Below are positions 1 to 64,000 of a DNA stretch of 64,000 nucleotides, piece after piece. Origin of the DNA: Microbacterium sp. H1-D42 (GTDB lineage: Bacteria > Actinomycetota > Actinomycetes > Actinomycetales > Microbacteriaceae); assembly GCF_022637555.1 (NCBI RefSeq), contig NZ_CP093342.1:3224001-3288000 (forward strand), given 5' to 3'. The notes under the pieces are model-generated. The model had not been told where the DNA came from. It searched no databases and saw only the letters and a list, made by a program, of their open reading frames with translations. Position 1 is the first letter of the stretch. Every line of letters starts with the position of its first letter. The position numbers were made by a program, and so were the translations under genes.

Positions 1-632
1 AGCTGGTGCGCCGGATCGTCGCCGGAGAGTACCCGGTCGGCACCCTCCTGCCGCCCGAGCCCCAGCTGGTGGCCGAATTCGAAGTCAGCCGACCTGTGGC
101 ACGCGAGGCGGTGAAGTACCTCGAGGCGGCCGGGCTCGTCACCATCCGGCAGGGCGACGGCACGGCCGTGCGTGCGCGACCGTGGTGGAACCTGACCGAT
201 CCGACCGTGCTGCGCATCGCGCTCGCCTTGAACGTGGATGAGCGGATGCGCGGCGACGCCGTGGCCCTCAGGCTGCACCTCGAGCTGTCACTGCTCGAGG
301 AGGCCGCTCCCCTGATGACCGATGAGGATCTGCGCGAGATGCAGGCCAGCGTCGAGCGCATGGACACCGCGACGTCGCTGGAGGACCTCACCGCCGCGGA
401 TCTCGCGTTCCACCAGGTGTACCAATCGCGTGCCGGCAACCTTCTCACCGGAGGCATCGTGCACCTGCTGGTGGCGGAGATGCCACCGCCAGGTCGCGTC
501 TTCGCCGACCCTAGAGCGTCCTACGACAAGGCGAACGTCCAACACCGCGCGATCTACGATGCTCTCCGCGAGGGCCGCTTCGACGATGCGAAGACGGCCC
601 TTCGGGCGCACGTCACGGAGATGTGGATGTAG
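1..632 (+). CDS. GntR/FadR-family transcriptional regulator (5' truncated by window edge)
   Basis: This is a DNA-binding regulator of the FadR subfamily of GntR proteins. The visible part begins inside the winged-helix domain: a PPEPQLVAEFEVSRPVAREA recognition segment, then the GLVTIRQGDGTAV wing. An all-helical FCD-type ligand domain follows, with acidic and His residues (DLAFHQ, and HRAIYDAL near the end). The first helix of the winged-helix domain is partly missing, so the real start lies upstream; the reading frame continues from base 3. It converges on the GH38/ABC operon that ends at 646, so that operon is its most likely target. The effector is probably a sugar or sugar acid, but this cannot be read from the sequence. 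Confidence 0.85.
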   Translation, partial: LVRRIVAGEYPVGTLLPPEPQLVAEFEVSRPVAREAVKYLEAAGLVTIRQGDGTAVRARPWWNLTDPTVLRIALALNVDERMRGDAVALRLHLELSLLEEAAPLMTDEDLREMQASVERMDTATSLEDLTAADLAFHQVYQSRAGNLLTGGIVHLLVAEMPPPGRVFADPRASYDKANVQHRAIYDALREGRFDDAKTALRAHVTEMWM

Positions 633-645
633 GTTCGAGGGCCCT

Positions 646-2805
646 TCAGCCCCGTCGCAGCCGCGTCACGAACTCGTAGCGCGAGTCGTCATCGAACCAC
701 GGGCGGAAGTTCGTGCTCCACGCGTTGTTGTGCAGCGTGAACGCGAAGCCGTCGGCTGCGCTGCCCGGATCGTTGTCGAACTCGTACATCCTCGGGCGCC
801 CGAGACTCAGCACCGGGGCATCGAGCGGTTCTACGACGATCTTCGTCGCGACATCGTCATAGCGCGCGGCCTCGACAGCATGCCAGGTGCGACCACCATC
901 ACGGACGACATCCAGCGGGTCGACAAGCGAGCCCGCCTTCTGCAACCGCCAGCGACTCGGCGTGCGAGTGGCCGGGTCGAATCGAAGCCAGGACGACTCG
1001 GGGGCGTAGATCGCGTCCTTTTCGCCGAGCCACAGGGTGGTGCGCACCGTGGCGCCGTGCACCTCGCCAGGAGTGATCGCGTGTTCGACGGTGATCCGGC
1101 GCGGACCACCCGCGCTCTCGCACGCCTCGTCGGGGAGCCGAAGGCTGCTGCGAAGGTGCAAAACCCCATCGCTCGCCCAGGTCACGGCTTCGATCACTCG
1201 CGGCAGGAACCGCCTGGTCTTCGGCACCGGGCGAAGCAGTTCGAGGCCGGCCTTGCCCAGCTCGGGAATGGCCCAGAAGCCATTGCGATACGGCTCACGC
1301 ACGTAGTCGTTCACCCACTGCTGCACGTCGGCCGCACCGTAGGTCCAGTACTCGTAGGCCCCCAGGGTTCGGCTTGCGATCTCGATGCCGTCGGGATCCG
1401 CGAGGATCTCCTGCCCGTCGATCTGCAGTCCGACGAGCGACCCGTCATCGCCGATTCGGGCGACCACGCGGTCGGCCGTGGCGGTCCGGTCCACCGGCTG
1501 CGCCGAGGCAGGAGCGTCCGGAACGGATTGGTCGAGCTCGCGCTGCGCTTCCGCACGCAGCGCGTCCGGCAGGTTCGGGACGATCGCCAGAGCGTTCGCG
1601 CGTTTCTCATCCCACGATTCCATCGCGTGTGAGTAGCTCTGCTGCACACCATCCGTCAGAGCCCAGCGCGCGTACGAAAGCGTCGGCGGGATGGTCTGCT
1701 CGACGTCGATCACGTCTCGTTCCCGGTTCACGTGGAACAGATCCTTGTCGTACGACACGTAGTCGGGCAGGTAGCGCATGTGGCTGTACCCGCAGGTGTG
1801 CTCGGCGATGAGCATGAGCTGCTCCGCGAGCTCACGGTCGGTCGGGTCGTCAAGGGTGAGGCGCCCATCGGCCAGCCACTCGTCGCGCAGTCGGTCGAGG
1901 CGGGTCAGCGCCCCGGTCGCGATCGGGTCAGCGGCCATCCCGTAGATCCACGAGTCGCCGATCTCCTGAGTCACCACCGGCAGGGCATCCCTGGCATCCC
2001 ATGCCGCCTGGCCGAAGCCGTTCAGGTCGGATGCCACCACGTCCGCACTCGGGTAGCGCTCACGCAGCCGCTCGAGCAGGCCGCGCACGTCACTCTCGAC
2101 CGGCGGGCCGTGGTTGTCGTTGGTGAACGAGAAGAACAGCCCCTCCGTCGATCCGGGCACCGGGCGCACGGTGGCGCGCTCGGGATCCGAGCCGTATGCC
2201 GGGTCGTACGAGAGCACGATCTCGCTGCCATCGGGAGCCCGCCAGACGGCGTGCTCCGGCACGTCAGGCACGGGAGATGCCGGGTTCACCCCGATGTGCA
2301 GGTAGTTGACACCGGCCGCGGCCAGCGCCGACACCAGCCCGATCGTGTGACCGGGCACGTCGGTCATCTTCGCCGCCGTCGTCTTCCGTCCGTACTCGGC
2401 ATCGAGGCGCGCAGAATAGGTCATCGCGTGATCGAGCATGCTGCGGGACAGCAACTCGGTCTGCGTGGTGACCGGGTAGGCGTGCCAGGCCACCAGCCCG
2501 TCGCGGATCGCGGCATCCAGATCAGCCCGTTCTGCGGCTGTGCCATCACGCAGTGCGTGCGTGATCAGCCACGAACCCGTAGTCCAGACGAACTCCGGGC
2601 GACCATGCTGGTCGGCCATGTCGCGTGCAAGGCGGATGGCACCGGGGATGAACTCCTCGCGATAGCTCCGCAGGACATTCTTCTCGAGATCCGTGTATCC
2701 GAGATCCAGGTGCGTCTTGAAGACCACGTGGATCTTCGTGAATTCGGTGGATGCCTCGTGTGCAGCTTCCACTGTCTCCTGCGTGCGCCACGCGTCGACC
2801 AGCAT
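646..2805 (-). CDS. GH38-like (DUF5054-type) glycoside hydrolase
   Basis: This 719-residue protein is related to the catalytic N-terminal domain of GH38 alpha-mannosidases and looks like the DUF5054 group. An HLDLGYTD motif near residue 32 supplies a probable zinc His/Asp pair. The KMTDVPGHT segment places an Asp (about 149) where GH38 enzymes carry the catalytic nucleophile. A CGYSH segment lies further on. There is no signal peptide, so it is likely cytosolic and acts on imported oligosaccharides. It is the last gene of the operon read from 9153, 47 bases after a second, longer GH38 protein. The substrate is not known; mannosidase activity is inferred only from fold and context. Confidence 0.8.
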   Translation of the reverse strand: MLVDAWRTQETVEAAHEASTEFTKIHVVFKTHLDLGYTDLEKNVLRSYREEFIPGAIRLARDMADQHGRPEFVWTTGSWLITHALRDGTAAERADLDAAIRDGLVAWHAYPVTTQTELLSRSMLDHAMTYSARLDAEYGRKTTAAKMTDVPGHTIGLVSALAAAGVNYLHIGVNPASPVPDVPEHAVWRAPDGSEIVLSYDPAYGSDPERATVRPVPGSTEGLFFSFTNDNHGPPVESDVRGLLERLRERYPSADVVASDLNGFGQAAWDARDALPVVTQEIGDSWIYGMAADPIATGALTRLDRLRDEWLADGRLTLDDPTDRELAEQLMLIAEHTCGYSHMRYLPDYVSYDKDLFHVNRERDVIDVEQTIPPTLSYARWALTDGVQQSYSHAMESWDEKRANALAIVPNLPDALRAEAQRELDQSVPDAPASAQPVDRTATADRVVARIGDDGSLVGLQIDGQEILADPDGIEIASRTLGAYEYWTYGAADVQQWVNDYVREPYRNGFWAIPELGKAGLELLRPVPKTRRFLPRVIEAVTWASDGVLHLRSSLRLPDEACESAGGPRRITVEHAITPGEVHGATVRTTLWLGEKDAIYAPESSWLRFDPATRTPSRWRLQKAGSLVDPLDVVRDGGRTWHAVEAARYDDVATKIVVEPLDAPVLSLGRPRMYEFDNDPGSAADGFAFTLHNNAWSTNFRPWFDDDSRYEFVTRLRRG

Positions 2806-2822
2806 GTCTTCAGCCTCTCTCT

Positions 2823-2850
2823 TGTTCCTCAGACACTGTTCCTAGGACAC
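2823..2850. repeat. Tandem 14-bp repeat between two GH38-type genes
   Basis: Two adjacent 14-base units, TGTTCCTCAGACAC and TGTTCCTAGGACAC (12 of 14 identical), fill most of the 47-base gap between the two glycosidase genes. The function is unknown; it could be a local duplication or part of the 3' end or leader RNA. Confidence 0.5.
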
Positions 2851-2852
2851 TG

Positions 2853-5800
2853 TCACGACTTGCGCACGGCGACGGCGGCCGTGCCGAACGGCGGCAGGGT
2901 GACCTGCACCGACGATCCATCCTGCACATCCAGTGGCTGACCGCCGCGGCCGACCAGTGAGGTCAACTCGGCTGCACTGATGCCCGCGTGCACGGTCACT
3001 GCGGTCTCCACCGGTGAAGTCGCCAGCGACTGCAATGCGATGCGCACCTGTCCGTCGGCGAGGCTGCGCGCCGACAGCACGCGTACCCGATCATCGTCGA
3101 CTTCGATGCCCGTCACCTCAGCGGCTGCACTTCCGATGTCGGAGGTGGCGACGCCGCGCAGCGGGCGGATGAGGTCGCCGGCGAGCTGGGCGGCCCGCAC
3201 TCCGACAGCGTCCGCGTCCGCAGCCGACACCACGCCGACCCTGTAGGCGAAGAACATCTCGAATGCCTGTCCGGCTGGGAAATTCGTGTCCCACAGGTTG
3301 TTGTGGATCCACGAGAATACTGTGCCCTCCTCACGCTCTGCGAGCGTGCCGGGGAAGGGCGAGAACGGCAGCGCGATGTCGCCGATCTGCACGAGCGGGG
3401 CATCCTGCGCGATCAGCGCGAACGCCGCGCCATCCTCGATCAGGGCGACCCAGTCGCGCACGGTGTGCATGTAGTCGGCGGCACCTGGCACGGCATCGAT
3501 CCCGCTGCCGGCGACAGCGCCACCGATCTCGTACCGCACCGCCGGTGCCGTCATGGCGAACGGGAACGCGAAGAAACCCGACTCCTTGCCCACCCGGTAC
3601 GGCTTGTTCACGCGGTTCTCGATGTCGAGGTGCTCCGCCCCGGCATCCAGCCTGAAGGTCGTGTCGATCCAGCTCACGCCTGGGGCGTAGCTGCGCACGC
3701 GGATCCAGGACGACACCGCATCCGAACCGGCGTTCAGGAACGCCACATGCGTCGTCGACGTGCGCTCTGCGAGGAGCACCAGATCGGGCCCGCTGTCGTA
3801 GAGGAAGCCGGTCAGATGGTTGTGCTCGCCCTGTGTCGCGAGGGTGTCATGCACGTAGGTGTTGAAGCCGAATGCGGACGTGCCGCCCACGAGCTCGCGG
3901 CCACGCACTGTCAGCGAGCGCACGACGCCGGTGCGCGGGTCCAACTCGACCCTGGTGATCCCGTTGTCCAGAACCCACGTCGGCTCAGCGGGCGCCTGGA
4001 CCGGCATCGTGCCATCGGCTGCGACGATTCGACCGCCTTCTTCAAGCACGTTGACGTCGAAGCGACGCCCGCCGAGCGCGGGGACGTCCGACGCGAAGAA
4101 GCGCACGAAGCGCCCCGCTTCCCGATGATTCGGGTTGACCTGGTTGTGCTCCGCGAACGGCACAGACTCGCCGGTGACGGCGTCCGAGATGGTGATCACG
4201 GACGTGGTGTGCATGACACTTTCGGGCAGAAGAAGCGTCACCATCCCCGAGCGCACGCGACCTTCGGTATTCGCCACCCAGATGGTGGCAGCACCGTCAC
4301 CTCCGCCGTGTGCTTCCGCGTATGCGTGCAGCGCCTCCTGCAGCAGGAGCGAACCCTCCTGCTGGGCACGCAGCGCCTTCTCGGCCTTCCAGTGCCACTG
4401 GTCCGTGCCCGACTCCTGGAAATCGTCGGCCGACGTCCAGGGGTTCGACGCACCCCAGGTGTGCTCGTCGAACAGCTCGACGTTCTCCCACGCGTCGTCG
4501 ACATTCTCGTCGAAGCCCGCTGACACTGTGTCATCGAGCAGCGCGGCGATCGATGTCGCCTGAGAGATCGTCGACTGCGCCTCGCGCGTGAGCTGCACAT
4601 GGCGAGAACCCGAGCCATTGCCGTCGGCCCACCAGTTGTTCCAGTCGCCGCTCACCGTCTCGACCTGGTCACCGAAGCGATCCTCCATGATCTCGAAGAA
4701 GTCCTGAGTGCGGGTCACCTTCAGACGAGGGGACTCCCACCGCTGATTCCATGCCTCGACGATCTCATTCAGTCGACGTGCAGGCGGAGCGTTGTCAGCC
4801 ACTCGACCCATCACACGCAGGTGGATCTCATCCCACGGGTAGGGCGTACGCTCGCCCGCCCGATCGCCCAACGCGAACCCGAAGACGTTCTCGTCATAAG
4901 GGAAGCCGCTGGTGGCCTCCGCGTGCAGATACAGCGGCAGCAGATCTTCGACCTCGTCGATGTGGTTGTTGAAACCGAGGACTGCGGCCTCCTGATAGGC
5001 GATGCCCTCGGCGGAGGTCGTGATCCAGACCAGCACACTGTTACCGGCCGGGGACTCCCACCGGAAGAACCTCGGGAGGTTGAGACCGTCACGCAGGTAG
5101 GGCACCGATCGGCCGGCCCAGTTGTGCGCAACGGAGAGGTACTTGACCCCGTTCTGCGCCAGCGCGTCGACCGTGCCCGCGACGCAACCCGGGATGTCGG
5201 TCTGGTACGCGACCGGGATCTCGACGCCGAATCGCGCGGAGATGTCGCGGGAATAGCGCAGCAGCCCGTGCAGCTCTTCGGTCGAGCAGAGCTCGGTGTG
5301 CACGTTGAACGGCAGCGCCGCCAATTCGATCCGCCCGGCGCGCACCTGATCGAAGAAGCGCTCGACCGTCTGTGCGGATCGACGCTCGATCCATTCGCGG
5401 AGCACCCAGATCGACTCGACACTCCACCGGAACGAGCTGTCGTCGTCATCATCGCCGGCGGCTTCGGAAAGGCGCAGCGCATCGTCGAGGTAGGCGAGCT
5501 GCTCGCGGATCACGCGCCCCTGCATGTCGGTGTAGCCGATGTCGAAGTGCGAGTGGTGCACAAGCGAGACCGTCCAGTCGCGGATCGGCTCGGCCTGCAG
5601 CGCGAATGAGGATTCCGAGATCTCCGGCAGGGTCACGGCGAGCGCTGCGCTGTCGACGTGGGGAATGAAGAAACGGCATCCGTCGCTCGTCGGCTCGGCC
5701 AGGATGCTGAGCTCCGTCGCACCGTCGATGGAGACCAGCGCCCGTGTCAGCGCCAGCGCCGTGCGAATCCGAATGGGGCGTTCACGACCGTCGGCACCGT

Positions 5801-5987
5801 TGCGGATCAGCGGTTCCAACACGACGTCGAAGGTGCCGCCTTCGACGTCGACCGTTTGGTAGGCGCCGTCACGCAAACCCTTGATCGCACGGTCGTGGTC
5901 GAACGGATGGGTTCGACGCTGACCCGTGTGCGGGCGTTCCTCGTGGCGAGCACCTGTCGCAAGCGATGCGTTCAGTTCGACAGCCAT
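2853..5987 (-). CDS. GH38-family alpha-mannosidase-like glycoside hydrolase
   Basis: This is a 1044-residue glycosidase of the GH38 type. It has an N-terminal beta-rich extension of about 135 residues, then a catalytic barrel with HSHFDIGYTD (zinc His147/Asp149) and YQTDIPGC, whose Asp264 aligns with the GH38 nucleophile. A helical middle region and a long beta-sandwich C-terminal half follow, as in full-length family members. No signal peptide is present, which suggests cytosolic processing of imported glycans. It lies 42 bases after the permease gene of the same operon. The substrate is probably an alpha-mannoside or related glycan, but the subfamily specificity cannot be read directly. Confidence 0.87.
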   Translation of the reverse strand: MAVELNASLATGARHEERPHTGQRRTHPFDHDRAIKGLRDGAYQTVDVEGGTFDVVLEPLIRNGADGRERPIRIRTALALTRALVSIDGATELSILAEPTSDGCRFFIPHVDSAALAVTLPEISESSFALQAEPIRDWTVSLVHHSHFDIGYTDMQGRVIREQLAYLDDALRLSEAAGDDDDDSSFRWSVESIWVLREWIERRSAQTVERFFDQVRAGRIELAALPFNVHTELCSTEELHGLLRYSRDISARFGVEIPVAYQTDIPGCVAGTVDALAQNGVKYLSVAHNWAGRSVPYLRDGLNLPRFFRWESPAGNSVLVWITTSAEGIAYQEAAVLGFNNHIDEVEDLLPLYLHAEATSGFPYDENVFGFALGDRAGERTPYPWDEIHLRVMGRVADNAPPARRLNEIVEAWNQRWESPRLKVTRTQDFFEIMEDRFGDQVETVSGDWNNWWADGNGSGSRHVQLTREAQSTISQATSIAALLDDTVSAGFDENVDDAWENVELFDEHTWGASNPWTSADDFQESGTDQWHWKAEKALRAQQEGSLLLQEALHAYAEAHGGGDGAATIWVANTEGRVRSGMVTLLLPESVMHTTSVITISDAVTGESVPFAEHNQVNPNHREAGRFVRFFASDVPALGGRRFDVNVLEEGGRIVAADGTMPVQAPAEPTWVLDNGITRVELDPRTGVVRSLTVRGRELVGGTSAFGFNTYVHDTLATQGEHNHLTGFLYDSGPDLVLLAERTSTTHVAFLNAGSDAVSSWIRVRSYAPGVSWIDTTFRLDAGAEHLDIENRVNKPYRVGKESGFFAFPFAMTAPAVRYEIGGAVAGSGIDAVPGAADYMHTVRDWVALIEDGAAFALIAQDAPLVQIGDIALPFSPFPGTLAEREEGTVFSWIHNNLWDTNFPAGQAFEMFFAYRVGVVSAADADAVGVRAAQLAGDLIRPLRGVATSDIGSAAAEVTGIEVDDDRVRVLSARSLADGQVRIALQSLATSPVETAVTVHAGISAAELTSLVGRGGQPLDVQDGSSVQVTLPPFGTAAVAVRKS

Positions 5988-6029
5988 GTCAGATTCAATC
6001 CTTAGTTCTCAGAGATCGGTGAGTGGGGT

Positions 6030-6854
6030 CTAGAGGTTGGTGGTGAGTCCCGCGACGAAGAATCGCTGGAAGAAGAGGAAGACGAGCACCGCAGGCAGCG
6101 ACACGATGAGCGCTGTCGCCAGAATCGCGGGCTGCGAGAGCGCGCTCCCCTGGGTCTGCATGGTGGCGACGGCCGCCATGACGGGCTGGTTCTCGATGCT
6201 GATCGTGAGCGAGATGCCGAAGAAGAGCTCGTTCCAGATGAAGATGAACTGGAACACGAACGCCGCCACCATCGCCGGGCGGACCAGCGGAAGGTAGATG
6301 GACACGAACATGCGCCACCATCCCGCACCGTCGATCTTGGCCGCCTGGCCGATCTCTGGGGGCAGCGTGACCATGAAGTTGCGGGTGACGAAGAACCCGA
6401 ACGGGATGCACAACGCGACGTAGACGATGATGAGGATCATCTTGGTGTCGTAGAGCTCGGTGGCGACACCTGCCTGGTACAGCGGCAAGGCGAAGACCTG
6501 CAGCGGCAGCAGGGTGCCGGCGTAGATCAGCCAGAACCACAGCCGCTTGTGCTTGGTGGGCATGATGACGAGGCCGAAGGCTGCGATCGCCGCAAGTATG
6601 ACGGCGATGCCGGCTCCCAGCGTGGCGTAGAGCAGGCTGTTCAGGAATGGCGCCGTGAAAGACCCGGCCTCCCACCCGGTGGCGAGGTTCTCGAAGAGCG
6701 CGAATCCGGATGGCCACCACACCGGACTGCCGGTGTATGACGTGACCGGAGTCATCGCATTCACGATGACGAGGTAGGTCGGGACCGCCCAGATCAGCGC
6801 AAGGAGGATGACGATCGTGTTGCGGGCCAGGATGCCAGGACGCAGTCTGTTCAT
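6030..6854 (-). CDS. Carbohydrate ABC transporter permease (MalG-like)
   Basis: This 274-residue inner-membrane permease belongs to the carbohydrate uptake (CUT1) class. It has about six membrane segments and the cytoplasmic EAA-type loop QAAKIDGAGWWRMFVSIYLP that docks the ATPase. The start was placed at the ATG at 6854 because it overlaps the stop of the preceding permease by four bases (ATGA) and gives the usual family length; reading further upstream gives only Arg-rich non-membrane sequence. It pairs with the permease at 6851-7786 and the binding protein at 7852. No ATPase gene is nearby, so a shared MsiK-type ATPase is presumed. Confidence 0.92.
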   Translation of the reverse strand: MNRLRPGILARNTIVILLALIWAVPTYLVIVNAMTPVTSYTGSPVWWPSGFALFENLATGWEAGSFTAPFLNSLLYATLGAGIAVILAAIAAFGLVIMPTKHKRLWFWLIYAGTLLPLQVFALPLYQAGVATELYDTKMILIIVYVALCIPFGFFVTRNFMVTLPPEIGQAAKIDGAGWWRMFVSIYLPLVRPAMVAAFVFQFIFIWNELFFGISLTISIENQPVMAAVATMQTQGSALSQPAILATALIVSLPAVLVFLFFQRFFVAGLTTNL

Positions 6855-7786
6855 GATTCCTGTCCGATCTGTCGACGCAGGTACAGCCAGGAGCACACGA
6901 CGACGATGAGTGTGAGCACCACCGCGATGGCCGAGCCGACAGCGGGGTCGAGCATGAGGAACGATTGGCGGTACATCGAGAGCGCGAGAGTCTCGGAACT
7001 GCGGTTCGGGCCGCCTGCGGTCAGCACCCAGATCAGGTCGAAGGCGCGAAGGGCGTTGGTGATCGTGAGTCCGATCACGACGGCGGTGGTCGCCTTGAGC
7101 TGAGGAAGGATCACGTAGACGAAGCGCCGCCATCCGTCCGCGCCATCGAGCGCCGCGGCCTCGACGGTCTCGCGTGGGATGGTCTGCAGACCGACCATGT
7201 AGAGCACGACGTTCACCCCGGTCGTCTGCCACGCGGCGAACACGATGACGCTGATGACGTTCGACGGCCACTGCAGCAGCCACTGGATCGGGCTCTCCGG
7301 ATCGGTGAGACCGACGAACTCCAGGAACTGGTTGAGTGAGCCGGCGGTGCTGAGCAGCACGTTGCCCACGATCGCGACGACAGTGCCCGCCAGTGCGTAC
7401 GGCAGCACGACCAGCGCCCTGGCCACCGCGCCCAGTTTCATCGCACTGGTCATCACTGCGATGGCGAGTCCGAAGCCGACCGGGAGGATCAGAGAGCCGA
7501 TCGCCCACATCAGGGTGTTGATCATCGACCGCTGCAACGCCGGGTCTCGGAACATCGCCACGTAGTTGTCGAATCCGACGAACCCGCTGCCCCCGTTCCC
7601 GAGGAACGAGCGGTAGATCGTGTAGACGAAAGGTGCCAGCAGCACGATTCCGACCACGGCGAGCGCCGCACCGACGAACGGGATGGCTGCAACGCGCGCG
7701 CGACGCTCATGGCCCACGGGCGCACCGGAGTGCGATCGACTGCGCCTCTTGACCGTGGTCAGGAGTTCTGTTTCGGATACCGTCAC
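6851..7786 (-). CDS. Sugar ABC transporter permease (MalF-like)
   Basis: This 311-residue permease is the partner of the MalG-like subunit. It has a basic cytosolic N-terminus (about 30 residues with HERRAR), six hydrophobic segments and the coupling loop EAAALDGADGWRRFVYVILP. It overlaps the next permease by four bases, which indicates translational coupling. It follows the binding-protein gene after a 65-base gap that contains a strong hairpin, so permease transcription may be attenuated relative to the binding protein. The imported substrate is probably the glycan processed by the two downstream GH38-type enzymes. Confidence 0.92.
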   Translation of the reverse strand: MTVSETELLTTVKRRSRSHSGAPVGHERRARVAAIPFVGAALAVVGIVLLAPFVYTIYRSFLGNGGSGFVGFDNYVAMFRDPALQRSMINTLMWAIGSLILPVGFGLAIAVMTSAMKLGAVARALVVLPYALAGTVVAIVGNVLLSTAGSLNQFLEFVGLTDPESPIQWLLQWPSNVISVIVFAAWQTTGVNVVLYMVGLQTIPRETVEAAALDGADGWRRFVYVILPQLKATTAVVIGLTITNALRAFDLIWVLTAGGPNRSSETLALSMYRQSFLMLDPAVGSAIAVVLTLIVVVCSWLYLRRQIGQES

Positions 7787-7806
7787 TGATCTTCACCTCC
7801 TCTGGT

Positions 7807-7837
7807 TCCGGCGGGCGGCCGTCGGCCGCCCGCCGGA
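7807..7837 (-). terminator. Intercistronic hairpin between binding protein and permease
   Basis: Two perfect 14-base arms (TCCGGCGGGCGGCC and its complement) are separated by GTC. It lies just after the binding-protein stop and has no long U tract on the transcribed strand. It is probably a partial terminator or mRNA-stabilising element that keeps binding protein above permease levels, a common arrangement in such operons. Confidence 0.65.
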
Positions 7838-7851
7838 GGTGTTTGCCGTGG

Positions 7852-9153
7852 TCAGCCGATCGAGGGATTCTCGTCCCAGGCCGCCCATTCCTGCTTCGCC
7901 TGACGATCGAGCTCGGTCAGCGTCGCGTCGATGTCGGGGTTGACGATGAACCCTCCGAACGTCGCGATGCTCGACTGCACCAGCTTCGGCGGAAGCGACT
8001 CGTAGTACCGGTTGATGTACACCGGCGACTGCTCTTCGATCTGCGAGAGGATGCTGCCGAGCACAGGGTCGTCGGAGGTGACGTTCGGGTTGGCGGAGAA
8101 GTCACCCGTGTATTCGGCCCACGGCTGCTGGACGTCAGTGTTCATCCAGGCCACGAGAGACTTCTTGGCAGCGTCGAGGTTCGGGGCGTTCTTCGGCACG
8201 GCGATTCCGGCCGTGTCGGCGACGACCACAGGCGGTTCGCCATCGGTCATCGCGGGGGTGAGGAATGCACCGTAGTCGGCGTCGGTCAGGCCGGCTTCGC
8301 CGAAGAACCCGTTGTACCAGGTCGCCATGTTGATCAGTCCGACCTTGCCCGCCTTCATCATCGCCGGGCAGTCCGCGAACTTGGTGTCAGGCGGGGTCAC
8401 CCAGCCGCTGTCGATCCAGTTCTTCCAGACCTTCATGCTGTCCTTCACATCCGGATCCGTGAACTTCGCCTTGTTCTCGGTGATGTCGGTGTAGAGCTGC
8501 GTGGATTTCGAGCCGACGATCTGCTGGAAGGGGACGAATGTCTCCCATCCGGTCTGTCCGCTGCACATCAGCTGCCCGGCTTCGCCGAGCTTCTCGACCG
8601 CGGTCTCGTACTCATCCCAGGTCTTGGGCGTCTCCGTGATGCCCGCATCGGCGAAGGCCTTCTTGCTGTAGTAGGTCACCCATGATGACTGGTTGAGCGG
8701 CATGGCATAGACCTTGCCGTCCAGGGAGAAGTACGGACGCAGGGCATCGTTGAGATTTCCGGCGGCTACAGCCTCGTCCCATTCCGCTGTGAGGTCTGCG
8801 AGCTGGCCGGTGGCCGCCAGGCCCTGCAGCATCTTTCCGCTCCACCACTTGATGAGGTCGCCCGACTTCTTGGTCGGCAGGGCGGCGAGCACCGTCTGCG
8901 TGTAGTTCTCAGTGGTCGGCAGCGACTGCGTCTTGATGCCGTAGCCGGTCTCCTTGCGAATGGTCTCGCCCGCGGCCTCGAACCCCTTGGTCCATTGCGG
9001 GTTGTCGTTGTACATGATGAGGTTCTTCTCACCGGAGTCGCCCTCATCACCCCCTGCGCCGCTCGAGCAGCCTGCGAGCGCGCCTGTTGCGACGAGCGCT
9101 GCGACCGCGGCCGTCAGAATCCTGCGGCCTGAAACTTTGCTGAGTCCTGCCAT
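7852..9153 (-). CDS. Sugar ABC transporter substrate-binding lipoprotein
   Basis: This is a 433-residue extracellular solute-binding protein of the CUT1 class. The N-terminus is a lipoprotein signal: basic residues, a hydrophobic stretch and a lipobox ending GALAGC (Cys29), followed by a Ser/Gly/Glu-rich linker. The mature part has family features such as NDNPQWTKGFEAAGETI and NMATWYNGFFGEAGL. The ATG at 9153 is preferred over the GTG at 9162 because an AGAGAGG ribosome site sits eight bases before it. It is the first gene of the operon that runs to 646 with two permeases and two GH38-type hydrolases. Confidence 0.93.
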   Translation of the reverse strand: MAGLSKVSGRRILTAAVAALVATGALAGCSSGAGGDEGDSGEKNLIMYNDNPQWTKGFEAAGETIRKETGYGIKTQSLPTTENYTQTVLAALPTKKSGDLIKWWSGKMLQGLAATGQLADLTAEWDEAVAAGNLNDALRPYFSLDGKVYAMPLNQSSWVTYYSKKAFADAGITETPKTWDEYETAVEKLGEAGQLMCSGQTGWETFVPFQQIVGSKSTQLYTDITENKAKFTDPDVKDSMKVWKNWIDSGWVTPPDTKFADCPAMMKAGKVGLINMATWYNGFFGEAGLTDADYGAFLTPAMTDGEPPVVVADTAGIAVPKNAPNLDAAKKSLVAWMNTDVQQPWAEYTGDFSANPNVTSDDPVLGSILSQIEEQSPVYINRYYESLPPKLVQSSIATFGGFIVNPDIDATLTELDRQAKQEWAAWDENPSIG

Positions 9154-9205
9154 GTCGATCACCTCTCTGTGATTCTCGGGTCATCGCCGAAGCGATCCAC
9201 CGATA

Positions 9206-9217
9206 CTTGCATACAAG
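9206..9217. promoter_or_regulatory. Candidate GntR-type operator (CTTGCATACAAG)
   Basis: The dyad CTTG-CATA-CAAG lies between the divergent binding-protein gene and the ECF gene, 53 bases before the binding-protein start. Its form fits FadR/GntR operators, and the GntR gene at the left edge is a candidate regulator. This is inference from symmetry and position. Confidence 0.4.
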
Positions 9218-9256
9218 AACTCTAGTCGGCAAGCATTCAGTACAATCGGGGGCAAA

Positions 9257-9275
9257 TCAGGTAAGGCTCAGCTAA
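9257..9275 (+). promoter_or_regulatory. DtxR/IdeR-type iron box
   Basis: TCAGGTAAGGCTCAGCTAA matches the actinobacterial iron-box consensus TTAGGTTAGGCTAACCTAA at 15 of 19 positions by eye. It lies 34 bases before the TTG start of the ECF ATPase gene. With a siderophore-interacting protein in the same operon, Fe(II)-dependent repression by a DtxR/IdeR protein is the natural reading. Confidence 0.7.
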
Positions 9276-9309
9276 GTTAGAGGGGTACCGAGAGCCGAGA
9301 GAGACCCGC

Positions 9310-10953
9310 TTGCCAGCATCCGCGCCCCTCCTCCGCGTGCGCGACCTCAGCGTCACCCACGCGGGTGCGACGCACCCCTCTCCGCACGCCGCGTCCTTCG
9401 ACGTCAGCGCGGGCGAAGTCGTGCTCGTGCTAGGCCCCAGCGGCTCCGGCAAGTCGACGCTCACCCTCGCCCTCAACGGGCTCATCCCGCAGTCCGTCGC
9501 CGCCGAGATCGCGGGCACGGTGCACGTCGGCGAGATGGATGCCCGTACGACACCCGTCGCCGAGCTGAGCCGACAGGTGTCCATGGTGTTCCAGGACCCC
9601 GACTCGCAGCTGGTCACCGGCACCGTGCTCGACGAAGTCGCCTTCGCGCTCGAGAACCTGCTGCTGCCGGTGCCCGAGATCCTCACCCGATCCGAGCAGG
9701 CGCTGCGCCGGGTGGACCTGTGGCACAAACGCGCCTGGAACCCCGATCTGCTCTCCGGCGGAGGCAGGCAACGCCTGGCGATCGCGTGCGCGCTGGCCAT
9801 GCGGTCGCGCGTGATCGTGCTCGACGAGCCCACCGCGAACCTCGATCCGCAGGGCATCGATGACGTCTACGACGCCCTCACCGAGCTCGTGCAGGACGCC
9901 GACCGTGCAATCGTGCTGGTCGAGCACAACCTCGACGCCGCCATGCGCTTCGCGACGAGGGCCATCGTGCTGGACCACGATGGCCGGATCGTCTTCGATG
10001 GCCCCGCCGGCGACACGATCCGCCAGCACGCCGACGAGCTGCTCGCGCTCGGCGTGTGGCTGCCGTCGAGCACACTGGCAGCCCTCCGACTGCGCGCGGC
10101 CGGCCTCGAGATCGAGACACTCCCCATCACGCCGGAGGAGTTCGCCGCACTGCCAGACATCGTGCGTCCGACGCCGCATCGGATGCCAATGGCCGACGCC
10201 CCCAGCGCCATCACGGTCCGCGACCTGGCCGTGCTCAAGCGCCGCGAGCCGGTGCTCGCCGTTCCGTCGCTCGAGATCCCGCAGGGGTCGTTCACGGCGA
10301 TCGTCGGCGCGAACGGGGCTGGCAAGACGACGCTCATCCAGGCCCTGGCCGGCGTCGTTCCCCCGCCGCGTCGTACGGTCATGATCGGAGACCTGGATGC
10401 CGGCCGCGCGGCCCCGAGGCAGCTCGCCGCCCGCGTCGGCTTCGTATTCCAGAACCCGGAGCACCAGTTCATCGCGGGCACCGTGCGCGACGAACTCGCG
10501 CACGGTCTGCGCATGCAGCGGGTACCCGCCGCCGAGATCGAGCAGCGGGTCGATGAGATGCTGTCGCGGTTCGGCCTGTCACACAAGGCCGACGTGCACC
10601 CGTTCCTGCTGTCGGGCGGCGAGAAGCGTCGCCTGTCCGTCGGCACCGCGCTGATCTCGCGCCCGCAGGTGCTCGCTCTCGATGAGCCGACATTCGGGCA
10701 GGACCGCGCTCGCGCTGCTGAGCTGCTGTCGCTGCTGAAGGACCTGCAGCACGACGGCACCACGATCCTCATCGTCACGCACGACCTGCAGCTGGTCGCC
10801 GAGTACAGCACGCACACGGTGATCCTCCGCGACGGGGCGCTGCACGCCGTGGGTGCGACGAGCGCCCTGCTCGCTGATGAGGCGGTGTTCGTGTCGGCTG
10901 GGCTCCGCCTGCCGCCGATGCTGCGAATACTTGCCGGCGGGAGCGTCGCATGA
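9310..10953 (+). CDS. Energy-coupling factor transporter ATPase, fused EcfA1-EcfA2 type
   Basis: This 547-residue protein holds two complete ABC ATPase domains. The first has a Walker A at about 42-50 (GPSGSGKST), signature LSGGGRQRLA near 148 and Walker B VIVLDEPTANLDP. The second has GANGAGKTT near 333, signature LSGGEKRRLSV near 435 and VLALDEPTFGQD. Such fused pairs power ECF vitamin/metal importers. The start is TTG, supported by the first beta-strand beginning at once (LLRVRDLSVT). The stop overlaps the EcfT start by four bases. An iron box upstream and a siderophore-interacting protein downstream point to an iron-linked substrate. No S component gene is adjacent. Confidence 0.9.
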   Translation: MPASAPLLRVRDLSVTHAGATHPSPHAASFDVSAGEVVLVLGPSGSGKSTLTLALNGLIPQSVAAEIAGTVHVGEMDARTTPVAELSRQVSMVFQDPDSQLVTGTVLDEVAFALENLLLPVPEILTRSEQALRRVDLWHKRAWNPDLLSGGGRQRLAIACALAMRSRVIVLDEPTANLDPQGIDDVYDALTELVQDADRAIVLVEHNLDAAMRFATRAIVLDHDGRIVFDGPAGDTIRQHADELLALGVWLPSSTLAALRLRAAGLEIETLPITPEEFAALPDIVRPTPHRMPMADAPSAITVRDLAVLKRREPVLAVPSLEIPQGSFTAIVGANGAGKTTLIQALAGVVPPPRRTVMIGDLDAGRAAPRQLAARVGFVFQNPEHQFIAGTVRDELAHGLRMQRVPAAEIEQRVDEMLSRFGLSHKADVHPFLLSGGEKRRLSVGTALISRPQVLALDEPTFGQDRARAAELLSLLKDLQHDGTTILIVTHDLQLVAEYSTHTVILRDGALHAVGATSALLADEAVFVSAGLRLPPMLRILAGGSVA

Positions 10954-11855
10954 CCGGCTTCCCCGCCACGACTCCCGGCCCCGTCCCAACAGGACCGGTC
11001 CCCACGGGGCCGGTGTCGACCAACACCGTCCCCACGCCGATCGACCCGTTCGCCGCCCCGGTCGCTGCGCCATCGCACTTTCTGCACCATCTCAACCCGT
11101 TGACGAAGATCGCCGCGGTTGTTCCGGCGATGGTGCTGCTGGTGGCCGTGCGCGACTTCGCCACTCCGCTGGCGTTCATCGCCCTGTCGTACGTGCTGCT
11201 GCTCGTGGGCGCTCGCCTGACCCGTGGTGTCGCCGCGCTGCTGTTCCTCGCCGTGCCGGCCGGCATCGCACTGCTCACTTTCGGCTTCTCCATCTGGATC
11301 GACGACGCACTCGTCGCAGGCACACCGCCGGTACTGCAGATCGGCGACTGGGTGCTCTACCAGGGGGCCGTGGCGATCGGGCTGGCGACGGCGCTGCGGC
11401 TGTGCGCGATCCTCGCTTTGGCGCTGATCGGCGGCCTGACCACCAGCGGTCCTGATCTCGTGCGCGCCAGCGTGCAGCAGCTGCGCGTGCCGTACCGCAT
11501 CGGATACACCGCGCTGGCCGCGTACCGCTTCGTCCCCCGCTTCGGCTACGAGCTGTCGATCATCCGCGCCGCGCACCGGGTGCGCGGCCACGGTGCCAGC
11601 GGACGCTGGGGCGGACGTGGACCGATCGCCAGCCTGGTGCGCGGCTGGGGGTACATCGTGCCGCTGCTGGCGTCCGGCATCCGACATGCCGAGCGCGTCG
11701 CGCTGTCGATGGATGCCCGCGCCTTCGGCGCCCACTCGACCCGCACTGAGCGGCACCTGGTGCCGTGGCGCGTCCGCGACACGGTGTTCCTGGTGCTCAT
11801 GCTCGCAGCATCCGCCACCCTGTTCATCGCCACCTGGCCCTGGCAGCCGGCCTGA
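10950..11855 (+). CDS. Energy-coupling factor transporter transmembrane protein EcfT
   Basis: This 301-residue membrane scaffold couples the ECF ATPases to a substrate-binding S subunit. About 40 Pro/Thr/Val-rich N-terminal residues with short PTGPV repeats precede the motif HHLNPLTKIAAV, typical of EcfT starts. Several membrane helices follow, and the cytoplasmic coupling helices carry Ala-Arg-Gly-type motifs (HRVRGHGASGRWGGRG and SMDARAFGAHSTR). It overlaps the ATPase gene (ATGA) and is followed after 10 bases by the siderophore-interacting protein. The Pro-rich N-terminal tail is unusual and may be disordered. Confidence 0.9.
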   Translation: MTGFPATTPGPVPTGPVPTGPVSTNTVPTPIDPFAAPVAAPSHFLHHLNPLTKIAAVVPAMVLLVAVRDFATPLAFIALSYVLLLVGARLTRGVAALLFLAVPAGIALLTFGFSIWIDDALVAGTPPVLQIGDWVLYQGAVAIGLATALRLCAILALALIGGLTTSGPDLVRASVQQLRVPYRIGYTALAAYRFVPRFGYELSIIRAAHRVRGHGASGRWGGRGPIASLVRGWGYIVPLLASGIRHAERVALSMDARAFGAHSTRTERHLVPWRVRDTVFLVLMLAASATLFIATWPWQPA

Positions 11856-11865
11856 GAGGAATCGC

Positions 11866-12741
11866 ATGTCCATCGGCAAGATCGTGAAGCCCGCCTCGGC
11901 CGACCTGCTCCACCTGACGGTGCTGCGCACCGCGCGGCTGTCGCCCGGATGGATGCGGGTGACTCTCGGCGGCGGCGATGTCGATCGGTTCGCGCCGATG
12001 GGCTACGACCAGTGGATGCGACTGTTCCTGCCGATCGGCGGCGAGGCCGCACTCGACCGCGTGCCGGCGAAGGCGAACAAGGTGTTCGGATACCTGCGGT
12101 TCCTGCGCATCCCCGACGGCGAGCGCCCGGTCATGCGCAACTACTCGGTGCGCGCGCACCGCGCGGCCACCGCGGGTGCGGGCGCTGAGATCGACGTGGA
12201 CTTCGTGCTGCACGGCTCGGCCGCAGAGGGCACTTCTGGTCCGGCGGCGCGCTGGGCTGAGACCTGCTCGCCAGGCGAGCACGTGCTCGTGATCGATGAG
12301 GGGCTGGGCTTCAATCCGGCGCGTGGCGTGCAGCGAGTGGTGCTGGTGGGCGACGAGACGGCACTGCCGGCGATCGCGTCGATCAGCGCGTCGCTGCCGG
12401 CTACTGCGGTCGGGGCCGTGATCGTCGAGTCGCCGAGCGCGGCGGATGCGCTCGACTTCCCACATCCGCCCGGCCTTGAGGTGCGGTGGATCGTGAGGTC
12501 GGATGCTGATGCTCCTGGCGTCCTCGCTCTTTCGGCGCTGCGCGCGCTCGAGCTTCCGGCAGAGCCGTTCCATGCATGGATCAGCGGCGAGCAGGCCCTG
12601 GCATCCGGTGCGCGAAAGCTGCTAGTGAACGAGCGCGGCGTCGACCGCGATCGGGTGAGCTTCGCGGGCTACTGGCGGATCGGGGCCGCGTCGCCGGCAT
12701 CCCACGCCGCGCGTGACGCGGCTGCACGTCCTGCGGCCTGA
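11866..12741 (+). CDS. Siderophore-interacting protein (ferric-siderophore reductase, SIP family)
   Basis: This 291-residue flavoprotein of the SIP/ViuB family is expected to reduce cytosolic ferric siderophore (or a related iron complex) with NAD(P)H and release Fe(II). It has an FAD-binding barrel with the RNYSVR motif, a GPAARWAE segment, a GDETALPAI nucleotide-binding segment, HAWISGEQ and the C-terminal GYWRIG signature. The ATG at 11866 follows a GAGAGGA ribosome site, 10 bases after the EcfT stop. Sharing a transcript with an ECF module under an iron box suggests it acts on the complex that the ECF system imports. Confidence 0.93.
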   Translation: MSIGKIVKPASADLLHLTVLRTARLSPGWMRVTLGGGDVDRFAPMGYDQWMRLFLPIGGEAALDRVPAKANKVFGYLRFLRIPDGERPVMRNYSVRAHRAATAGAGAEIDVDFVLHGSAAEGTSGPAARWAETCSPGEHVLVIDEGLGFNPARGVQRVVLVGDETALPAIASISASLPATAVGAVIVESPSAADALDFPHPPGLEVRWIVRSDADAPGVLALSALRALELPAEPFHAWISGEQALASGARKLLVNERGVDRDRVSFAGYWRIGAASPASHAARDAAARPAA

Positions 12742-12876
12742 GCGGGGCCACTGCCACCGAGTGCACGGCTTGCTGTCGAGCGCACGAGTCGGTCACGCGA
12801 TTAGCCCGTGCGCTCGGCGAGGTCCCGTGCTCTCGACGCTGGTGCGGCGCTGGGTCCTACGACGCCGTAGATGCAG

Positions 12877-12908
12877 AACGCCGGCCCCGGGCATCCGGGA
12901 CCGGCGTT
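12877..12908. terminator. Bidirectional hairpin terminator
   Basis: AACGCCGGCCCC pairs with GGGACCGGCGTT around an eight-base loop, with one mismatch. It lies between the convergent SIP gene and acyl-CoA dehydrogenase gene, 13 bases from the latter's stop, so it probably ends both transcripts. Confidence 0.7.
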
Positions 12909-12921
12909 TGAACCCTGCGAG

Positions 12922-14085
12922 TCAGCGCTTGCCGACGATCTGGCGACCGACGAGGTCGCGCATGATCTCGTTGGTGCCGCCGTAGATGCGGTGCACGCGG
13001 GCGTCGGTGAAGGCGCGGGCGATCGGGTACTCCATGATGTAGCCGTAGCCGCCGTGCAGCTGCACGCCGATGTCGAGAAGCTCCCACTCACGCTCGGTCG
13101 CCCAGTACTTGACCTTCGCCGCGTCCTCAGCCGACAGCTTGCCGTCCTTGTACGCGAGCAGCGCGCGGTCGACGTACGCCCACATCACCTCTGTGGTCGT
13201 GACCATGTCGGCGAGCTGGAAGCGGGTGTTCTGGAAGTCGGCGATCCGCTCGCCGAACGCCTCGCGGTCCTTGGTGTACTCGATGGTCCAGTTGGTCGCA
13301 GCCTCGGCGGCAGCGGCCGCGGCGACACCGATCGACAGGCGCTCGAGCGGCAGGTTCATCATCAGCTGGATGAAGCCCATGCCCTCCTTGCCACTGATCA
13401 GGTTCTCGTCGGGGACGAACACGTCGGTGAAGCTGAGCTCGGCGGTGTCCCAGCCGTGGAAGCCCATCTTCTTGAGCTTCTTGCCCTGGTCGAACCCCGC
13501 CATGCCCTTCTCGAGGATCAGCAGGCTGAACGCGTCGGGGCGGGTGCCCTCGCCCGTCTTGACGAAGGTGACCACGATGTCGGCGGTCGTGCCGGACGAG
13601 ATGAACGTCTTGGCGCCGTTGACGATGTAGCCGCCGTCGACGTTCTTGGCATTGGTCTTGATGCCGCGCAGATCGGATCCGGCGCCCGGGTCGGTCATCG
13701 CGAGCGCACCGAGCACCTCGCCGGTGGCCATGCGGGGCAGCCACTTCGCCTTCTGCTCAGGGGTTCCCATGTGCACGAGGTACGGCACCGCCAGGTCGTC
13801 CTGGATGCCGAAGGCGCCAGCGAGCGAGCCTGCACCCGAGGCGATGACCTCTTCCATCACGATGGTGCGGAAGCGGTAGTCCTGCAGCATTCCGGCGCCG
13901 CCGAACTCCTCGGGGACCGAGAGTCCGATGATGCCGGCCTCGCCCGCGGCGAGCATGGTCGCGCGGTCGATCTCGCCGGCAGCTTCCCACTGCTCGATCG
14001 ACTCGTTCGAGACGTGTCGCTTGACGAAGTCCTTGACCAGATCGCGGAAGGCGTCGTGGTCCTCTTCGTAGATGTCGCGTTCCAT
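12922..14085 (-). CDS. Acyl-CoA dehydrogenase
   Basis: This is a 387-residue FAD enzyme that oxidises acyl-CoA to trans-2-enoyl-CoA and passes electrons to ETF. Family marks are present: AMTDPGAGSDLRGIKT (flavin binding), GAKTFISSGTTADI, and the C-terminal block LHGGYGYIMEYPIARAF...YGGTNEIMRDLVGRQI, in which the Glu of GTNEIMR is in the usual catalytic-base position. Length is typical. It stands alone between a terminator and the carboxypeptidase gene, with an AGGAGG-like ribosome site before the ATG. Chain-length specificity cannot be read; short or branched chains are possible. Confidence 0.93.
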   Translation of the reverse strand: MERDIYEEDHDAFRDLVKDFVKRHVSNESIEQWEAAGEIDRATMLAAGEAGIIGLSVPEEFGGAGMLQDYRFRTIVMEEVIASGAGSLAGAFGIQDDLAVPYLVHMGTPEQKAKWLPRMATGEVLGALAMTDPGAGSDLRGIKTNAKNVDGGYIVNGAKTFISSGTTADIVVTFVKTGEGTRPDAFSLLILEKGMAGFDQGKKLKKMGFHGWDTAELSFTDVFVPDENLISGKEGMGFIQLMMNLPLERLSIGVAAAAAAEAATNWTIEYTKDREAFGERIADFQNTRFQLADMVTTTEVMWAYVDRALLAYKDGKLSAEDAAKVKYWATEREWELLDIGVQLHGGYGYIMEYPIARAFTDARVHRIYGGTNEIMRDLVGRQIVGKR

Positions 14086-14245
14086 GTCGTCCTCCTGAAC
14101 GTCGTGGTAATGGTGCGTCGTCGCACGGCGAGTCTACGGGTCGCGAAGGTCGCGAGACAGTCAATTGTGGGAATGCGTCTCACCAACCGTGACACTGCGT
14201 CTCGCGTTTGTGGGATGCCGCAAGCGCGGCGTTCGGATGCCAGGA

Positions 14246-15193
14246 TCAGTGCACGTAATCGGGCGCAGCCGGCAGCCCGAAGAACTCCTCCAGCGAGTGG
14301 AAGCCGCCTTCGTGATACGCCGCGGCCAGCTGCTCGCCGATGTAGCGGATGTGCCAGGGCTCCGGCGCGTAGCCGGTTGTGCCCGTCTTACCACTCTCGT
14401 ATCGCACGATGAAACCGTGCCGCCAGGCGTTCTCCGCCACCCAGGACCCTTGACTGGTGTCGCCGAAGACCTCATGACTGCCGCACCGCGACGAGCAGGC
14501 GATGAGGTCGAACGCGAGCCCGCTCTGGTGCTCGCTGAAGCCGGGACGCGCAGAGACGGCATCCGCCCCCTCCTGTCCCTTGTTGCGCACGTGCGAGCCA
14601 TATGTGCGCGTCTGCACGTCGAAGGAGCGGTAGCCGTTGTTGATGCCGATCGTTCCGGCCCCCGCCTCGGCTGCTGCCGCTGCCATCACCTCGAGGGCGG
14701 CGGTCGCCTCGGGGCGGAGTTCGTTCGAGCGGGACGTCGCCTGCAGGCCGATGGCGGCGAGGGATGCCGGCGCGTAGTGCTCGGGCTGCAGAGGGCGCTG
14801 CTTGTTCACGACGACCCAGGTGCGGTGCGGGTCATCCAGCGAGATGCAGGGAGCGTTGCCGCTGACGACGGCCGCCTGGAACTCGGCGCCTCCGCCGAAA
14901 GCCTGCACGGTCGCCGCGTCGTCCCCCGCGGCGAGCGCGGTCACGACCGCATCGTCCACGCACGGGTCCATCGCGGGCTCGGCGACCACCTCGACCGTCG
15001 GCAGTGCCATGGCAGCCGCAGGCGCGGGCAGGGCAGCGCGTTCGGATGCTTCGGACGGCGGTATGCCGAGCAGGGTCGCCAACGATGCCATCGCGGTGAA
15101 GAGCACGCCGGCGGGCACAGCGATCCGCACGGCGAGCGACTCACGCGCGGCATGTCGGGACAGCACAGCGCTCACCCGGCCATTCTCGCGCAT
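14246..15193 (-). CDS. M15-family D-alanyl-D-alanine carboxypeptidase (VanY type)
   Basis: This is a zinc peptidase that trims terminal D-Ala from peptidoglycan stem peptides. An N-terminal membrane segment (VRIAVPAGVLFTAMASLATLLG) anchors or exports it. The catalytic domain is C-terminal, with INNGYRSFDVQ, the zinc motif SEHQSGLAFDL and EPWHIRYIG carrying the second zinc His. The start at 15193 (MRENGRVSAV) is preferred over the ATG at 15241, because the latter lacks a ribosome site and would run into the divergent promoter region. It is about 315 residues, normal for the family. It is probably a cell-wall housekeeping gene unrelated to its sugar-catabolic neighbour. Confidence 0.88.
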   Translation of the reverse strand: MRENGRVSAVLSRHAARESLAVRIAVPAGVLFTAMASLATLLGIPPSEASERAALPAPAAAMALPTVEVVAEPAMDPCVDDAVVTALAAGDDAATVQAFGGGAEFQAAVVSGNAPCISLDDPHRTWVVVNKQRPLQPEHYAPASLAAIGLQATSRSNELRPEATAALEVMAAAAAEAGAGTIGINNGYRSFDVQTRTYGSHVRNKGQEGADAVSARPGFSEHQSGLAFDLIACSSRCGSHEVFGDTSQGSWVAENAWRHGFIVRYESGKTGTTGYAPEPWHIRYIGEQLAAAYHEGGFHSLEEFFGLPAAPDYVH

Positions 15194-15243
15194 GCGACTG
15201 GATGCTTCCAGGTGGAGCAGACCTCCATTTGCAATAGTCATTC

Positions 15244-15260
15244 GTCATACGTCATATACT
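15244..15260 (+). promoter_or_regulatory. Promoter/operator of the dehydrogenase operon
   Basis: A GTCATACGTCATATACT stretch contains two GTCATA copies and ends in a good -10 hexamer (TATACT, 15255-15260), 30 bases before the Zn-ADH start. The 8-mer ACGTCATA (15249-15256) recurs in front of the beta-helix gene at 22111. A FadR/GntR protein such as the one encoded at 18078 is the likely ligand. Confidence 0.5.
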
Positions 15261-15289
15261 TAAGCGATCAGCGACGATGAGGAGCAACC

Positions 15290-16315
15290 ATGTTGACGGC
15301 CACCTACGCGGGCGACCGCACGATCGAGATCCGCGAGGCTGCGTCCGAGCCGCCGAAGGCCGGCGAGGTGCAGATCGCGGTGGCGTACGCCGGGCTGTGC
15401 GGCACCGACCTGCACATCCTGCACGGCAACATGGATGCCAGGGTGCAGACACCGCTGGTCTTCGGGCATGAGATGAGCGGCACGATCGCCGCCCTGGGTG
15501 ACGGCGTGACCGGTCGACAGGTCGGCGACAAAGTCACCGTGATGCCGCTGGACTGGGACGACACCTGCCCCGCCTGCGTCGCGGGCAATCAGCACATCTG
15601 CCAGAACCTGAACTTCATCGGAATCGACTCCCCCGGCGCACTGCAGCCGCTGTGGAACGTGCCGGCCGACGTGCTGGTGACGGTACCCGCCGAGGTTCCA
15701 CTCGCGCACGCGGCGCTCGTCGAGCCTGTCGCTGTCGCCGTCCACGACGTGCGCCGATCGGACTTGGCCGCCGGCGACAAGGCAGTGGTGATCGGCGGCG
15801 GGCCGATCGGCACGCTGATCGCCGTCGTCGCCCGCCACACCGGGGCGGAGGTGGTCGTCATCGAGATCGATCCGGAGCGCCGCGCTCAGGCATCGGCACT
15901 GGGGTTCTCCACCGTCGATCCTGCCGCGGTCGATCAGGTCGCCTGGGTCGAGGAGTGGACGAACGGCGCCGGGGCGGATGTCGTGTTCGAGGTCTCCGGA
16001 GCGGCAGCAGCCGTGCGCGGAATGACCGCACTCGCGAAGGTGCGCGGAACGATCGTGGTCGTCGCGATCCACGCCGCGCCGCGCGAGGTGGATCTGCAGC
16101 GGGTGTTCTGGCGGGAGCTGCGTCTGCTCGGCGCGCGCGTCTACCAGCGGACCGACTTCGAGGCTGCCGTCGCACTGATCGCAGACGGAATCATCCCCAC
16201 TGATCTGGTCATCACCGGCGTCGTGCCGCTTGCTGAGACGGCGCAGGCTTTCGCGACGCTCGAGAGCGGCCGCGCCATGAAGGTTCTCGTCGACGTGCAG
16301 GCAGGACAGCGATGA
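15290..16315 (+). CDS. Zinc-dependent alcohol/sugar-acid dehydrogenase
   Basis: This is a 341-residue medium-chain dehydrogenase of the threonine/sorbitol/idonate dehydrogenase branch. Catalytic zinc residues are visible in CGTDLHILHG and GHEMSG. The structural zinc lobe (DDTCPACVAGNQHIC) has three Cys, with Asp in place of the first. The NAD(P) site is VVIGGGPIGTLIAVVARH. It overlaps the following SDR gene (ATGA) and is followed by an aldo/keto reductase, so the three form an oxidative sugar module. A polyol or sugar-acid substrate is likely, for example an intermediate of deoxyhexose breakdown; the exact one cannot be told. Confidence 0.88.
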   Translation: MLTATYAGDRTIEIREAASEPPKAGEVQIAVAYAGLCGTDLHILHGNMDARVQTPLVFGHEMSGTIAALGDGVTGRQVGDKVTVMPLDWDDTCPACVAGNQHICQNLNFIGIDSPGALQPLWNVPADVLVTVPAEVPLAHAALVEPVAVAVHDVRRSDLAAGDKAVVIGGGPIGTLIAVVARHTGAEVVVIEIDPERRAQASALGFSTVDPAAVDQVAWVEEWTNGAGADVVFEVSGAAAAVRGMTALAKVRGTIVVVAIHAAPREVDLQRVFWRELRLLGARVYQRTDFEAAVALIADGIIPTDLVITGVVPLAETAQAFATLESGRAMKVLVDVQAGQR

Positions 16316-17070
16316 ACGCGCTATTCGATCTGTCCGGCCGCACCGCCGTCGTCACCGGAGCCAGCCGCGGCATCGGCTTCGCGATGGCAACCGCTCTCGC
16401 CGACGCCGGTGCGGACATCATCGGCGTCAGCACCACGCTGCCCGCTACGGGAAGTGCCATCGAGAGCGCCGTCCGAGAGCGCGGGCGACGATTCCGCGCG
16501 ATGGCCTGCGACCTGTCGGATGCCGAAGCAGTGGCCGAACTGGGACACAAGCTGAACGAGGCGCAGCCAGACATCCTGGTCAACAACGCCGGCACGATCC
16601 TGCGCGCACCGGCTGCCGAGCACCCGATGGAGTGGTTCGAGCGCGTCGTGCAGGTGAACCTCACGAGTCAGTTCGCGCTGGCGCAGGCTGTCGGGTCAGG
16701 GATGCTGCAGCGTGGCCACGGCAAGATCATCTTCACCGCGTCGCTGCTGAGCTTCCAGGGCGGCATCAACGTCCCCGGGTACACCGCGGCCAAGTCGGGC
16801 GTCGCCGGACTCGTCAAGGCGCTCTCGAACGAATGGGCTGCACACGGGGTCAACGTCAACGCGATCGCCCCTGGCTACATCGCGACCGACAACACCCAGG
16901 CGCTGCAGGATGATCCGGAGCGCAGCTCCGCGATCCTCGGCCGCATTCCCGCGGGCCGGTGGGGCCAGGCATCCGACATCGGCGGAGCCACCGTGTTCCT
17001 GTCATCGGCAGCATCCGACTACATCGACGGGATCGTTCTCCCTGTCGACGGCGGCTGGCTGGGACGCTGA
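16312..17070 (+). CDS. SDR-family oxidoreductase (KduD-like)
   Basis: This is a 252-residue short-chain dehydrogenase. The cofactor motif TGASRGIG starts near residue 19, NNAG follows, and the catalytic Ser and Tyr-x-x-x-Lys are seen in TASLLSFQGG and YTAAK. It resembles 2-deoxy-D-gluconate 3-dehydrogenases and the 2-keto-3-deoxy-L-fuconate 4-dehydrogenase type. It is translationally coupled to the Zn-ADH and lies two bases before the aldo/keto reductase. A role in oxidising a 2-keto-3-deoxy sugar acid is inferred from the neighbours and is not certain. Confidence 0.9.
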   Translation: MNALFDLSGRTAVVTGASRGIGFAMATALADAGADIIGVSTTLPATGSAIESAVRERGRRFRAMACDLSDAEAVAELGHKLNEAQPDILVNNAGTILRAPAAEHPMEWFERVVQVNLTSQFALAQAVGSGMLQRGHGKIIFTASLLSFQGGINVPGYTAAKSGVAGLVKALSNEWAAHGVNVNAIAPGYIATDNTQALQDDPERSSAILGRIPAGRWGQASDIGGATVFLSSAASDYIDGIVLPVDGGWLGR

Positions 17071-17072
17071 CG

Positions 17073-18053
17073 ATGCGCAAGCGCAGCCTGCGCACTGGAC
17101 TGCCCATCACGCGGGTGGGCCTTGGCGGCGCACAGCTGGGCAATCTCGGTCGGGTGACCACCGAAGAACAGGCCCACGGGGCCGTGCACACCGCATGGGA
17201 GCGGGGAGTGCGACTGTTCGACACCGCGCCCCACTACGGACTCGGCCTGTCGGAGCAGCGCCTCGGCGCACTGCTCGCGGAGTTCCCCCGCGACGAGCTG
17301 GTGCTCTCCACGAAGGCCGGACGGACGCTGGTTCCCCAGGATCACCGCCCCGGTCAGCTCGACGACGGAGGATTCGCGGTGCCGGCAGCGCATCGGCGCG
17401 AGTGGGACTTCTCGCGCGATGGTGTTCTGCGCGGGATCGAGGAGAGCATGCGTCGGCTGGCGGTCGACCGGCTCGACATCGTCTACCTGCACGACCCCGA
17501 CGGACACTGGGAGCAGGCCTCCACAGCGGGTGTCCCCGCCCTGATCGAGCTCCGCGAGCAGGGCGTCGTCGGGGCGATCGGCGTCGGCATGAACCAGTCG
17601 GCGCTGCCCGCACGGTTCGTGCGTGAGACGGACATCGACGTCGTCATGCTCGCGGGGCGGTTCACGCTGCTGGAGCAGCCGGCGCTCGATGATCTTCTCC
17701 CGGCTGCCGTGGAGCGCAGCGTCGGCATCGTGAACGTCGGTGTGTACAACTCGGGTCTGCTCTCCCGCCCACAGGTGGCATCAGACGCCACCTACGACTA
17801 CCTGCCGGCGCCCCGCGCACTGATCGAGCGCGCGAGCGCGATCGCGGCGGTCTGCGAGCAGTTCGGCACCGACCTGCCGACCGCAGCGATGCAGTTCTCG
17901 CACCTGCACCCTGCCGTCGTCTCGGTCGTCGTCGGGTGCCGCGACGCCGCACAGGTCACGCAGAACATCGACCGCGATGAGGCGATCATCCCGCCCGAGC
18001 TCTGGGATGCCCTCGTCAGCCAGGGCCTGATCCCGGAGTTTCGCTCTAACTGA
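17073..18053 (+). CDS. Aldo/keto reductase, probable aldose (L-fucose-type) 1-dehydrogenase
   Basis: This 326-residue TIM-barrel oxidoreductase has the AKR catalytic set: Asp and Tyr in LFDTAPHYGLGLSEQRLG, Lys in STKAGR, and His in IVYLHDPDG. The N-terminus (LPITRVGLGGAQLGNLGR) and the long insertion after STKAGRTLVP are like D-threo-aldose/L-fucose 1-dehydrogenases, which oxidise free L-fucose or related aldoses to lactones. The start was set at the ATG at 17073, two bases after the SDR stop; upstream in-frame sequence is the SDR gene in another frame. It ends 24 bases before the convergent GntR gene. Confidence 0.88.
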   Translation: MRKRSLRTGLPITRVGLGGAQLGNLGRVTTEEQAHGAVHTAWERGVRLFDTAPHYGLGLSEQRLGALLAEFPRDELVLSTKAGRTLVPQDHRPGQLDDGGFAVPAAHRREWDFSRDGVLRGIEESMRRLAVDRLDIVYLHDPDGHWEQASTAGVPALIELREQGVVGAIGVGMNQSALPARFVRETDIDVVMLAGRFTLLEQPALDDLLPAAVERSVGIVNVGVYNSGLLSRPQVASDATYDYLPAPRALIERASAIAAVCEQFGTDLPTAAMQFSHLHPAVVSVVVGCRDAAQVTQNIDRDEAIIPPELWDALVSQGLIPEFRSN

Positions 18054-18077
18054 GCCGGTGCCCAGCCCGCAGCGCGC

Positions 18078-18827
18078 TCACTCCGCCTGACCGGCTGCTG
18101 GACGACGCCGACGCCAGGAGTCGTCGATGTGCGCCTTCATCGCCGACTTCGCGGTGTCCGCGTCATGCTCGGCGATGGCGTCGAGCACACGATCATGCTC
18201 GGCGACGGTCAGCTCGAACGCGTGCTCGGGATCGCGACCGTGAAAGCGGGCGCTGTCCAGCGCTCGGTCGAGCAGCGTCCCCGCGATGTTCTCGGCGAGG
18301 GCGTTGCCCGACATGCGCATGACGGCGGCGTGGAACTGCACGTCGGCGGCGCGGAACACCTCCGGATCATCAATGCTGTCGTGCATCCGCCCGGCGATCG
18401 CCCGCAGCTCCGCGACCTCTTCGTCGGTGGCGGCCGCCGCAGTCGCCGCGGCCATCACCGATTCGAGGGCGGACCGCACGGCGCTGAGCTCATCGAGCAC
18501 GCGCAGATCGTCGTCGCGCTGGATCGAGATGGCCAGCACCAGAGGATCGAGCATGTTCCAGTCGGTGCGGGCGTTCACCTTGGTTCCTCGTCCCTGCGAG
18601 ACCGAGAGCAGACCCTTCTCCTGAATGCGCTTGATGGCCTCGCGCACAACGGTTCGGCTGACGCCGAACTGCTGGCTGAGCATGCCCTCAGGCGGCAGCT
18701 GCTCACCGGGGCGCACCTCACCGCTCACGATCAGCTCGACGAGCTCGCGCAGCACGGTCGCGCCGATCCGCTCGATCGGCTCGCGTCGGGCGGACGGTGG
18801 GTGGACGACGTCGGATGCCATGGCCAC
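18078..18827 (-). CDS. FadR-type GntR regulator
   Basis: This 249-residue protein has an N-terminal winged helix (LSQQFGVSRTVVREAIKRIQ, then LLSVSQGRGTKV) and an FCD ligand domain containing DVQFHAAVM and the metal-site-like AEHDRVLDAI. It is a clear paralogue of the regulator at 37182; the segment from PIERIGATVL to the end aligns almost without gaps. It is convergent with the dehydrogenase operon and probably controls that operon and the beta-helix gene, whose promoters share the 8-mer ACGTCATA. The ligand is likely a sugar acid. A promoter-like TATAGA lies just upstream of its start. Confidence 0.9.
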   Translation of the reverse strand: MAMASDVVHPPSARREPIERIGATVLRELVELIVSGEVRPGEQLPPEGMLSQQFGVSRTVVREAIKRIQEKGLLSVSQGRGTKVNARTDWNMLDPLVLAISIQRDDDLRVLDELSAVRSALESVMAAATAAAATDEEVAELRAIAGRMHDSIDDPEVFRAADVQFHAAVMRMSGNALAENIAGTLLDRALDSARFHGRDPEHAFELTVAEHDRVLDAIAEHDADTAKSAMKAHIDDSWRRRRPAAGQAE

Positions 18828-18854
18828 GACTCTATAGGCAGGGACTGCAGACCG

Positions 18855-18887
18855 AGGTGGGCGGGGCTTTCACAGCCCCGCCCACCT
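18855..18887 (-). terminator. Strong hairpin terminator after the beta-helix gene
   Basis: AGGTGGGCGGGGCT pairs perfectly with AGCCCCGCCCACCT around a five-base loop (TTCAC). It lies 27 bases past the stop of the large secreted gene at 18914 and separates it from the GntR promoter. Confidence 0.8.
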
Positions 18888-18913
18888 GATGCGCGAACGC
18901 GACGCTCAGTGCG

Positions 18914-21900
18914 TCAGCCTCGCTTCCCCTCCTCGACCTTCACCGTGTGTGGTTCGCACGGCGCCATGCCCCCGGCGCCTTCGAGCTCGCAGGTGTAGGT
19001 GTAGTTGCCAGGGACCTTGCCGTCGACGTCGAAGTTCTGCTTCCAGGACTTCTTCTTCGGGTCGATCGACCGCTCGGCGATGAGGTCGCCGTTCTCGTAC
19101 ACACGCAGCGTGTCACCGCCGTGCGACGACTTCTGCGTCACCTGCAGCGTGAAGGTGCCACCGGCGTCCTTCTTCTTGCGGTCATCCGTCAGCGTCGGCG
19201 ACTTCGGCTTCGGCGACGCCTTGTCCGCGGCCGCACGCAGCGTGGCGGTGATCGCGTCGATCTGCTGTTGCGTCGACGCGGTGCTCTCGCCGATCTCGAC
19301 GGCTTCACCCAGGGCCTTCGCAAGTGCCTTGGCCACTGCCCCCGACGCTGCGGGTACGGCGCGCTCGGCCTGAGCGACCACGGTCCACAGCTCGGCTGTG
19401 TCACCTCGTGCAGTGCGACCGGCCTCGGCAGGGACGAGCTCGTTCCAGCGATCGACCCACTCCGCGCCGAACGTGGCCGCGACCAGTCCGTCCTGGGAGA
19501 AGGTCATGCGCTCGAGGTCGAAACCGGCGTCCTGCGTGGACGACGGCTCGACGACGTTGGTGTCGAGCTTGTCGTTGAAGCGTGCGATCGAGAACTGCTC
19601 TTCCGGGTTCGTGAAGTTCGCCACCGAGCCGACGTAGCGGTCTCCTCCGATGACCACCGACCGATCGAGCTCGATGTTGGCCGGCACGTAGAGCGAACCG
19701 GGGTCGCCCCACACCTCAGCGCGGCTGCAGCCGTTGGTCGCGTCGGTCGCGTAATTGCCTGCATCGCACAGCTCTCCGGTGGTCGCACGAGGGAAGTGCC
19801 AGGCGTCGATCTCGGGGAACACGACGGGCACACCATCTGTGTACTTCGTCTTGCCGTCGGTGTAGTACTGCTTCCACGCCGCCACGTTCTCGGCGGTGGC
19901 GGTGTACTTCTCGCCGGCGCGCACGTCGAGGAACGAGTTGAATCGACTCTCGACCACCCAGGAGTTCGACACCGGCAGCTTGTTCTCGCCCTTGCGCGGG
20001 TACAGCTGGTCGTGGCCCGTGCGGCCGACGTCGATGAAGACGTTGTCCTGGGCCTTGTTGCTGTGACCGGACTGGAAGTACACGCCGGAGTGCGCGTCCT
20101 TGATCACGTTGTGATGGAACCGCATGCCCGATGCGCCGTCATCCATGTAGAACGCGTCGTTGCTTCCGCCGATGCCGTCGAACAGGTTGTACGCGATCTC
20201 GTTGCCGAGGTACGTGTAGTCACGGCCGGTGTAGATGACACCCTGGTCGCCGGCGTTCTTCACGAGGTCGCGGAACACGTTGTGCGTGATCCGCATGTCA
20301 TTGCCCATGATCTGCACGGCCATGTGCGGCGCGTCGTAGACCTCGTTGTTCTCGAACACGTTGCCGAAGCCGTAGAGGTAGCCGGCGGGCGTGTAGGTCG
20401 CCAGCTTCGAGAAGCGCGCGATCTCGTTGTGACGGGCGACGTTGTCTCCACGCCTGAGCGTGCTTCGGTCACCGCCGCCGAGCAGCACACCGCCACCGCC
20501 GAGATCGTGCAGGTAGGAGTTCTGCACGACGTTGCGCGCACCTCCGCGCAGGGTCTCGTAGTCGGGCAGCGCGGTGAGCGTCTCAGTGTTCTCGCCGATG
20601 CGCACGGCATCCATGCTGACGTTCGAGATCTCCACACCGTCGATGAGCGAGTCGTGCGCGTCGAGCAGCTGCACACCGCTCACCAGCGACTCCGACATCT
20701 TCAGGTCGCGAAGAGTCACGCCCGTCGTGCCTTCGAGGCGGAAGAAGTTGTCGTCGAACGCCGACAGCTTCGCGCCCTGCGCCAGGTCGGCATCGCTGGT
20801 CGGCAGGTAGTACATCACGTCGTTGCCGTTGTAGCGGTCGATGTAGTACTCCCCCGGTGCGTCGAGCTCCGAGAGGATGTTCTTCGCCTTGACCTTGGTC
20901 CAGGCGTCCTGCGGGATGTACATCGATGCGTACTTCGTGTACATCGTGGTGTCCTGCCACGACAGGATGCGCACCATGTCGGCCGCGTAGTTGTTGCCGA
21001 GATAACCCGAGAGCCAGCCCTCGGTCTCGTAACGGGTGTTGTCGATGTCGGCGATCCAGTCGGGGTCGGCGTGCACTGGCACGTCGGTGTACTCGTCGAA
21101 GCCGCGCTCTCCGCTGTCGCTGACCGCCGGCACGCCTTCGGGCGCCCAGCTGCGGTAGCGGTTGTCCTCGGTGAGTCGTCCGCCGACCTGGAAGTTCGAC
21201 GGCGTCATCGTGGTCAGCTTCTCCTGAGGCCACGTGTCGACGTCGTCTCGGGTCTGCTTCTTGTCCTCGAACTGCGCACGCGGGGTGGTGCCGCTGCGCT
21301 CCCAGTGGTCCTGCAGGCCGAAGCGCTCATTGACGTCGGGCTGGAGCAGGTCGTCCGGTGCGTCGACCTTCCACTTGGCACCCGAGCCCCACAGGTGGCA
21401 CTCCGTCTCGATCGTCGTGCAGTCCTCGCCGTTCGGGTACTCGGCCAGCGTCTGCACCGAGCCCGCCACGGTGAGTTCGGGCGCGAATGGCTGCTGCTGC
21501 CAATTGAAGCCGTTCTTGTAGAGCGTGCCGGCCTGGATGCCGGCCGCCCCCAGGTCGAACACCCAGACGTCACCGCTCACCTGATCGGGCAGGCGCGAGT
21601 GCGAGGAGTACGACGGATCAGCGAGCTGCTCGGTCGTGAGGTCTGCGAGCTTCTGCCAGCCATCAGCCGGCAGCGCGTGGGCACCGGTGACGCGGACGTC
21701 TTCGCCTCGGTACGCCGCGTAGGTCACCCAGGAGTCCTCGTCACCCTCGAGCGTCACGGCCTCGTCGAGCACATACTCACCACCGCGGATCCACACCGTG
21801 CCGCGCTGCTTCGCATTGGTGCGGCCGGCAAGGGCATCCCTCGCAGCGGCGATCGTCGCCAGCGGCTCGCTCTTCGTGCCGCTGGCCGCATCGTCGCCGT

Positions 21901-22054
21901 CCGGCGAGACGTAGACCGTGAGTTCCGCCGGAGCAGACGGCGCGGCCGCCGCGGGAAGCGCGATGCCACCTGCCGCGATCATGGTCAGCGCGGTGAGCGC
22001 ACTGCCTGCGAGCACGGCGCTGCGCGCCACCCGCCTGGTCGGGGTACTTCTCAT
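18914..22054 (-). CDS. Secreted right-handed beta-helix polysaccharide-active protein (GH141-like candidate)
   Basis: This is a 1046-residue exported protein. A signal peptide (RR-containing start, hydrophobic core, cleavage after PAAAA) precedes the typical opening YVSPDGDDAASGTKSEPLAT. A long parallel beta-helix follows with repeated Asn/His/Val turns such as NVVQNSYLHDLGGGGVLLGG and GMRFHHNVIKDAHSGVYFQSG. After about residue 800 come a helical linker and a C-terminal Ig-like module with two Cys (YTYTCELEGAGGMAPCEP). No cell-wall anchor is seen. The layout resembles GH141-type fucosidase/xylanase proteins, and the neighbours suggest deoxyhexose release, but the family assignment is inference; a lyase or other beta-helix hydrolase remains possible. 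Confidence 0.8.
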   Translation of the reverse strand: MRSTPTRRVARSAVLAGSALTALTMIAAGGIALPAAAAPSAPAELTVYVSPDGDDAASGTKSEPLATIAAARDALAGRTNAKQRGTVWIRGGEYVLDEAVTLEGDEDSWVTYAAYRGEDVRVTGAHALPADGWQKLADLTTEQLADPSYSSHSRLPDQVSGDVWVFDLGAAGIQAGTLYKNGFNWQQQPFAPELTVAGSVQTLAEYPNGEDCTTIETECHLWGSGAKWKVDAPDDLLQPDVNERFGLQDHWERSGTTPRAQFEDKKQTRDDVDTWPQEKLTTMTPSNFQVGGRLTEDNRYRSWAPEGVPAVSDSGERGFDEYTDVPVHADPDWIADIDNTRYETEGWLSGYLGNNYAADMVRILSWQDTTMYTKYASMYIPQDAWTKVKAKNILSELDAPGEYYIDRYNGNDVMYYLPTSDADLAQGAKLSAFDDNFFRLEGTTGVTLRDLKMSESLVSGVQLLDAHDSLIDGVEISNVSMDAVRIGENTETLTALPDYETLRGGARNVVQNSYLHDLGGGGVLLGGGDRSTLRRGDNVARHNEIARFSKLATYTPAGYLYGFGNVFENNEVYDAPHMAVQIMGNDMRITHNVFRDLVKNAGDQGVIYTGRDYTYLGNEIAYNLFDGIGGSNDAFYMDDGASGMRFHHNVIKDAHSGVYFQSGHSNKAQDNVFIDVGRTGHDQLYPRKGENKLPVSNSWVVESRFNSFLDVRAGEKYTATAENVAAWKQYYTDGKTKYTDGVPVVFPEIDAWHFPRATTGELCDAGNYATDATNGCSRAEVWGDPGSLYVPANIELDRSVVIGGDRYVGSVANFTNPEEQFSIARFNDKLDTNVVEPSSTQDAGFDLERMTFSQDGLVAATFGAEWVDRWNELVPAEAGRTARGDTAELWTVVAQAERAVPAASGAVAKALAKALGEAVEIGESTASTQQQIDAITATLRAAADKASPKPKSPTLTDDRKKKDAGGTFTLQVTQKSSHGGDTLRVYENGDLIAERSIDPKKKSWKQNFDVDGKVPGNYTYTCELEGAGGMAPCEPHTVKVEEGKRG

Positions 22055-22110
22055 CGTTGAGCCTCCGTATCTTCAGCACCCCTCCGTCGGGGTGCATCAT
22101 AACTACTCTG

Positions 22111-22118
22111 ACGTCATA
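22111..22118 (-). promoter_or_regulatory. Candidate FadR/GntR half-site ACGTCATA
   Basis: The 8-mer ACGTCATA, within a TGACGTCA palindrome, lies 57 bases before the beta-helix start. It matches the motif at 15249-15256 in front of the Zn-ADH operon, and the flanks are also similar (12 of 16 bases). Confidence 0.4.
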
Positions 22119-22127
22119 CAAGTTAGA

Positions 22128-22141
22128 GGAAAACGTTTACC
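22128..22141 (-). promoter_or_regulatory. LacI-type operator GGAAAACGTTTACC
   Basis: This is a near-perfect dyad centred on CG (GGtAAACGTTTtCC on the other strand), the classic form of LacI-family sugar-regulator operators. It lies 74 bases before the secreted beta-helix gene and 10 bases from the GntR-like site. Confidence 0.6.
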
Positions 22142-22191
22142 AATGCAAGAGGTGGAGGAGGCCATGCGGCCGCCTCCACCTCTGGGGAGCG

Positions 22192-23706
22192 TCAGTGCTG
22201 CGCGAGCTGCAGCACGCCGTCCACTCGGCGCGGTGCGTCGCACGGCCCGTCGCGGAGCTCGGCCGGCAGCAGCGATTCCGGCGCATCCTGCCAAGCCAGC
22301 GGGCGCAGGAACCGGCGGATCGCCGTGACCCCGACCGAGGTGTGCTGCGTGTTCGTCGCCGGCCACGGGCCGCCGTGGTGCATGCCCCACGAGACGCGGA
22401 CACCGGTCGGATAGCCGTTGTAGACGATGCGACCCACGCGGTCGACGACCGCCGCGGTCAGCGCAGCACGCACGCCGTCTTCATGGGGCTCCGCGTGGAT
22501 TGTCGCAGTCAGCGAATCGGGCACCGCATCCAGCGCCTGTCGCACGTCGTCGACCGTGTCGTATCGCACGAGCACGACCAGCGGACCGAAGGCCTCCTCA
22601 GTCACCTCAGCCGTGACGTCGCGTGCCGCGATCTCCAGGACGGCGGGTGTGAGCGCGTAGCCCGCTTCACCCGCGGCGGGCTCGACCAGGCTCCGCGCGC
22701 CGCCGTGCGCGATCAGCCGCGCCCGGATCTCATCGAACGAGGTGCGGATGCGGGCGTTCAGCAGGGTCTGCGCCGCTGCCCCCTCTGCTCGGGAGACGAT
22801 ATCCGCGACCAGAGCATCCCCGGCATCGCCGTTCGGCACGAACGCCAGGCCCGGCTTCGTGCACAGCTGACCGGCCGAGCCGCTGACCGAGGCGAACAGC
22901 CCTTCCCCGATCGCCAGAGTCCTGGCATCCGCAGCGCCTGCAGTGATCACCAGCGGATTCAGGCTGGCCAGTTCGCCGTAGAACGGAATCGGCGAAGGGC
23001 GCTCGTCGATGATCCGCTGCAGGATGCGGCCGGTGTGCAGCGACCCGGTGAATCCCACTGCCGCGATCTGCGCGTCCGCGACGAGCACTGCCCCTGCCTT
23101 CTGGCCGAAGACCATCCCGAATGTCCCGCCCGGGGCGCCGTAGGACGCCGCCGCACGGGTGAGCGCTGCGAACGAGCGCTGCGAGGTGAGCAGGTGAGAG
23201 CTGTGCGCCTTGATGACGACGGGGTTGCCCGCGGCGAGAGCGGATGCTGTGTCGCCGCCGACGACCGAGAACGCGAACGGGAAGTTGCTCGAGCCGAACA
23301 CGGCGATCGGGCCGATCGGCACCAACATCCGCCGCACGTCGGGACCAGGCCCCAGCGGGGTGTCACCGGCGTGATCGATGATCGCCTCGAGGTAGCCGCC
23401 CTCATCGACAGCATCCGCGAAGAGACGGAACTGGAACGCACTGCGGCTCAGCTCGCCGTTCAGACGTGCTTCGGCCAGCCCCGTCTCGGCGAGCGCGGCC
23501 GCGACGAGTTCATCGCGATCGGCCTCAAGGCCATCGGCCAGGGCGCGCAGCAGTCCTGCCCGCCACGCACGGGGATGGGCGCGCAGCGCGGCGAAGGCCT
23601 CTGCGGCGCGACCGGCGATCGCGGCGACCTCTTCGGGCGTCGTGGCGCTGATGCCGGTGTCGGTCTGCGCGCCGGTGCGGGGGTCGGTGGTGAGCAGGGC
23701 GGTCAT
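22192..23706 (-). CDS. NADP-type aldehyde dehydrogenase, probable alpha-ketoglutarate semialdehyde dehydrogenase
   Basis: This is a 504-residue ALDH. Catalytic Glu is in FYGELASLNPLV and catalytic Cys in GQLCTKPGL. The cofactor region has IAVFGSSNFPFAFSV, and VIKAHSSH resembles the semialdehyde dehydrogenase group that makes 2-oxoglutarate at the end of oxidative pentose and sugar-acid routes. The start was chosen at the ATG overlapping the FAH stop (ATGA); upstream in-frame sequence is Arg-rich and not ALDH-like. Being coupled to an FAH-family protein strongly suggests the pair converts a 2-keto-3-deoxy acid through 2-oxoglutarate semialdehyde to 2-oxoglutarate. It is the last gene of the operon. 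Confidence 0.9.
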   Translation of the reverse strand: MTALLTTDPRTGAQTDTGISATTPEEVAAIAGRAAEAFAALRAHPRAWRAGLLRALADGLEADRDELVAAALAETGLAEARLNGELSRSAFQFRLFADAVDEGGYLEAIIDHAGDTPLGPGPDVRRMLVPIGPIAVFGSSNFPFAFSVVGGDTASALAAGNPVVIKAHSSHLLTSQRSFAALTRAAASYGAPGGTFGMVFGQKAGAVLVADAQIAAVGFTGSLHTGRILQRIIDERPSPIPFYGELASLNPLVITAGAADARTLAIGEGLFASVSGSAGQLCTKPGLAFVPNGDAGDALVADIVSRAEGAAAQTLLNARIRTSFDEIRARLIAHGGARSLVEPAAGEAGYALTPAVLEIAARDVTAEVTEEAFGPLVVLVRYDTVDDVRQALDAVPDSLTATIHAEPHEDGVRAALTAAVVDRVGRIVYNGYPTGVRVSWGMHHGGPWPATNTQHTSVGVTAIRRFLRPLAWQDAPESLLPAELRDGPCDAPRRVDGVLQLAQH

Positions 23707-24893
23707 TCGCTGTCCTTTCCGAGCAGGCCGCGGACGGCGAGGTTGCGCATGAGCGCGGCGATCCCGAAGTCCCATGCCGGCAGCTCCTCGCTGTGACGCA
23801 CCCGGTTGACCAGGGCGCCGAGGTGGGGAGAGGAGATGCGCACGACATCGCCGAGGTGGTGAGTGAATCCGCGTCCGGCTTCGTCACGGTCGTCGATCGG
23901 GGCGAACATCGTGCCGAGATACAGCACGAAGCCGTCCGGGTAGGCGTGGTGGGCACCGGCAGCCTGTTCGGCCAGGTCAGCGGGGTCCCGGCTGATCTGC
24001 TCCATGTGCGAGCGCGCGGCCATCACGAAACCGTCCTCGCCGGTGACCTGCAGCTCGACGGTCTCGCCGCGCACGTCCTCGAGCGAGAAGCCGTCGTCGA
24101 AGAGGCGGATGAAGGGCCCGACCGCGGCCGAGGCGTTGTTGTCCTTCGCCCGGCCGAGAAGCAGCGCTGAGCGACCCTCGATGTCACGCAGGTTCACGTC
24201 GTTGCCGAGGGTGGCGCCGACGATCGCTCCGGTCGAGGTGACGACCAGCACGATCTCGGGCTCGGGGTTGTTCCACTTCGACTCGGACAGCACGCCGACA
24301 TCGCTGCCGCCGCCGATGGTCGCCAGCACCGGGGCCTTGGTGAAGATCTCGGCGTCCGGGCCGATGCCGACCTCGAGGTACTGACTCCACAGGCCTGCTT
24401 CGATGAGCACCTGCTTGAGCCTGGCAGCCTCGCTCGATCCAGGGACGAGGTCGCGCACATCGCCACCGAGTGCGTCGAGGATGGTGGCGCGGATGCCGTC
24501 GGCGTTCTCCGCCTCGCCGCGGGCACGCTCCTCGATGATGCGCTCGAGCATGGAGACCGGGAACGTCACACCTGATGCCTTCACGACCTGCAGGTCGATG
24601 GGCGAGAGCAGCCACGGCTGTCGCGGGTCGCGACCGTCGGGTGCCGTGTTCGCCCAGACGTCCTCGAGCGCACCGATCGGCGCACCTCCGGCTGCACGCA
24701 CGGCGGCCGCCGGGTCCGCGGACTCGGTGAGGTCGCGCATGGTCGCGAAGGCTGCGGAGATGTCGTGCAGGATGCCGTCGCGGAGCGCGACGACCGCCGG
24801 GCCCTGTGGCAGCTGCACACGCCCGACCAGGAGCGCCTCAGCGGCATCGGCGGGAAGGATGCCCGTTGCGGCGCCGGTCCAGTTCTCGGTCAT
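23703..24893 (-). CDS. Fumarylacetoacetate hydrolase-family protein, probable 2-keto-3-deoxy sugar-acid dehydratase
   Basis: This 396-residue protein of the FAH fold has an N-terminal extension (VGRVQLPQGPAVVALRDGILHDIS) and a metal-binding core with EVGIGPDAEIFTKAP and PEPEIVLVV. The long form resembles the sugar-acid branch (KdaD/AraD1-like) rather than true FAH. In pentonate pathways such enzymes dehydrate 2-keto-3-deoxypentonate to 2-oxoglutarate semialdehyde, the substrate of the coupled aldehyde dehydrogenase. A diketo-deoxy acid hydrolase of the fucose/rhamnose diketo pathway is the main alternative. It lies 93 bases after the enoyl-CoA hydratase; that gap holds two TTGTGGTCAGT copies 20 bases apart. 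Confidence 0.85.
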   Translation of the reverse strand: MTENWTGAATGILPADAAEALLVGRVQLPQGPAVVALRDGILHDISAAFATMRDLTESADPAAAVRAAGGAPIGALEDVWANTAPDGRDPRQPWLLSPIDLQVVKASGVTFPVSMLERIIEERARGEAENADGIRATILDALGGDVRDLVPGSSEAARLKQVLIEAGLWSQYLEVGIGPDAEIFTKAPVLATIGGGSDVGVLSESKWNNPEPEIVLVVTSTGAIVGATLGNDVNLRDIEGRSALLLGRAKDNNASAAVGPFIRLFDDGFSLEDVRGETVELQVTGEDGFVMAARSHMEQISRDPADLAEQAAGAHHAYPDGFVLYLGTMFAPIDDRDEAGRGFTHHLGDVVRISSPHLGALVNRVRHSEELPAWDFGIAALMRNLAVRGLLGKDSE

Positions 24894-24986
24894 GGTTCTC
24901 CTCTTGTGGTCAGTGCAGGTCTTTTGTGGTCAGTCGCAGTTCTGCGCGTTCAATGGCAGTCTGCGGGTCGTGCGTTCGAGTGCGGG

Positions 24987-25769
24987 TCAGCGGCCGCGGA
25001 AGGTCGCCGGCCGCTTCTCTGCGAAAGCCGCGCGCCCTTCGGCGGCGTCGTCGGTGGCGAAGGTGATGCCCTGCATCTCTCGCTCGTACGCGATGGCCTG
25101 ATCCTGCGGCAGATTCCATGCGGCACGAAGGTTCGCCTTGGCGGTCTCGGCGGCGATCGGCGGCCGCGATGCGATGATCGCCGCCAGTTCCTGTGCTCGG
25201 GCGAGCAGCTGATCGGCTGCGACGACTTCGCTGACCAGGCCCCAGGCCTGCGCCTTCGCGGCGTCGATGGGATCGCCGGTCATGAGCATCAGCGCGGCGT
25301 TGCTCGCACCGATGGAGTTGGCCAGCAGCACCGACATCCCTCCTCCGCCGATCCAGCCCAGCTTGACCTCGGGGGCCGCGAAGCTCGCGGTGTCGGCGGC
25401 AAGACGGATGTCGCAGGTCAGCGACGCCTCGAGGCCACCGCCGAAGGCGTACCCGTTGATCGCGGCGATCACGGGCTTGCGCAGTTCGCGCAGCGCATCG
25501 CAGTAATCCCGGCGGTTGCGGAACTGCCACGGCGTCTCGTACTGATCGAGTGTGGAGATGTCACTGCCGGCGCTGAATGCTCGGCCGGTGCCGGTGTAGA
25601 CCACCGCACGGATGCCCTGGTCGTCGTTCAGCGCGCGCACGATGCGCACCAGCGCATCACTCATCTCCTGGGTGACGGCGTTGAGCTTGTCCGGACGATT
25701 GAGGCGCACGGTGGCGACGTGCCCCTCGGTCTCGACGACGATGAGCTCGGTGTCGGATGCGATGGTCAT
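24987..25769 (-). CDS. Enoyl-CoA hydratase/isomerase family protein
   Basis: This is a 260-residue crotonase-fold protein. The oxyanion-hole segments are GTGRAFSAGSDIS and NGYAFGGGLEAS. Both catalytic Glu positions are filled: Glu in GGGLEAS and Glu in APEVKLG. The fold hydrates or isomerises enoyl-CoA thioesters. It overlaps the preceding binding-protein-like gene (ATGA), which itself overlaps a CaiB CoA-transferase, so the substrate is probably the CoA ester made by that transferase. A free-living beta-oxidation role is less likely given the sugar-acid neighbours. Confidence 0.9.
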   Translation of the reverse strand: MTIASDTELIVVETEGHVATVRLNRPDKLNAVTQEMSDALVRIVRALNDDQGIRAVVYTGTGRAFSAGSDISTLDQYETPWQFRNRRDYCDALRELRKPVIAAINGYAFGGGLEASLTCDIRLAADTASFAAPEVKLGWIGGGGMSVLLANSIGASNAALMLMTGDPIDAAKAQAWGLVSEVVAADQLLARAQELAAIIASRPPIAAETAKANLRAAWNLPQDQAIAYEREMQGITFATDDAAEGRAAFAEKRPATFRGR

Positions 25770-26899
25770 GCGGATTCCTCACGGGCGGATGCGGACGGGA
25801 AAGGGCGTTCGGCCAGCGCGGCGAACCGGTCCTCGATCTCGCTGAGGGCGCTCTCGGGGGTGCGTGCGCCGGCGACGGCGGCTCGGACGATCGATGAGGC
25901 GACGGATTGGAACGGGATGTAGCCGGCCACCCGTGGCCGCACCCAGGCGGACTCCATCGTGGCGAGGGTGCCGGAGTAGAAGCCGTGGGCCGCAGCATCC
26001 ACCGCGGATTCCGTCCAGGCCGAGCGCAGGCCGGGCTGGCCGTCGTGCTGTGGGATGAAGCCGCGCTGCGCCTCGTCCGACATCAGCCCGCGGATGTGCG
26101 CCAACAGCGCAGGCGATGGCTCACTGCGACGGGTCACTGCGATGCCGGTGCCGCCGACCGTCGAGCCGATCACCCCGTCGTGCGAGGGGGCGTCCGCGAA
26201 CGCGAGCACGGGCGAGCTGTAGTTCACATAGCCGTAGATGAGCGGGATGCAGCCGATGTCGCCTCGATCGCGCATGCGATCGAGCAGTCCGATCGGGTTC
26301 AGATCGGCCGCGCCTGCAGGGGCGTTGGCCGACAGTCGCGTGAGCATGTCGAGCGCGTGCAGCGCGATGTCGGCAGCGAACAGTCCGTCACTCCCACCGG
26401 GATCGTCGCCGAAGGAGACGGCGATCGCGCACAGCGAGACAAAGGCGTGCGGGCCGGCGAGGCTGGTCGCGACCAGGCCGCGCTCGGCCAGCGCCAGGGC
26501 GTGATCCCACGTGGCCGGAGCTTCGGCCACGAGGTCGCGGCGGCGCGCACAGACCTGGGTCGCGGCGTCGAGCGGCAGCGCCCACAGCCGATCGTCCATG
26601 CGGTACGACGCGATGCTGGGGCCGACAGCAGCGGTGGACCAATCGTCGATCTGCGCGGCGTCGAAGAGGGTGTCAAGAGGGCGGATGCTGTCGGTCGCCA
26701 GTGCATCGCCGAGGTGCGGGTGATCGAGCACGAGCAGGTCGTACTGCGTGGCGAGTTCATCGATCGGAGCGGATTCGAAGCCCTCCAGTGACTGCACCTC
26801 CCAGCGCAGGGTGTCGCCATGACCGATGTCACCGGATGCCGCCTGCAGGGCGTTTCGCCCTCGAGGGTGGTCCCACGTGAGGCCGAGGAACTCCGTCAC
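25766..26899 (-). CDS. Solute-binding-protein-like protein without signal peptide
   Basis: This 377-residue protein has the fold signature of extracellular sugar-binding proteins: a hinge segment YDLLVLDHPHLGDA, LWALPLDAATQV and GYVNYSSPVLAF. However, it starts VTEFLGLTWDHPRGRNAL with no hydrophobic leader, lipobox or Tat motif. The GTG start at 26899 overlaps the stop of the CoA-transferase gene (GTGA), and reading further upstream gives only non-signal Arg-rich sequence. It would therefore be cytosolic. Genes on both sides handle CoA thioesters. It could be a ligand sensor, chaperone-like carrier or enzyme subunit; no function is known to me. Confidence 0.8.
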   Translation of the reverse strand: MTEFLGLTWDHPRGRNALQAASGDIGHGDTLRWEVQSLEGFESAPIDELATQYDLLVLDHPHLGDALATDSIRPLDTLFDAAQIDDWSTAAVGPSIASYRMDDRLWALPLDAATQVCARRRDLVAEAPATWDHALALAERGLVATSLAGPHAFVSLCAIAVSFGDDPGGSDGLFAADIALHALDMLTRLSANAPAGAADLNPIGLLDRMRDRGDIGCIPLIYGYVNYSSPVLAFADAPSHDGVIGSTVGGTGIAVTRRSEPSPALLAHIRGLMSDEAQRGFIPQHDGQPGLRSAWTESAVDAAAHGFYSGTLATMESAWVRPRVAGYIPFQSVASSIVRAAVAGARTPESALSEIEDRFAALAERPFPSASAREESA

Positions 26900-28125
26900 G
26901 CCGGCACCGCTGCGCCGGTCTGCGCCACCGCGCCCGAGTTGAGAAGCTGCTGGATCCGCTCCGAGTCGACACCGAGCTCCGCGAGGATCTCGCCGGTGTG
27001 CTCGCCGACGAGCGGCGCTCCGCGGTCGATGCGGGCCGGCGTCTTCGCGAAGCGGTATGGGAAGCCGGGTGTCTTGACCCGTCCCTCGGTGGGGTGGTCG
27101 TACTCGACGAAGGTGCCGTTGTGGATGATCTGCGGGTCGTTGACGAGGTCTTCGTAGCCGTAGACAGGACCGACCCACATTCCGGCCGGCAGCAGCGTGT
27201 CGAGCCAGTGCTGCGTGCTGTCCTCGCGCAGGTGCCGCGCGACCGTCGCGTACAGCTCGTCGCGGTGCGTCCAGCCGTGCACCTCGGCGTCCATGCCGAT
27301 GAAGGTCGGCTCGTCGAGCACCTCGCCGAGCTTCTCGAGGTCGGCGAACCCGAGTGCGAGATAGCCGTCGGTGGTGGCGAAGACGCCGTACGGCGCACGG
27401 ATGTAGACGTGCGCATTGGGCTCGGTGCCGCGGCGCTGAGGCACGCCGCCGACCGTGTAGACGCTGAGCTCCTGCATCTGCAGGGTGGTGAGCGCATCGA
27501 GCATGTTCACCGTCACGAGCTGGCCTTCGCCGGTGCGCTCACGGTGCAGCAGCGCCGCGAGCACGCCCTCGAAAGCGGTCGACGCTGTCACGGCGTCCGC
27601 GAGGTACTGACCGGCCGGCGTCGGCGGTTCGCCCTCGCGACCGGCCGACAGCATCGCACCGCTCATCGCCTGCAGGATGAGGTCCTGACCAGGGCGGTCC
27701 TTGTAGGGTCCGTCCTCGCCGTAGCCGGACATCGAGACGTAGACCAGCGACGGGTTCAGCGCCGACAGCGTCTCGTAGTCGAGACCGAGGCGCGCGGCGA
27801 CACCGGGCCGGTAGTTCTGCAGGAAGACATCCGCCCCGGCGATCAGCTCGCGCACGACCTCGCGCCCGGCATCCGACTTCAGGTCGACCGCCAGCGAGCG
27901 CTTGTTGCGGTTCAGGGAGAGGAACGAGACGTTGATCTCGTTGCCGGCGGCGGCCGCGCCGCCTGCCGAGGCGAATCGCTGCCATTCGCCGGCCGTCGGC
28001 TCGACCTTGATGACGTCGGCGCCCAGGTCACCGAGGCGCTGCGCGGCGAAGGGTCCTGCCATCGCGATCGAGCAGTCGATGACGCGGTAGCCCTCGAGGA
28101 TGCCCCGGGTGGATGAGTCGGACAT
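26896..28125 (-). CDS. CaiB/BaiF-family CoA-transferase
   Basis: This 409-residue class III CoA-transferase moves CoA between carboxylic acids through an aspartyl intermediate. Visible marks are the start RVIDCSIAMAGPFAAQRLGDLGADVIKVE and the catalytic Asp148 in RPGQDLILQAMSGAM. The ATG at 28125 was chosen because family homology begins there, 10 bases after the Gfo/Idh gene stop. It is coupled to the signal-less binding protein and the crotonase. A sugar-derived hydroxy or keto acid may be the acceptor; donor and acceptor cannot be told from sequence. Confidence 0.92.
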   Translation of the reverse strand: MSDSSTRGILEGYRVIDCSIAMAGPFAAQRLGDLGADVIKVEPTAGEWQRFASAGGAAAAGNEINVSFLSLNRNKRSLAVDLKSDAGREVVRELIAGADVFLQNYRPGVAARLGLDYETLSALNPSLVYVSMSGYGEDGPYKDRPGQDLILQAMSGAMLSAGREGEPPTPAGQYLADAVTASTAFEGVLAALLHRERTGEGQLVTVNMLDALTTLQMQELSVYTVGGVPQRRGTEPNAHVYIRAPYGVFATTDGYLALGFADLEKLGEVLDEPTFIGMDAEVHGWTHRDELYATVARHLREDSTQHWLDTLLPAGMWVGPVYGYEDLVNDPQIIHNGTFVEYDHPTEGRVKTPGFPYRFAKTPARIDRGAPLVGEHTGEILAELGVDSERIQQLLNSGAVAQTGAAVPA

Positions 28126-28135
28126 GATCTGCCTT

Positions 28136-29197
28136 TCAGACGGAGGTGTCGGCGCCGCCCGCTGCGGATGAGCGCAGCAGCGCATCGATGAGTTCGACGG
28201 AGCGCGCGGCGACCGTCACATCGGAGTTGTTCTCAACGCTCGCGCCGGTGATGAGGTCGATGAAGCGAGCCGGAGGCACCAGGCACTCGTAGTCGCCCTC
28301 ATCGGCGGCGATGCGCACTTCTTCGCGTCGACCGTCGTAGCGGCTCAGCGACACGCGCTCCCGCTCGACGTCGATCATCAGCACGCCCTCGGTGCCGAAC
28401 AGGCGGATATCCACCTGATACTTGTCGCCGTCTGCGAGGGTCGCTGCGCCCGACAGTGCTCCGAGCGCCCCGTTCTCGAAGCGGATGACACCTGCGTCGA
28501 AGAGGTCGACGGGCGCTCCGGCGGTGATGACGCGGCCGGCCACCGAGGTGGCGCGCAGTCCGGTCAGCCAGAACAGCAGGGCCGAGGAATGGGTGATCTG
28601 CCCGTGCGCATAGCCGCCGCCGTGCTCGGGGCTCGACCACGTCGTGGGATCGGGGGCCGTGTCGGAGTTCCACCGCTCGAGCATGTGCGTCGGGTCGGTG
28701 CCGAAGAGGCCGCGCGTGGGAGAGGCCATGTGGCACAGGGCGTACTGGATGTCGCCGATGTCGCCGGCTTCCAGCATCCGCTTCGCAGTGACGGTGAACG
28801 GCTTGTAGTTCCAGCCGTACGGCACGAGGAACACGGTTCCGGCCTGCTCCGCCCTCGCAGCGAGGTCCCACGCCTCGTCGGCATGCAGCGTCATGGGCTT
28901 CTCGCACAGCACGTGCAGCCCGCGCTCGAGCGCCTGAGCTGCCAGCGGGTGGTGCAGGTCGTGCGGCGTGGAGATCACGACGGCGTCGATGTCGGCATCC
29001 AGCAGCTCGGTGGCGTCCTCTGTCGCGAATCCGAAGCCGAACTTCTCGCGCACCGCTTCGAGCCCAGGCCCCTTGCCGCAGACGCCGACGAGTTCGACGT
29101 CGTCGCGCGCGGCGAACAGCGGGAAGTGGTTACTGGTGGCCCACCAGCCCGCGCCGATGGCGCCGAGCCGGACGGGACGGTCGGTGATCGTGCTCAT
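28136..29197 (-). CDS. Gfo/Idh/MocA-family oxidoreductase
   Basis: This is a 353-residue NAD(P)-dependent sugar/inositol dehydrogenase. The Rossmann start is VRLGAIGAGWWATSNHFPLF, and CEKPMTLHADEAW carries the catalytic-region Lys. A C-terminal beta-sheet domain completes it. The ATG at 29197 overlaps the stop of the metallo-hydrolase gene (ATGA) and matches the beginning of the fold; about 40 in-frame upstream residues are Arg-rich and unlikely to be coding. It probably oxidises a sugar or cyclitol in the pathway encoded by the operon. Confidence 0.9.
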   Translation of the reverse strand: MSTITDRPVRLGAIGAGWWATSNHFPLFAARDDVELVGVCGKGPGLEAVREKFGFGFATEDATELLDADIDAVVISTPHDLHHPLAAQALERGLHVLCEKPMTLHADEAWDLAARAEQAGTVFLVPYGWNYKPFTVTAKRMLEAGDIGDIQYALCHMASPTRGLFGTDPTHMLERWNSDTAPDPTTWSSPEHGGGYAHGQITHSSALLFWLTGLRATSVAGRVITAGAPVDLFDAGVIRFENGALGALSGAATLADGDKYQVDIRLFGTEGVLMIDVERERVSLSRYDGRREEVRIAADEGDYECLVPPARFIDLITGASVENNSDVTVAARSVELIDALLRSSAAGGADTSV

Positions 29198-30159
29198 GCG
29201 GTCCATCTCCAGGTGCGGATTCCGTCGCGATCGCCCTCGGCCACGCGCCCCTGCGCGGCAAGTCGCTCGAGGTTGCCGGTCATCGGGAAGATGAGGTACT
29301 CGGCGGCGGCCTCCGGCCATGGCCCGAGATCCTTCGCGGCACGGTGGATGAGCTCCAGCGAGGTGAGCTCTTCCCCGTCGGCGGTGAGCACCGCGGCGAT
29401 GACCTGGTCGATGCGCTCTGTGTAGGCGAGTGAGACATCGAGGAAGTCGTTCACGCCGTCGCGCTCGTAAACGGGGTAGTGAGCCGTGAGCAGCAGGTCG
29501 GCGTCATGCGCGCGCAGACGTCGGATGCTGTCCACATAGGCCGCGGTGTCGCGGTAGGTCGGCGGGAAGGCCGCTCGGCCGTCGGCCGTCGGAACGGTCT
29601 CCCCGAGAACGGCATCAGAGATGAGCAGAGTGCGATTGCCGGAGTCCCACAGCGCGAGATGCCCGGGGGAATGGCCTGGCACCGACAGCACTTCGATGGT
29701 GCGGTCTCCGAGATCGAAGATCTCACCCCCGTCGAGGGCCCTGTCGACGCCGACGAGCCCGGTCGACGCCCGCACCTCGGCGGTGGTCTCGGCAGGATCA
29801 TCGAAGTGATCGCGGGCGGCGAATTCGCCGTAGCGACCCGAGATCAGCAGCTCGACGTCCTCGGTCATCGGCACATCGGCACGCCCGGCGAGGAACTCCG
29901 CCTGCGGCGCCACGGATTTGAGCGCCGCGTTGCCGCCGGTGTGGTCGAAGTCGCAGTGCGAGCTGATGACCCACCGCAGCCGTGCCGGATCGAACCCGAT
30001 CTCGTCGAGGTAGGGCAGCAGCGTGCCGGTGACCGAGTCGGTGACGCCGGTGTCGAACAGCAGCGCGCCCTCAGGACCTGTGAGCAGGTACATGGCGATG
30101 AAGCGCTCGCCCAGCGGGGCCTGGATGCGGTGGATGCCGCGTCGGATCTCGGTCATCAT
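29194..30159 (-). CDS. MBL-fold metallo-hydrolase
   Basis: This is a 321-residue metallo-beta-lactamase-fold protein. The metal motif reads SSHCDFDHTGG, that is His-x-Asp-x-Asp-His, so the second position of the usual HxHxDH is Asp. VPGHSPGHLALW and TAHYPVYERDG supply later metal ligands. Related proteins act as thioesterases, lactonases or glyoxalases. It overlaps the enolase-superfamily gene (the ATG at 30159 lies over its TGA). In this operon a lactonase or CoA-thioesterase job would fit. No signal peptide is present. Confidence 0.87.
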   Translation of the reverse strand: MMTEIRRGIHRIQAPLGERFIAMYLLTGPEGALLFDTGVTDSVTGTLLPYLDEIGFDPARLRWVISSHCDFDHTGGNAALKSVAPQAEFLAGRADVPMTEDVELLISGRYGEFAARDHFDDPAETTAEVRASTGLVGVDRALDGGEIFDLGDRTIEVLSVPGHSPGHLALWDSGNRTLLISDAVLGETVPTADGRAAFPPTYRDTAAYVDSIRRLRAHDADLLLTAHYPVYERDGVNDFLDVSLAYTERIDQVIAAVLTADGEELTSLELIHRAAKDLGPWPEAAAEYLIFPMTGNLERLAAQGRVAEGDRDGIRTWRWTA

Positions 30160-31310
30160 TCCGCCCACGTGCCGTTGTCGACGAGCCGAAGACCGGCGCG
30201 CGGCGAGCGCACGTGCGGCCCTGCGGGCTGCTGCCAGTCATCTGCCTCGCAGGCCGTCCTGATGGCTGCCTCGTCGACCTCGATGCCCGCGCCCGGTCGG
30301 TCGCCGAGCACGATGCCGCCGTCGGCGAACTCCTGGTCGAGCGAGAGGCCGAAGGGCGCCCCGAAGTCCTGCACCTCCGCCGAGAGGTGGTTGGGCACGG
30401 CCGCGGCCGCCGCTGTCACGGTGTGATTGGCCGTGAGTCCGACGGGGCTGACGGGCAGGTCGCGGCCGTGTGCGGTGACCGCCACGCGCAGGAAGTGCGT
30501 GATGCCCCAGACCGCTCCGGCCTGCACGATGTCGGCACCGCCGGCGTCGAGCAGAGGGCGGAACTGCTCGAGGCCCGTCAGGTTCTCGCCGGTGGCGACG
30601 GATGCCCGGATCGCCGCGCTCAGTCGTGCATGCCCGACGGCATCCCATCGGCGCAGCGGCTCTTCGATCCAGGTGAGGTCGATGTGCTGCTCGAGCGCCG
30701 AGATGTAACGCACCGCCTGCTTGAGGTTCCACGACTCGTTGACATCGAGCATGAGCGCGGGCGCCGCCGTGTTGGCCGAGAGCAGGTCGCCGACGATGCC
30801 GAAGCGGCGCAGGTCGGCATCGAGGTTCCGGCCGCCCTTGAGCTTGGCCGAGGTGAAGCCGCGATCGGCGTAGGCGGCGTAGAGCTCGGCGAGCTGATCA
30901 TCAGTCAGCGCGGCATCCAGCCCCGAGGCGTAGCCGGGGACGAAGCGGTCCCCTGCCCCGAGAAGACGCCAGAGCGGCTCTCCTGCGATCTTGGCCTTGA
31001 GATCCCAGAGCGCGGTGTCGAATGCCCCAACGCCGCCGAAGGTCGCGCCGCCGTGCGACGACTTGAACACGCGAGCGATCATGGCGTCGTACAGCGTGGA
31101 TACGGCCCGCGGGTCCTGGCCCTCGAGCGCAGGGAAGAGTCGGTCGAGGTCCGCATGCGAACCCATGCCGACGCCTTCGACGCCCTCATCGGTCTCGAGG
31201 ATGACCAGGGGGACGTTCGTGACGCCCGAGGCGATGTAGCCGTTGACATCGCCGACCGGCCGACGCCAGTCGTGCACGGTGTGCAGGGTGCGGTACCCGG
31301 TGATCTTCAT
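30156..31310 (-). CDS. Enolase-superfamily sugar-acid dehydratase (mandelate racemase/muconate lactonising family)
   Basis: This is a 384-residue two-domain enzyme. The catalytic and metal residues are laid out as in acid-sugar dehydratases: KLKGG with the KxK pair, Asp in LDVNESW, Glu in WIEEPL, Glu in TGENLTG, and a His in TANHT near the end of the barrel. It likely removes water from an aldonate to give a 2-keto-3-deoxy acid, which the FAH-family protein and the aldehyde dehydrogenase could then convert. L-fuconate, L-rhamnonate or a pentonate are candidates. A 75-base gap with a perfect palindrome precedes it, so it may have its own promoter. Confidence 0.9.
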   Translation of the reverse strand: MKITGYRTLHTVHDWRRPVGDVNGYIASGVTNVPLVILETDEGVEGVGMGSHADLDRLFPALEGQDPRAVSTLYDAMIARVFKSSHGGATFGGVGAFDTALWDLKAKIAGEPLWRLLGAGDRFVPGYASGLDAALTDDQLAELYAAYADRGFTSAKLKGGRNLDADLRRFGIVGDLLSANTAAPALMLDVNESWNLKQAVRYISALEQHIDLTWIEEPLRRWDAVGHARLSAAIRASVATGENLTGLEQFRPLLDAGGADIVQAGAVWGITHFLRVAVTAHGRDLPVSPVGLTANHTVTAAAAAVPNHLSAEVQDFGAPFGLSLDQEFADGGIVLGDRPGAGIEVDEAAIRTACEADDWQQPAGPHVRSPRAGLRLVDNGTWAE

Positions 31311-31349
31311 GTCGCCCTTGAGTGTGTGAGATCGGAGAATCTGGAAACA

Positions 31350-31368
31350 GCATACATCACATGTATGC
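31350..31368 (-). promoter_or_regulatory. Perfect palindrome, candidate FadR/GntR operator
   Basis: GCATACAT-CAC-ATGTATGC has eight-base perfect arms and lies in the 75-base gap before the enolase-superfamily gene. It suggests a regulated internal promoter that divides the ten-gene cluster into two transcription units. Confidence 0.6.
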
Positions 31369-31385
31369 GCTTTGCTCCTTGGTGG

Positions 31386-32894
31386 TCAGGCCGCGCCGAC
31401 GGGGCCGCGGTACGACAGCGGACCGATCGTGGTGACGTCCATCTGCTGCTCATCGCCGATCAGGTACAGACCGTCGTCGGCCGCGAAGAAGATCGGGACG
31501 TCCGGCATGGCGAACTCCTCCGGCAGCGCCGGCTTGTCGGTCCATGCGAAGAACTCGCGAGTGAAGGTGTCGCGATCCTTGCGACCGCGGATGCTGAGAT
31601 CACCGGCTGTCCACGGACTCATGATCGCCCAGTGCACATCATCTTCGATCCAGTAGGCACGATCCGACAGCAGCACGGAGCGGCGGTCGTGTGCGCCGAA
31701 GACGCGATCCCAGAAGTCATCTGGCAGCTCGGTGCCGTGCACGAGCGCCATCAGGTCGTGCGCGTGCCACGCGGTGCTGGGGGCGACGTCGGCTTCGTTG
31801 TGCCAGCCGGTGGCCGAGGCGAAGTAGCCGGCCGGCGTCTGGTATTCGGCGTAGGTGCGCAGGCACCGCGCCCGGAAGTCCGCCAGCTCGTCGTCCGGCC
31901 CGTCAGCGAGCACCTCATCGATCCCGCGCAGGGTCAGGCCCATCCCGGCGATGAGCATCGGCGTCGTCGAGATGCGCTGCGTGTCGCCGTCGACGTACCA
32001 GTAGCGGTGGTAGCGGGTCAGCCCGCGTTCGTCGGTCCACGCCGAGCGAGCGACGTGGCGGCAGATCGCGCGTGCCTCCTCGGCGAAGTCGGGGCGATCG
32101 TATCTGCGCGATGCGAGCATCAGCGGCACGACCATCAGACCGTAGTACTCGGCCGGCTCGAGGATGCCGCCGGTCTCGCGATCCGCACCGACGCGGAAGG
32201 TTCCAGCGCTGTCGGCGTCGGGAATGCCCCGCACCGAGCACAGCCGGATGAGATCATCCAGGTCGTCGGCGATCTCCGAGTCATAGCGATCGTCGCCGGA
32301 GAGCTCGGTGTAACGCAGCTTCACCCAGACGCGCGCGTACTCCTGGTTGCACGTGCCCTCCGCCGTGGGGCGGCCGCCGCCGTAGACGGTGCAGGCGTCG
32401 AGGTTCGCGCGGACAGCATCCAGGATCTGCGCGCGCTCCGCCTCGGCGAGGTGACCGCCGGCGGCGGCGAGCCCCTCGAGCAAGCCGATGCTCCCGGCCA
32501 TGTTGTGGATCAGCCCCGACGTCGCCGACTCCCCCACCTGGAATCCGATGTGCGCATACTGCCCGTCGTCCTGCACGGTGAGCGCCTGGAAGAGCATCAT
32601 GCGACGCCACAGCTCGAGACCCCGCTCGTCGAACCGGCGGCCGAGCGCCTCGCCGAAGGCGGCGGTAGCAGGCGCCGAGAACGCCTGGTGACCGCTGGTG
32701 AAGTCGAGGAACGTGAAGGGGTTGGTGCCCCAGACGCTGTGGTTGTGGAAACCGCGGATCTGCCCGCGATCGCCGACCCAGCTGCGCATCCAGCGCGCGA
32801 GCGATGCCACGTCTGGTGCATCCTTCAGCACGTCTTGTTCTCTCACTTCAGCACCTTTCATCGGGGCGGCACGGATCGTTCTGTCAGAAGTCAT
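31386..32894 (-). CDS. Uncharacterised protein, possible alpha/alpha-barrel carbohydrate-active enzyme
   Basis: I do not recognise this 502-residue protein with certainty. It is rich in helices with Trp and His, for example GFHNHSVWGTNPFTFLDFTSGHQAF, AHIGFQVGESATSGLIHNMAG, GRPTAEGTCNQEYARVW and HRYWYVDGD. This recalls alpha/alpha-toroid glycosidases or lyases. No signal peptide is seen. It overlaps the 2-hydroxyacid dehydrogenase gene (ATGA), and the C-terminus is followed by the palindrome at 31350. Given the operon, a cytosolic hydrolase or lyase for an imported uronic or deoxy sugar glycoside is possible. The start could also be the Met 11 residues in. Confidence 0.6.
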   Translation of the reverse strand: MTSDRTIRAAPMKGAEVREQDVLKDAPDVASLARWMRSWVGDRGQIRGFHNHSVWGTNPFTFLDFTSGHQAFSAPATAAFGEALGRRFDERGLELWRRMMLFQALTVQDDGQYAHIGFQVGESATSGLIHNMAGSIGLLEGLAAAGGHLAEAERAQILDAVRANLDACTVYGGGRPTAEGTCNQEYARVWVKLRYTELSGDDRYDSEIADDLDDLIRLCSVRGIPDADSAGTFRVGADRETGGILEPAEYYGLMVVPLMLASRRYDRPDFAEEARAICRHVARSAWTDERGLTRYHRYWYVDGDTQRISTTPMLIAGMGLTLRGIDEVLADGPDDELADFRARCLRTYAEYQTPAGYFASATGWHNEADVAPSTAWHAHDLMALVHGTELPDDFWDRVFGAHDRRSVLLSDRAYWIEDDVHWAIMSPWTAGDLSIRGRKDRDTFTREFFAWTDKPALPEEFAMPDVPIFFAADDGLYLIGDEQQMDVTTIGPLSYRGPVGAA

Positions 32895-33874
32895 CGCAGG
32901 CTCTCGGCATGTGCGAACGGCTCACCTGCGACGAATCGTCGCACCTCAGCCAGGCAGGCGGCACCGATCCGGTGCATTTCGGTGCCTATGGACCCGGCCA
33001 CGTGCGGCGTGAGCACCACGTTGGGGAGGTCCCACAGCGGGTCGTCGGCCGGGAGGGGCTCTGGATCGGTCACGTCGAGCACAGCGCGGATGCGACCCGA
33101 GCGCAGCTCTCGCGAGAGCGCCGCTGGGTCGACCACGCCGCCGCGCGCGGTGTTGATCAGAGTGGCTCCGTCTCGCAGCATGGCCAGCAGCGCCGCATCG
33201 ATCTGCCCTCGTGTCTGCGGGAGCAGCGGCTGGTGCAGCGAGACGACGTCGCTCTGCGCGAACACCTCGTTCAGAGTGCCCTGCCGGATGCCGTGGGCGG
33301 CGGCCAGTTCATCGGTCATCTCGGGACTGTGGATCACGACGTCGAATGCGAACGGCTTCAGCAGATCGATCAGGGCACGCGCGACCTGCGAGAACCCGAC
33401 GAGGCCGACGGTGCGTCCGACGTTGCCGAGCGAGGGGTCGTCCTGAGAGCGCTCCGGCACGGACTTCGCGGCGGCGAAGCGACGCGCAGCGCCGAATGTG
33501 TCCTTGCCGGAGAGCAGGATCATCGCCAGCGCGTACTCCGCGACCGGCACAGCATTGGCGGCCCTCGCGTTGGCGGCGGCGAGGTCGCGTGCGACCCAGC
33601 CATCGACGTCGCGCAGACAGGTCGCGGCGACGCCACCGGCGTAGACGATCCCGCGCAGCCTCGGAGCGTCATCTGGAGCGACGAGCGGCGCACCCCATCC
33701 TGCGATCAGCAGTTCGGCATCGGCGAGTGCGACACGGCTGCGATCGTCGAGCTCGGTGATGACCGTCGCAACGTCAAGGCGCACGAGATCATCGAGCTCG
33801 GCGAGCATGTCGGCGGTGAAGATCTGCCGGGGCAAGCTCACCGGGTTCATGGCGAACACGGCCTTGATCATCAT
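32891..33874 (-). CDS. D-isomer-specific 2-hydroxyacid dehydrogenase
   Basis: This 327-residue NAD(P)-dependent enzyme interconverts 2-hydroxy and 2-keto acids. Catalytic residues are in place: Arg in NTARGGVVD, Glu in DVTDPEPLP and His in LTPHVAGS. The cofactor loop reads VGLVGFSQVARAL, a variation on the usual GxGxxG. It is the first gene of the minus-strand catabolic cluster, and the divergent region upstream of it (33875-34027) holds LacI-like and FadR-like operators. It probably reduces or oxidises a keto/hydroxy acid formed in the pathway. Confidence 0.88.
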   Translation of the reverse strand: MMIKAVFAMNPVSLPRQIFTADMLAELDDLVRLDVATVITELDDRSRVALADAELLIAGWGAPLVAPDDAPRLRGIVYAGGVAATCLRDVDGWVARDLAAANARAANAVPVAEYALAMILLSGKDTFGAARRFAAAKSVPERSQDDPSLGNVGRTVGLVGFSQVARALIDLLKPFAFDVVIHSPEMTDELAAAHGIRQGTLNEVFAQSDVVSLHQPLLPQTRGQIDAALLAMLRDGATLINTARGGVVDPAALSRELRSGRIRAVLDVTDPEPLPADDPLWDLPNVVLTPHVAGSIGTEMHRIGAACLAEVRRFVAGEPFAHAESLR

Positions 33875-33926
33875 GTTCTCCTTCTGCTCGGCGCTGAACG
33901 TGGCGGGACCCTCGGTCGAAGCGACG

Positions 33927-33940
33927 GGATAGCGCTTTCC
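33927..33940. promoter_or_regulatory. LacI-type operator GGATAGCGCTTTCC
   Basis: The dyad centres on AGCGCT with GGA/TCC ends, the usual LacI-family operator form. It sits in the divergent region between the catabolic operon and the second ABC importer, 53 bases before the former and 87 before the latter. Confidence 0.55.
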
Positions 33941-33950
33941 ATCCTAAGCG

Positions 33951-33964
33951 ATCATATGTATGAT
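33951..33964. promoter_or_regulatory. Palindrome ATCATATGTATGAT, candidate FadR/GntR operator
   Basis: ATCATA and TATGAT are perfect arms around TG. The element lies 10 bases from the LacI-like operator, and the TCATA/TATGA half-sites recur in other control regions of the cluster (near 15245 and 22113). The GntR at 37182 or 18078 is the likely binder. Confidence 0.5.
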
Positions 33965-34027
33965 GAGTTACCAATCAAGGTATCCCGATTTACCCGCGGG
34001 GTGCCACCTGCACTCAAGGAGACGAAG

Positions 34028-35314
34028 ATGTCCGCAAACATGCGACGTCGCATTGGATGGATCACGATCGCGACTGCGTCCGCCCTGGCGCTCACCGCCT
34101 GCGCACCCACCGCAAGCGACGAGCAGCCGAGCACTGACGGCGAGGTGGGCGGCGAGATTCGCATGCTCGTCAACATCACCGACAACCTCACCCAGGACAA
34201 GTGGGAGGCCCTGGTCGCCCCGTTCGAGGAGGAGACCGGCGTGAAGGTCAAGATCGAGGGCCCCACCGGCCAGTCGGTCGCCGAGTCGTTCCCCACCCTG
34301 CTGGCGGCGGGCACCGCCCCCGACGTGATCCAGTCGGTCTTCCCGACGACGGACACCGCTCCCGAGATCCTCGACCTGACCGACTTCGACTGGGCGGCCG
34401 AGACGCCGATGGCCGACACGTACGCCACGGACGGCAAGATCAACGTCGTCGGCGTCGGCATGCAGGCGCAGTCGGTGCTCTACTACAACAAGGACCTCTT
34501 CGCCGCAGCGGGCATCACTGAGACGCCGAAGACCTGGGATGAGTTCGACGCGGCGCTCGAGGCACTGGCCGCCTCAGGTGTCAAGACGCCCATCGCCTTC
34601 GCGGGCGACTGGGCCACCGGCGTGCAGACGCAGCAGATCTGGCACCCGCAGCAGAATGTCACCACTCCGCACTGGCAGAGTGCCGTCGCCGACGGTGACA
34701 GCAGCCTCTCCGAGCAGTTCGAGCCGCTGTTCGAGCACCTTTCCGATTGGATCGATGCCGGCTACACCACGGCAGACGACGTCGCCACCGACTCAGGAAC
34801 GCACGAGGCGAACTTCATCGCCGGCAACGTGGGCATCTACCCGATGGGCTCGTGGTTCAGCACCACGCTGGCCGGCACTCCGCCGGAGTTCGAGGTGGGC
34901 GTGTTCTCGCCGCCTGTCGACGACGCCACTGCCTACCCCGGGCCGATGGGCGCCACGATGGCCTCTCCGTACATGATCTGGAAGGGTTCGAAGAACCTCT
35001 CCTCGGCTGCCGCGCTGGTCGAGTACCTGGTCACGGACGAGGATGCCATCGCCACCGCCGCGACCATGGATGACTTCAGCCGTCCCGGCCTCGACGTCTC
35101 GACCAACGAGTACGCCGGTCTCGTGCAGCAGCTGATCGACGACGCGCCGTCGCTCGCCGTCCCCGGCAACCAGACCGTCGGCGACGACGCGCTGCCCGTG
35201 GCGGGCTTCAACCCGAAGTTCACCGAGCTGGCGCAGACCCTCTGGCAGGGCACGTCGGCTGCAGACGTCGCAGCGAACCTCGACGCATGGTTCGAGGCCG
35301 AGAGGACTGAGTGA
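34028..35314 (+). CDS. Sugar ABC transporter substrate-binding lipoprotein
   Basis: This is a 428-residue CUT1 binding protein. The signal MSANMRRRIGWITIATASAL ends in the lipobox LTAC (Cys25). The mature domain has GGEIRMLVNITDNLTQDKWEALVAPFEEETGVKV and VLYYNKDLFAAAGITETPKTWDEF. An AAGGAG ribosome site lies a few bases before the ATG at 34028; in-frame sequence further upstream runs into the opposite-strand operon and is not coding. It overlaps the first permease (GTGA). It is divergent from the catabolic operon and shares two operator-like palindromes with it, so import and breakdown are probably co-regulated. Confidence 0.93.
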   Translation: MSANMRRRIGWITIATASALALTACAPTASDEQPSTDGEVGGEIRMLVNITDNLTQDKWEALVAPFEEETGVKVKIEGPTGQSVAESFPTLLAAGTAPDVIQSVFPTTDTAPEILDLTDFDWAAETPMADTYATDGKINVVGVGMQAQSVLYYNKDLFAAAGITETPKTWDEFDAALEALAASGVKTPIAFAGDWATGVQTQQIWHPQQNVTTPHWQSAVADGDSSLSEQFEPLFEHLSDWIDAGYTTADDVATDSGTHEANFIAGNVGIYPMGSWFSTTLAGTPPEFEVGVFSPPVDDATAYPGPMGATMASPYMIWKGSKNLSSAAALVEYLVTDEDAIATAATMDDFSRPGLDVSTNEYAGLVQQLIDDAPSLAVPGNQTVGDDALPVAGFNPKFTELAQTLWQGTSAADVAANLDAWFEAERTE

Positions 35315-36294
35315 GCGTGACCAACGACACGGTCACCGGCATCGCCCGCACCGCGGGTCGGCGAGGATTCTCGCCGGCCCGCGGTCGGGTGCCCGCCCGC
35401 AGACGCCCCATCTCGGCGCGCCTGCTCGACGGCGCGCTGACGCTGCCCGCACTGGCGATCTACATCGTGCTGATGGTCGTGCCGGTCGGATACGCGGTCT
35501 ACTACTCGTTCACCACGTATAACGGCATCCCCTCCCAGAGCCCGACGTGGGTCGGCCTGGACAACTACCGCAGGATCTTCGAGGACCCTGCCAACGAGAT
35601 GCACTCCTCGGTCATGGTCACCGCGACGATCGCCATCGTCGGCTCGCTCCTGGTGAACGCGATCGCACTCGGCCTCGCACTTCTGCTGCAGCGCAAGAGC
35701 CGCTTCAACAGCTTCGGCCGCGCGGTGATGTTCTACCCGCACGTGCTCTCGGCGCTCATCGTGGGCTTCCTCTGGCAGGCGCTGCTCGGCCCGCAGGGTG
35801 CTATCAATGCGCTCATGGAGACGATGATGGGCTCGCGCCTGCCGTTCCTCTCCGATCCGACGTGGGCGCTGTGGACGCTCATCGGCGTGATCGTGTGGGC
35901 GCAGTTCGGCGTCCAGCTGGTGTTGTACATCGCCGGCCTGCAGGCGGTCTCGGTCGACCTGCTGGAGGCCGCCCGGATCGACGGCGCCAGCCGATTCCAG
36001 GTGTTCCGGCACGTGACGTGGCCGGCCCTCGCGTCGACGGTGACCGTGACGATCATCACCTCGGTGCTCTCGCTGCTCAAGGCGTATGACGTCGTGCTCG
36101 GCCTGACCAACGGTGGCCCTGGCGGCGCCACGCAGACCTGGGCGTACGAGATCCTCGCCGTGTCCTTCCCGAACAACAAGGTCGGCCTCGCGTCTGCACA
36201 GGCAGTGCTGCTGATCATCGCGGCCGGCATCCTCTCCTTCTCCATCATCGCCATGCGTCGCAAGGCCGAATCCGGATCGGAGGCCGTCGGATGA
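35311..36294 (+). CDS. Sugar ABC transporter permease (MalF-like)
   Basis: This is a 327-residue permease with about 45 basic N-terminal residues, six membrane segments and the coupling loop EAARIDGASRFQVFRHVTWP. The GTG start overlaps the binding-protein stop, and the end overlaps the second permease (ATGA), so the three are translationally coupled. No ATPase gene follows. It belongs with the divergent sugar-acid operon by shared control region. Confidence 0.93.
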   Translation: MSVTNDTVTGIARTAGRRGFSPARGRVPARRRPISARLLDGALTLPALAIYIVLMVVPVGYAVYYSFTTYNGIPSQSPTWVGLDNYRRIFEDPANEMHSSVMVTATIAIVGSLLVNAIALGLALLLQRKSRFNSFGRAVMFYPHVLSALIVGFLWQALLGPQGAINALMETMMGSRLPFLSDPTWALWTLIGVIVWAQFGVQLVLYIAGLQAVSVDLLEAARIDGASRFQVFRHVTWPALASTVTVTIITSVLSLLKAYDVVLGLTNGGPGGATQTWAYEILAVSFPNNKVGLASAQAVLLIIAAGILSFSIIAMRRKAESGSEAVG

Positions 36295-37133
36295 AGCGCT
36301 CGCGCCGCATGTCCACCGCCCTGCGCATCACGTTCCTCGGGCTGCTGTCCGCCGCGATGCTCGTGCCGATGTACATCCTCGTCATCAACGCCTTCAAGCC
36401 GCAGCAGGACATCCTGCTGTCGCCCCTGACGATCAACCCCGAGACCGCCACGACCGAGTTTCTCGCCGCGGCGTGGAACAGCACGCAGTTCCCGGTCGTG
36501 GAGGGTTACATCTTCACGATCTTCCTCGTGATCGCGTGCAACCTCGTCTCGATCGGCGTGTCCATCCCCGCCGCCTACGTGATCGCGCGCACTCCGGGCT
36601 TCGTGTTCGCAGCCATGCTGATGTTCTTCGTCGCCGGAATGTTCATCCCCTCGCAGATCATCCTCGTGCCGACCATCTTCGTGCTCAAGGCCCTGGGCCT
36701 GATGGGCACGGTGCCAGGCCTGGTGCTGTTCATGTCGGCCACGATGATCCCGTTCACGCTGTTCATCTTCAGCGGATACATCCGCATGCTGCCTCGGTCG
36801 CTCGATGAGGCAGCGGCGATCGACGGGGCAGGCAGGCTTCGCATCATCTGGACCATCGTGTTCCCGCTGATGAAGCCGATCGTCGCCACCGCGTTCATCC
36901 TCAACGCCCTGAGCGCCTGGAACGACTTCGTCAGTCCGCAGCTCATCCTCGGGCCAGGGTCCACCGCGAAGACGATCACCACCGGCGTGTACGCCGCGGT
37001 CTCGTCGTACAGCACGAACTACGAGATCGTCTTCCCCACGCTGCTGCTCGCCGTGGCGCCGATCCTGGTGATCTTCATCGCGATGCAGCGCTTCATCATG
37101 GGCGGACTCGCCAGTGGCGCCGTCAAGGGCTAG
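36291..37133 (+). CDS. Carbohydrate ABC transporter permease (MalG-like)
   Basis: This is a 280-residue partner permease with six membrane segments and the loop EAAAIDGAGRLRIIWTIVFP. The C-terminus MQRFIMGGLASGAVKG is typical of this family. It is coupled to the preceding permease and is followed after 48 bases by a GntR regulator transcribed in the same direction. Confidence 0.93.
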   Translation: MKRSRRMSTALRITFLGLLSAAMLVPMYILVINAFKPQQDILLSPLTINPETATTEFLAAAWNSTQFPVVEGYIFTIFLVIACNLVSIGVSIPAAYVIARTPGFVFAAMLMFFVAGMFIPSQIILVPTIFVLKALGLMGTVPGLVLFMSATMIPFTLFIFSGYIRMLPRSLDEAAAIDGAGRLRIIWTIVFPLMKPIVATAFILNALSAWNDFVSPQLILGPGSTAKTITTGVYAAVSSYSTNYEIVFPTLLLAVAPILVIFIAMQRFIMGGLASGAVKG

Positions 37134-37181
37134 GCGCCGCGTCACCGTCCACAACCGGACCCGAACAATAGAGTGTGAATC

Positions 37182-37925
37182 ATGAGTGCCCCATTCCAGA
37201 CCACTGAGGGACGCACCCGTGCGCCGATCGAGCGCATCGGCGCGACGGTCCTGAACGACCTCGTGCAGTCGATCGTCGCCGGCGAGCTGTCCTCGGGCGA
37301 CGTGATGCCGCCGGAGAGCGTGCTCAGCACGCAGTTCGGCGTGAGCCGGACGGTCATCCGTGAATCGATGAAGCGGCTCCAGGAGAAGGGCATGGTCACC
37401 GTCGCGCAGGGACGCGGCACGCACGTGAACCCTTCGACGAGCTGGAACGTGCTCGACCCGCTGGTGCTCTCGACGATGATCGGCAACGACTCCACCCTCG
37501 GGGTGCTGGATGACCTCAGCATCGTCCGTGGAGCGCTCGAGGCCGAGATGGCCGCATCAGCAGCATCCGCCGCAGGTCCCGACGATCACGCGCGCCTGCG
37601 CGATTCGCTCGCGGCGATGTCGGAGCGGATCGACGACTCCGCGGGATTCCGTGAGGCCGACGTCCGGTTCCACATCGCCGTGATGGAGCTGTCGGACAAC
37701 ACCCTCGCCGAGAACATCGCGCGCGTGCTGATCGCGCACGCTGTGGGGAGCAACCGGTACACCGGCGTCGACCCGGAGCACGCATTCGAGATCACCCTCG
37801 GCGAGCACGAGCGGATCATCGAGGCGATCGAGACCGGCGATGTGGAGGCCGCTCGATCGGCGATGAGCGCGCACATCCTCGGCTCGTGGGAGCGCAGGCG
37901 CCTGCCATCCGAGCGGCGCAAGTAG
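37182..37925 (+). CDS. FadR-type GntR regulator, paralogue of the one at 18078
   Basis: This 247-residue protein has a winged helix with LSTQFGVSRTVIRESMKRLQ and MVTVAQGRGTHV, then an FCD domain with DVRFHIAVMELSDNTLAENIA and LGEHERIIEAI. It aligns over its full length with the 18078 regulator, and the recognition helix is nearly identical, so the two may share operators. It sits between two ABC importer gene sets and probably controls one or both. A TAGAGT -10-like element lies about eight bases before the ATG, so the transcript may have a very short leader. Confidence 0.92.
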   Translation: MSAPFQTTEGRTRAPIERIGATVLNDLVQSIVAGELSSGDVMPPESVLSTQFGVSRTVIRESMKRLQEKGMVTVAQGRGTHVNPSTSWNVLDPLVLSTMIGNDSTLGVLDDLSIVRGALEAEMAASAASAAGPDDHARLRDSLAAMSERIDDSAGFREADVRFHIAVMELSDNTLAENIARVLIAHAVGSNRYTGVDPEHAFEITLGEHERIIEAIETGDVEAARSAMSAHILGSWERRRLPSERRK

Positions 37926-37937
37926 AGCTGAACGCAG

Positions 37938-37965
37938 AGAGGGACCCGAGCGATCGGGTCCCTCT
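37938..37965 (+). terminator. Hairpin terminator after the GntR gene
   Basis: AGAGGGACCCGA and TCGGGTCCCTCT form a perfect 12-base stem with a GCGA loop, followed by TCTGTTGT. It isolates the GntR transcript from the next importer. Confidence 0.85.
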
Positions 37966-38098
37966 TCTGTTGTGCGCCGGCCGTTTCACGCGTTCGGAAC
38001 ATCGGTCATGTGATGTTTGTTGACGTAGGTTGTCAGACGTAGTACATTTCAAGCATTGCCCTGCACCCGGGACCCGAATATCTCTGAGAGGGATCGCA

Positions 38099-39361
38099 AT
38101 GAAGCGAAAGATCGCTGCCGTCGCCATCGTCGGCACCGTCGCACTGACCTTGACCGCCTGCGGCGGAGCCGCACCCGCCGGCACCTCCGGCGGCGATACG
38201 AAGAGCGACAAGCTCGTCGTGTGGAACTGGGGCGAGGCGGATGCTGCCGCAACGGCCTACTACGACGACATCACCGCCGCATTCAAGAAGGTGCGGCCGG
38301 ATGTCGAAGTCGAGATCGTGCACCAGCCGTTCGACCAGTACTACACCCTGCTCGGCAGCGCAGTGGAGGCCGGCACCGGCCCCGATGTCGCGCTGTTCAA
38401 CGGCGGCACGCAGCTGAAGAGCCGCACCGACATGCTGGTGCCCATCACGAGCGAGATGGCCGACCTCGAGGACACCCTGGCCGGCTGGCCGGCCTTCCAG
38501 GCAGACGGCGAGACCTACTCCGCCCCGATGTTCCTGCAGGGCTTCCCGATCTACTACAACAAGGCCCTGTTCGACTCCGCCGGACTCGATGCTGACACCC
38601 CGCCCGCCAGCTGGGACGAGCTGACAGCGGCGTGCAGCGCTGTGCTGGACAAGACCGACGCCTCGTGCTTCGCACTGGGCAACAAGGAGGGCCTCGGCAT
38701 CGAGTTCTTCCTCTCGGGCTTCGGCTCGGGCATCTTCACCCCTGACGAGTACGACGCCTGGATCGACGGGAAGCACGACTGGACCAGTGCGCACGCCAAG
38801 CAGGTGCTGCAGCTCTGGGCGGATTCCGCTGCCGACGGCTGGTACAACGACGGCGCGAACTCCACGGCCATGTTCAACGATTCATTCGACCTCTTCTCGG
38901 CCGGCAAGGCCGCCATGGTCATCGGCCTGATGAGCGACACCGCGCACTGGAAGCAGTTCGACGAGTTCCTCGGGGCGGACCTCGGGTTCATGATGCCCGT
39001 TGCCGTGAACGACGGCGCGACCGTGGCACTCCCCGCCGAAGGCGGCATCGGCTACGGCGTGCTCAACGAGAAGAAGAAGGATCTGGCAGTCGACTGGATC
39101 AAGGCGACAGTCGACAAGGATGCGCTCTCGAACTACTCCCTCGCCGGTGGCCAGATCGCTTCGGACACCACGGTCGAGCTCGACACCGACATCGCTGCCG
39201 CCAATGACATCGTCGCTGAACTCGGTGGCAGCAAGCCGCTGCTGCACACGGCACTCGACGCCGAGACGCTCGACCTGCTGCACCGCCTCGGCCAGCAGCT
39301 GATCGGCGGCGAGGTCACGGTCGACGAGGCCGCCGAGCAGCTGGCAGCGTCGGAGGGCTGA
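38099..39361 (+). CDS. Sugar ABC transporter substrate-binding lipoprotein
   Basis: This is a 420-residue CUT1 binding protein. The signal is short (MKRKIAAVAIVGTVALTLTA) with lipobox Cys21, followed by a Gly/Ala/Ser linker and the mature start KLVVWNWGEADAAATAYYDDI. GFPIYYNKALFDSAGLDADTPPASWDEL is a family hallmark. The ATG at 38099 was chosen for the signal peptide; an AGAGGGAT ribosome-site-like run precedes it. The 173-base region upstream contains TTGACGTA/TTGTCA repeats that may be a GntR target. The substrate is probably a monosaccharide or short glycan handled with the mutarotase at 41158. Confidence 0.93.
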   Translation: MKRKIAAVAIVGTVALTLTACGGAAPAGTSGGDTKSDKLVVWNWGEADAAATAYYDDITAAFKKVRPDVEVEIVHQPFDQYYTLLGSAVEAGTGPDVALFNGGTQLKSRTDMLVPITSEMADLEDTLAGWPAFQADGETYSAPMFLQGFPIYYNKALFDSAGLDADTPPASWDELTAACSAVLDKTDASCFALGNKEGLGIEFFLSGFGSGIFTPDEYDAWIDGKHDWTSAHAKQVLQLWADSAADGWYNDGANSTAMFNDSFDLFSAGKAAMVIGLMSDTAHWKQFDEFLGADLGFMMPVAVNDGATVALPAEGGIGYGVLNEKKKDLAVDWIKATVDKDALSNYSLAGGQIASDTTVELDTDIAAANDIVAELGGSKPLLHTALDAETLDLLHRLGQQLIGGEVTVDEAAEQLAASEG

Positions 39362-39366
39362 TCGCG

Positions 39367-40326
39367 TTGTCGATCGACACCACCTCGACCCGGAGTCTTG
39401 TCCTCAAGGAGGGCAGGGCTCCGGGCCCACGCCGCAGTCTCCCCGACGCCCCGCGCCGTCGCAGGCCCTGGACCCTGGATCGCCTCGCGCCCTATCTGAT
39501 GGTGCTGCCGGTCATCCTCATCCTCGTCATCTTCCGGCTGTACCCGCTGATCCTCGGCGTGAACTTCTCCTTCACGGGCGACAAGGAGCTCAACGGTCAG
39601 TTCGTCGGACTCGACAACTACGTCACGCTCCTCGGCGATGCGCGGTTCCGCGCCTCGGCGGTCAACGTGCTCGTCGTGCTGCTGTTCGTGCCGCTCCAGG
39701 TGTTCGTCGCGGGCATCCTGGCCACCTTCGTGTTCCTCAAGGTGCCTGGCCACAGCTTCTTCCGCAGCGTCTACTTCCTGCCCGTGGTGCTCTCCCCGAT
39801 CATCATCGGCGCGATCTTCAACATCATCCTCGCCGCGAACGGACCGCTCAACGCCGCGCTCGGCGTCATCAACCTGCCTGGCGTCGACTGGCTCGGCCTG
39901 CGCGCGACGGCTCTGCCCACGGTTCTCGTGGTGCACATCTGGGCCACCTTCGGCATGGCGTTCACGATCTTCCTCGCCGGCTTCGCCACCTTGGATGCTG
40001 AGCTGCTCGACGCCGCGAAGATCGACGGCGCCAACATGCGCCAGCAGGTCGTGCACGTGATCATCCCCAGCCTCAGCCAGACCATCCAGTTCGTCTTCGT
40101 CACGACCACGATCGGCATGCTGACCGGCCTGTTCGGCCTGCTGTACACGATGACGGCGGGCGGCCCCGGAGCCGCGAGCTACCTGCCCGAGTTCCTCATC
40201 TGGAAGCTCACCGGCGAAGCGCGCCCCGCCCTGGCATCCGCCGCTTCTGTCTTCCTGCTGCTGATCGTTCTCGTGATCGGCCTGATCCAGATCCGCGTGC
40301 TCCGCCGCGCGACCAAGGAGTCATGA
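39367..40326 (+). CDS. Sugar ABC transporter permease (MalF-like)
   Basis: This is a 319-residue permease. The TTG at 39367 is the best start: a GGAGG lies 10-15 bases upstream inside the end of the binding-protein gene, and the next Met would remove part of the first membrane segment. Six membrane helices and the loop DAAKIDGANMRQQVVHVIIP are present. The end overlaps the next permease (ATGA). Confidence 0.9.
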   Translation: MSIDTTSTRSLVLKEGRAPGPRRSLPDAPRRRRPWTLDRLAPYLMVLPVILILVIFRLYPLILGVNFSFTGDKELNGQFVGLDNYVTLLGDARFRASAVNVLVVLLFVPLQVFVAGILATFVFLKVPGHSFFRSVYFLPVVLSPIIIGAIFNIILAANGPLNAALGVINLPGVDWLGLRATALPTVLVVHIWATFGMAFTIFLAGFATLDAELLDAAKIDGANMRQQVVHVIIPSLSQTIQFVFVTTTIGMLTGLFGLLYTMTAGGPGAASYLPEFLIWKLTGEARPALASAASVFLLLIVLVIGLIQIRVLRRATKES

Positions 40327-41153
40327 TGCGCAGAGAACGCACAGTGAAATGGATCATCGCCATCCCGATGATGCTGCTGGCCATCGCGACGATCTACCCG
40401 ATGCTCTTCTCGCTGAACATCGCTCTGAAGACGCGCAAGGACTACGTGCTTGATCGCCTCGGACTGACCCAGACGTTCCATATTCAGAACTTCATCGACG
40501 CCTGGACCCAGGCCGACATGGGGCGATACTTCCTGAACACGATCATCGTCACTGTGTGCTCGGTCACACTCCTGCTGGTGCTCGCCTCGATGTGCGGGTA
40601 CGCGCTCAGCCATCTGACCTTCCGCGGCAGCCGCGTCGCCTTCCTGGTGATCCTCGCGATGATGATGATCCCGTTCCAGGTGATCATGGTCCCGACGATC
40701 AAGATGCTCAGCGACATGGGACTGGTCAACACCTTCCCGGGCCTCATCCTGGTGTACGTCGCACAGTTCCTGCCGTTCACGGTCTACTTCATGACCGCGT
40801 ACTACTCCGGGATCCCGAAGGAGCTCACCGAGGCCGCCCGGGTGGACGGCAACGGGCTGTTCGGGGCGTGGTGGCGCATCATGGTGCCGATCGGCAAGCC
40901 GGCACTGGTGTCCATGGGCATCCTCAACGCGCTGTTCGTGTGGAATGACATCCTCATCGCCCTGATGATCATGCAGTCACCGCAGAATCGCACGGTGATG
41001 GTTGGCGTGAGCGGTCTTCGCGGCCAGTACCCGGACAACGTGCCCACGTACGTCGCCGGTGTGCTGCTGACGGTGGTGCCGCTGATCATCGTGTACCTCG
41101 TCTTCCAGCGGCAGATCACCTCCGGCGTCACCGCCGGCGCGACGAAGGGCTGA
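40323..41153 (+). CDS. Carbohydrate ABC transporter permease (MalG-like)
   Basis: This is a 276-residue permease with six membrane segments and the loop EAARVDGNGLFGAWWRIMVP; Asn replaces the usual Ala after DG. The C-terminus FQRQITSGVTAGATKG is typical. It overlaps the preceding permease and is followed after four bases by the mutarotase gene, so sugar import and anomer conversion are made together. Confidence 0.92.
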   Translation: MMRRERTVKWIIAIPMMLLAIATIYPMLFSLNIALKTRKDYVLDRLGLTQTFHIQNFIDAWTQADMGRYFLNTIIVTVCSVTLLLVLASMCGYALSHLTFRGSRVAFLVILAMMMIPFQVIMVPTIKMLSDMGLVNTFPGLILVYVAQFLPFTVYFMTAYYSGIPKELTEAARVDGNGLFGAWWRIMVPIGKPALVSMGILNALFVWNDILIALMIMQSPQNRTVMVGVSGLRGQYPDNVPTYVAGVLLTVVPLIIVYLVFQRQITSGVTAGATKG

Positions 41154-41157
41154 CGAC

Positions 41158-41484
41158 ATGAGCCGCCGATTCGGGATGATCGCGCGCCTCCGACCGGAGA
41201 AGCGTCAGGAGTACATCGACCTGCATGCGGCCGCCTGGCCGCAGGTCGAGGCGACGATCACCGCGACGGGCATCCGCAACTTCTCGATCTTCCTCACCGG
41301 CGACGTGATCGTCGGATACTTCGAGTACGTCGGCTCGGATTACGCGGCCGATCAGGCGATCATGGCCGCAGATGAGGCCACGCAGCTGTGGTGGGCACGG
41401 ACGGGGCCGTGCCAGCTGCCTTTCCACGAGGAATCGACGGCTCCCAATTGGGAGATGCTCGAAGAGATCTGGCACCTGGACTGA
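41158..41484 (+). CDS. L-rhamnose mutarotase-family protein
   Basis: This small 108-residue protein of the RhaM (DUF718) dimeric alpha/beta-barrel fold interconverts sugar anomers. Visible marks are RFGMIARLRPEKRQEYIDLHAAAWPQV, NFSIFLTGDVIVGYFEYVG and the C-terminal NWEMLEEIWHLD. It is the last gene of the third ABC importer operon, so the imported sugar is likely L-rhamnose, L-fucose or a similar deoxyhexose. This is the strongest sequence clue in the window to the sugar type, though family members may have other specificities. Confidence 0.92.
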   Translation: MSRRFGMIARLRPEKRQEYIDLHAAAWPQVEATITATGIRNFSIFLTGDVIVGYFEYVGSDYAADQAIMAADEATQLWWARTGPCQLPFHEESTAPNWEMLEEIWHLD

Positions 41485-41544
41485 CCTCGAAACTCCGTTC
41501 GCACACCACTTGACATTGCGTCGCTCATTTGTTCGAATGATGGG

Positions 41545-43620
41545 ATGCGGTGGCAGGGACAGACTCTCGAAGATGTGGATGCTGACGCGCTGCCCGGTCT
41601 AGAGAATCGCACCGGCATCGTGCGGTCGGTGACCACGCCGGAGTTCGCCGGGATGACCTTCCACGAGATCCTGGCGAAGTCGGCGCTGAACTCGGTACCC
41701 GGCCCGTCGAAGATGCCGTTCAGCTGGACCATCAATCCGTACCGTGGATGCAGTCATGCGTGCGTTTACTGCCTGGACCCAAGCACGCTGATCTTGTGCG
41801 CCGACGGGAGGCAGCGATCTCTGCGTGACCTCGACATCGGTGACGAGATCATCGGCACGAAGAAGCAGGGAGCGTACCGCCGCTACGTCAGGACACGCGT
41901 CGAAGCGAAGTGGCATACGTCCAAGCCCGCCTACCGGGTGATGCTCGCAGATGGCACCTCACTCATCGCGAGTGGAGACCATCGCTTCCTGACGGACCGC
42001 GGCTGGAAGTACGTGCAAGATGTCGAGGGCGGCCAGCGTCCCCACCTGACCACCAACAACCGGTTGATGGGATTCGGCATCGGCGGGTCGACCCTTGGGG
42101 CCTCCGAACGCGACATCGACTATCGCCGCGGATACCTCGCCGGCATGATCCGAGGAGACGAGGCATCGTTTCACGGCGATCACCGAGTCAGGAACCTGAC
42201 GAGGCGAATCAATTCATTTCGTCTGGCACTCATCGATGAAGAAGCACTCGACCGCACACGGGCTTACCTTGCAGAGGAAGGGATCACGACGCACACTCGC
42301 CCCTTCGCGCAGCAGACAGCTACTCGCAGCGCGATGGACGCGATCCACACCGCGTCTGCAATGAATGTCGCGCACATTGAGGCACTGACACTCACGCCGG
42401 AACAGCCTTCCCGAGATTGGCGGAGGGGATTCCTCGGTGGAATCTTCGACGCCGAGGGAAGCTGCTCGCGCGGCATCCTCAGGATCAGCAACAAGGACCC
42501 AGAGATCCTTGACCTGATCTGCTCAAGCTGCGACGTTCTCGAAATTTCGTATGTTCTGGAAGGTCCGCGTCAAAACGGCGTGTCAGACGTGCGGGTGCGT
42601 GGGGGGCTGGCCATGCGCCAGAAGTTTTTCACTGCCGCAGCTCCCGCGATCACCCGCAAGCTCGATCTCGAAGGTACGGCCGTGAAGACGGCATCCGACC
42701 TGCGCGTCGAATCGATCGAACCGCTCGTGGGTGAACGCGAGCTCATCGACATCACCACGGGAACCGGCGACTTCATCGCCAATGGCGTGATCAGCCACAA
42801 CTGCTTCGCCCGCGGAACCCACGAGTATCTGGATCTCGACGGCGGCGCAGACTTCGACTCGCAGATCGTCGTGAAGACCAACATCGTCGAGGTGCTGGGG
42901 CGTGAGCTGCGTCGAGGGTCGTGGCAGCACGAGACGGTCGCGCTGGGCACCAACACCGACCCGTACCAGCGGGCGGAGGGGCGCTACAAGCTCATGCCGG
43001 GGATCATCCGCGCACTGGCCGACTCCGGCACGCCGTTCTCGATCCTCACCAAGGGCACGCTGGTGCGGCGCGACATCCCGCTGCTCGTCGAGGCGGCGAG
43101 ACAGGTGCCGATCGACGTGCAGATGTCGATCGCGATGTACGACGACGACCTGCAGCACTCGATCGAGCCGGGCACGCCCTCGACGCAGGCACGGCTCGAC
43201 ACCGTGAGTGCGCTGTCGGATGCCGGGTTCCGCGTCGGCGTCTTCCTCATGCCGGTGCTGCCGCACCTCACCGACTCGGTCGCCGCGATCGACGAGGCGC
43301 TGAAGCGGATCAAGGCGACCGGCGCCGACCACGTCATCTACGGCTCTCTTCATCTGCGCCCCGGGGTCAAGCCCTGGTTCTTCCAGTGGCTGCAGCGAGA
43401 GCATCCGGAGCTGCTGTCGTCGTATCGGGGACTGTATCCGGGCATCTCAGCCGAAGCCCCGAAGGCGTACGGGCAGTGGCTGGCGAAGCGGATGCGGCCG
43501 ATGATCCGAATGCACGGCCTGGAGGCGCGCGATTCGGCGAACGCCCGGCCCGCGCGACGGATGGCGCCGCGCCCAGTCACCGCGCCAGCTGCCGCCGCAC
43601 CGGCCGAGATGCTGTTCTGA
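41545..43620 (+). CDS. Intein-containing Rv2578c-family radical SAM protein
   Basis: The 691-residue precursor consists of a 347-residue radical SAM protein interrupted by a 344-residue intein. The N-extein ends YRGCSHACVY and the C-extein begins CFARGTHEYLDLDGG. Splicing joins them to CSHACVYC, the CX3CX2C iron-sulfur motif (Cys69, Cys73 and the third Cys). The Cys at precursor position 76 is the intein's first residue, and the third cluster Cys is the +1 extein residue, so no complete cluster site exists on the proper extein until splicing. Radical SAM barrel motifs such as ALGTNTDPYQRAEGRYKLMPGII follow. The cellular reaction of the Rv2578c family is unknown to me. Confidence 0.93.
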   Translation: MRWQGQTLEDVDADALPGLENRTGIVRSVTTPEFAGMTFHEILAKSALNSVPGPSKMPFSWTINPYRGCSHACVYCLDPSTLILCADGRQRSLRDLDIGDEIIGTKKQGAYRRYVRTRVEAKWHTSKPAYRVMLADGTSLIASGDHRFLTDRGWKYVQDVEGGQRPHLTTNNRLMGFGIGGSTLGASERDIDYRRGYLAGMIRGDEASFHGDHRVRNLTRRINSFRLALIDEEALDRTRAYLAEEGITTHTRPFAQQTATRSAMDAIHTASAMNVAHIEALTLTPEQPSRDWRRGFLGGIFDAEGSCSRGILRISNKDPEILDLICSSCDVLEISYVLEGPRQNGVSDVRVRGGLAMRQKFFTAAAPAITRKLDLEGTAVKTASDLRVESIEPLVGERELIDITTGTGDFIANGVISHNCFARGTHEYLDLDGGADFDSQIVVKTNIVEVLGRELRRGSWQHETVALGTNTDPYQRAEGRYKLMPGIIRALADSGTPFSILTKGTLVRRDIPLLVEAARQVPIDVQMSIAMYDDDLQHSIEPGTPSTQARLDTVSALSDAGFRVGVFLMPVLPHLTDSVAAIDEALKRIKATGADHVIYGSLHLRPGVKPWFFQWLQREHPELLSSYRGLYPGISAEAPKAYGQWLAKRMRPMIRMHGLEARDSANARPARRMAPRPVTAPAAAAPAEMLF
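41770..42801 (+). mobile_element. Intein with LAGLIDADG homing endonuclease domain
   Basis: This 344-residue in-frame protein intron begins CLDPSTLILCADGRQRSL (block A, nucleophile Cys1). It has a block B-like region around SGDHRFLTDRGW and two LAGLIDADG-type motifs, YLAGMIRGD and FLGGIFDAEGS. It ends GDFIANGVISHN (blocks F/G, His-Asn) before a +1 Cys. All residues expected for splicing are present. Both endonuclease motifs keep an acidic residue, so homing activity may persist. Codon third positions look more AT-rich than in the host gene, which fits acquisition. Confidence 0.92.
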
Positions 43621-43629
43621 CGACGCGAC

Positions 43630-43818
43630 TCAGTGTCGCTGCTGCTTCAGCGGCTCGGTCCAGATCACCAGGAAGAACAGCGCCAGCGGGCCGAATATCA
43701 GCGTCATCAGGAACCACCAGAACTTGCCACGACCTTGAAGCCCCGCCAGTCCACCGCCGAGCAAGGCGATCGAGAACCATGCCGTACCGGCCATCGAGGC
43801 CACCTGCTGCCATTCCAT
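43630..43818 (-). CDS. Small membrane protein
   Basis: This 62-residue protein has two hydrophobic segments (about 9-26, SMAGTAWFSIALLGGGLA, and 33-52, KFWWFLMTLIFGPLALFFLV) and a short basic tail. It starts with ATG and stands alone between two genes. It is like small conserved actinobacterial membrane proteins of unknown role. Confidence 0.7.
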   Translation of the reverse strand: MEWQQVASMAGTAWFSIALLGGGLAGLQGRGKFWWFLMTLIFGPLALFFLVIWTEPLKQQRH

Positions 43819-43880
43819 GCCGACAGCCTATTGGCCGTGGGCTGCGCCCCTAGTCCGAACCCCGGCGACGACACGACGAA

Positions 43881-43920
43881 GCCGTCGGATCCGAGCCCGA
43901 TTGGACTCGAATCCGACGGC
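43881..43920 (-). terminator. Terminator hairpin, copy 1 of a repeated element
   Basis: GCCGTCGGATCCGAG pairs with CTCGAATCCGACGGC (one mismatched pair region) around the loop CCCGATTGGA, seven bases beyond the stop of the beta-helix gene. The 47 bases at 43874-43920 match 46601-46647 at 42 positions, and one stem pair differs by a compensating change. Confidence 0.85.
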
Positions 43921-43926
43921 AGCGAT

Positions 43927-46497
43927 TCACTTCAGTACGAACTTGACCTGTGCGGTGTTGCCCGCGACATCGTGCACGGTCAGGGTGTTCTCGCCGCTGA
44001 CAGCACCCAGCGTGCCTGCCTTGACGGCGTTGACGTCCGACCACACGGCGTCCGTGAGATCCTTCTCGACGCCGTTGATATCGACGCGGTCGATCTTGCC
44101 CTGGTCGTGCAACTTGAAGCTGACGACGTCATAGCCGCTGTCGTCACCCTCCGTGAACTCAGCACCATCCTTCACAGTCGCCGTCGGGGCCGTGGTGTCG
44201 ATGGTGAATTCGTAGACACCGGTCGCCGAGGTGTTGCCGGCCACGTCCCTCGAGTTGTACTTGACGGTGTAGTCCCCGTCGGGGAGATCAAGCGCTGCCT
44301 TGTGACTGGCCGAGGTGGCGCCGTCGATCTTCGCCTGCGTGCTCTTGACGAGCGCACCGCCCTTGTAGACATTGGCGACGATGCGATCCAGTCCGCCACG
44401 GTCAGCGGCATCCACCCTCAACTCGACGCCGGAGTGAGGTCCGGCCGATGTCGGCGACACCAACACCGACACAGGGCGCTCGCCGTTCTCGGTCCGCGCG
44501 CCGGCTTCAGCCATGACGATCTTCGCCTCGCCCGGCCAGTCCTCTCGCTCCACCTCATTGAGGTCGACGTTGTCGGTCCAGTAGGTGCGGTACTCGGGCT
44601 CGCGCACGTACCGCTCGCGTCCACCGTCCCACCAGTTGCTGACGAAGTTCAGGTCAAGCGTGTTGAAGATCTCTGGCCCCTCGGTGTCGGCGTTGACGTA
44701 GATGTAGCGGCTGCTGCCGAGGATGACGTTCTCACGCGTCTCGATGTAGCGCGACCCCTGGTCGATGAGTATCCCGAACGTCTCGCGACTGTCGTAGATG
44801 TAGTTGCGCTCGATCACTGTTCCCTGGCTCGCTGACAGCGTGTAGATGCTGCCGCCATCGTGCATCTCGTTCTTGGTGTCGTAGATCAGGTTGTACGCGA
44901 CGTGGTTGTCACGGAACGTGGTCGGGGTGTCGTACACCGGCTGGTACTCGTAGAGCCCCGCATCCTTGTAGTACTGATTGCCGCCTGGGTCGTTGATGCC
45001 CCAGCCCCAGCCGATGTCGATGCCGTCGTACGGCAGGTCCGTCAGAGTGTTGTGACTGATCTCGGCACGCGTGACGTATGTGGACAGGATTCCGGCGCTG
45101 TCGCGATAGCCCTGACCGATCCGCGTGATCAGGTTGTCCTCGATGGTGACGTCGCTGACGATCATGCGTGCGTCAGTCGGGTGGTGCGCGTCCGGCTGGA
45201 TTCCGCCGACGACGATCCCCGAACCGGCGATCTCCTGGAACGTGTTTCCAGTGATGTCGATGTCCGCAGCTCCATAGCCCACGCCGGTCGCGTGTGCGTT
45301 GGGGTCCATGCCGACGCCGAGTCCGACGGAGCCGAGGCTCTCGAACGTGTTGCCAGCGAAGCCGATCCGAGATGCTGCCGAGACCTGCACAGCGGCCGGG
45401 ATCTGCCACCATTCGTTCCGGGTCTCCTCGAACTCAGGACAGCCGTCCTGGCACTCGGTCAGGTAGTCATCCGGCACGTCGTAGTCCTTCACGATGTGGG
45501 CACCACTCTGCTGATCGGCGTATCCCCACTTCGAGCTCGGCCGATTCCACGTGGTGTCGGCGAACGCGAGCCCCTCGAATCGGAGCCCTGTCACGGGCTT
45601 CGCGTAGGTTCCACCGACCTCGATCAGAGTCTCCAGGTGCGGCAGGCGCACGTCGAGCTCTGCCATGTCCTGTCCCGGCGCCGTCTTGTAGTAGACCTGA
45701 CCGTCATCAGAATCGAGGAACCACTCGCCAGCGCTCTCGAAGAACTCGTAGGCATTCGCGAGGTAGAGCGCCCCGCGGTTGTACGGAGACTTGAGGGTGT
45801 CGTAGCCGACGTTGTTGTTCTCCCACGCCGGCTGCACCATGTTGATGGTGTCGCCCTCGATCGAGGCGACCGGCGATACCCGGTCTGTGAACGAGCCCAT
45901 GCTGACGATCTCAAGAGAACCTTGATTCTGCAAGGCGCTGAGGTCGCCGAACCGGTCATCGAGCAAGTTGATGCCCTGGTCAGTCCACTCCAGGTGCGCC
46001 CGATCCTTCTTGTCCTGCGCGAGCAGCATCTGGGTGCGTTTCGCGGACTTGCCATCCACGTACAGCTGACGCGACTGCGTACCAGGGGCCACGTCAGCAA
46101 CCCAGATGTTCGCAGCGGCATCATGCAGCCGCCAGCCGGAGACCTCGTCTCCTCCTGAGAGGACGACCTTCTCACCGGCTGCGGCCGCCCACGTCACCGT
46201 GTGGCCGTCACGCCCGCCGTCCTTCGAATCGAACCGCAGTGGCTCATCCAATTCATACGTGCCGCCGGCCAGGATGACACGGACGTCCTGCTTCGCCCCC
46301 TTGTTCTTCACGAACTTCTTGGCGGCCGCGATGCTCTTCACCACCTTGTCGCCGCTGGGCGCAGAGGCTTTGCCGTCGGGGGCGACCACAACGGTCAGTT
46401 CATCTGCCGAGGCCAGCGCAGGCGAGGCCGCAATGACTCCGGTTGCTGTCAGTGCTATCGCAGCGAAGATCGCTGGATAGCGATGGGGAATCTTCAT
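43927..46497 (-). CDS. Secreted right-handed beta-helix polysaccharide-active protein with Ig-like C-terminus
   Basis: This is an 856-residue exported protein. The ATG at 46497 begins a signal peptide (MKIPHRYPAIFAAIALTATG, cleavage after ALASA); about 30 in-frame upstream residues are not signal-like. The mature protein opens LTVVVAPDGKASAPSGDKVV, then a long beta-helix with turns such as RIGFAGNTFESLGSVGLGVGMDP and DVTIEDNLITRIGQGY. The last 170 residues hold Ig-like modules (DLPDGDYTVKYNSRDVAGN, NTLTVHDVAGNTAQ). It is related in design to the 18914 protein. It is probably a glycan hydrolase or lyase acting outside the cell; the exact family is unsure. Similar palindromic terminators flank both ends. 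Confidence 0.8.
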   Translation of the reverse strand: MKIPHRYPAIFAAIALTATGVIAASPALASADELTVVVAPDGKASAPSGDKVVKSIAAAKKFVKNKGAKQDVRVILAGGTYELDEPLRFDSKDGGRDGHTVTWAAAAGEKVVLSGGDEVSGWRLHDAAANIWVADVAPGTQSRQLYVDGKSAKRTQMLLAQDKKDRAHLEWTDQGINLLDDRFGDLSALQNQGSLEIVSMGSFTDRVSPVASIEGDTINMVQPAWENNNVGYDTLKSPYNRGALYLANAYEFFESAGEWFLDSDDGQVYYKTAPGQDMAELDVRLPHLETLIEVGGTYAKPVTGLRFEGLAFADTTWNRPSSKWGYADQQSGAHIVKDYDVPDDYLTECQDGCPEFEETRNEWWQIPAAVQVSAASRIGFAGNTFESLGSVGLGVGMDPNAHATGVGYGAADIDITGNTFQEIAGSGIVVGGIQPDAHHPTDARMIVSDVTIEDNLITRIGQGYRDSAGILSTYVTRAEISHNTLTDLPYDGIDIGWGWGINDPGGNQYYKDAGLYEYQPVYDTPTTFRDNHVAYNLIYDTKNEMHDGGSIYTLSASQGTVIERNYIYDSRETFGILIDQGSRYIETRENVILGSSRYIYVNADTEGPEIFNTLDLNFVSNWWDGGRERYVREPEYRTYWTDNVDLNEVEREDWPGEAKIVMAEAGARTENGERPVSVLVSPTSAGPHSGVELRVDAADRGGLDRIVANVYKGGALVKSTQAKIDGATSASHKAALDLPDGDYTVKYNSRDVAGNTSATGVYEFTIDTTAPTATVKDGAEFTEGDDSGYDVVSFKLHDQGKIDRVDINGVEKDLTDAVWSDVNAVKAGTLGAVSGENTLTVHDVAGNTAQVKFVLK

Positions 46498-46580
46498 CGA
46501 TACAACTCCATTGTCGGAAGTAAACATCATACGACCGACAACGTACAGGTTCATTTGATCGAAGACAAGGGTCCAGCCAC

Positions 46581-46664
46581 GCCGCAACTCCGGAGAGCAA
46601 CGACAAAGCCGCCGGATTCGAGCCCGATCGGACTCGAATCCGGCGGCTTCTCCGGAGTTGCGGC
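46581..46664 (-). terminator. Nested double hairpin, terminator copy 2
   Basis: The inner stem AAGCCGCCGGATTCGAG pairs perfectly over 17 bases around CCCGATCGGA. The outer 16-base arms GCCGCAACTCCGGAGA and its complement enclose it, with a nine-base bulge on one side (46597-46605). It lies just beyond the helicase stop and should end that transcript; it may also act on the opposite strand. Confidence 0.8.
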
Positions 46665-46669
46665 AGGGC

Positions 46670-48970
46670 TCAGGCGGTGAGCTCTGCGGCGGTCAGCACG
46701 CGACCGGTGATCTCATCGATCACGTCGTCGCCGGGTGCGGCCTGCTCGAACGGCGCGTCGATCTCGGCGCGGTTCAGCAGATCCTCCATGCGGCGCCGAC
46801 GCTGACGGGTGATCAGCGTGACCACGCGGCCCGAACGACCGGCACGGCCGGTGCGGCCCGAGCGGTGCAGGTACGTCTTGTACTCGTCGGGAGCGTCGGC
46901 CTGCACGACCAGGTCGATGTCGTCGACGTGGATGCCGCGGGCGGCGACATCCGTGGCGACGAGCACCTGCACCTTGCCCGCGGTGAGCTTCTGCAGGTTG
47001 CGGGTGCGCTTGGCCTGGTTCAGATCACCGTGCAGCGAGACGGCGGCGATACCGGCGTCCTCGAACTGCTCAGCGAGCATCTCGGCATAGGCGCGAGTGC
47101 GCGCGAAGACGAGGGTCTGCCCCTCGCGGTCGACCAGCGACGTGAGCACCTCGGCCTTGTCGCGGTGCTCGATGACGAGCACACGGTGCTCGATCGTGCC
47201 GGAGTTCTGATCCTCACCGGCGACCTCGTACACAGCAGGATCCACCAGGAACTCGTCCACGAGCGCTGCGACCTCGCGGTCGAGCGTCGCCGAGAACAGC
47301 AGCTTCTGGCTGCCATCGGCCGTCTTGCGCAGGATGCGCTGCACCGGCTCGACGAAGCCGAGCTCGGTCATGTGGTCGGCCTCGTCGAGCACGGCGACCC
47401 GCACGTCGGAGAGGTCGAGCTTGCGCTGCTCGATGAGGTCCTCGATGCGACCAGGGGTGCCGATGATGATGTCGACGCCCTTCTTCAGCGCACCGACCTG
47501 GCGGGCCTGCGGCACACCGCCGTAGATCTGCGTGGTGAACAGGCCGACGCTGCGCGCGATGGGCTGGATCGTGCGGTCGATCTGCAGAGCCAGCTCGCGG
47601 GTCGGGGCAAGGATGATGGCGCGCGGCTTGCGGCCGATCTCGCGACGGGTACCCGCCTGTGACTTCAGGATGCGCTCGACGAGCGGCGCGCCGAAGGCGA
47701 TGGTCTTGCCAGAGCCGGTGCGGCCGCGGCCGAGCACATCGCGCCCTTCGAGCACAGCGGGGATGGACGCCGCCTGAATCGGGAACGGCGTCTCTGCGCC
47801 CATGTTGCGCAGCACCTCGACGATGTTCGAGCCGAGCCCGAGGTCGGCGAAGGTCACATCTGCGACCTCGGTCGCCTGCACGGCCTTGGCCTCGAGACGC
47901 TCGTGCACGACGTCGTCCTGCTGCTCGTGCTTCTTGACGGTCTCGGTGCGGTTCCAGTCGCTGCGGCTCGGACGGTCCTCGCGGTTCTGGCGCGCCGGAC
48001 GGTCGCTGCGGTCCGCACGGTCGTAGCGCGGCTTCTCGTCACGCCCCTGACGCGAGAAGTCGCGGTCGTCGCGACGGGGACGGTCATCGCGGCGCTGGTA
48101 GCCGGCGCGGTCGTCACGGTTCTGACGGTCGTCACGGCCAGCGCGGTCGTCACGGGTCGGACGGTCGCCGTACGACGGGCGATCATTGCGCTCGAAGCGC
48201 GGACGCTCGCTGCGCTGGCGGTCGTCACGGGCCGGACGGTCGCCGTACGACGGACGGTCGGAGCGCGGACGCTCATCACGACGCTCGTAGCCACCACGAC
48301 CACCGCGGTCGTCGCGGTTCTGACGGTCATCGCGGTCGTACCGCGGGCGCTCAGAAGTGCGGCCGTAGCCACCGCGGTCATCGCGCGCCGGACGGTCGCT
48401 GCGGTCGTAACGCGGGCGGTCGTTGCGGTCGGGCTGCGGACGGGCGTTGCCACCGCGGTCATTGCGGTCGAACCGCGGACGCTCGCTGCGGTCGAAGCCG
48501 CCACGCGCACCGGCGCGCTCGTCGCGACGCGGGCGGTCGTCGAAGCGGCGCTCGCCGCGCTCTTCGAAGCGACGCCCACCGAAGCCGCGGTCGTCACGGT
48601 CATTGCGGTGGTGCGGGGCCTCGCGGCGCCCGGACTCGGCACGGTTGCGGATGCCGCGCGCCTCGTCACGGCCGGCACGCTCGGAGTCGGTCCAGCGACG
48701 CTTCGGAGCGGCTCCGCCTGCCTCGGCAGCGCGGTAACCGCGGTGCTTGGGGCTGACGCTGCCCGGGCGACGGTCAGCGCTGCGGCCGTCGCTCGAGTAG
48801 GAGCGGCGCTCACCGGCATCCGACCGCTCATCGCGACCCGTGGGTCGACCTGAGGGGCGACCCCCGTCGCGACCGCCGGCATGACGATCGTGGAACGACG
48901 TCTTCTTGGCGAAACGCGGCTCGAAGTTGCGGGACGGGCGTCCGCCCTTGGGCTTGCCATTCTTGGGCAT
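46670..48970 (-). CDS. DEAD-box RNA helicase with long Arg/Asp-rich N-terminal region
   Basis: This is a 766-residue ATP-dependent RNA helicase. The core begins near residue 365 (TFADLGLGSNIVEVLRNMG, Q motif FPIQ). It has motif I GRTGSGKT near 415, PTRELALQI, GTPGR, LDEADHM near 527, LFSATLD, ATDVAARGIHVDDID and HRSGRTGRAGRSG. Residues about 35-345 are low-complexity and charged, with repeated units such as RPSYGDRP and RDDRxxRDDR. In known DEAD-box proteins such tails bind RNA and drive condensate formation, but they are more often C-terminal. Likely roles are ribosome assembly and cold adaptation. A 234-base leader precedes it. Confidence 0.9.
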   Translation of the reverse strand: MPKNGKPKGGRPSRNFEPRFAKKTSFHDRHAGGRDGGRPSGRPTGRDERSDAGERRSYSSDGRSADRRPGSVSPKHRGYRAAEAGGAAPKRRWTDSERAGRDEARGIRNRAESGRREAPHHRNDRDDRGFGGRRFEERGERRFDDRPRRDERAGARGGFDRSERPRFDRNDRGGNARPQPDRNDRPRYDRSDRPARDDRGGYGRTSERPRYDRDDRQNRDDRGGRGGYERRDERPRSDRPSYGDRPARDDRQRSERPRFERNDRPSYGDRPTRDDRAGRDDRQNRDDRAGYQRRDDRPRRDDRDFSRQGRDEKPRYDRADRSDRPARQNREDRPSRSDWNRTETVKKHEQQDDVVHERLEAKAVQATEVADVTFADLGLGSNIVEVLRNMGAETPFPIQAASIPAVLEGRDVLGRGRTGSGKTIAFGAPLVERILKSQAGTRREIGRKPRAIILAPTRELALQIDRTIQPIARSVGLFTTQIYGGVPQARQVGALKKGVDIIIGTPGRIEDLIEQRKLDLSDVRVAVLDEADHMTELGFVEPVQRILRKTADGSQKLLFSATLDREVAALVDEFLVDPAVYEVAGEDQNSGTIEHRVLVIEHRDKAEVLTSLVDREGQTLVFARTRAYAEMLAEQFEDAGIAAVSLHGDLNQAKRTRNLQKLTAGKVQVLVATDVAARGIHVDDIDLVVQADAPDEYKTYLHRSGRTGRAGRSGRVVTLITRQRRRRMEDLLNRAEIDAPFEQAAPGDDVIDEITGRVLTAAELTA

Positions 48971-49078
48971 GGGTGTTTCCTGACTGTCTCTGACACGAGA
49001 ACAGCGCCCGCGGGCGGCGCACAGAGATCAGCGCACGGCGGACATACCCGGGCATTCGTCGGCCGGGGCCATTCATGT

Positions 49079-49096
49079 GATGGTTTATGAACCATC
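49079..49096. repeat. Short inverted repeat in the helicase upstream region
   Basis: GATGGTT-TATG-AACCATC has perfect seven-base arms. It lies in the 234-base gap between the divergent helicase and aldose-epimerase genes, 109 bases from both starts. It could be an operator or an mRNA leader hairpin. Nothing else was recognised in this gap. Confidence 0.45.
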
Positions 49097-49204
49097 GGCC
49101 CCTGGGCTCACACTTTGAAACGTCCCGCGATACGCGGGTGCCCGAAGCCGACGCCCTATGTTATCGGGCTCACCTGGGAGAGTCCCCAGCCGTACGATGA
49201 CAGG

Positions 49205-50107
49205 ATGACCTCTCCCACCGGCATCCAGATCCACCTGAGCCGCGGCACCGTCGCCGCACAGATCGCACAGGTCGGCGCCTCGCTGCGGCACCTCGCCGTC
49301 GACGGAGTGGACATCGTGCCGCCGTACCCGAACGACCAGCCCACGCCGGCATGCTCCGGTGTGGTGCTCGCGCCGTGGCCGAACCGCATCCGCGATGGCA
49401 TCTGGCAAGACGGCGGCACCACCCGCGCACTCGCGATCACCGAGCCCAACCTGCGCAACGCCAGCCACGGGCTGCTGCGCTTCACCGCCTACGAGGTGGC
49501 CGCCCGGACGGAGGAATCCGTCACGCTGGCCGCGGTGGTCGTGCCGCAGACCGGGTACCCCTACCTCGTCGAGACGAGCGTCACGTACGCGCTGTCGGAT
49601 GCCGGCATCGACGTCACGCACACGCTGACGAACCGCTCACAGACGCCCGCCCCGGTGGCGCTCGGCACGCACCCGTTCATCACGATCGGCGATGTCGATC
49701 CGCATGATCTCGTGCTGCGCATCCCGGCAGAGACCTACTTCGAGACCGATGACCGTCTGCTGCCGATCGGCGAGTCCCCGGTGGCGATCGGAACCGACCT
49801 GCGTGAAGGTCGCCGCCTCGGCGACATCGAGCTCGACACCGCCTTCGCGAACCTGCGCCGCGATGCTGATGGGCTGGTCCGCACCACCCTCACCGCCCCC
49901 GACGGGCGCGTCGTCACCCTGCACCAGGGCGAGGGGTTCGACTACATCCAGTCGTACACGGCATCGGACTACCCAGGGCAGGCACGCGCGGTGGCAGTCG
50001 AGCCGATGACCGGCCCCGCCGAGTCGTTCAACTCCGGCCGCGGCCTGCGCCGTCTCGCGCCCGGCGAGACGTGGACGCTGCACTGGGGCATCCACTTCAC
50101 ACACTGA
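49205..50107 (+). CDS. Aldose 1-epimerase family protein
   Basis: This is a 300-residue beta-sandwich protein of the galactose mutarotase-like fold. The catalytic-region segments are VVLAPWPNRIRDGIW, NASHGLLRFTAYEV (His) and ALGTHPFI (His), and the C-terminal part has VAVEPMTGPAESFNSG, whose Glu is the likely base. The ATG at 49205 is preceded by a GACAGG-type site, and the fold starts there. It probably interconverts hexose anomers. It stands alone, divergent from the helicase gene. Confidence 0.9.
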   Translation: MTSPTGIQIHLSRGTVAAQIAQVGASLRHLAVDGVDIVPPYPNDQPTPACSGVVLAPWPNRIRDGIWQDGGTTRALAITEPNLRNASHGLLRFTAYEVAARTEESVTLAAVVVPQTGYPYLVETSVTYALSDAGIDVTHTLTNRSQTPAPVALGTHPFITIGDVDPHDLVLRIPAETYFETDDRLLPIGESPVAIGTDLREGRRLGDIELDTAFANLRRDADGLVRTTLTAPDGRVVTLHQGEGFDYIQSYTASDYPGQARAVAVEPMTGPAESFNSGRGLRRLAPGETWTLHWGIHFTH

Positions 50108-50140
50108 TCCGGTGCTGCGCCTGTCGTTCCGCGCGGAGCG

Positions 50141-53100
50141 CTAGTGGGATGCCAAGGGCGGGATGCCGCGCGAGCGGAGGTCCCGACGGGTGAGTGCGTG
50201 CTCCTCTGTCGCGCCCTCGTCGGCGGCTTCGATCGCGTCAGCATCCGAATCCGGGCCCGAGTCTGGGCCCGCATCGACAGCATCCGACCCGTCCTCGCCA
50301 CCGGCGCGACGTGCTCGGCGACGCTCGCGCGCGCCCTCGACGAGGTTGTACAGCGTCGGCAGCACGATCAGCGTCAGCACGGTCGATGACACCAGGCCGC
50401 CGATCACGACGATCGCGAGCGGCTGCGAGATGAATCCGGTGTGACCGGTGATGCCCAGCGCCATCGGCGTCAGCGCGAAGATCGTCGCGAGAGCCGTCAT
50501 CAGGATCGGTCGCAGACGCTTCTCGCCACCGGCCATGACCGCGTCATGCGCCGAGAGCCCCTTCTCGCGATACTGGTTCACCAGGTCGACGAGCACGATC
50601 GCGTTCGTCACCACGATGCCGATCAGCATCAGCACGCCGATGAGCGAGGCGACGCCGAGCGGCACACCCGTGATGATCTGCAGCAGGATCGCGCCGGTCG
50701 CCGCGAACGGCACCGACACCAGCAGCAGCAGCGGCTGACGCAGCGACTTGAACGTCGCCACCATCACGACGTACACGATCAGGATCGCCGCGAGCATCGC
50801 CAGGCCGAGCTGCGAGAAAGCGTCGGCCTGCTGGGTGGCGACGCCGCCGATCTCGACGCCGGCGCCGGCCGGCAGCTTGACGGCATCCATCGCCGCCGTG
50901 ACCGACGCGGTCGCCACAGCGAGATCGTCGGATGCCGGTGGCACGGTCACCGTGGCGGTGCGAGTGCCCTTCTGCGTGGTGATCGAGGTCGGACCCTCGC
51001 GCTTCTCGATCGTCGCGATGTCCTGCAGCTGCACAGGTCCGAGCGGAGTCTGGATCATCAGCTCCTGCAGCGCGGCGACCGTGGTCGGCGGCTCAGGATC
51101 GGCGAGGTACACCGTCAGCGCGGTGTCGTCGATCTCGACCGAGCCGATCTGCTGCGGACGCATGGCATCCGAGACCATCGACCCGACCGCGACCTCGGAC
51201 AGCCCGTGCTGCGCGGCCTTGTCGCGGTCGACGACCACGGCGATGTACGGCAGCGATGCGGCGAGGTTGTCGCTGACCTGGCCGATGCCGTCGCGCCCGT
51301 CGAGCTCCTTGACCATGGCGTCCGTCGCGGTCTGCAGGTCGGCGCCGTTCGCGGCGGTGACTGTGATCGCGATGTCAGTCGATCCGAAGCCCGTGGCGCC
51401 GGCCACCGAGATGTCGCCCACGTCCTCGAGACCGTCGACGGCGTCCTGCACGTCAGCGCGGAGCTGCTCCTGGTCCACGTCGGGATCGGTCTGGATCGAG
51501 TAGGTGATGCCCGCTCCACCCGAGAATGCATCGCGCAGAGCCGATCCGCTGGAGCCGATCGACACCTGCACGTGCTCGATGCCGTCGACGCCGCTGAGGG
51601 CATCCTCCACCTTCGCGGCGGAGTCGGACTCGGCCTGCAGGCTGGCGGTCGGGCCGAGGTCCTGCGTGACGGTCATGGTGTTCTGTCCCGAGTCGCTGAG
51701 GAAGTTCACCTTCATCAGCGGCGCGAGCGCCAGGGTGCCTGCCAGCACGACGACGGCGAGCGCGACAGTGGTCAGCGAGTGCTTGAGCGTCCAGCTCAGG
51801 ATCGGGCGGTACGCCCGCTGCAACCGCGTCGGCGGTGCTTCCGGCGCCTCGGGGTCGACCCGGTTGCCGTTCTCGTCGAGCAGCGGCTTGCCCGGCCTGA
51901 GGAACCAGTACGCCAGCACCGGAACGATGGTCAGCGCGACCAGCAGTGACGCCGCCATCGCGATCGTGACGGTCATCGCGAAGGGCCGGAACAGCTCGCC
52001 GACCATGTCGCCGACGAACACGATGGGAAGGAACACCGCGACCGTCGTGATCGTCGACGCGGTGATGGCGGATGCCACTTCGCGCACGGCCAGACGGATC
52101 GCATCCCCCTTGTCGGCGCCCTCGACGTAATGTCGCTTGATGTTCTCGATGACGACGATCGAGTCGTCGACGACGCGTCCGATGGCGATGGTGAGAGCAC
52201 CGAGCGTCAGCACGTTCAGCGAGTAGCCGAACGCCTGCAGTCCGATGAAGGTGATGAGCACCGAGGTCGGGATCGAGATCGCGGTGACCAAGGTCGAGCG
52301 GATCGACATCAGGAACACCAGGATCACGATCACGGCGAACAGAAGGCCGAGCAGGCCCTCCTCCGCCATCGTGTCGATGGACTGCTGGATGAACGGCGCC
52401 TGGTCGAAGACCACCGTGAAGGTGGCATCAGGGAAGGATTCCCGCATGTCGTCGAGCGCCGACAGCACGCCGGTGGAGACCTCGACGGTGTTGGCGGCCG
52501 GCAGCTTCGTCACGGCGATCGAGAGGGCGTCCTTGCCGTCCACGCGCGAGATCGAGGTGATCGGGTCGGCCTCCTGCTTCACCGATGCGACGTCGCCGAC
52601 CGTGACCGGATCTGCCCCTGGGGTGCCGGCGCCGACCAGCGGCAGCTGCGCGATCTCGTCGGCGGATTCGAGCTTGGCGCCGGTCTGCACGGTGAACGTG
52701 TCATCGCCCTCGGTGAGCGATCCGCCTGGGAACAGCACGCCGTTCTGCTGCAGCGCCTGGGTGATCATCTGCGGCGTCGCCTGGTGCTGAGCGAGCTTCG
52801 CGTCGTCGGGCGTGACGGTGACGCGCTGACCGGTGCCGCCGACGATCTCGGCGGCGTTGACGCCCTTGACGTCCTCGAGCTTGGGGATGACCACGTTCTC
52901 GAGATCGGTCTGCGCGGTCTCGAGGTCGTCGAATCCGGTGACCGCGATCTGGATCACCGGGAAGTCGTCGATCGACACCGACAGCACCTGCGGGCTGACG
53001 TCGTCCGGCAGCTGCTGGGCGATGCGGTTGATCGCCTGCTGCATCTTCTGCTCGGCCGTGGCGAGGTTGGTGCCGTAGGTGAACATCGCCTGCACGATCG

Positions 53101-53368
53101 ACGCGTTGGTCGTGCTCGTCGCGGTCGTCGACTCCAGCCCGGGCACACCCTGCACGGCCTGCTCGATCGGCGTCGAGACGTCGTTCTCGACCACCTCGGG
53201 CGAAGCGCCGGGGTAACTGGTCATGACCACGAGCGCCGGCAGCTCGAGCGAGGGGATGAGCTCCTGCTTGAGGTTGGTGAGGGCGAGCCCGCCGAAGACG
53301 GCGGCCACGATCGTGATGAGCGCGATGAGTGCGCGGTTGCGCAGGCTCAGGACGGAGAGGTTCGACAT
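50141..53368 (-). CDS. RND-family efflux transporter permease (SwrC/AcrB-like)
   Basis: This 1075-residue pump has the RND pattern: an N-terminal helix (RNRALIALITIVAAVFGGLAL), two large extracytoplasmic loops and two sets of six helices. The proton-relay Asp pair is in IAIGRVVDDSIVVIENIKRH, and KGDAIRLAV follows. The first 45 residues and PGASPEVVENDVSTPIEQAV match the HAE1/SwrC type. No periplasmic adaptor gene is next to it, as is usual for Gram-positive RND pumps. The TetR gene 15 bases upstream reads into it and probably represses it. Substrates may be hydrophobic drugs or surfactants. Confidence 0.93.
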   Translation of the reverse strand: MSNLSVLSLRNRALIALITIVAAVFGGLALTNLKQELIPSLELPALVVMTSYPGASPEVVENDVSTPIEQAVQGVPGLESTTATSTTNASIVQAMFTYGTNLATAEQKMQQAINRIAQQLPDDVSPQVLSVSIDDFPVIQIAVTGFDDLETAQTDLENVVIPKLEDVKGVNAAEIVGGTGQRVTVTPDDAKLAQHQATPQMITQALQQNGVLFPGGSLTEGDDTFTVQTGAKLESADEIAQLPLVGAGTPGADPVTVGDVASVKQEADPITSISRVDGKDALSIAVTKLPAANTVEVSTGVLSALDDMRESFPDATFTVVFDQAPFIQQSIDTMAEEGLLGLLFAVIVILVFLMSIRSTLVTAISIPTSVLITFIGLQAFGYSLNVLTLGALTIAIGRVVDDSIVVIENIKRHYVEGADKGDAIRLAVREVASAITASTITTVAVFLPIVFVGDMVGELFRPFAMTVTIAMAASLLVALTIVPVLAYWFLRPGKPLLDENGNRVDPEAPEAPPTRLQRAYRPILSWTLKHSLTTVALAVVVLAGTLALAPLMKVNFLSDSGQNTMTVTQDLGPTASLQAESDSAAKVEDALSGVDGIEHVQVSIGSSGSALRDAFSGGAGITYSIQTDPDVDQEQLRADVQDAVDGLEDVGDISVAGATGFGSTDIAITVTAANGADLQTATDAMVKELDGRDGIGQVSDNLAASLPYIAVVVDRDKAAQHGLSEVAVGSMVSDAMRPQQIGSVEIDDTALTVYLADPEPPTTVAALQELMIQTPLGPVQLQDIATIEKREGPTSITTQKGTRTATVTVPPASDDLAVATASVTAAMDAVKLPAGAGVEIGGVATQQADAFSQLGLAMLAAILIVYVVMVATFKSLRQPLLLLVSVPFAATGAILLQIITGVPLGVASLIGVLMLIGIVVTNAIVLVDLVNQYREKGLSAHDAVMAGGEKRLRPILMTALATIFALTPMALGITGHTGFISQPLAIVVIGGLVSSTVLTLIVLPTLYNLVEGARERRRARRAGGEDGSDAVDAGPDSGPDSDADAIEAADEGATEEHALTRRDLRSRGIPPLASH

Positions 53369-53383
53369 ATGCGGTTCTCTTGA

Positions 53384-53947
53384 TCAGGGGGTGGGCGCGC
53401 CGAGAAGAGCGGCGAGGGCGGTTTCGAGGAAGGATTCGGAGAGCGGCTCGTCATTGATGCGGGAGTGCCAGAGCACCCCGTCGATGAAGATCGCTGCGGC
53501 AGCTGCGCGCTGCTGACCGTAGTCGGCGACGAGGAAGCCGGCCATCTGCTGCGACCAGCGACGGGCGAGTTCACGCAGCTGCGGGTCGTTCACCGCGGCT
53601 GTGACGACGGCGCGATCGGCCTCGATCGCGTGCGCGTCGGCGAGTCCCTGCGCGAGCAGTTCGGCGAGGACGGCCGGTGTCGCGCCGCGCTCGTCGAGAG
53701 CTGCGCGGATGCTGTCGACGCGCAGATCGACCTCTGCGACCAGAAAGTGCAGCGCCTCGGCGCGCAGGTCGTCGAGGGTCGCGAAGTACTGTGTGGTGGC
53801 GCCGAGAGGCACGCCGGCGCGGGCGGCGATGAGGCGGTGTGTGAGTGCGCCGACGCCGATCTCGACGATCAGCTCAGCGGCGGCCTCGACGATCGCGCGT
53901 CGTCGGCTCTCCGGATCGCGCTTGCGGCGCGGCACAGCGTCGGTCAT
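53384..53947 (-). CDS. TetR/AcrR-family regulator
   Basis: This 187-residue repressor has an N-terminal helix-turn-helix (RRRAIVEAAAELIVEIGVGALTHRLIAARAGVPLGATTQYF) and a helical ligand domain. The ATG at 53947 has a GGGGAG ribosome site and is preferred over the ATG at 53968, which would lie on the operator-like palindrome. It is transcribed into the RND pump gene with a 15-base gap, so it likely autoregulates and controls the pump. Confidence 0.9.
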   Translation of the reverse strand: MTDAVPRRKRDPESRRRAIVEAAAELIVEIGVGALTHRLIAARAGVPLGATTQYFATLDDLRAEALHFLVAEVDLRVDSIRAALDERGATPAVLAELLAQGLADAHAIEADRAVVTAAVNDPQLRELARRWSQQMAGFLVADYGQQRAAAAAIFIDGVLWHSRINDEPLSESFLETALAALLGAPTP

Positions 53948-53961
53948 CCCCACTCCCCTTC

Positions 53962-53975
53962 TGTACATTTGTACA
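53962..53975 (-). promoter_or_regulatory. Candidate TetR operator TGTACATTTGTACA
   Basis: Two TGTACA palindromes around TT sit 15 bases before the TetR start, in the expected place for autorepression. Confidence 0.55.
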
Positions 53976-54046
53976 TTTCGGGGCTTGGAGGCGGCTGAGA
54001 ACCGTCAGCGAGCCGGCACCGAACGCGAAGTGTCAGGCCGACAGCG

Positions 54047-54406
54047 TCACAGGGCCGCACCGAGCACCAGCCCGACCGTCGCCGCGAGAAGGCCGGCGAC
54101 CAGCATCCCCACCGCATTGACGATGGATGCCGGACGCTCGCCGTCCCGCCACAGCGCGACCGTGTCGACCATCGCCGTCGAGAACGTGGTGTACCCGCCC
54201 AGGAAGCCGGCGCCGACGACGAACGCCGCACCGGGCAGCGCCCCGACGACGAGACCCAGCGCAAGGGAGCCGGTGATGTTGATGAGCATCACTCCCCAGG
54301 GGAAGCGCGTTCCGGTGAGCCGCGCGACGCCAAGGTCGACGAGGTAGCGCACACCGGCGCCGAGTCCGCCGCACGCGGCGGCGAGGAGGAAGACCAGCGG
54401 ACTCAT
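54047..54406 (-). CDS. crcB: CrcB/Fluc fluoride channel subunit
   Basis: This 119-residue four-helix membrane protein forms dual-topology fluoride export channels. It has the family signature GFLGGYTTFSTAMVDTVAL and the early Asn segment NITGSLALGLVVG. The ATG at 54406 overlaps the preceding crcB stop (ATGA). In actinobacteria adjacent pairs usually form a heterodimer with opposed topologies. No fluoride riboswitch was recognised upstream of the pair. Confidence 0.93.
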   Translation of the reverse strand: MSPLVFLLAAACGGLGAGVRYLVDLGVARLTGTRFPWGVMLINITGSLALGLVVGALPGAAFVVGAGFLGGYTTFSTAMVDTVALWRDGERPASIVNAVGMLVAGLLAATVGLVLGAAL

Positions 54407-54798
54407 GCGGCTGCCCTTGCCCGGCCGCCGCGGCGCCGTCCGAACCACAGGCCGAGGGCCGCCGCAGCGAGCCCGAGCACGATGCTCCCGACGACGTAGC
54501 CGGCGGCGATCAGCGGGGCATCCGACCACAGCCCCACGGCATCGACGGTGAACGCGCTGTAGGTCGTGAAGCCGCCGAGGATGCCGGTGCCGACGAAGAT
54601 GCGCAGGTCTGCTGCGGGCAGGCGCGCGACCAGCATCCCCAGCAGCAGCGAGCCGACCACGTTGGCCACCAGCACGCCGAGTGCGGCGTCGGGGATGAGC
54701 ATCCCGAGGCCGAGCCGCGCAGCAGTGCCGATCATGCCACCCGCCGCGGCGAGCGCGACCCGGCGCAGCACGGTGCGCGGCGGCGTGGGCGTGGTCAC
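54403..54798 (-). CDS. crcB: CrcB/Fluc fluoride channel subunit
   Basis: This 131-residue partner of the downstream crcB has GILGGFTTYSAFTVDAVGL and ANVVGSLLLGMLVAR, plus a strongly basic C-terminus (GRRRGGRARAAA) that would bias topology relative to its partner. The GTG at 54798 begins the conserved part; upstream in-frame residues do not look membrane-like. Confidence 0.92.
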   Translation of the reverse strand: MTTPTPPRTVLRRVALAAAGGMIGTAARLGLGMLIPDAALGVLVANVVGSLLLGMLVARLPAADLRIFVGTGILGGFTTYSAFTVDAVGLWSDAPLIAAGYVVGSIVLGLAAAALGLWFGRRRGGRARAAA

Positions 54799-54892
54799 CT
54801 GGATCACTCTATCGGGGGCGTTACGTAGACTCGGGAGACCGCTGAGGGCTCTGCTCCATATGAGTCCGCGGTGCCAGGAGGAAGACGCCCGA

Positions 54893-55609
54893 GTGCTGAC
54901 GAGAAGGATCTTCGGATGGTCGCGTCTGCTCGCTGCGGTCGTGTGCATCGTCGCGCTCGTGCATCGGATGCTGTGGGGCATGGGCGGTCAGACGATCGCC
55001 GGCGACAACTTCTTCGCCTACCTGACCATTCAGTCCAACGCTGCCTTCGCGGCACTCGCGATCGTCGCCGGCATCGTCGCGCTGCGCACTGACGAGGATC
55101 CGCGATGGCTGACCACCGCGCGAGCACTGGTACTGAGCTGGACGATCACCGCGGGTCTGGCGTTCGCGTTGATCGTCTGGCAGGCGGGCGTGCGGGGCAT
55201 CCCGATCACGGTGCCGTGGTCTGATGTGGTGCTGCATTTCGTGCTCCCCGCCTGGTCGATCGTCGCCTGGGTGCTCGGCCCTGGGCGACGTGGGGCGTCG
55301 TGGTGGGTGGTGCCGGCGGTGCTGCTGTATCCGATCGCGTGGGGGATCTTCACGATCTGGCGCGGAGCGGTGATCGGCTGGTACCCCTATTACTTCCTCG
55401 ACTCGCGGCAGGTGTCAGGGCTGCCGGAGATGATCGTCAGCTGCGCTGTCGCGCTGTCGATCTTCGCGCTCGTCGCGGCAGCACTGGTGCTGCTCAGCCG
55501 CGCCCACCCGACAGCGGGGGTCGCGCGGGTCAGCCCTGGTCCGGCTCGAGCGGCGGTGCGAAGAACGTCAGTGACGCCAGTGCGGCGACCTTCGCATCCC
55601 GTGAGCTGA
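54893..55609 (+). CDS. Pr6Pr-family membrane protein
   Basis: This 238-residue protein has six or seven hydrophobic segments and is typical of Pr6Pr-type actinobacterial membrane proteins, with FFAYLTIQSNAAFAALAIVAG, LHFVLPAWSIVAWVLGP, YPIAWGIFTIWRG and YPYYFLD. The GTG at 54893 is preceded by AGGAGGA at the right distance. The last 27 or so residues after the final helix overlap the 3' end of the opposite-strand flavin oxidase gene by 80 bases. Function unknown. Confidence 0.85.
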   Translation: MLTRRIFGWSRLLAAVVCIVALVHRMLWGMGGQTIAGDNFFAYLTIQSNAAFAALAIVAGIVALRTDEDPRWLTTARALVLSWTITAGLAFALIVWQAGVRGIPITVPWSDVVLHFVLPAWSIVAWVLGPGRRGASWWVVPAVLLYPIAWGIFTIWRGAVIGWYPYYFLDSRQVSGLPEMIVSCAVALSIFALVAAALVLLSRAHPTAGVARVSPGPARAAVRRTSVTPVRRPSHPVS

Positions 55610-56915
55610 GTGCGGCGAACTGCGCAGCGGCGCCGCCGCCGACCAGACCGACGAGCACAGGCTCGCCGGTGACGGGCTGCAGGTTGAGCCATGTGCGGAT
55701 GAGACCGTCACCTCCGACGACGTGCCAGATGGTCTCGCCTGCCTCCCAGAACGGCTCGTCGAAGCGCATCCACACGGTCTCGAGGTACCCGGGGGCGAGG
55801 TCGGCGATGGCGCCGCGATGCTCGAACGGCAGGGCAGGTGCGAACTCGATGCCCTGCTGCTGCAGCACGCCGAGCGGGGCGGTGACGATGACGCGGTCGA
55901 ATGACAGCGACTCGCCCGTACCCATCCGCAGGCTGACGCCGCGCTCGTCGTACGCGACGCGCACGACGGGTGAGGCCAGCGTCACGTCGATCTCGGTGAG
56001 GAGCTCCTCGATGAAGGCGCTCAGGTCGCCGGTCAGCCCATTGAGGGCATCCGGCGCGAAGGCCGGCGGATACCAGCTGGATGCCAGGGTCGGGTCGGCC
56101 CCGCTGGTCGCGGCCAGCCAGGCCAGTGCTGCGGCGAGGGTAGGATCCGCCGGGTCGGCGCCGTTCTGCTCGAGCGCGTCGGTGATGGGCAGGTCTGCCG
56201 GCAGGCCACTGGCGCGCTCGACCGCTTGGATGATGGGCGTGCCGTCGACGGTGTCGGTCGCCCCTTCGGCCGACCAGCCGACGGCCGAGTCGAGACGGAT
56301 CCGCTTGTCGCTGATCGTGATGAGCCGGTCATCGAGCGCCGCGACATCCTCTTCGCTGATCAGCCAGGCGCCCAGCTGCACGGGGACGGGCCAGTCGTCG
56401 TCCACGGTGCTGAGGAGGCGGCCGCCGGTGCGCTCTCGGGCTTCGAAGAGGGTCACGGAGAGGCCTGCGTCACCGATGGTGCGTGCGGCGGCGACACCGG
56501 CGGCGCCGGCGCCGATCACGGCGATGCGCTCGGAATCGGATGCTGCCGCGAGCACGCCCATGCCCGCTCGGCGGCCCGAGTCGATGGAGCCGAGCACCGT
56601 GCCCGGGTGGACCGAGTCCGTCGCCTCTCCTGCGAAGAAGACCCGCTCCATGACCGGCGTCCCGAGGGTCTCGCGACGTTTGGGGTCGGAGCCTGCGGGA
56701 ACGTAGCTGACCGCACCGAAGGAGTAGGGGTCGGTCGACCAGGTCGACCGCGCCCAGCCTGCCGGGGCGGGCACATTGGCGGGCGCTGTGGGCTTCGGCG
56801 CCGGCGTGGCCGTCTTGGTCGGCTTCGGCTCCGGCTCCGGCGTGCATGCCGCGAGAAGAACCGCGACGGCGCCGGTGCCGGCACCGACGAGCAGAGTGCG
56901 GCGAGTGATGCTCAT
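55530..56915 (-). CDS. Flavin amine oxidase-family lipoprotein with circularly permuted domain order
   Basis: This 461-residue protein is probably exported by Tat (start ITRRTLLVG) and lipidated at Cys24 (LLAAC). After a Pro/Lys/Thr-rich linker comes WARSTWSTDPYSFGAVSYVP and RVFFAGEATDSVHPGTVLGS (about 54-119), which in normal flavin amine oxidases is the C-terminal FAD segment. Only then does the N-terminal Rossmann motif follow (IAVIGAGAAGVAAART, GxGxxG at 135-140, ERTGGR at 161-166). The substrate domain comes next, and the protein stops after LVGLVGGGAAAQFAALS, exactly where the moved segment would begin. Every expected FAD segment is therefore present in rotated order. Substrate unknown; amines or amino acids are likely. 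Confidence 0.88.
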   Translation of the reverse strand: MSITRRTLLVGAGTGAVAVLLAACTPEPEPKPTKTATPAPKPTAPANVPAPAGWARSTWSTDPYSFGAVSYVPAGSDPKRRETLGTPVMERVFFAGEATDSVHPGTVLGSIDSGRRAGMGVLAAASDSERIAVIGAGAAGVAAARTIGDAGLSVTLFEARERTGGRLLSTVDDDWPVPVQLGAWLISEEDVAALDDRLITISDKRIRLDSAVGWSAEGATDTVDGTPIIQAVERASGLPADLPITDALEQNGADPADPTLAAALAWLAATSGADPTLASSWYPPAFAPDALNGLTGDLSAFIEELLTEIDVTLASPVVRVAYDERGVSLRMGTGESLSFDRVIVTAPLGVLQQQGIEFAPALPFEHRGAIADLAPGYLETVWMRFDEPFWEAGETIWHVVGGDGLIRTWLNLQPVTGEPVLVGLVGGGAAAQFAALSSRDAKVAALASLTFFAPPLEPDQG

Positions 56916-56964
56916 CGTGTTGCCAGACTACCCGCGGGGCTCGGGGAGTCGGCCGCACGCGCAG

Positions 56965-57033
56965 CGGAGGAGATCTCGCGTTCGGGAGGATCGGATGCTG
57001 AGATCCCTCCTCCCGATCATGAGATCTCCTCCG
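56965..57033 (-). terminator. Nested inverted repeat, probable terminator of the TipA-like gene
   Basis: The outer 13-base arms (CGGAGGAGATCTC and complement) enclose a nine-base inner stem (TCGGGAGGA/TCCTCCCGA) separated by four-base gaps. It lies 31 bases past the MerR gene stop and before the oxidase gene. Confidence 0.65.
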
Positions 57034-57064
57034 GATCGGGTGGGCCCTTGTTGCCAGGCTCGAC

Positions 57065-57835
57065 CTACAGGTTCCCCTCCGCGTACACCCGCAGCGCATC
57101 GCGGACGAATTCCGCTCCGACGGTGCCGCCGGCCGAAGTCGCGTAGTTGGCGGCGAAGCGCTCGTCTGCGGCGTACATCTCGGCGAGGCCGAGCACGTAG
57201 CCCTTGAGGTCGCCGCCTGGGGTGGATGCCGGGGTGCCAGGCACACCGGTGAGCCACTCCACGTGGCGGCGGGCGAGTGCCTGCGCCTCATCGGATGCCG
57301 GATCGATGCCGCTCTCGGCGGCGGATGCCCAGTCGCCGCTGAGGGCGGCGACCCGCTGCTGCCATGCGCTGCGCTCATCGGCGCTCATGCCGCGCCACCA
57401 GCGGTCGCTGTCGGCGTAGGCCTTCTTGCCCCAGCGGTTCTCGACCTCTTCCTTGTACTGGGTGTGGTCGAACCCGTCGAACATGTTCTCTGCCATGATG
57501 GCTTCTCCTTCTCGAAGTGCGGTGATGGTGGATTCGACAGAGGCGATCTGGCGTAGCATCCGATCCTGCTCCTGGCGAAGCCAGGCGAGGTGGGTCTCGA
57601 GGGCGGACGCCTCGGATGACCCGCGATCGAGCACCTCGGCGATCTGCGGCAGGCCAAGGCCGAGCTCGCGCAGCAGCAGGATGCGCTGCAGGCGCACGAG
57701 CGCCGCCTGGTCGTAGTGCCGGTAGCCGTTGCCCGCGATGCGCGCAGGGGCCAGCAGCCCGATGTCGTCGTAGTGACGCAGCGTCCTGCTGGTGGTGCCG
57801 GCAAGTCGTGCGATCTCCTGGATCGACCAGTCCAT
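57065..57835 (-). CDS. MerR-family regulator with TipAS ligand domain (TipAL-like)
   Basis: This 256-residue activator has an N-terminal MerR winged helix (WSIQEIARLAGTTSRTLRHYDDIGLL, GYRHYDQAALVRLQRILLLRELG), a coiled coil and a C-terminal TipAS domain (MFDGFDHTQYKEEVENRWGKKAY, WWRGMSADERSAWQ, YVLGLAEMYAADERFAANY). Full-length TipA senses thiopeptide-like or other multidrug ligands. The start at 57835 has an AGAGGGG ribosome site. An internal ATG at 57496 with its own AAGGAG site would yield the free TipAS form. A MerR-type palindrome in the promoter implies autoregulation. Confidence 0.93.
   Translation of the reverse strand: MDWSIQEIARLAGTTSRTLRHYDDIGLLAPARIAGNGYRHYDQAALVRLQRILLLRELGLGLPQIAEVLDRGSSEASALETHLAWLRQEQDRMLRQIASVESTITALREGEAIMAENMFDGFDHTQYKEEVENRWGKKAYADSDRWWRGMSADERSAWQQRVAALSGDWASAAESGIDPASDEAQALARRHVEWLTGVPGTPASTPGGDLKGYVLGLAEMYAADERFAANYATSAGGTVGAEFVRDALRVYAEGNL
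57496..57510 (-). promoter_or_regulatory. Internal ribosome site and start for TipAS
   Basis: AAGGAG (57505-57510) is spaced eight bases before an in-frame ATG (57494-57496) that begins MAENMFDGFDHTQYK, the very start of the TipAS domain. The classical tipA gene makes both a long and a short protein from such an arrangement. Confidence 0.7.
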
Positions 57836-57872
57836 GGCATCCGCCCCTCTCTGTCGATACCCCACGCTAAAA

Positions 57873-57889
57873 CTTGACGTTACGTCAAG
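57873..57889 (-). promoter_or_regulatory. MerR/TipA-type operator
   Basis: CTTGACGT-T-ACGTCAAG has perfect eight-base arms. On the minus strand a TTGACC -35 element (57894-57889) abuts it, so the dyad fills the promoter spacer, as in MerR-activated promoters. It lies 38 bases before the start of the TipA-like gene. Confidence 0.75.
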
Positions 57890-57923
57890 GTCAAGCGCCT
57901 CTCAGAGAACTCCCACCCAAACT

Positions 57924-57966
57924 CGAGATATATCGTGTTACCGTTCTTTCAACGCGATATATCTCG
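57924..57966 (+). promoter_or_regulatory. PadR-type operator pair
   Basis: CGAGATATATCG (57924-57935) and its exact complement CGATATATCTCG (57955-57966) flank a 19-base spacer. AT-rich ATATAT/GATATC dyads are the usual PadR target form. It lies just before the DUF4097-PadR operon, so autorepression is likely. Confidence 0.75.
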
Positions 57967-57994
57967 ATATCGCCCCCAACAAGGAGAGAACGAC

Positions 57995-58834
57995 ATGACC
58001 GAGAAGTGGCTCATCGCCCCCGGCGAAGAACGCGTCATCGACATCGCCTCCGCATCCAAGCTCAAGGTCGGGCTCGTGGGCGGACAGGTCGATGTCATCG
58101 CACACGACGAACCCGGCATCCGCATCGAGGTGCACGGCGTCACCACGAAGGAACTGCGCATCGAATCCGATGGCGGCCAGATCGAGATCGATCACCCCCA
58201 GATCGGCTGGGACAACTTCCTCGATGTCTTCCGCAACTTCGGCGCCGGCGGCCCGAAGGCCGAGGTCAGCATCGCGGTCCCCCGCGGCATCGCCCTCACG
58301 CTCGGCGTCGTCAGCGCCGGTGCGCTCGTCTCCGGCATCCGCAACGACGCCAAGCTGAACACCGTCTCGGGCGACATCATCGCCGACAGCATCACCGGCG
58401 ACCTCACCGTCAACTCCGTCTCCGGCGACGTGCAGGTGCGCGGCCTGGTGGGCTCCATCAACGCGAACAGCGTCTCGGGCGACGTGGCCGTCACGGGCAC
58501 GATGCGCAAGGCGACCGTCGACACGGTCTCGGGCGACGTGCTCGTCGACGCCATCGGCGACATGAACACGATCAACCTCAACACCGTCTCGGGTGGCATG
58601 AAGATCCGCCTCGACGAGACCCTGCCCGCCAACTACGCGCTGCGCAGCCTGAGTGGCAAGCTCATGGTCGACGGCGTCCAGCGCTCCAGCGGGGGCCTCG
58701 GCAGCTACAACGGCCAGATGGGCGAACTCGCCGGCAGCTTCGTCGACGTGCGCGCCAACTCGGTCTCGGGTGGCGTCGCAGTGCTGCGCCGGCCGCAGGT
58801 CTCGGTCGCCGACGACGCGGAGTGGGAATCATGA
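57995..58834 (+). CDS. DUF4097-type beta-strand repeat protein
   Basis: This 279-residue protein has about seven repeats of a short beta-strand unit ending VSGD or VSGG (KLNTVSGDII, VNSVSGDVQV, ANSVSGDVAV, DTVSGDVLV, LNTVSGGMKI), expected to stack as a solenoid. No signal peptide or membrane segment is seen, so it is cytosolic. An AAGGAGA ribosome site precedes the ATG at 57995. It is translationally coupled to a PadR regulator (ATGA). Such pairs are common in actinobacteria and linked to envelope stress, but the role is unknown. Confidence 0.88.
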   Translation: MTEKWLIAPGEERVIDIASASKLKVGLVGGQVDVIAHDEPGIRIEVHGVTTKELRIESDGGQIEIDHPQIGWDNFLDVFRNFGAGGPKAEVSIAVPRGIALTLGVVSAGALVSGIRNDAKLNTVSGDIIADSITGDLTVNSVSGDVQVRGLVGSINANSVSGDVAVTGTMRKATVDTVSGDVLVDAIGDMNTINLNTVSGGMKIRLDETLPANYALRSLSGKLMVDGVQRSSGGLGSYNGQMGELAGSFVDVRANSVSGGVAVLRRPQVSVADDAEWES

Positions 58835-59460
58835 GCCCCGCCGTCTTCTCGCACGGCGACCTGCGCCTGTACCTGCTCGCACTGCTGGCCGAGGCACCGC
58901 AGCACGGCTATGGCATCATCCAGGCGCTCACCGACCGCACCGGCGGAACCTACACGCCCAGCGCCGGCACGATCTATCCACGACTGGCGAAGCTCGAGGA
59001 AGAGGGCCTGGTCACCAAGACCGTCGATGGCCGCACCACGATCTACGCCATCACCGATGCCGGTCGCGCCGAGCTCGCATCCCGCGAGGAGGACCTCGTC
59101 GGCATCGAGGAGGGACTCTCCGACTCGGTGCGCCTGATCGCCAGCGAGGTGCGCCAGAGCGTGCAGGAGGCCATGCGCAGCCTTCGGGCCGACCTCGCCA
59201 CCGCCGCACAGGACGAGAAGCGCTCGGCGAAGGAGCGCACACGGGCCGAGGGGATGAGCGACGAGCGCGTCACCAGCCGCGAGCACCTTCAGCGGGCTGA
59301 TGCTGCGATCAACTCATTCCGGGCACAGGTGCGCACCGACCTGCGCACGCACGTGGCCCGCGGCGGCGTTCTGTCGGAATCCGTCGTCAAGGATCTCGAG
59401 CGCGCAATGGACGACGCCGCCCACGAGGTCACCCGCGCCCTGGCCGCCCGGTCGGAGTAA
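58831..59460 (+). CDS. PadR-family transcriptional regulator
   Basis: This 209-residue regulator has an N-terminal winged helix (LRLYLLALLAEAPQHGYGIIQALTDRTGG, SAGTIYPRLAKLEEEGLVTKT) and a long helical C-terminal half that likely dimerises. The ATG at 58831 overlaps the DUF4097 stop. The paired ATATATCG dyads upstream of the operon are its likely operator. Inducer unknown. Confidence 0.92.
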   Translation: MSPAVFSHGDLRLYLLALLAEAPQHGYGIIQALTDRTGGTYTPSAGTIYPRLAKLEEEGLVTKTVDGRTTIYAITDAGRAELASREEDLVGIEEGLSDSVRLIASEVRQSVQEAMRSLRADLATAAQDEKRSAKERTRAEGMSDERVTSREHLQRADAAINSFRAQVRTDLRTHVARGGVLSESVVKDLERAMDDAAHEVTRALAARSE

Positions 59461-59492
59461 CCCCGCTCCCGCCGGGCACCCACCCACACCTC

Positions 59493-59553
59493 GTTCCCGT
59501 ATGAGTTCGTGTCGCTTGATCGCAATTCAGGCGACACGAACTCATACGGGAAC
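59493..59553. repeat. Long perfect inverted repeat at a convergent gene junction
   Basis: Two 23-base arms (59493-59515 and 59531-59553) are exact complements around a 15-base loop. The arms are mixed in composition, unlike GC-clamped terminators, and the right arm overlaps the last codons of the MFS gene. It may act as a bidirectional terminator or be a dispersed palindromic repeat. Confidence 0.8.
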
Positions 59554-60756
59554 AGTTGTGGTTGAAGGCGGCGTCGGGAAGGCATCTGAGCGGCGGCGCC
59601 CCGGAGCAGCCAGCGCAAGTCCGATGGCCGCCTGCAGCGCGGCGCCGACGACGAGCACGGCGAGCACCGCGCCCCAGTCACCGCCAAGGCCGTGCCAGGC
59701 ACCGGCGCCCAGCGGCCCGAGCGTCGCGATCGCATAGCCGACGCCCTGGGCGACACCAGAGACCCTGGCCGTGTCGGCGGCGCTGCTGCCGGCCCGGGCG
59801 ATGAGCGCGAGCGCCAAGGGGAATGCCGCGGAGCCGATGCCGAGCAGGCCCGCCCAGACCTCGGGGGCGAGGGTCGGCGCCAGCCAGAAACCCAGCATCC
59901 CCGCGATGCTCGTGATGCCGACGACGACCACCCCGACGCGCACGCCGACCACGCTGTGCGACACGCTCACCGCGGCGATGGCGGCCGGGATGCTGAGCAG
60001 CATGACGATCGCGAGCAGCATCCCCGCGCGGGTCGGGTCGATGCCGGCGTCGATGGCGATGGTCGGCAGCCATCCCATGAGCACATAGCTCGACAGCGCC
60101 TGCAGCGCGAAGAAGCCGGTCAGCGCCCAGGTGCCGGCGGGCAGTGGGCGGCCGGAGTCGGATGCCCGTGACGCCATCGCTCCGTTCACGTCGGCGCTGC
60201 GCGCGACGAGCATCCACACCACCAGCGCGAGCATGGCGGGCAGCGCCCACATGCCGAGACCCAGCGACGACGAGCCGAGCAGAAGCGCGCTCGGCACTGC
60301 CGCGGCGGCGCCGAGAGCCGCAGCGAGCGACATCAGTGTCGTGTAGGCCGTCGTCACGGCACGGATCCGCGTGCCTGCTGCCGCGCGCACCAGCGCGGGC
60401 ATGAGCACGTTGACGACCGCGATGCCGGCGGTGGCGAATGCGGTGCCGGCGACGATGGCGATCGGATGCGGGATGCTGCGCAGCAGCAGCCCGGCGATGA
60501 GGATGACCATCGCCCAGGACACCGCGGACCCCGCGCCCAGCCGTCGACTCAGCCATGGCGTGAACACTCCCGCGATGGCGAACATCGCCGTCGGCAGCGC
60601 CGGCACCAGCACCGCCGCTTGCGGGGTGAGCGCTCCGTCGCCGATGAGCAGCGTGAGCAGCGCCGCGGCGCTGGTCACAGCGAGCCGCAGATTGACTGCG
60701 AGCAGCAGAAGGGCCACGAGCATGCGCACGAACGAGCGGCGCGAGGGGAAATTCAT
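59542..60756 (-). CDS. MFS transporter (CynX/NimT-like)
   Basis: This is a 404-residue permease with 12 hydrophobic segments and an MFS start MLVALLLLAVNLRLAVTSAAALL. The NLR motif in helix 1 and the layout fit the CynX/NimT group of anion and drug-like exporters or importers. The cytosolic loop after helix 6 is short. It is divergent from a GntR regulator that probably controls it; the 54-base gap contains TCTAACGTCTAG-like repeats. The C-terminal tail overlaps a long palindrome. Confidence 0.88.
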   Translation of the reverse strand: MNFPSRRSFVRMLVALLLLAVNLRLAVTSAAALLTLLIGDGALTPQAAVLVPALPTAMFAIAGVFTPWLSRRLGAGSAVSWAMVILIAGLLLRSIPHPIAIVAGTAFATAGIAVVNVLMPALVRAAAGTRIRAVTTAYTTLMSLAAALGAAAAVPSALLLGSSSLGLGMWALPAMLALVVWMLVARSADVNGAMASRASDSGRPLPAGTWALTGFFALQALSSYVLMGWLPTIAIDAGIDPTRAGMLLAIVMLLSIPAAIAAVSVSHSVVGVRVGVVVVGITSIAGMLGFWLAPTLAPEVWAGLLGIGSAAFPLALALIARAGSSAADTARVSGVAQGVGYAIATLGPLGAGAWHGLGGDWGAVLAVLVVGAALQAAIGLALAAPGRRRSDAFPTPPSTTTVPV

Positions 60757-60810
60757 CTAACCATCCAGAGGTCTAACGTCTAGCCATTGTAACTGCTCTA
60801 GACTGGGCGA

Positions 60811-61479
60811 GTGCCTCTGCAGCCCGTGCCCCGCGCCTCCCTCAGTGACCACGTCGTCGAGAAGCTGCGCGATGAGATCGCCGAGGGCAACTGGCCCGTC
60901 GGCGAGCGCATCCCACCCGAAACCGAGCTGATGGCCCAGCTGGGCGTCGCCCGCGGCACCCTGCGCGAGGCGCTGCGGGCATTGCAGTACAGCGGCATGC
61001 TCGAGATCCGTCGCGGCGATGGCACCTTCGTGCGGGCGCGCAGCGAAGTGCCAGGAGCCCTCGCACGCTCAGGCGCCGCCCTCGAACACGTGCTCGAGGC
61101 GCGCGCAGCACTGGAGCCGCCATTGGCCCGCCTGGCTGCGGCGCGCGCGACCGAGGCGGACATCACCCGGATCGAAGAACTGCTCGCGCTCCGCTCAGGC
61201 GCCGAGGGTGATGAATGGCTCGATGCGGATGTCGCTGTGCACGAGGCGATCGCGGCTGCGGCCGGCAATCCGATCCTCTTCGAGGTCTACAGCGCGCTGC
61301 TCCCCCAGCTGCGTGAATACGTGCGCCTCGGGGCCGAACGCGACGGGTTCCGCCGTGACGACCCTCGCGGCCACGAAGACCTCTTGGACGCCATCCGGCG
61401 CCGTGACGGAGCTGCCGCCGCGGAGAGCGCCCGCGCCAACCTCGAGGCGATGTCGGCGCTGTACAACGACGGCGACTGA
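60811..61479 (+). CDS. FadR-type GntR regulator
   Basis: This 222-residue protein has a winged helix (LRDEIAEGNWPVGERIPPETELMAQLGVARGTLREALRALQ, MLEIRRGDGTFV) and an FCD domain with DVAVHEAIAAAAGNPI. The GTG at 60811 lies six bases after a TAGACT -10 element, so the mRNA may be leaderless. It is divergent from the MFS gene, its probable target. Confidence 0.9.
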   Translation: MPLQPVPRASLSDHVVEKLRDEIAEGNWPVGERIPPETELMAQLGVARGTLREALRALQYSGMLEIRRGDGTFVRARSEVPGALARSGAALEHVLEARAALEPPLARLAAARATEADITRIEELLALRSGAEGDEWLDADVAVHEAIAAAAGNPILFEVYSALLPQLREYVRLGAERDGFRRDDPRGHEDLLDAIRRRDGAAAAESARANLEAMSALYNDGD

Positions 61480-61492
61480 GCCGCCTGGCGAC

Positions 61493-62035
61493 TTACTCGT
61501 TCCAGACGTCCTCCTGGTCGTCTGGAACCGGCTCCTCCTGAGGCACGACGAGCACCGAGCGGTGCTGGCGGTGCGCCAGACGCGCAGCGACCGAGCCGGT
61601 GAAGAACTCGCGAATCGACTCGCCGAACCCGCGCTTGCGGGTGCCGACGACGATCAGCTGCGCGTCGAGCTTCTCAGCGAGGTGCTTGATCGCCAGCGCA
61701 GGGTCACCGACCAGCTGCCGAGCGGTCCAGACGATGTCGGCCTTCTCGAGCATCTGCTCGGCGGTCTTCTGCACATCCTCGAACTCGGCGACTCCGGCAT
61801 CGAGGTTCAGATCGATGGGAGCGGAGTGCACGTACCCGTCCGGATCCTCGAAGGTGACGAAGCGGGTGACGTCGACGTGCACGACGACGAGCGGCGCACC
61901 GAGCAGCTTCGCATAGCGCAATGCCTCTTCGAGCACGTGCTCGGGTTGACCGGGTTGCAACCCGACGATGACGGCCTTCTGGAGGGCGGCATTCTGTGCC
62001 GCTTCGTCGGATGCTGGAGGAGTGGAATCGGTCAT
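61493..62035 (-). CDS. Universal stress protein (UspA family)
   Basis: This 180-residue alpha/beta protein has AVIVGLQPGQPEHVLEEALRYAKLLG at the start and an ATP-type loop near the end (VVGTRKRGFGESIREFFTGSVAARLAHRQHRSVLVVP). The ATG at 62035 is the first in-frame start where homology begins. Such proteins aid survival under stress, but partners are not indicated. It ends 13 bases from the convergent GntR gene. Confidence 0.9.
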   Translation of the reverse strand: MTDSTPPASDEAAQNAALQKAVIVGLQPGQPEHVLEEALRYAKLLGAPLVVVHVDVTRFVTFEDPDGYVHSAPIDLNLDAGVAEFEDVQKTAEQMLEKADIVWTARQLVGDPALAIKHLAEKLDAQLIVVGTRKRGFGESIREFFTGSVAARLAHRQHRSVLVVPQEEPVPDDQEDVWNE

Positions 62036-62188
62036 GTCGATCCTTCCGCGGGGCGGCCGCAGGACGGCCGGATACTCTGGCGTGCGTGCTATCCTGAATG
62101 CTACTCTTACCGGCCTCAAGCCGGTGCCGTGAATATCATCGGGCGTTTCACCAGCCCGCTGCTGAACTCGTAAAAGGGGGTCTCGCGC

Positions 62189-62377
62189 ATGGGCCGTGGC
62201 CGTCAGAAGGCGAAGCACACCAAAATCGCCCGCGAACTCAAGTCGTACAGTCCTGAGGTGAACTATTCGGCACTCGAGCGTGAGCTCGGGCATCCGGACA
62301 CCGACGGCAACGAATACGTCGATAAGTGGGCCGATGAGTATGCCGACGAAGATGAGGACGAACTCGAGCGAGCCTGA
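62189..62377 (+). CDS. DUF3073 domain-containing small protein
   Basis: This 62-residue actinobacterial protein starts MGRGRQKAKHTKIARELKSY, then a polar middle and an acidic tail (DEYADEDEDELERA). It lacks membrane segments; the basic head suggests nucleic-acid contact. It has a GGGGG-type ribosome site. The 153-base upstream gap holds a small hairpin (ACCGGC/GCCGGT at 62109-62125) in what is likely its leader. Function unknown. Confidence 0.92.
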   Translation: MGRGRQKAKHTKIARELKSYSPEVNYSALERELGHPDTDGNEYVDKWADEYADEDEDELERA

Positions 62378-62400
62378 GCTCCTCGTCTTCCAATGATGTG

Positions 62401-62432
62401 AGCCCCGGAAGGGCTACTGTCCCTCCGGGGCT
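62401..62432 (+). terminator. Hairpin terminator after the DUF3073 gene
   Basis: AGCCCCGG-A-AGGG pairs with CCCT-CCGGGGCT around a short loop with one bulged A, 23 bases after the stop. Confidence 0.8.
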
Positions 62433-62508
62433 TCGTCGTGCCCTCTGATCGAGCTCAACGCACCCGGTTGCGCGACCGCGCGCGTCGAGCGACTGGCAGG
62501 ATGGGGTG

Positions 62509-63333
62509 ATGCCCCGTGTCGTCGCGCTGTACCGTCACCCGATCAAGGGGTTCACGCCCGAGCGCCTCGATGAGCTCGTGGTGCAGCCCGATGGCCGCAT
62601 TGCCGGCGACCGAGTGCTGGCGTTCCGCTTCGGCAACGCCGTCGAGCCCGAGGACCGGGATGGGCTGGACTACTGGCCGAAGTCGAAGGGCCTCGCGCTC
62701 GAGTCGTTCCCGACGCTCGCCGCGCTGCAGGTGTCATACGACCACGACGCGCGCCGGGTGCGCGTCGCGTACGACGACGAGCTGCTGATCGAAGTGGTGC
62801 TCGATGCCGAGGGTCGCGCTGAGCTCACCGAGATCATGACGGCCTTCGTGCTCGACTCCCCCGAGTGGAAGCTGCTGCAGCGCGAGGGGCGCCTGCCGCT
62901 GGTGCTGGTCGGCGACGGCGAGAGCTCGCGCTTTCAAGACCGCTCGCGCGGGTTCGTCAGCGTGCACAGCCACGCCAGCATCGACGCGCTGAGTGACGCG
63001 CTCGGACAGCAGGTCGATGACCGTCGGTTCCGCTCCAACGTGGTGATCGACGGGGTGGATGCCTGGGACGAGCTGTCCTGGCAGGGCGAGGTGCGCATCG
63101 GCGATGTGCGCTTCAGCGCCGAGGGACCGATCGTGCGGTGCCTCGCGACCCACGCGAACCCCGATACGGGCATCCGAGACGCCAAAGTGCTCACCACTCT
63201 CACTCGCGGCGTCGGCCTGCCGGAGCCGACCCTGGGGCACCTGCTGCTGCTTGACGGCGTCAACGGCGCGGTCGGCGACGCGGCGGGCCTCGGCGGCGTG
63301 ATCCGCGTCGGCGACGAGGTGACTTTCGGCTGA
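62509..63333 (+). CDS. MOSC domain-containing protein
   Basis: This 274-residue protein has an N-terminal MOSC beta-barrel domain (VVALYRHPIKGFTPERLDEL, GRIAGDRVLAFRFG) and a C-terminal MOSC domain with the conserved Cys in IVRCLATHANPDTG. MOSC proteins handle molybdenum-cofactor sulfur or N-hydroxylated substrates. The ATG at 62509 was chosen over the GTG three bases upstream. It stands alone, and no molybdenum genes are near. Confidence 0.9.
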   Translation: MPRVVALYRHPIKGFTPERLDELVVQPDGRIAGDRVLAFRFGNAVEPEDRDGLDYWPKSKGLALESFPTLAALQVSYDHDARRVRVAYDDELLIEVVLDAEGRAELTEIMTAFVLDSPEWKLLQREGRLPLVLVGDGESSRFQDRSRGFVSVHSHASIDALSDALGQQVDDRRFRSNVVIDGVDAWDELSWQGEVRIGDVRFSAEGPIVRCLATHANPDTGIRDAKVLTTLTRGVGLPEPTLGHLLLLDGVNGAVGDAAGLGGVIRVGDEVTFG

Positions 63334-63391
63334 GTCGGATGCTGCCGGCTCCCCGCTCCGCGGCACCCGATCGACTAATGTCAGCGACACG

Positions 63392-64000
63392 ATGACCGCC
63401 GCACCGGAGCACCCCTCACGCGCGTCGATCAAGGACGTCGCGCGGCTCGCCGGCGTCTCGGCACAGACCGTGTCACGCGTCGCGAATGGCTACGTGCACG
63501 TGAGCGACGCCCTGCGAGAGCGGGTGCTCGCATCGATGCAAGAGCTGGGCTATCGACCGAACTCCGCTGCCCGCAACCTGAAGTCGGGCAGGTTCCACAG
63601 CATCGGCCTGGTCACCTTCAACATCACCGCGCTCGGCAACCAGCGCACCCTCGGCGCCGTCGCCGAGGCGGCCACGCGCGCCGGGTACACGACGACGCTC
63701 ATCCCGGTGTCAGACCCGACCGGCGGCAACCTGGCCGGCGCATTCGGGCGACTGCAGGAGCAGGCCGTCGACGGGATCATCCTGCTGATGTCGGCGAAGA
63801 TCAACTCCCCTCATGACCTCGCCCTCACCGATGGCGTGCCGCTGGTGGTCGTCGACTCCGATCCCACGTCCCAGTACACGCTCGTCGACACCGACCAGGA
63901 GCAGGGCGCGCGCCTGGCGATGCAGCACCTGTTCGATCTCGGGCATCGCCGCATCGCGCATGTCGCCGGCCCAGACGATTCCTTCTCGGCCCGGCACCGC
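63392..64000 (+). CDS. LacI-family transcriptional regulator (3' truncated by window edge)
   Basis: The first 203 codons of a LacI regulator are present. The helix-turn-helix (SIKDVARLAGVSAQTVSRVANGYVHVSDALRERVL), the hinge (RPNSAARNLKSGR) and the beginning of the periplasmic-binding-like sugar domain (GLVTFNITALGNQRT, HLFDLGHRRIAHVAGP) are seen. The ATG at 63392 follows a TAATGT -10-like element. Its targets are probably beyond the right edge, though LacI-type operators also occur at 22128 and 33927. Confidence 0.93.
   Translation, partial: MTAAPEHPSRASIKDVARLAGVSAQTVSRVANGYVHVSDALRERVLASMQELGYRPNSAARNLKSGRFHSIGLVTFNITALGNQRTLGAVAEAATRAGYTTTLIPVSDPTGGNLAGAFGRLQEQAVDGIILLMSAKINSPHDLALTDGVPLVVVDSDPTSQYTLVDTDQEQGARLAMQHLFDLGHRRIAHVAGPDDSFSARHR

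Follow-up and report, generated by a model that had tools for sequence, protein, structure and literature searches.

A conserved actinobacterial subfamily of flavin amine oxidoreductases with a probable natural circular permutation

The gene at 55530..56915 on the minus strand of the window (the whole 64,000-nucleotide stretch of Microbacterium sp. H1-D42 analyzed here) encodes a 461-residue protein with an ATG start, assigned to the Pfam family Amino_oxidase (PF01593), in which the segments of the FAD domain occur in circularly permuted order. The safest statement is that the protein is a natural circular permutant belonging to a conserved actinobacterial subfamily, and probably an exported lipoprotein. 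Taken together with the functional reading developed below, a natural circular permutation of the flavin amine oxidoreductase fold is the best explanation overall, and in our judgement a probable one.

The ORF matched PF01593 well above the cut-off of 19.8 bits (147.9 bits, E 7.2e-43), with the match broken into three separate stretches. Its N-terminus, MSITRRTLLVGAGTGAVAVLLAAC, was recognized by pattern as a putative twin-arginine-like signal with a lipobox (MSITRRTLL...LAAC, residues 1-24, 56844..56915, minus strand as for all features of this gene), with RR at residues 5-6 and LAAC at residues 21-24, and is followed by a Pro/Thr-rich tether (residues 25-46, 56778..56843). After the tether come VPAPAGWARSTWSTDPYSFG...RVFFAGEATDSVHPGTVLGSIDSGRRAG, which make up the moved, normally C-terminal segment (residues 47-119, 56559..56777; VPxP...W..TDP...RVFFAGEAT...GSIDSGRR, identified by alignment and HMM), and then SERIAVIGAGAAG. 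The normally N-terminal part, from the Rossmann strand to the substrate domain, was delimited in the same way at residues 130-461 (55533..56528). W59-S-T-D62-P-Y-S-F-G67, RVFFAGEAT (91-99) and GSIDSGRR (109-116) are accordingly all found ahead of GAGAAG (135-140).

When the protein was compared to PDB sequences using phmmer, the best solved match was LSD2 (4gu0), which aligned in rotated order: residues 128-169, 292-449 and 47-119 of the query correspond to residues 336-377, 527-691 and 699-771 of the chain. As query residue 449 matches chain residue 691 and query residue 47 matches chain residue 699, the old junction lies within 8 chain residues, and the two ends of the flavoprotein meet where the canonical chain is continuous. 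An earlier note on this DNA had proposed that the hallmark FAD segment (residues 54-119) precedes the Rossmann GxGxxG (135-140) and that the protein ends where this segment normally begins, and the alignment bears out both points. The permuted order was seen in none of the best 60 of the 108 PDB matches, whose best stretch never began before profile position 109.

Two HMMs built solely from nine canonical-order proteins gave the same picture. Segment A (349 positions) ran from the Rossmann strand to just ahead of W..DP; segment B (73 positions) took up the chain from there to its end. In the window ORF (L001), whose numbering here begins 4 residues before the start codon, segment B matched residues 60-128 (E=6e-22, profile positions 2-70) and segment A matched residues 135-188 and 306-453, and the canonical-only HMM found no second copy of segment B at E<1e-3. 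That each FAD segment is present once, in rotated order, as the note had also claimed, is thereby upheld. The order test was applied only to ORFs with both segments at E<1e-3; 140 were classed, 100 with B before A and 40 with A before B (one further ORF, the second-frame L143, was left unclassified), numbers that do not amount to a census, as loci had been chosen for scoring highest with permuted queries. With duplicates removed, these represent 86 distinct permuted and 37 distinct canonical sequences, and none of the 100 permuted ORFs (86 distinct) had a second copy of segment B at E<1e-3; the 40 canonical ORFs likewise carried it a single time, at the C-terminal end. A motif-free search of the phylum with a permuted profile was also carried out. 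There, the canonical protein of genome G956 matched profile positions 114-442 and then, directly downstream, 37-113, a pattern repeated in G1234, G1194 and G1183; the permuted genes of G1308 and G1267 matched from position 4 or 3 to 445 in one run.

The breakpoint is much the same throughout the subfamily. The segment B match begins at profile position 2 or 3 in 85 of the 86 distinct permuted sequences (at 20 in L085), the linker between the segment B and Rossmann matches is 4-13 residues long (median 8; 86 distinct sequences), and in the rows examined the chain ends with the helix before the VPxP loop. The strand-helix unit that normally closes the FAD domain has moved to the front of the chain, where the short linker joins it to the first Rossmann strand, and the new chain end falls in the loop before the VPxP...W..DP motif. 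As a fact of chain order, we regard the permutation as nearly certain.

The note had itself named an assembly error joining two gene parts as something that would overturn its reading. This objection fails because the order is kept across many independent genomes, and an assembly or gene-model artefact is excluded by same-order relatives in other genera, families and classes. The source genome is a single contig (99.99% complete), the permuted ORFs counted above were verified by HMM, and in Microbacterium, where 81 of 198 genomes gave a match at E<=1e-30, 80 of these 81 matches begin at query residue 1-3. We consider the probability of an artefact negligible.

The permuted order is thus not unique to the window protein and defines a widespread subfamily, which answers the note's suggestion to search for homologs with the same order. 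Microbacteriaceae account for 74 of the 86 distinct permuted sequences; other families of the same phylum account for the remaining 12. Thirty of the 81 matching Microbacterium genomes were fetched as loci; the order is not displayed by the match in G103, which starts at residue 113, or by that in G108, which is confined to residues 1-129. Across Microbacteriaceae, matches were found in 142 of 398 genomes and 33 of 85 genera (E<=1e-15), the weakest of which may be canonical, and at the order level in 25 of 396 genomes. Profile-verified permuted proteins are also encoded in two further families of the same order (f15 and f16), in four of the same class (f37, f43, f48 and f51) and in three from another class of the phylum (f68, f76 and f78). 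In the plasmid collection, eight records matched, none reaching 80% query coverage; the two Haloarcula records, which by coverage might have been permuted, were inspected and proved to have canonical order. Two viral-contig hits likewise had canonical order.

The N-terminal signal is shared by most of these relatives. An RR motif was found in 84 of the 86 distinct permuted sequences, and RR followed by a lipobox in 75, by a loose pattern that reads up to 110 residues before the segment and may in some rows extend upstream of the true start. The reading of the protein as a Tat lipoprotein holds by this pattern, both here and in most relatives, and the flavoprotein would be exported by the Tat pathway and lipid-anchored outside the cell. 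Four members from f15 and f16 (L084, L086, L087 and L088) have neither a lipobox nor a clear Tat signal, with RR detected in two of them by the loose pattern, and apparently start near the moved segment.

In canonical flavin amine oxidases the cofactor is contacted by the strand-helix unit at the end of the FAD domain. An alignment of 51 permuted proteins (A1) contained 20 invariant columns, 14 of which belong to the FAD motifs of the two segments: W59, D62, R81, R91, A95, G96 and E97 in the moved segment, and G135, G137, G140, E158, G164, G165 and R166 in the Rossmann/GGR region, where the GxGxxG and GGR motifs are both invariant. This is as a retained FAD site would predict. Against three relatives, dN/dS (NG86) lay at 0.12-0.21 over residues 47-125 and at 0.23-0.29 over residues 126-455, ratios that are rough as dS exceeded 1 for the former stretch; they indicate purifying selection on both segments. 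An AlphaFold model of the flavoprotein, made from an alignment of only four rows, was unusable (pLDDT 32.1, pTM 0.25). Judged from sequence conservation, an intact FAD-binding fold is very probable. The moved segment would still be packed against the FAD in such a fold, and the lipid anchor may enter beside the cofactor, as the note proposed.

To place the permuted proteins among their canonical relatives, phylogenetic trees were constructed from sequences set in a common order. In a careful tree of 41 hand-picked rows (26 permuted, 15 canonical), four order changes were needed, and none of 200 bootstrap trees (0%) required only one. A quick tree of 70 rows (41 permuted, 29 canonical), obtained by thinning the 123 rotated rows by similarity, likewise needed four, and permuted rows were scattered among canonical ones in the trees. 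This topology would suit a permuted order that arose several times independently, for example in the signal-less L084-L088 group apart from the Tat group. The AU test on the 41-row tree nevertheless did not reject a single permuted clade (p=0.41, log-likelihood difference 4.5), and the similar breakpoint and short linker described above also speak against repeated origins, which we find possible although rather improbable; one origin of the permutation is not rejected by the sequences compared. The two segments were also compared for the canonical relatives that each ranked nearest. For 13 permuted proteins, segments A and B ranked largely the same relatives (rho 0.66-0.87), close to the values for five canonical control proteins (rho 0.76-0.80). 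This agreement disfavors the fusion of a segment from a foreign source, and the comparison favors rearrangement within one gene over a fusion of two.

In flavin amine oxidases, a lysine that is water-bridged to the flavin N5 promotes the reaction with O2. The window protein has Thr380 (55776..55778) in the corresponding alignment column. Among the 123 rows of the rotated alignment, lysine occupied that position in 36 of the 37 canonical rows (Arg in L127) and in 11 of the 12 permuted rows outside Microbacteriaceae (Arg in L105). Lysine was found in five of the 74 Microbacteriaceae permuted rows; the other 69 had Thr (50), Ser (6), Leu (5), Val (5), Arg (2) or Ala (1). The simplest reading is that the permutation came first and that the lysine would have been lost later, in a single one of the families sampled. 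The earlier designation of the protein as a flavin amine oxidase stands as regards superfamily membership, whereas oxidase function has become doubtful because the O2-activating lysine is replaced.

The excerpted text of PMC12224317 describes this lysine as nearly universal across the superfamily, and mutants of MAO A indicate what its loss can entail. According to excerpts of PMC8009472, kcat was lowered 100-fold in K305S and 200-fold in K305M, and K305M was reduced normally by substrate while its reoxidation by O2 was much slower, quinones also serving to reoxidize it. The K305Q variant, on the other hand, was as active as the wild type (PMC8009472), so that O2 use may survive loss of the lysine; the variants in the excerpted part of that study do not include Thr. 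The K305Q result would fit an ordinary secreted amine oxidase that forms H2O2 at the cell surface, with a neutral permutation and a tolerated Thr380, as would the lysine kept by nearly all permuted relatives outside Microbacteriaceae and the finding, in excerpts of PMC12224317, that most tested Tat-exported members without a nearby cytochrome gene are fast oxidases. Set against the kcat losses of K305S and K305M, and against the presence of T, S, L or V in 66 of the 74 Microbacteriaceae members, we consider such an oxidase unlikely.

A gene for a Pr6Pr family membrane protein (54893..55609, plus strand, start codon uncertain; NCBIfam NF038065, 89.7 bits, cut-off 30) lies tail-to-tail with the flavoprotein gene, with an 80 bp overlap. 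The protein has several hydrophobic stretches. T45 and H115 do not vary among 73 copies, in which GWYPY.FLD shows 99-100% conservation. A Pfam scan of it gave no family match, and an AIG1/ADTRP identity (PF04750), raised from residues known for that family, was not supported, this family having no match in the protein's own genome at E<=10. In 73 of 74 Microbacteriaceae loci the Pr6Pr and permuted genes are convergent; only in L032 (genome G038) does the Pr6Pr gene lie farther off, at 1.9 kb and past the locus edge. The five Microbacteriaceae members that retain the lysine (L062, L067, L068, L071 and L072) have Pr6Pr all the same. No Pr6Pr was found in the short flanks of the 12 permuted loci from other families, and BLAST of about 1.5 kb on each side of these loci (4 + 8 loci) gave no clear common partner. 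L084 and L086 have two neighbors in common, with each other only. In the window, no cytochrome c gene is adjacent, the Pfam-scanned neighbors being CrcB, TetR, TipAS/MerR and DUF4097 proteins.

At the genome level, a close Pr6Pr orthologue (E<=1.3e-50) accompanies the permuted-gene match in 80 of the 81 Microbacterium genomes that have such a match, and the other 117 genomes all lack one. The exception among the 81, G108, has only a partial permuted-gene match, in a 79%-complete assembly. Weaker Pr6Pr matches (1.8e-28 or worse) occurred in G108 and in 22 of those 117 genomes, and at E<=1e-15 Pr6Pr was found in 103 of the 198 Microbacterium genomes in all. In 78 of the 80 genomes the two genes are on one contig, at most 5.2 kb apart; in the draft assemblies of G175 and G195 they are on separate contigs. 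Among 80 other genera with one representative each, 65 had a Pr6Pr match, strong (E<=2.7e-34) in 25, and 24 of these 25 also had a permuted-gene match. In the remaining one, G226, Pr6Pr stands alone, with no flavoprotein in the surrounding 8 kb. Conversely, G235 has an intact permuted gene without Pr6Pr nearby, and a permuted-gene match without strong Pr6Pr was also found in G209 (at a contig end) and G228 (a weak match). Both E-value lines were drawn after the lists had been viewed, in Microbacterium between 1.3e-50 (weakest kept) and 1.8e-28 (next), and in the other genera between 2.7e-34 and 8.2e-32. Genome kinship and block loss of adjacent genes make the co-occurrence weaker as proof of joint function, although the keeping of both genes when they are separated supports it.

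The tight pairing also suits a pseudoenzyme, i.e. an FAD-like fold without catalysis that would bind Pr6Pr or act as its scaffold, as do the missing lysine in most Microbacteriaceae members and a middle region with few invariant columns among the 51 aligned proteins. The FAD motifs are, however, invariant in both segments, which a scaffold would not need unless FAD were structural, and MAO A K305M is still reduced normally by substrate (PMC8009472, in excerpt); we hold a pseudoenzyme to be somewhat unlikely. In the reading that we put forward instead, the Microbacteriaceae enzyme would be a membrane-tethered extracytoplasmic FAD dehydrogenase, whose electrons would go to a membrane acceptor (a quinone, directly or with Pr6Pr) rather than to the formation of H2O2. 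This role is suggested by the loss of the lysine, the tether and the Pr6Pr gene pair taken together, and we propose it tentatively, at somewhat less than even confidence. Counting against it are the activity of MAO A K305Q, the five lysine-bearing members that nonetheless have Pr6Pr, the genomes G226 and G235 with one gene of the pair, and the lack of Pr6Pr in the short flanks outside Microbacteriaceae. Taken further, an old permutation may have given rise to a distinct actinobacterial branch of amine oxidases, in which Microbacteriaceae would have built a two-gene extracytoplasmic redox system by losing the O2-activating lysine and recruiting Pr6Pr, with the lipid-tethered FAD dehydrogenase passing electrons to its membrane partner or by way of it. 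The permutation would here be mechanically relevant, as the membrane tether would enter next to the FAD segment. This fuller scenario is speculative and, as a whole, doubtful.

Among the open-license papers searched, none was found that describes a permuted flavin amine oxidase or deals with Pr6Pr, and a description of the former may be in print elsewhere. To our knowledge, large and well-studied enzyme folds seldom have natural circular permutants. That a permuted branch is conserved suggests that chain ends can be newly placed at the substrate-to-FAD crossover of the two-domain amine oxidase fold, and the permuted lipoprotein may be viewed as a natural design for tethering enzymes of this fold. 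Replacement of the lysine would likewise offer a natural test of the change from oxidase to dehydrogenase, and the pairing with the flavoprotein a functional lead for the uncharacterized Pr6Pr family.

Compared with the PF01593 superfamily (MAO, polyamine oxidase, LSD1/LSD2), the flavoprotein shares all expected segments and the FAD motifs. The standard order, however, is Rossmann first and FAD segment last, and its rotation here marks a permuted branch rather than a standard member, in which the active-site lysine near the flavin N5 is moreover replaced by Thr380. Canonical amine oxidases with an RR signal from actinobacteria and Haloarcula (L097, L101 and L093) were among the nearest canonical rows for both segments in most of the permuted proteins compared; unlike the window flavoprotein, they have the normal order and the lysine. 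The Tat-exported relatives include experimentally demonstrated dehydrogenases, as described in excerpts of PMC12224317, the main text of which does not contain the string 'permut'. The NicA2/Pnao-type dehydrogenases treated there combine Tat export with a partner gene, as the flavoprotein putatively does, and use O2 poorly, as is proposed here (PMC12224317, in excerpt). In contrast, they nearly always have the lysine and a cytochrome c partner according to the same excerpts, whereas the flavoprotein has a Pr6Pr neighbor and a permuted chain. By the features tested it would not be a member of their group; in outline, the flavoprotein may nevertheless be like these NicA2-type Tat-exported dehydrogenases.

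Four permuted amine oxidases (L084, L086, L087 and L088) have neither a lipobox nor a clear Tat signal; in all four the O2-activating lysine is kept and the N-terminus seems to lie near the moved FAD segment. In a further permuted protein, L085 from genome G561, the match to the moved segment begins at profile position 20, compared with position 2 or 3 in the others.

Immediately upstream of the permuted gene in the window, and on the same strand, a MerR/TipAS-type regulator is encoded (57065–57865, minus strand; PF13411, PF07739). Two mutually overlapping crcB-like genes (54047–54981, minus strand; PF02537) adjoin the Pr6Pr membrane-protein gene. ORFs resembling this crcB-like pair by appearance are found at the equivalent position in M. 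esteraromaticum. Elsewhere, Pr6Pr matches lie on either side of the permuted flavoprotein gene, in G273:C1 (1544459–1545106 and 1546532–1547188) and in G222:C2 (681836–682459 and 684268–684909).

Among the canonical-order proteins, two relatives borne on Haloarcula plasmids (L093 and L094), each with an RR-type N-terminus, rank among those nearest to the permuted proteins. Locus L132 (G1225:C1:150766–153204) comprises a tandem pair of amine oxidase ORFs, both in canonical order, and because of this tandem placement the Rossmann part of the second ORF follows the end segment of the first. The permuted profile matches from position 37 to 434 across both ORFs, running through stops. A tandem of this kind is the type of arrangement that could give rise to a permutation.
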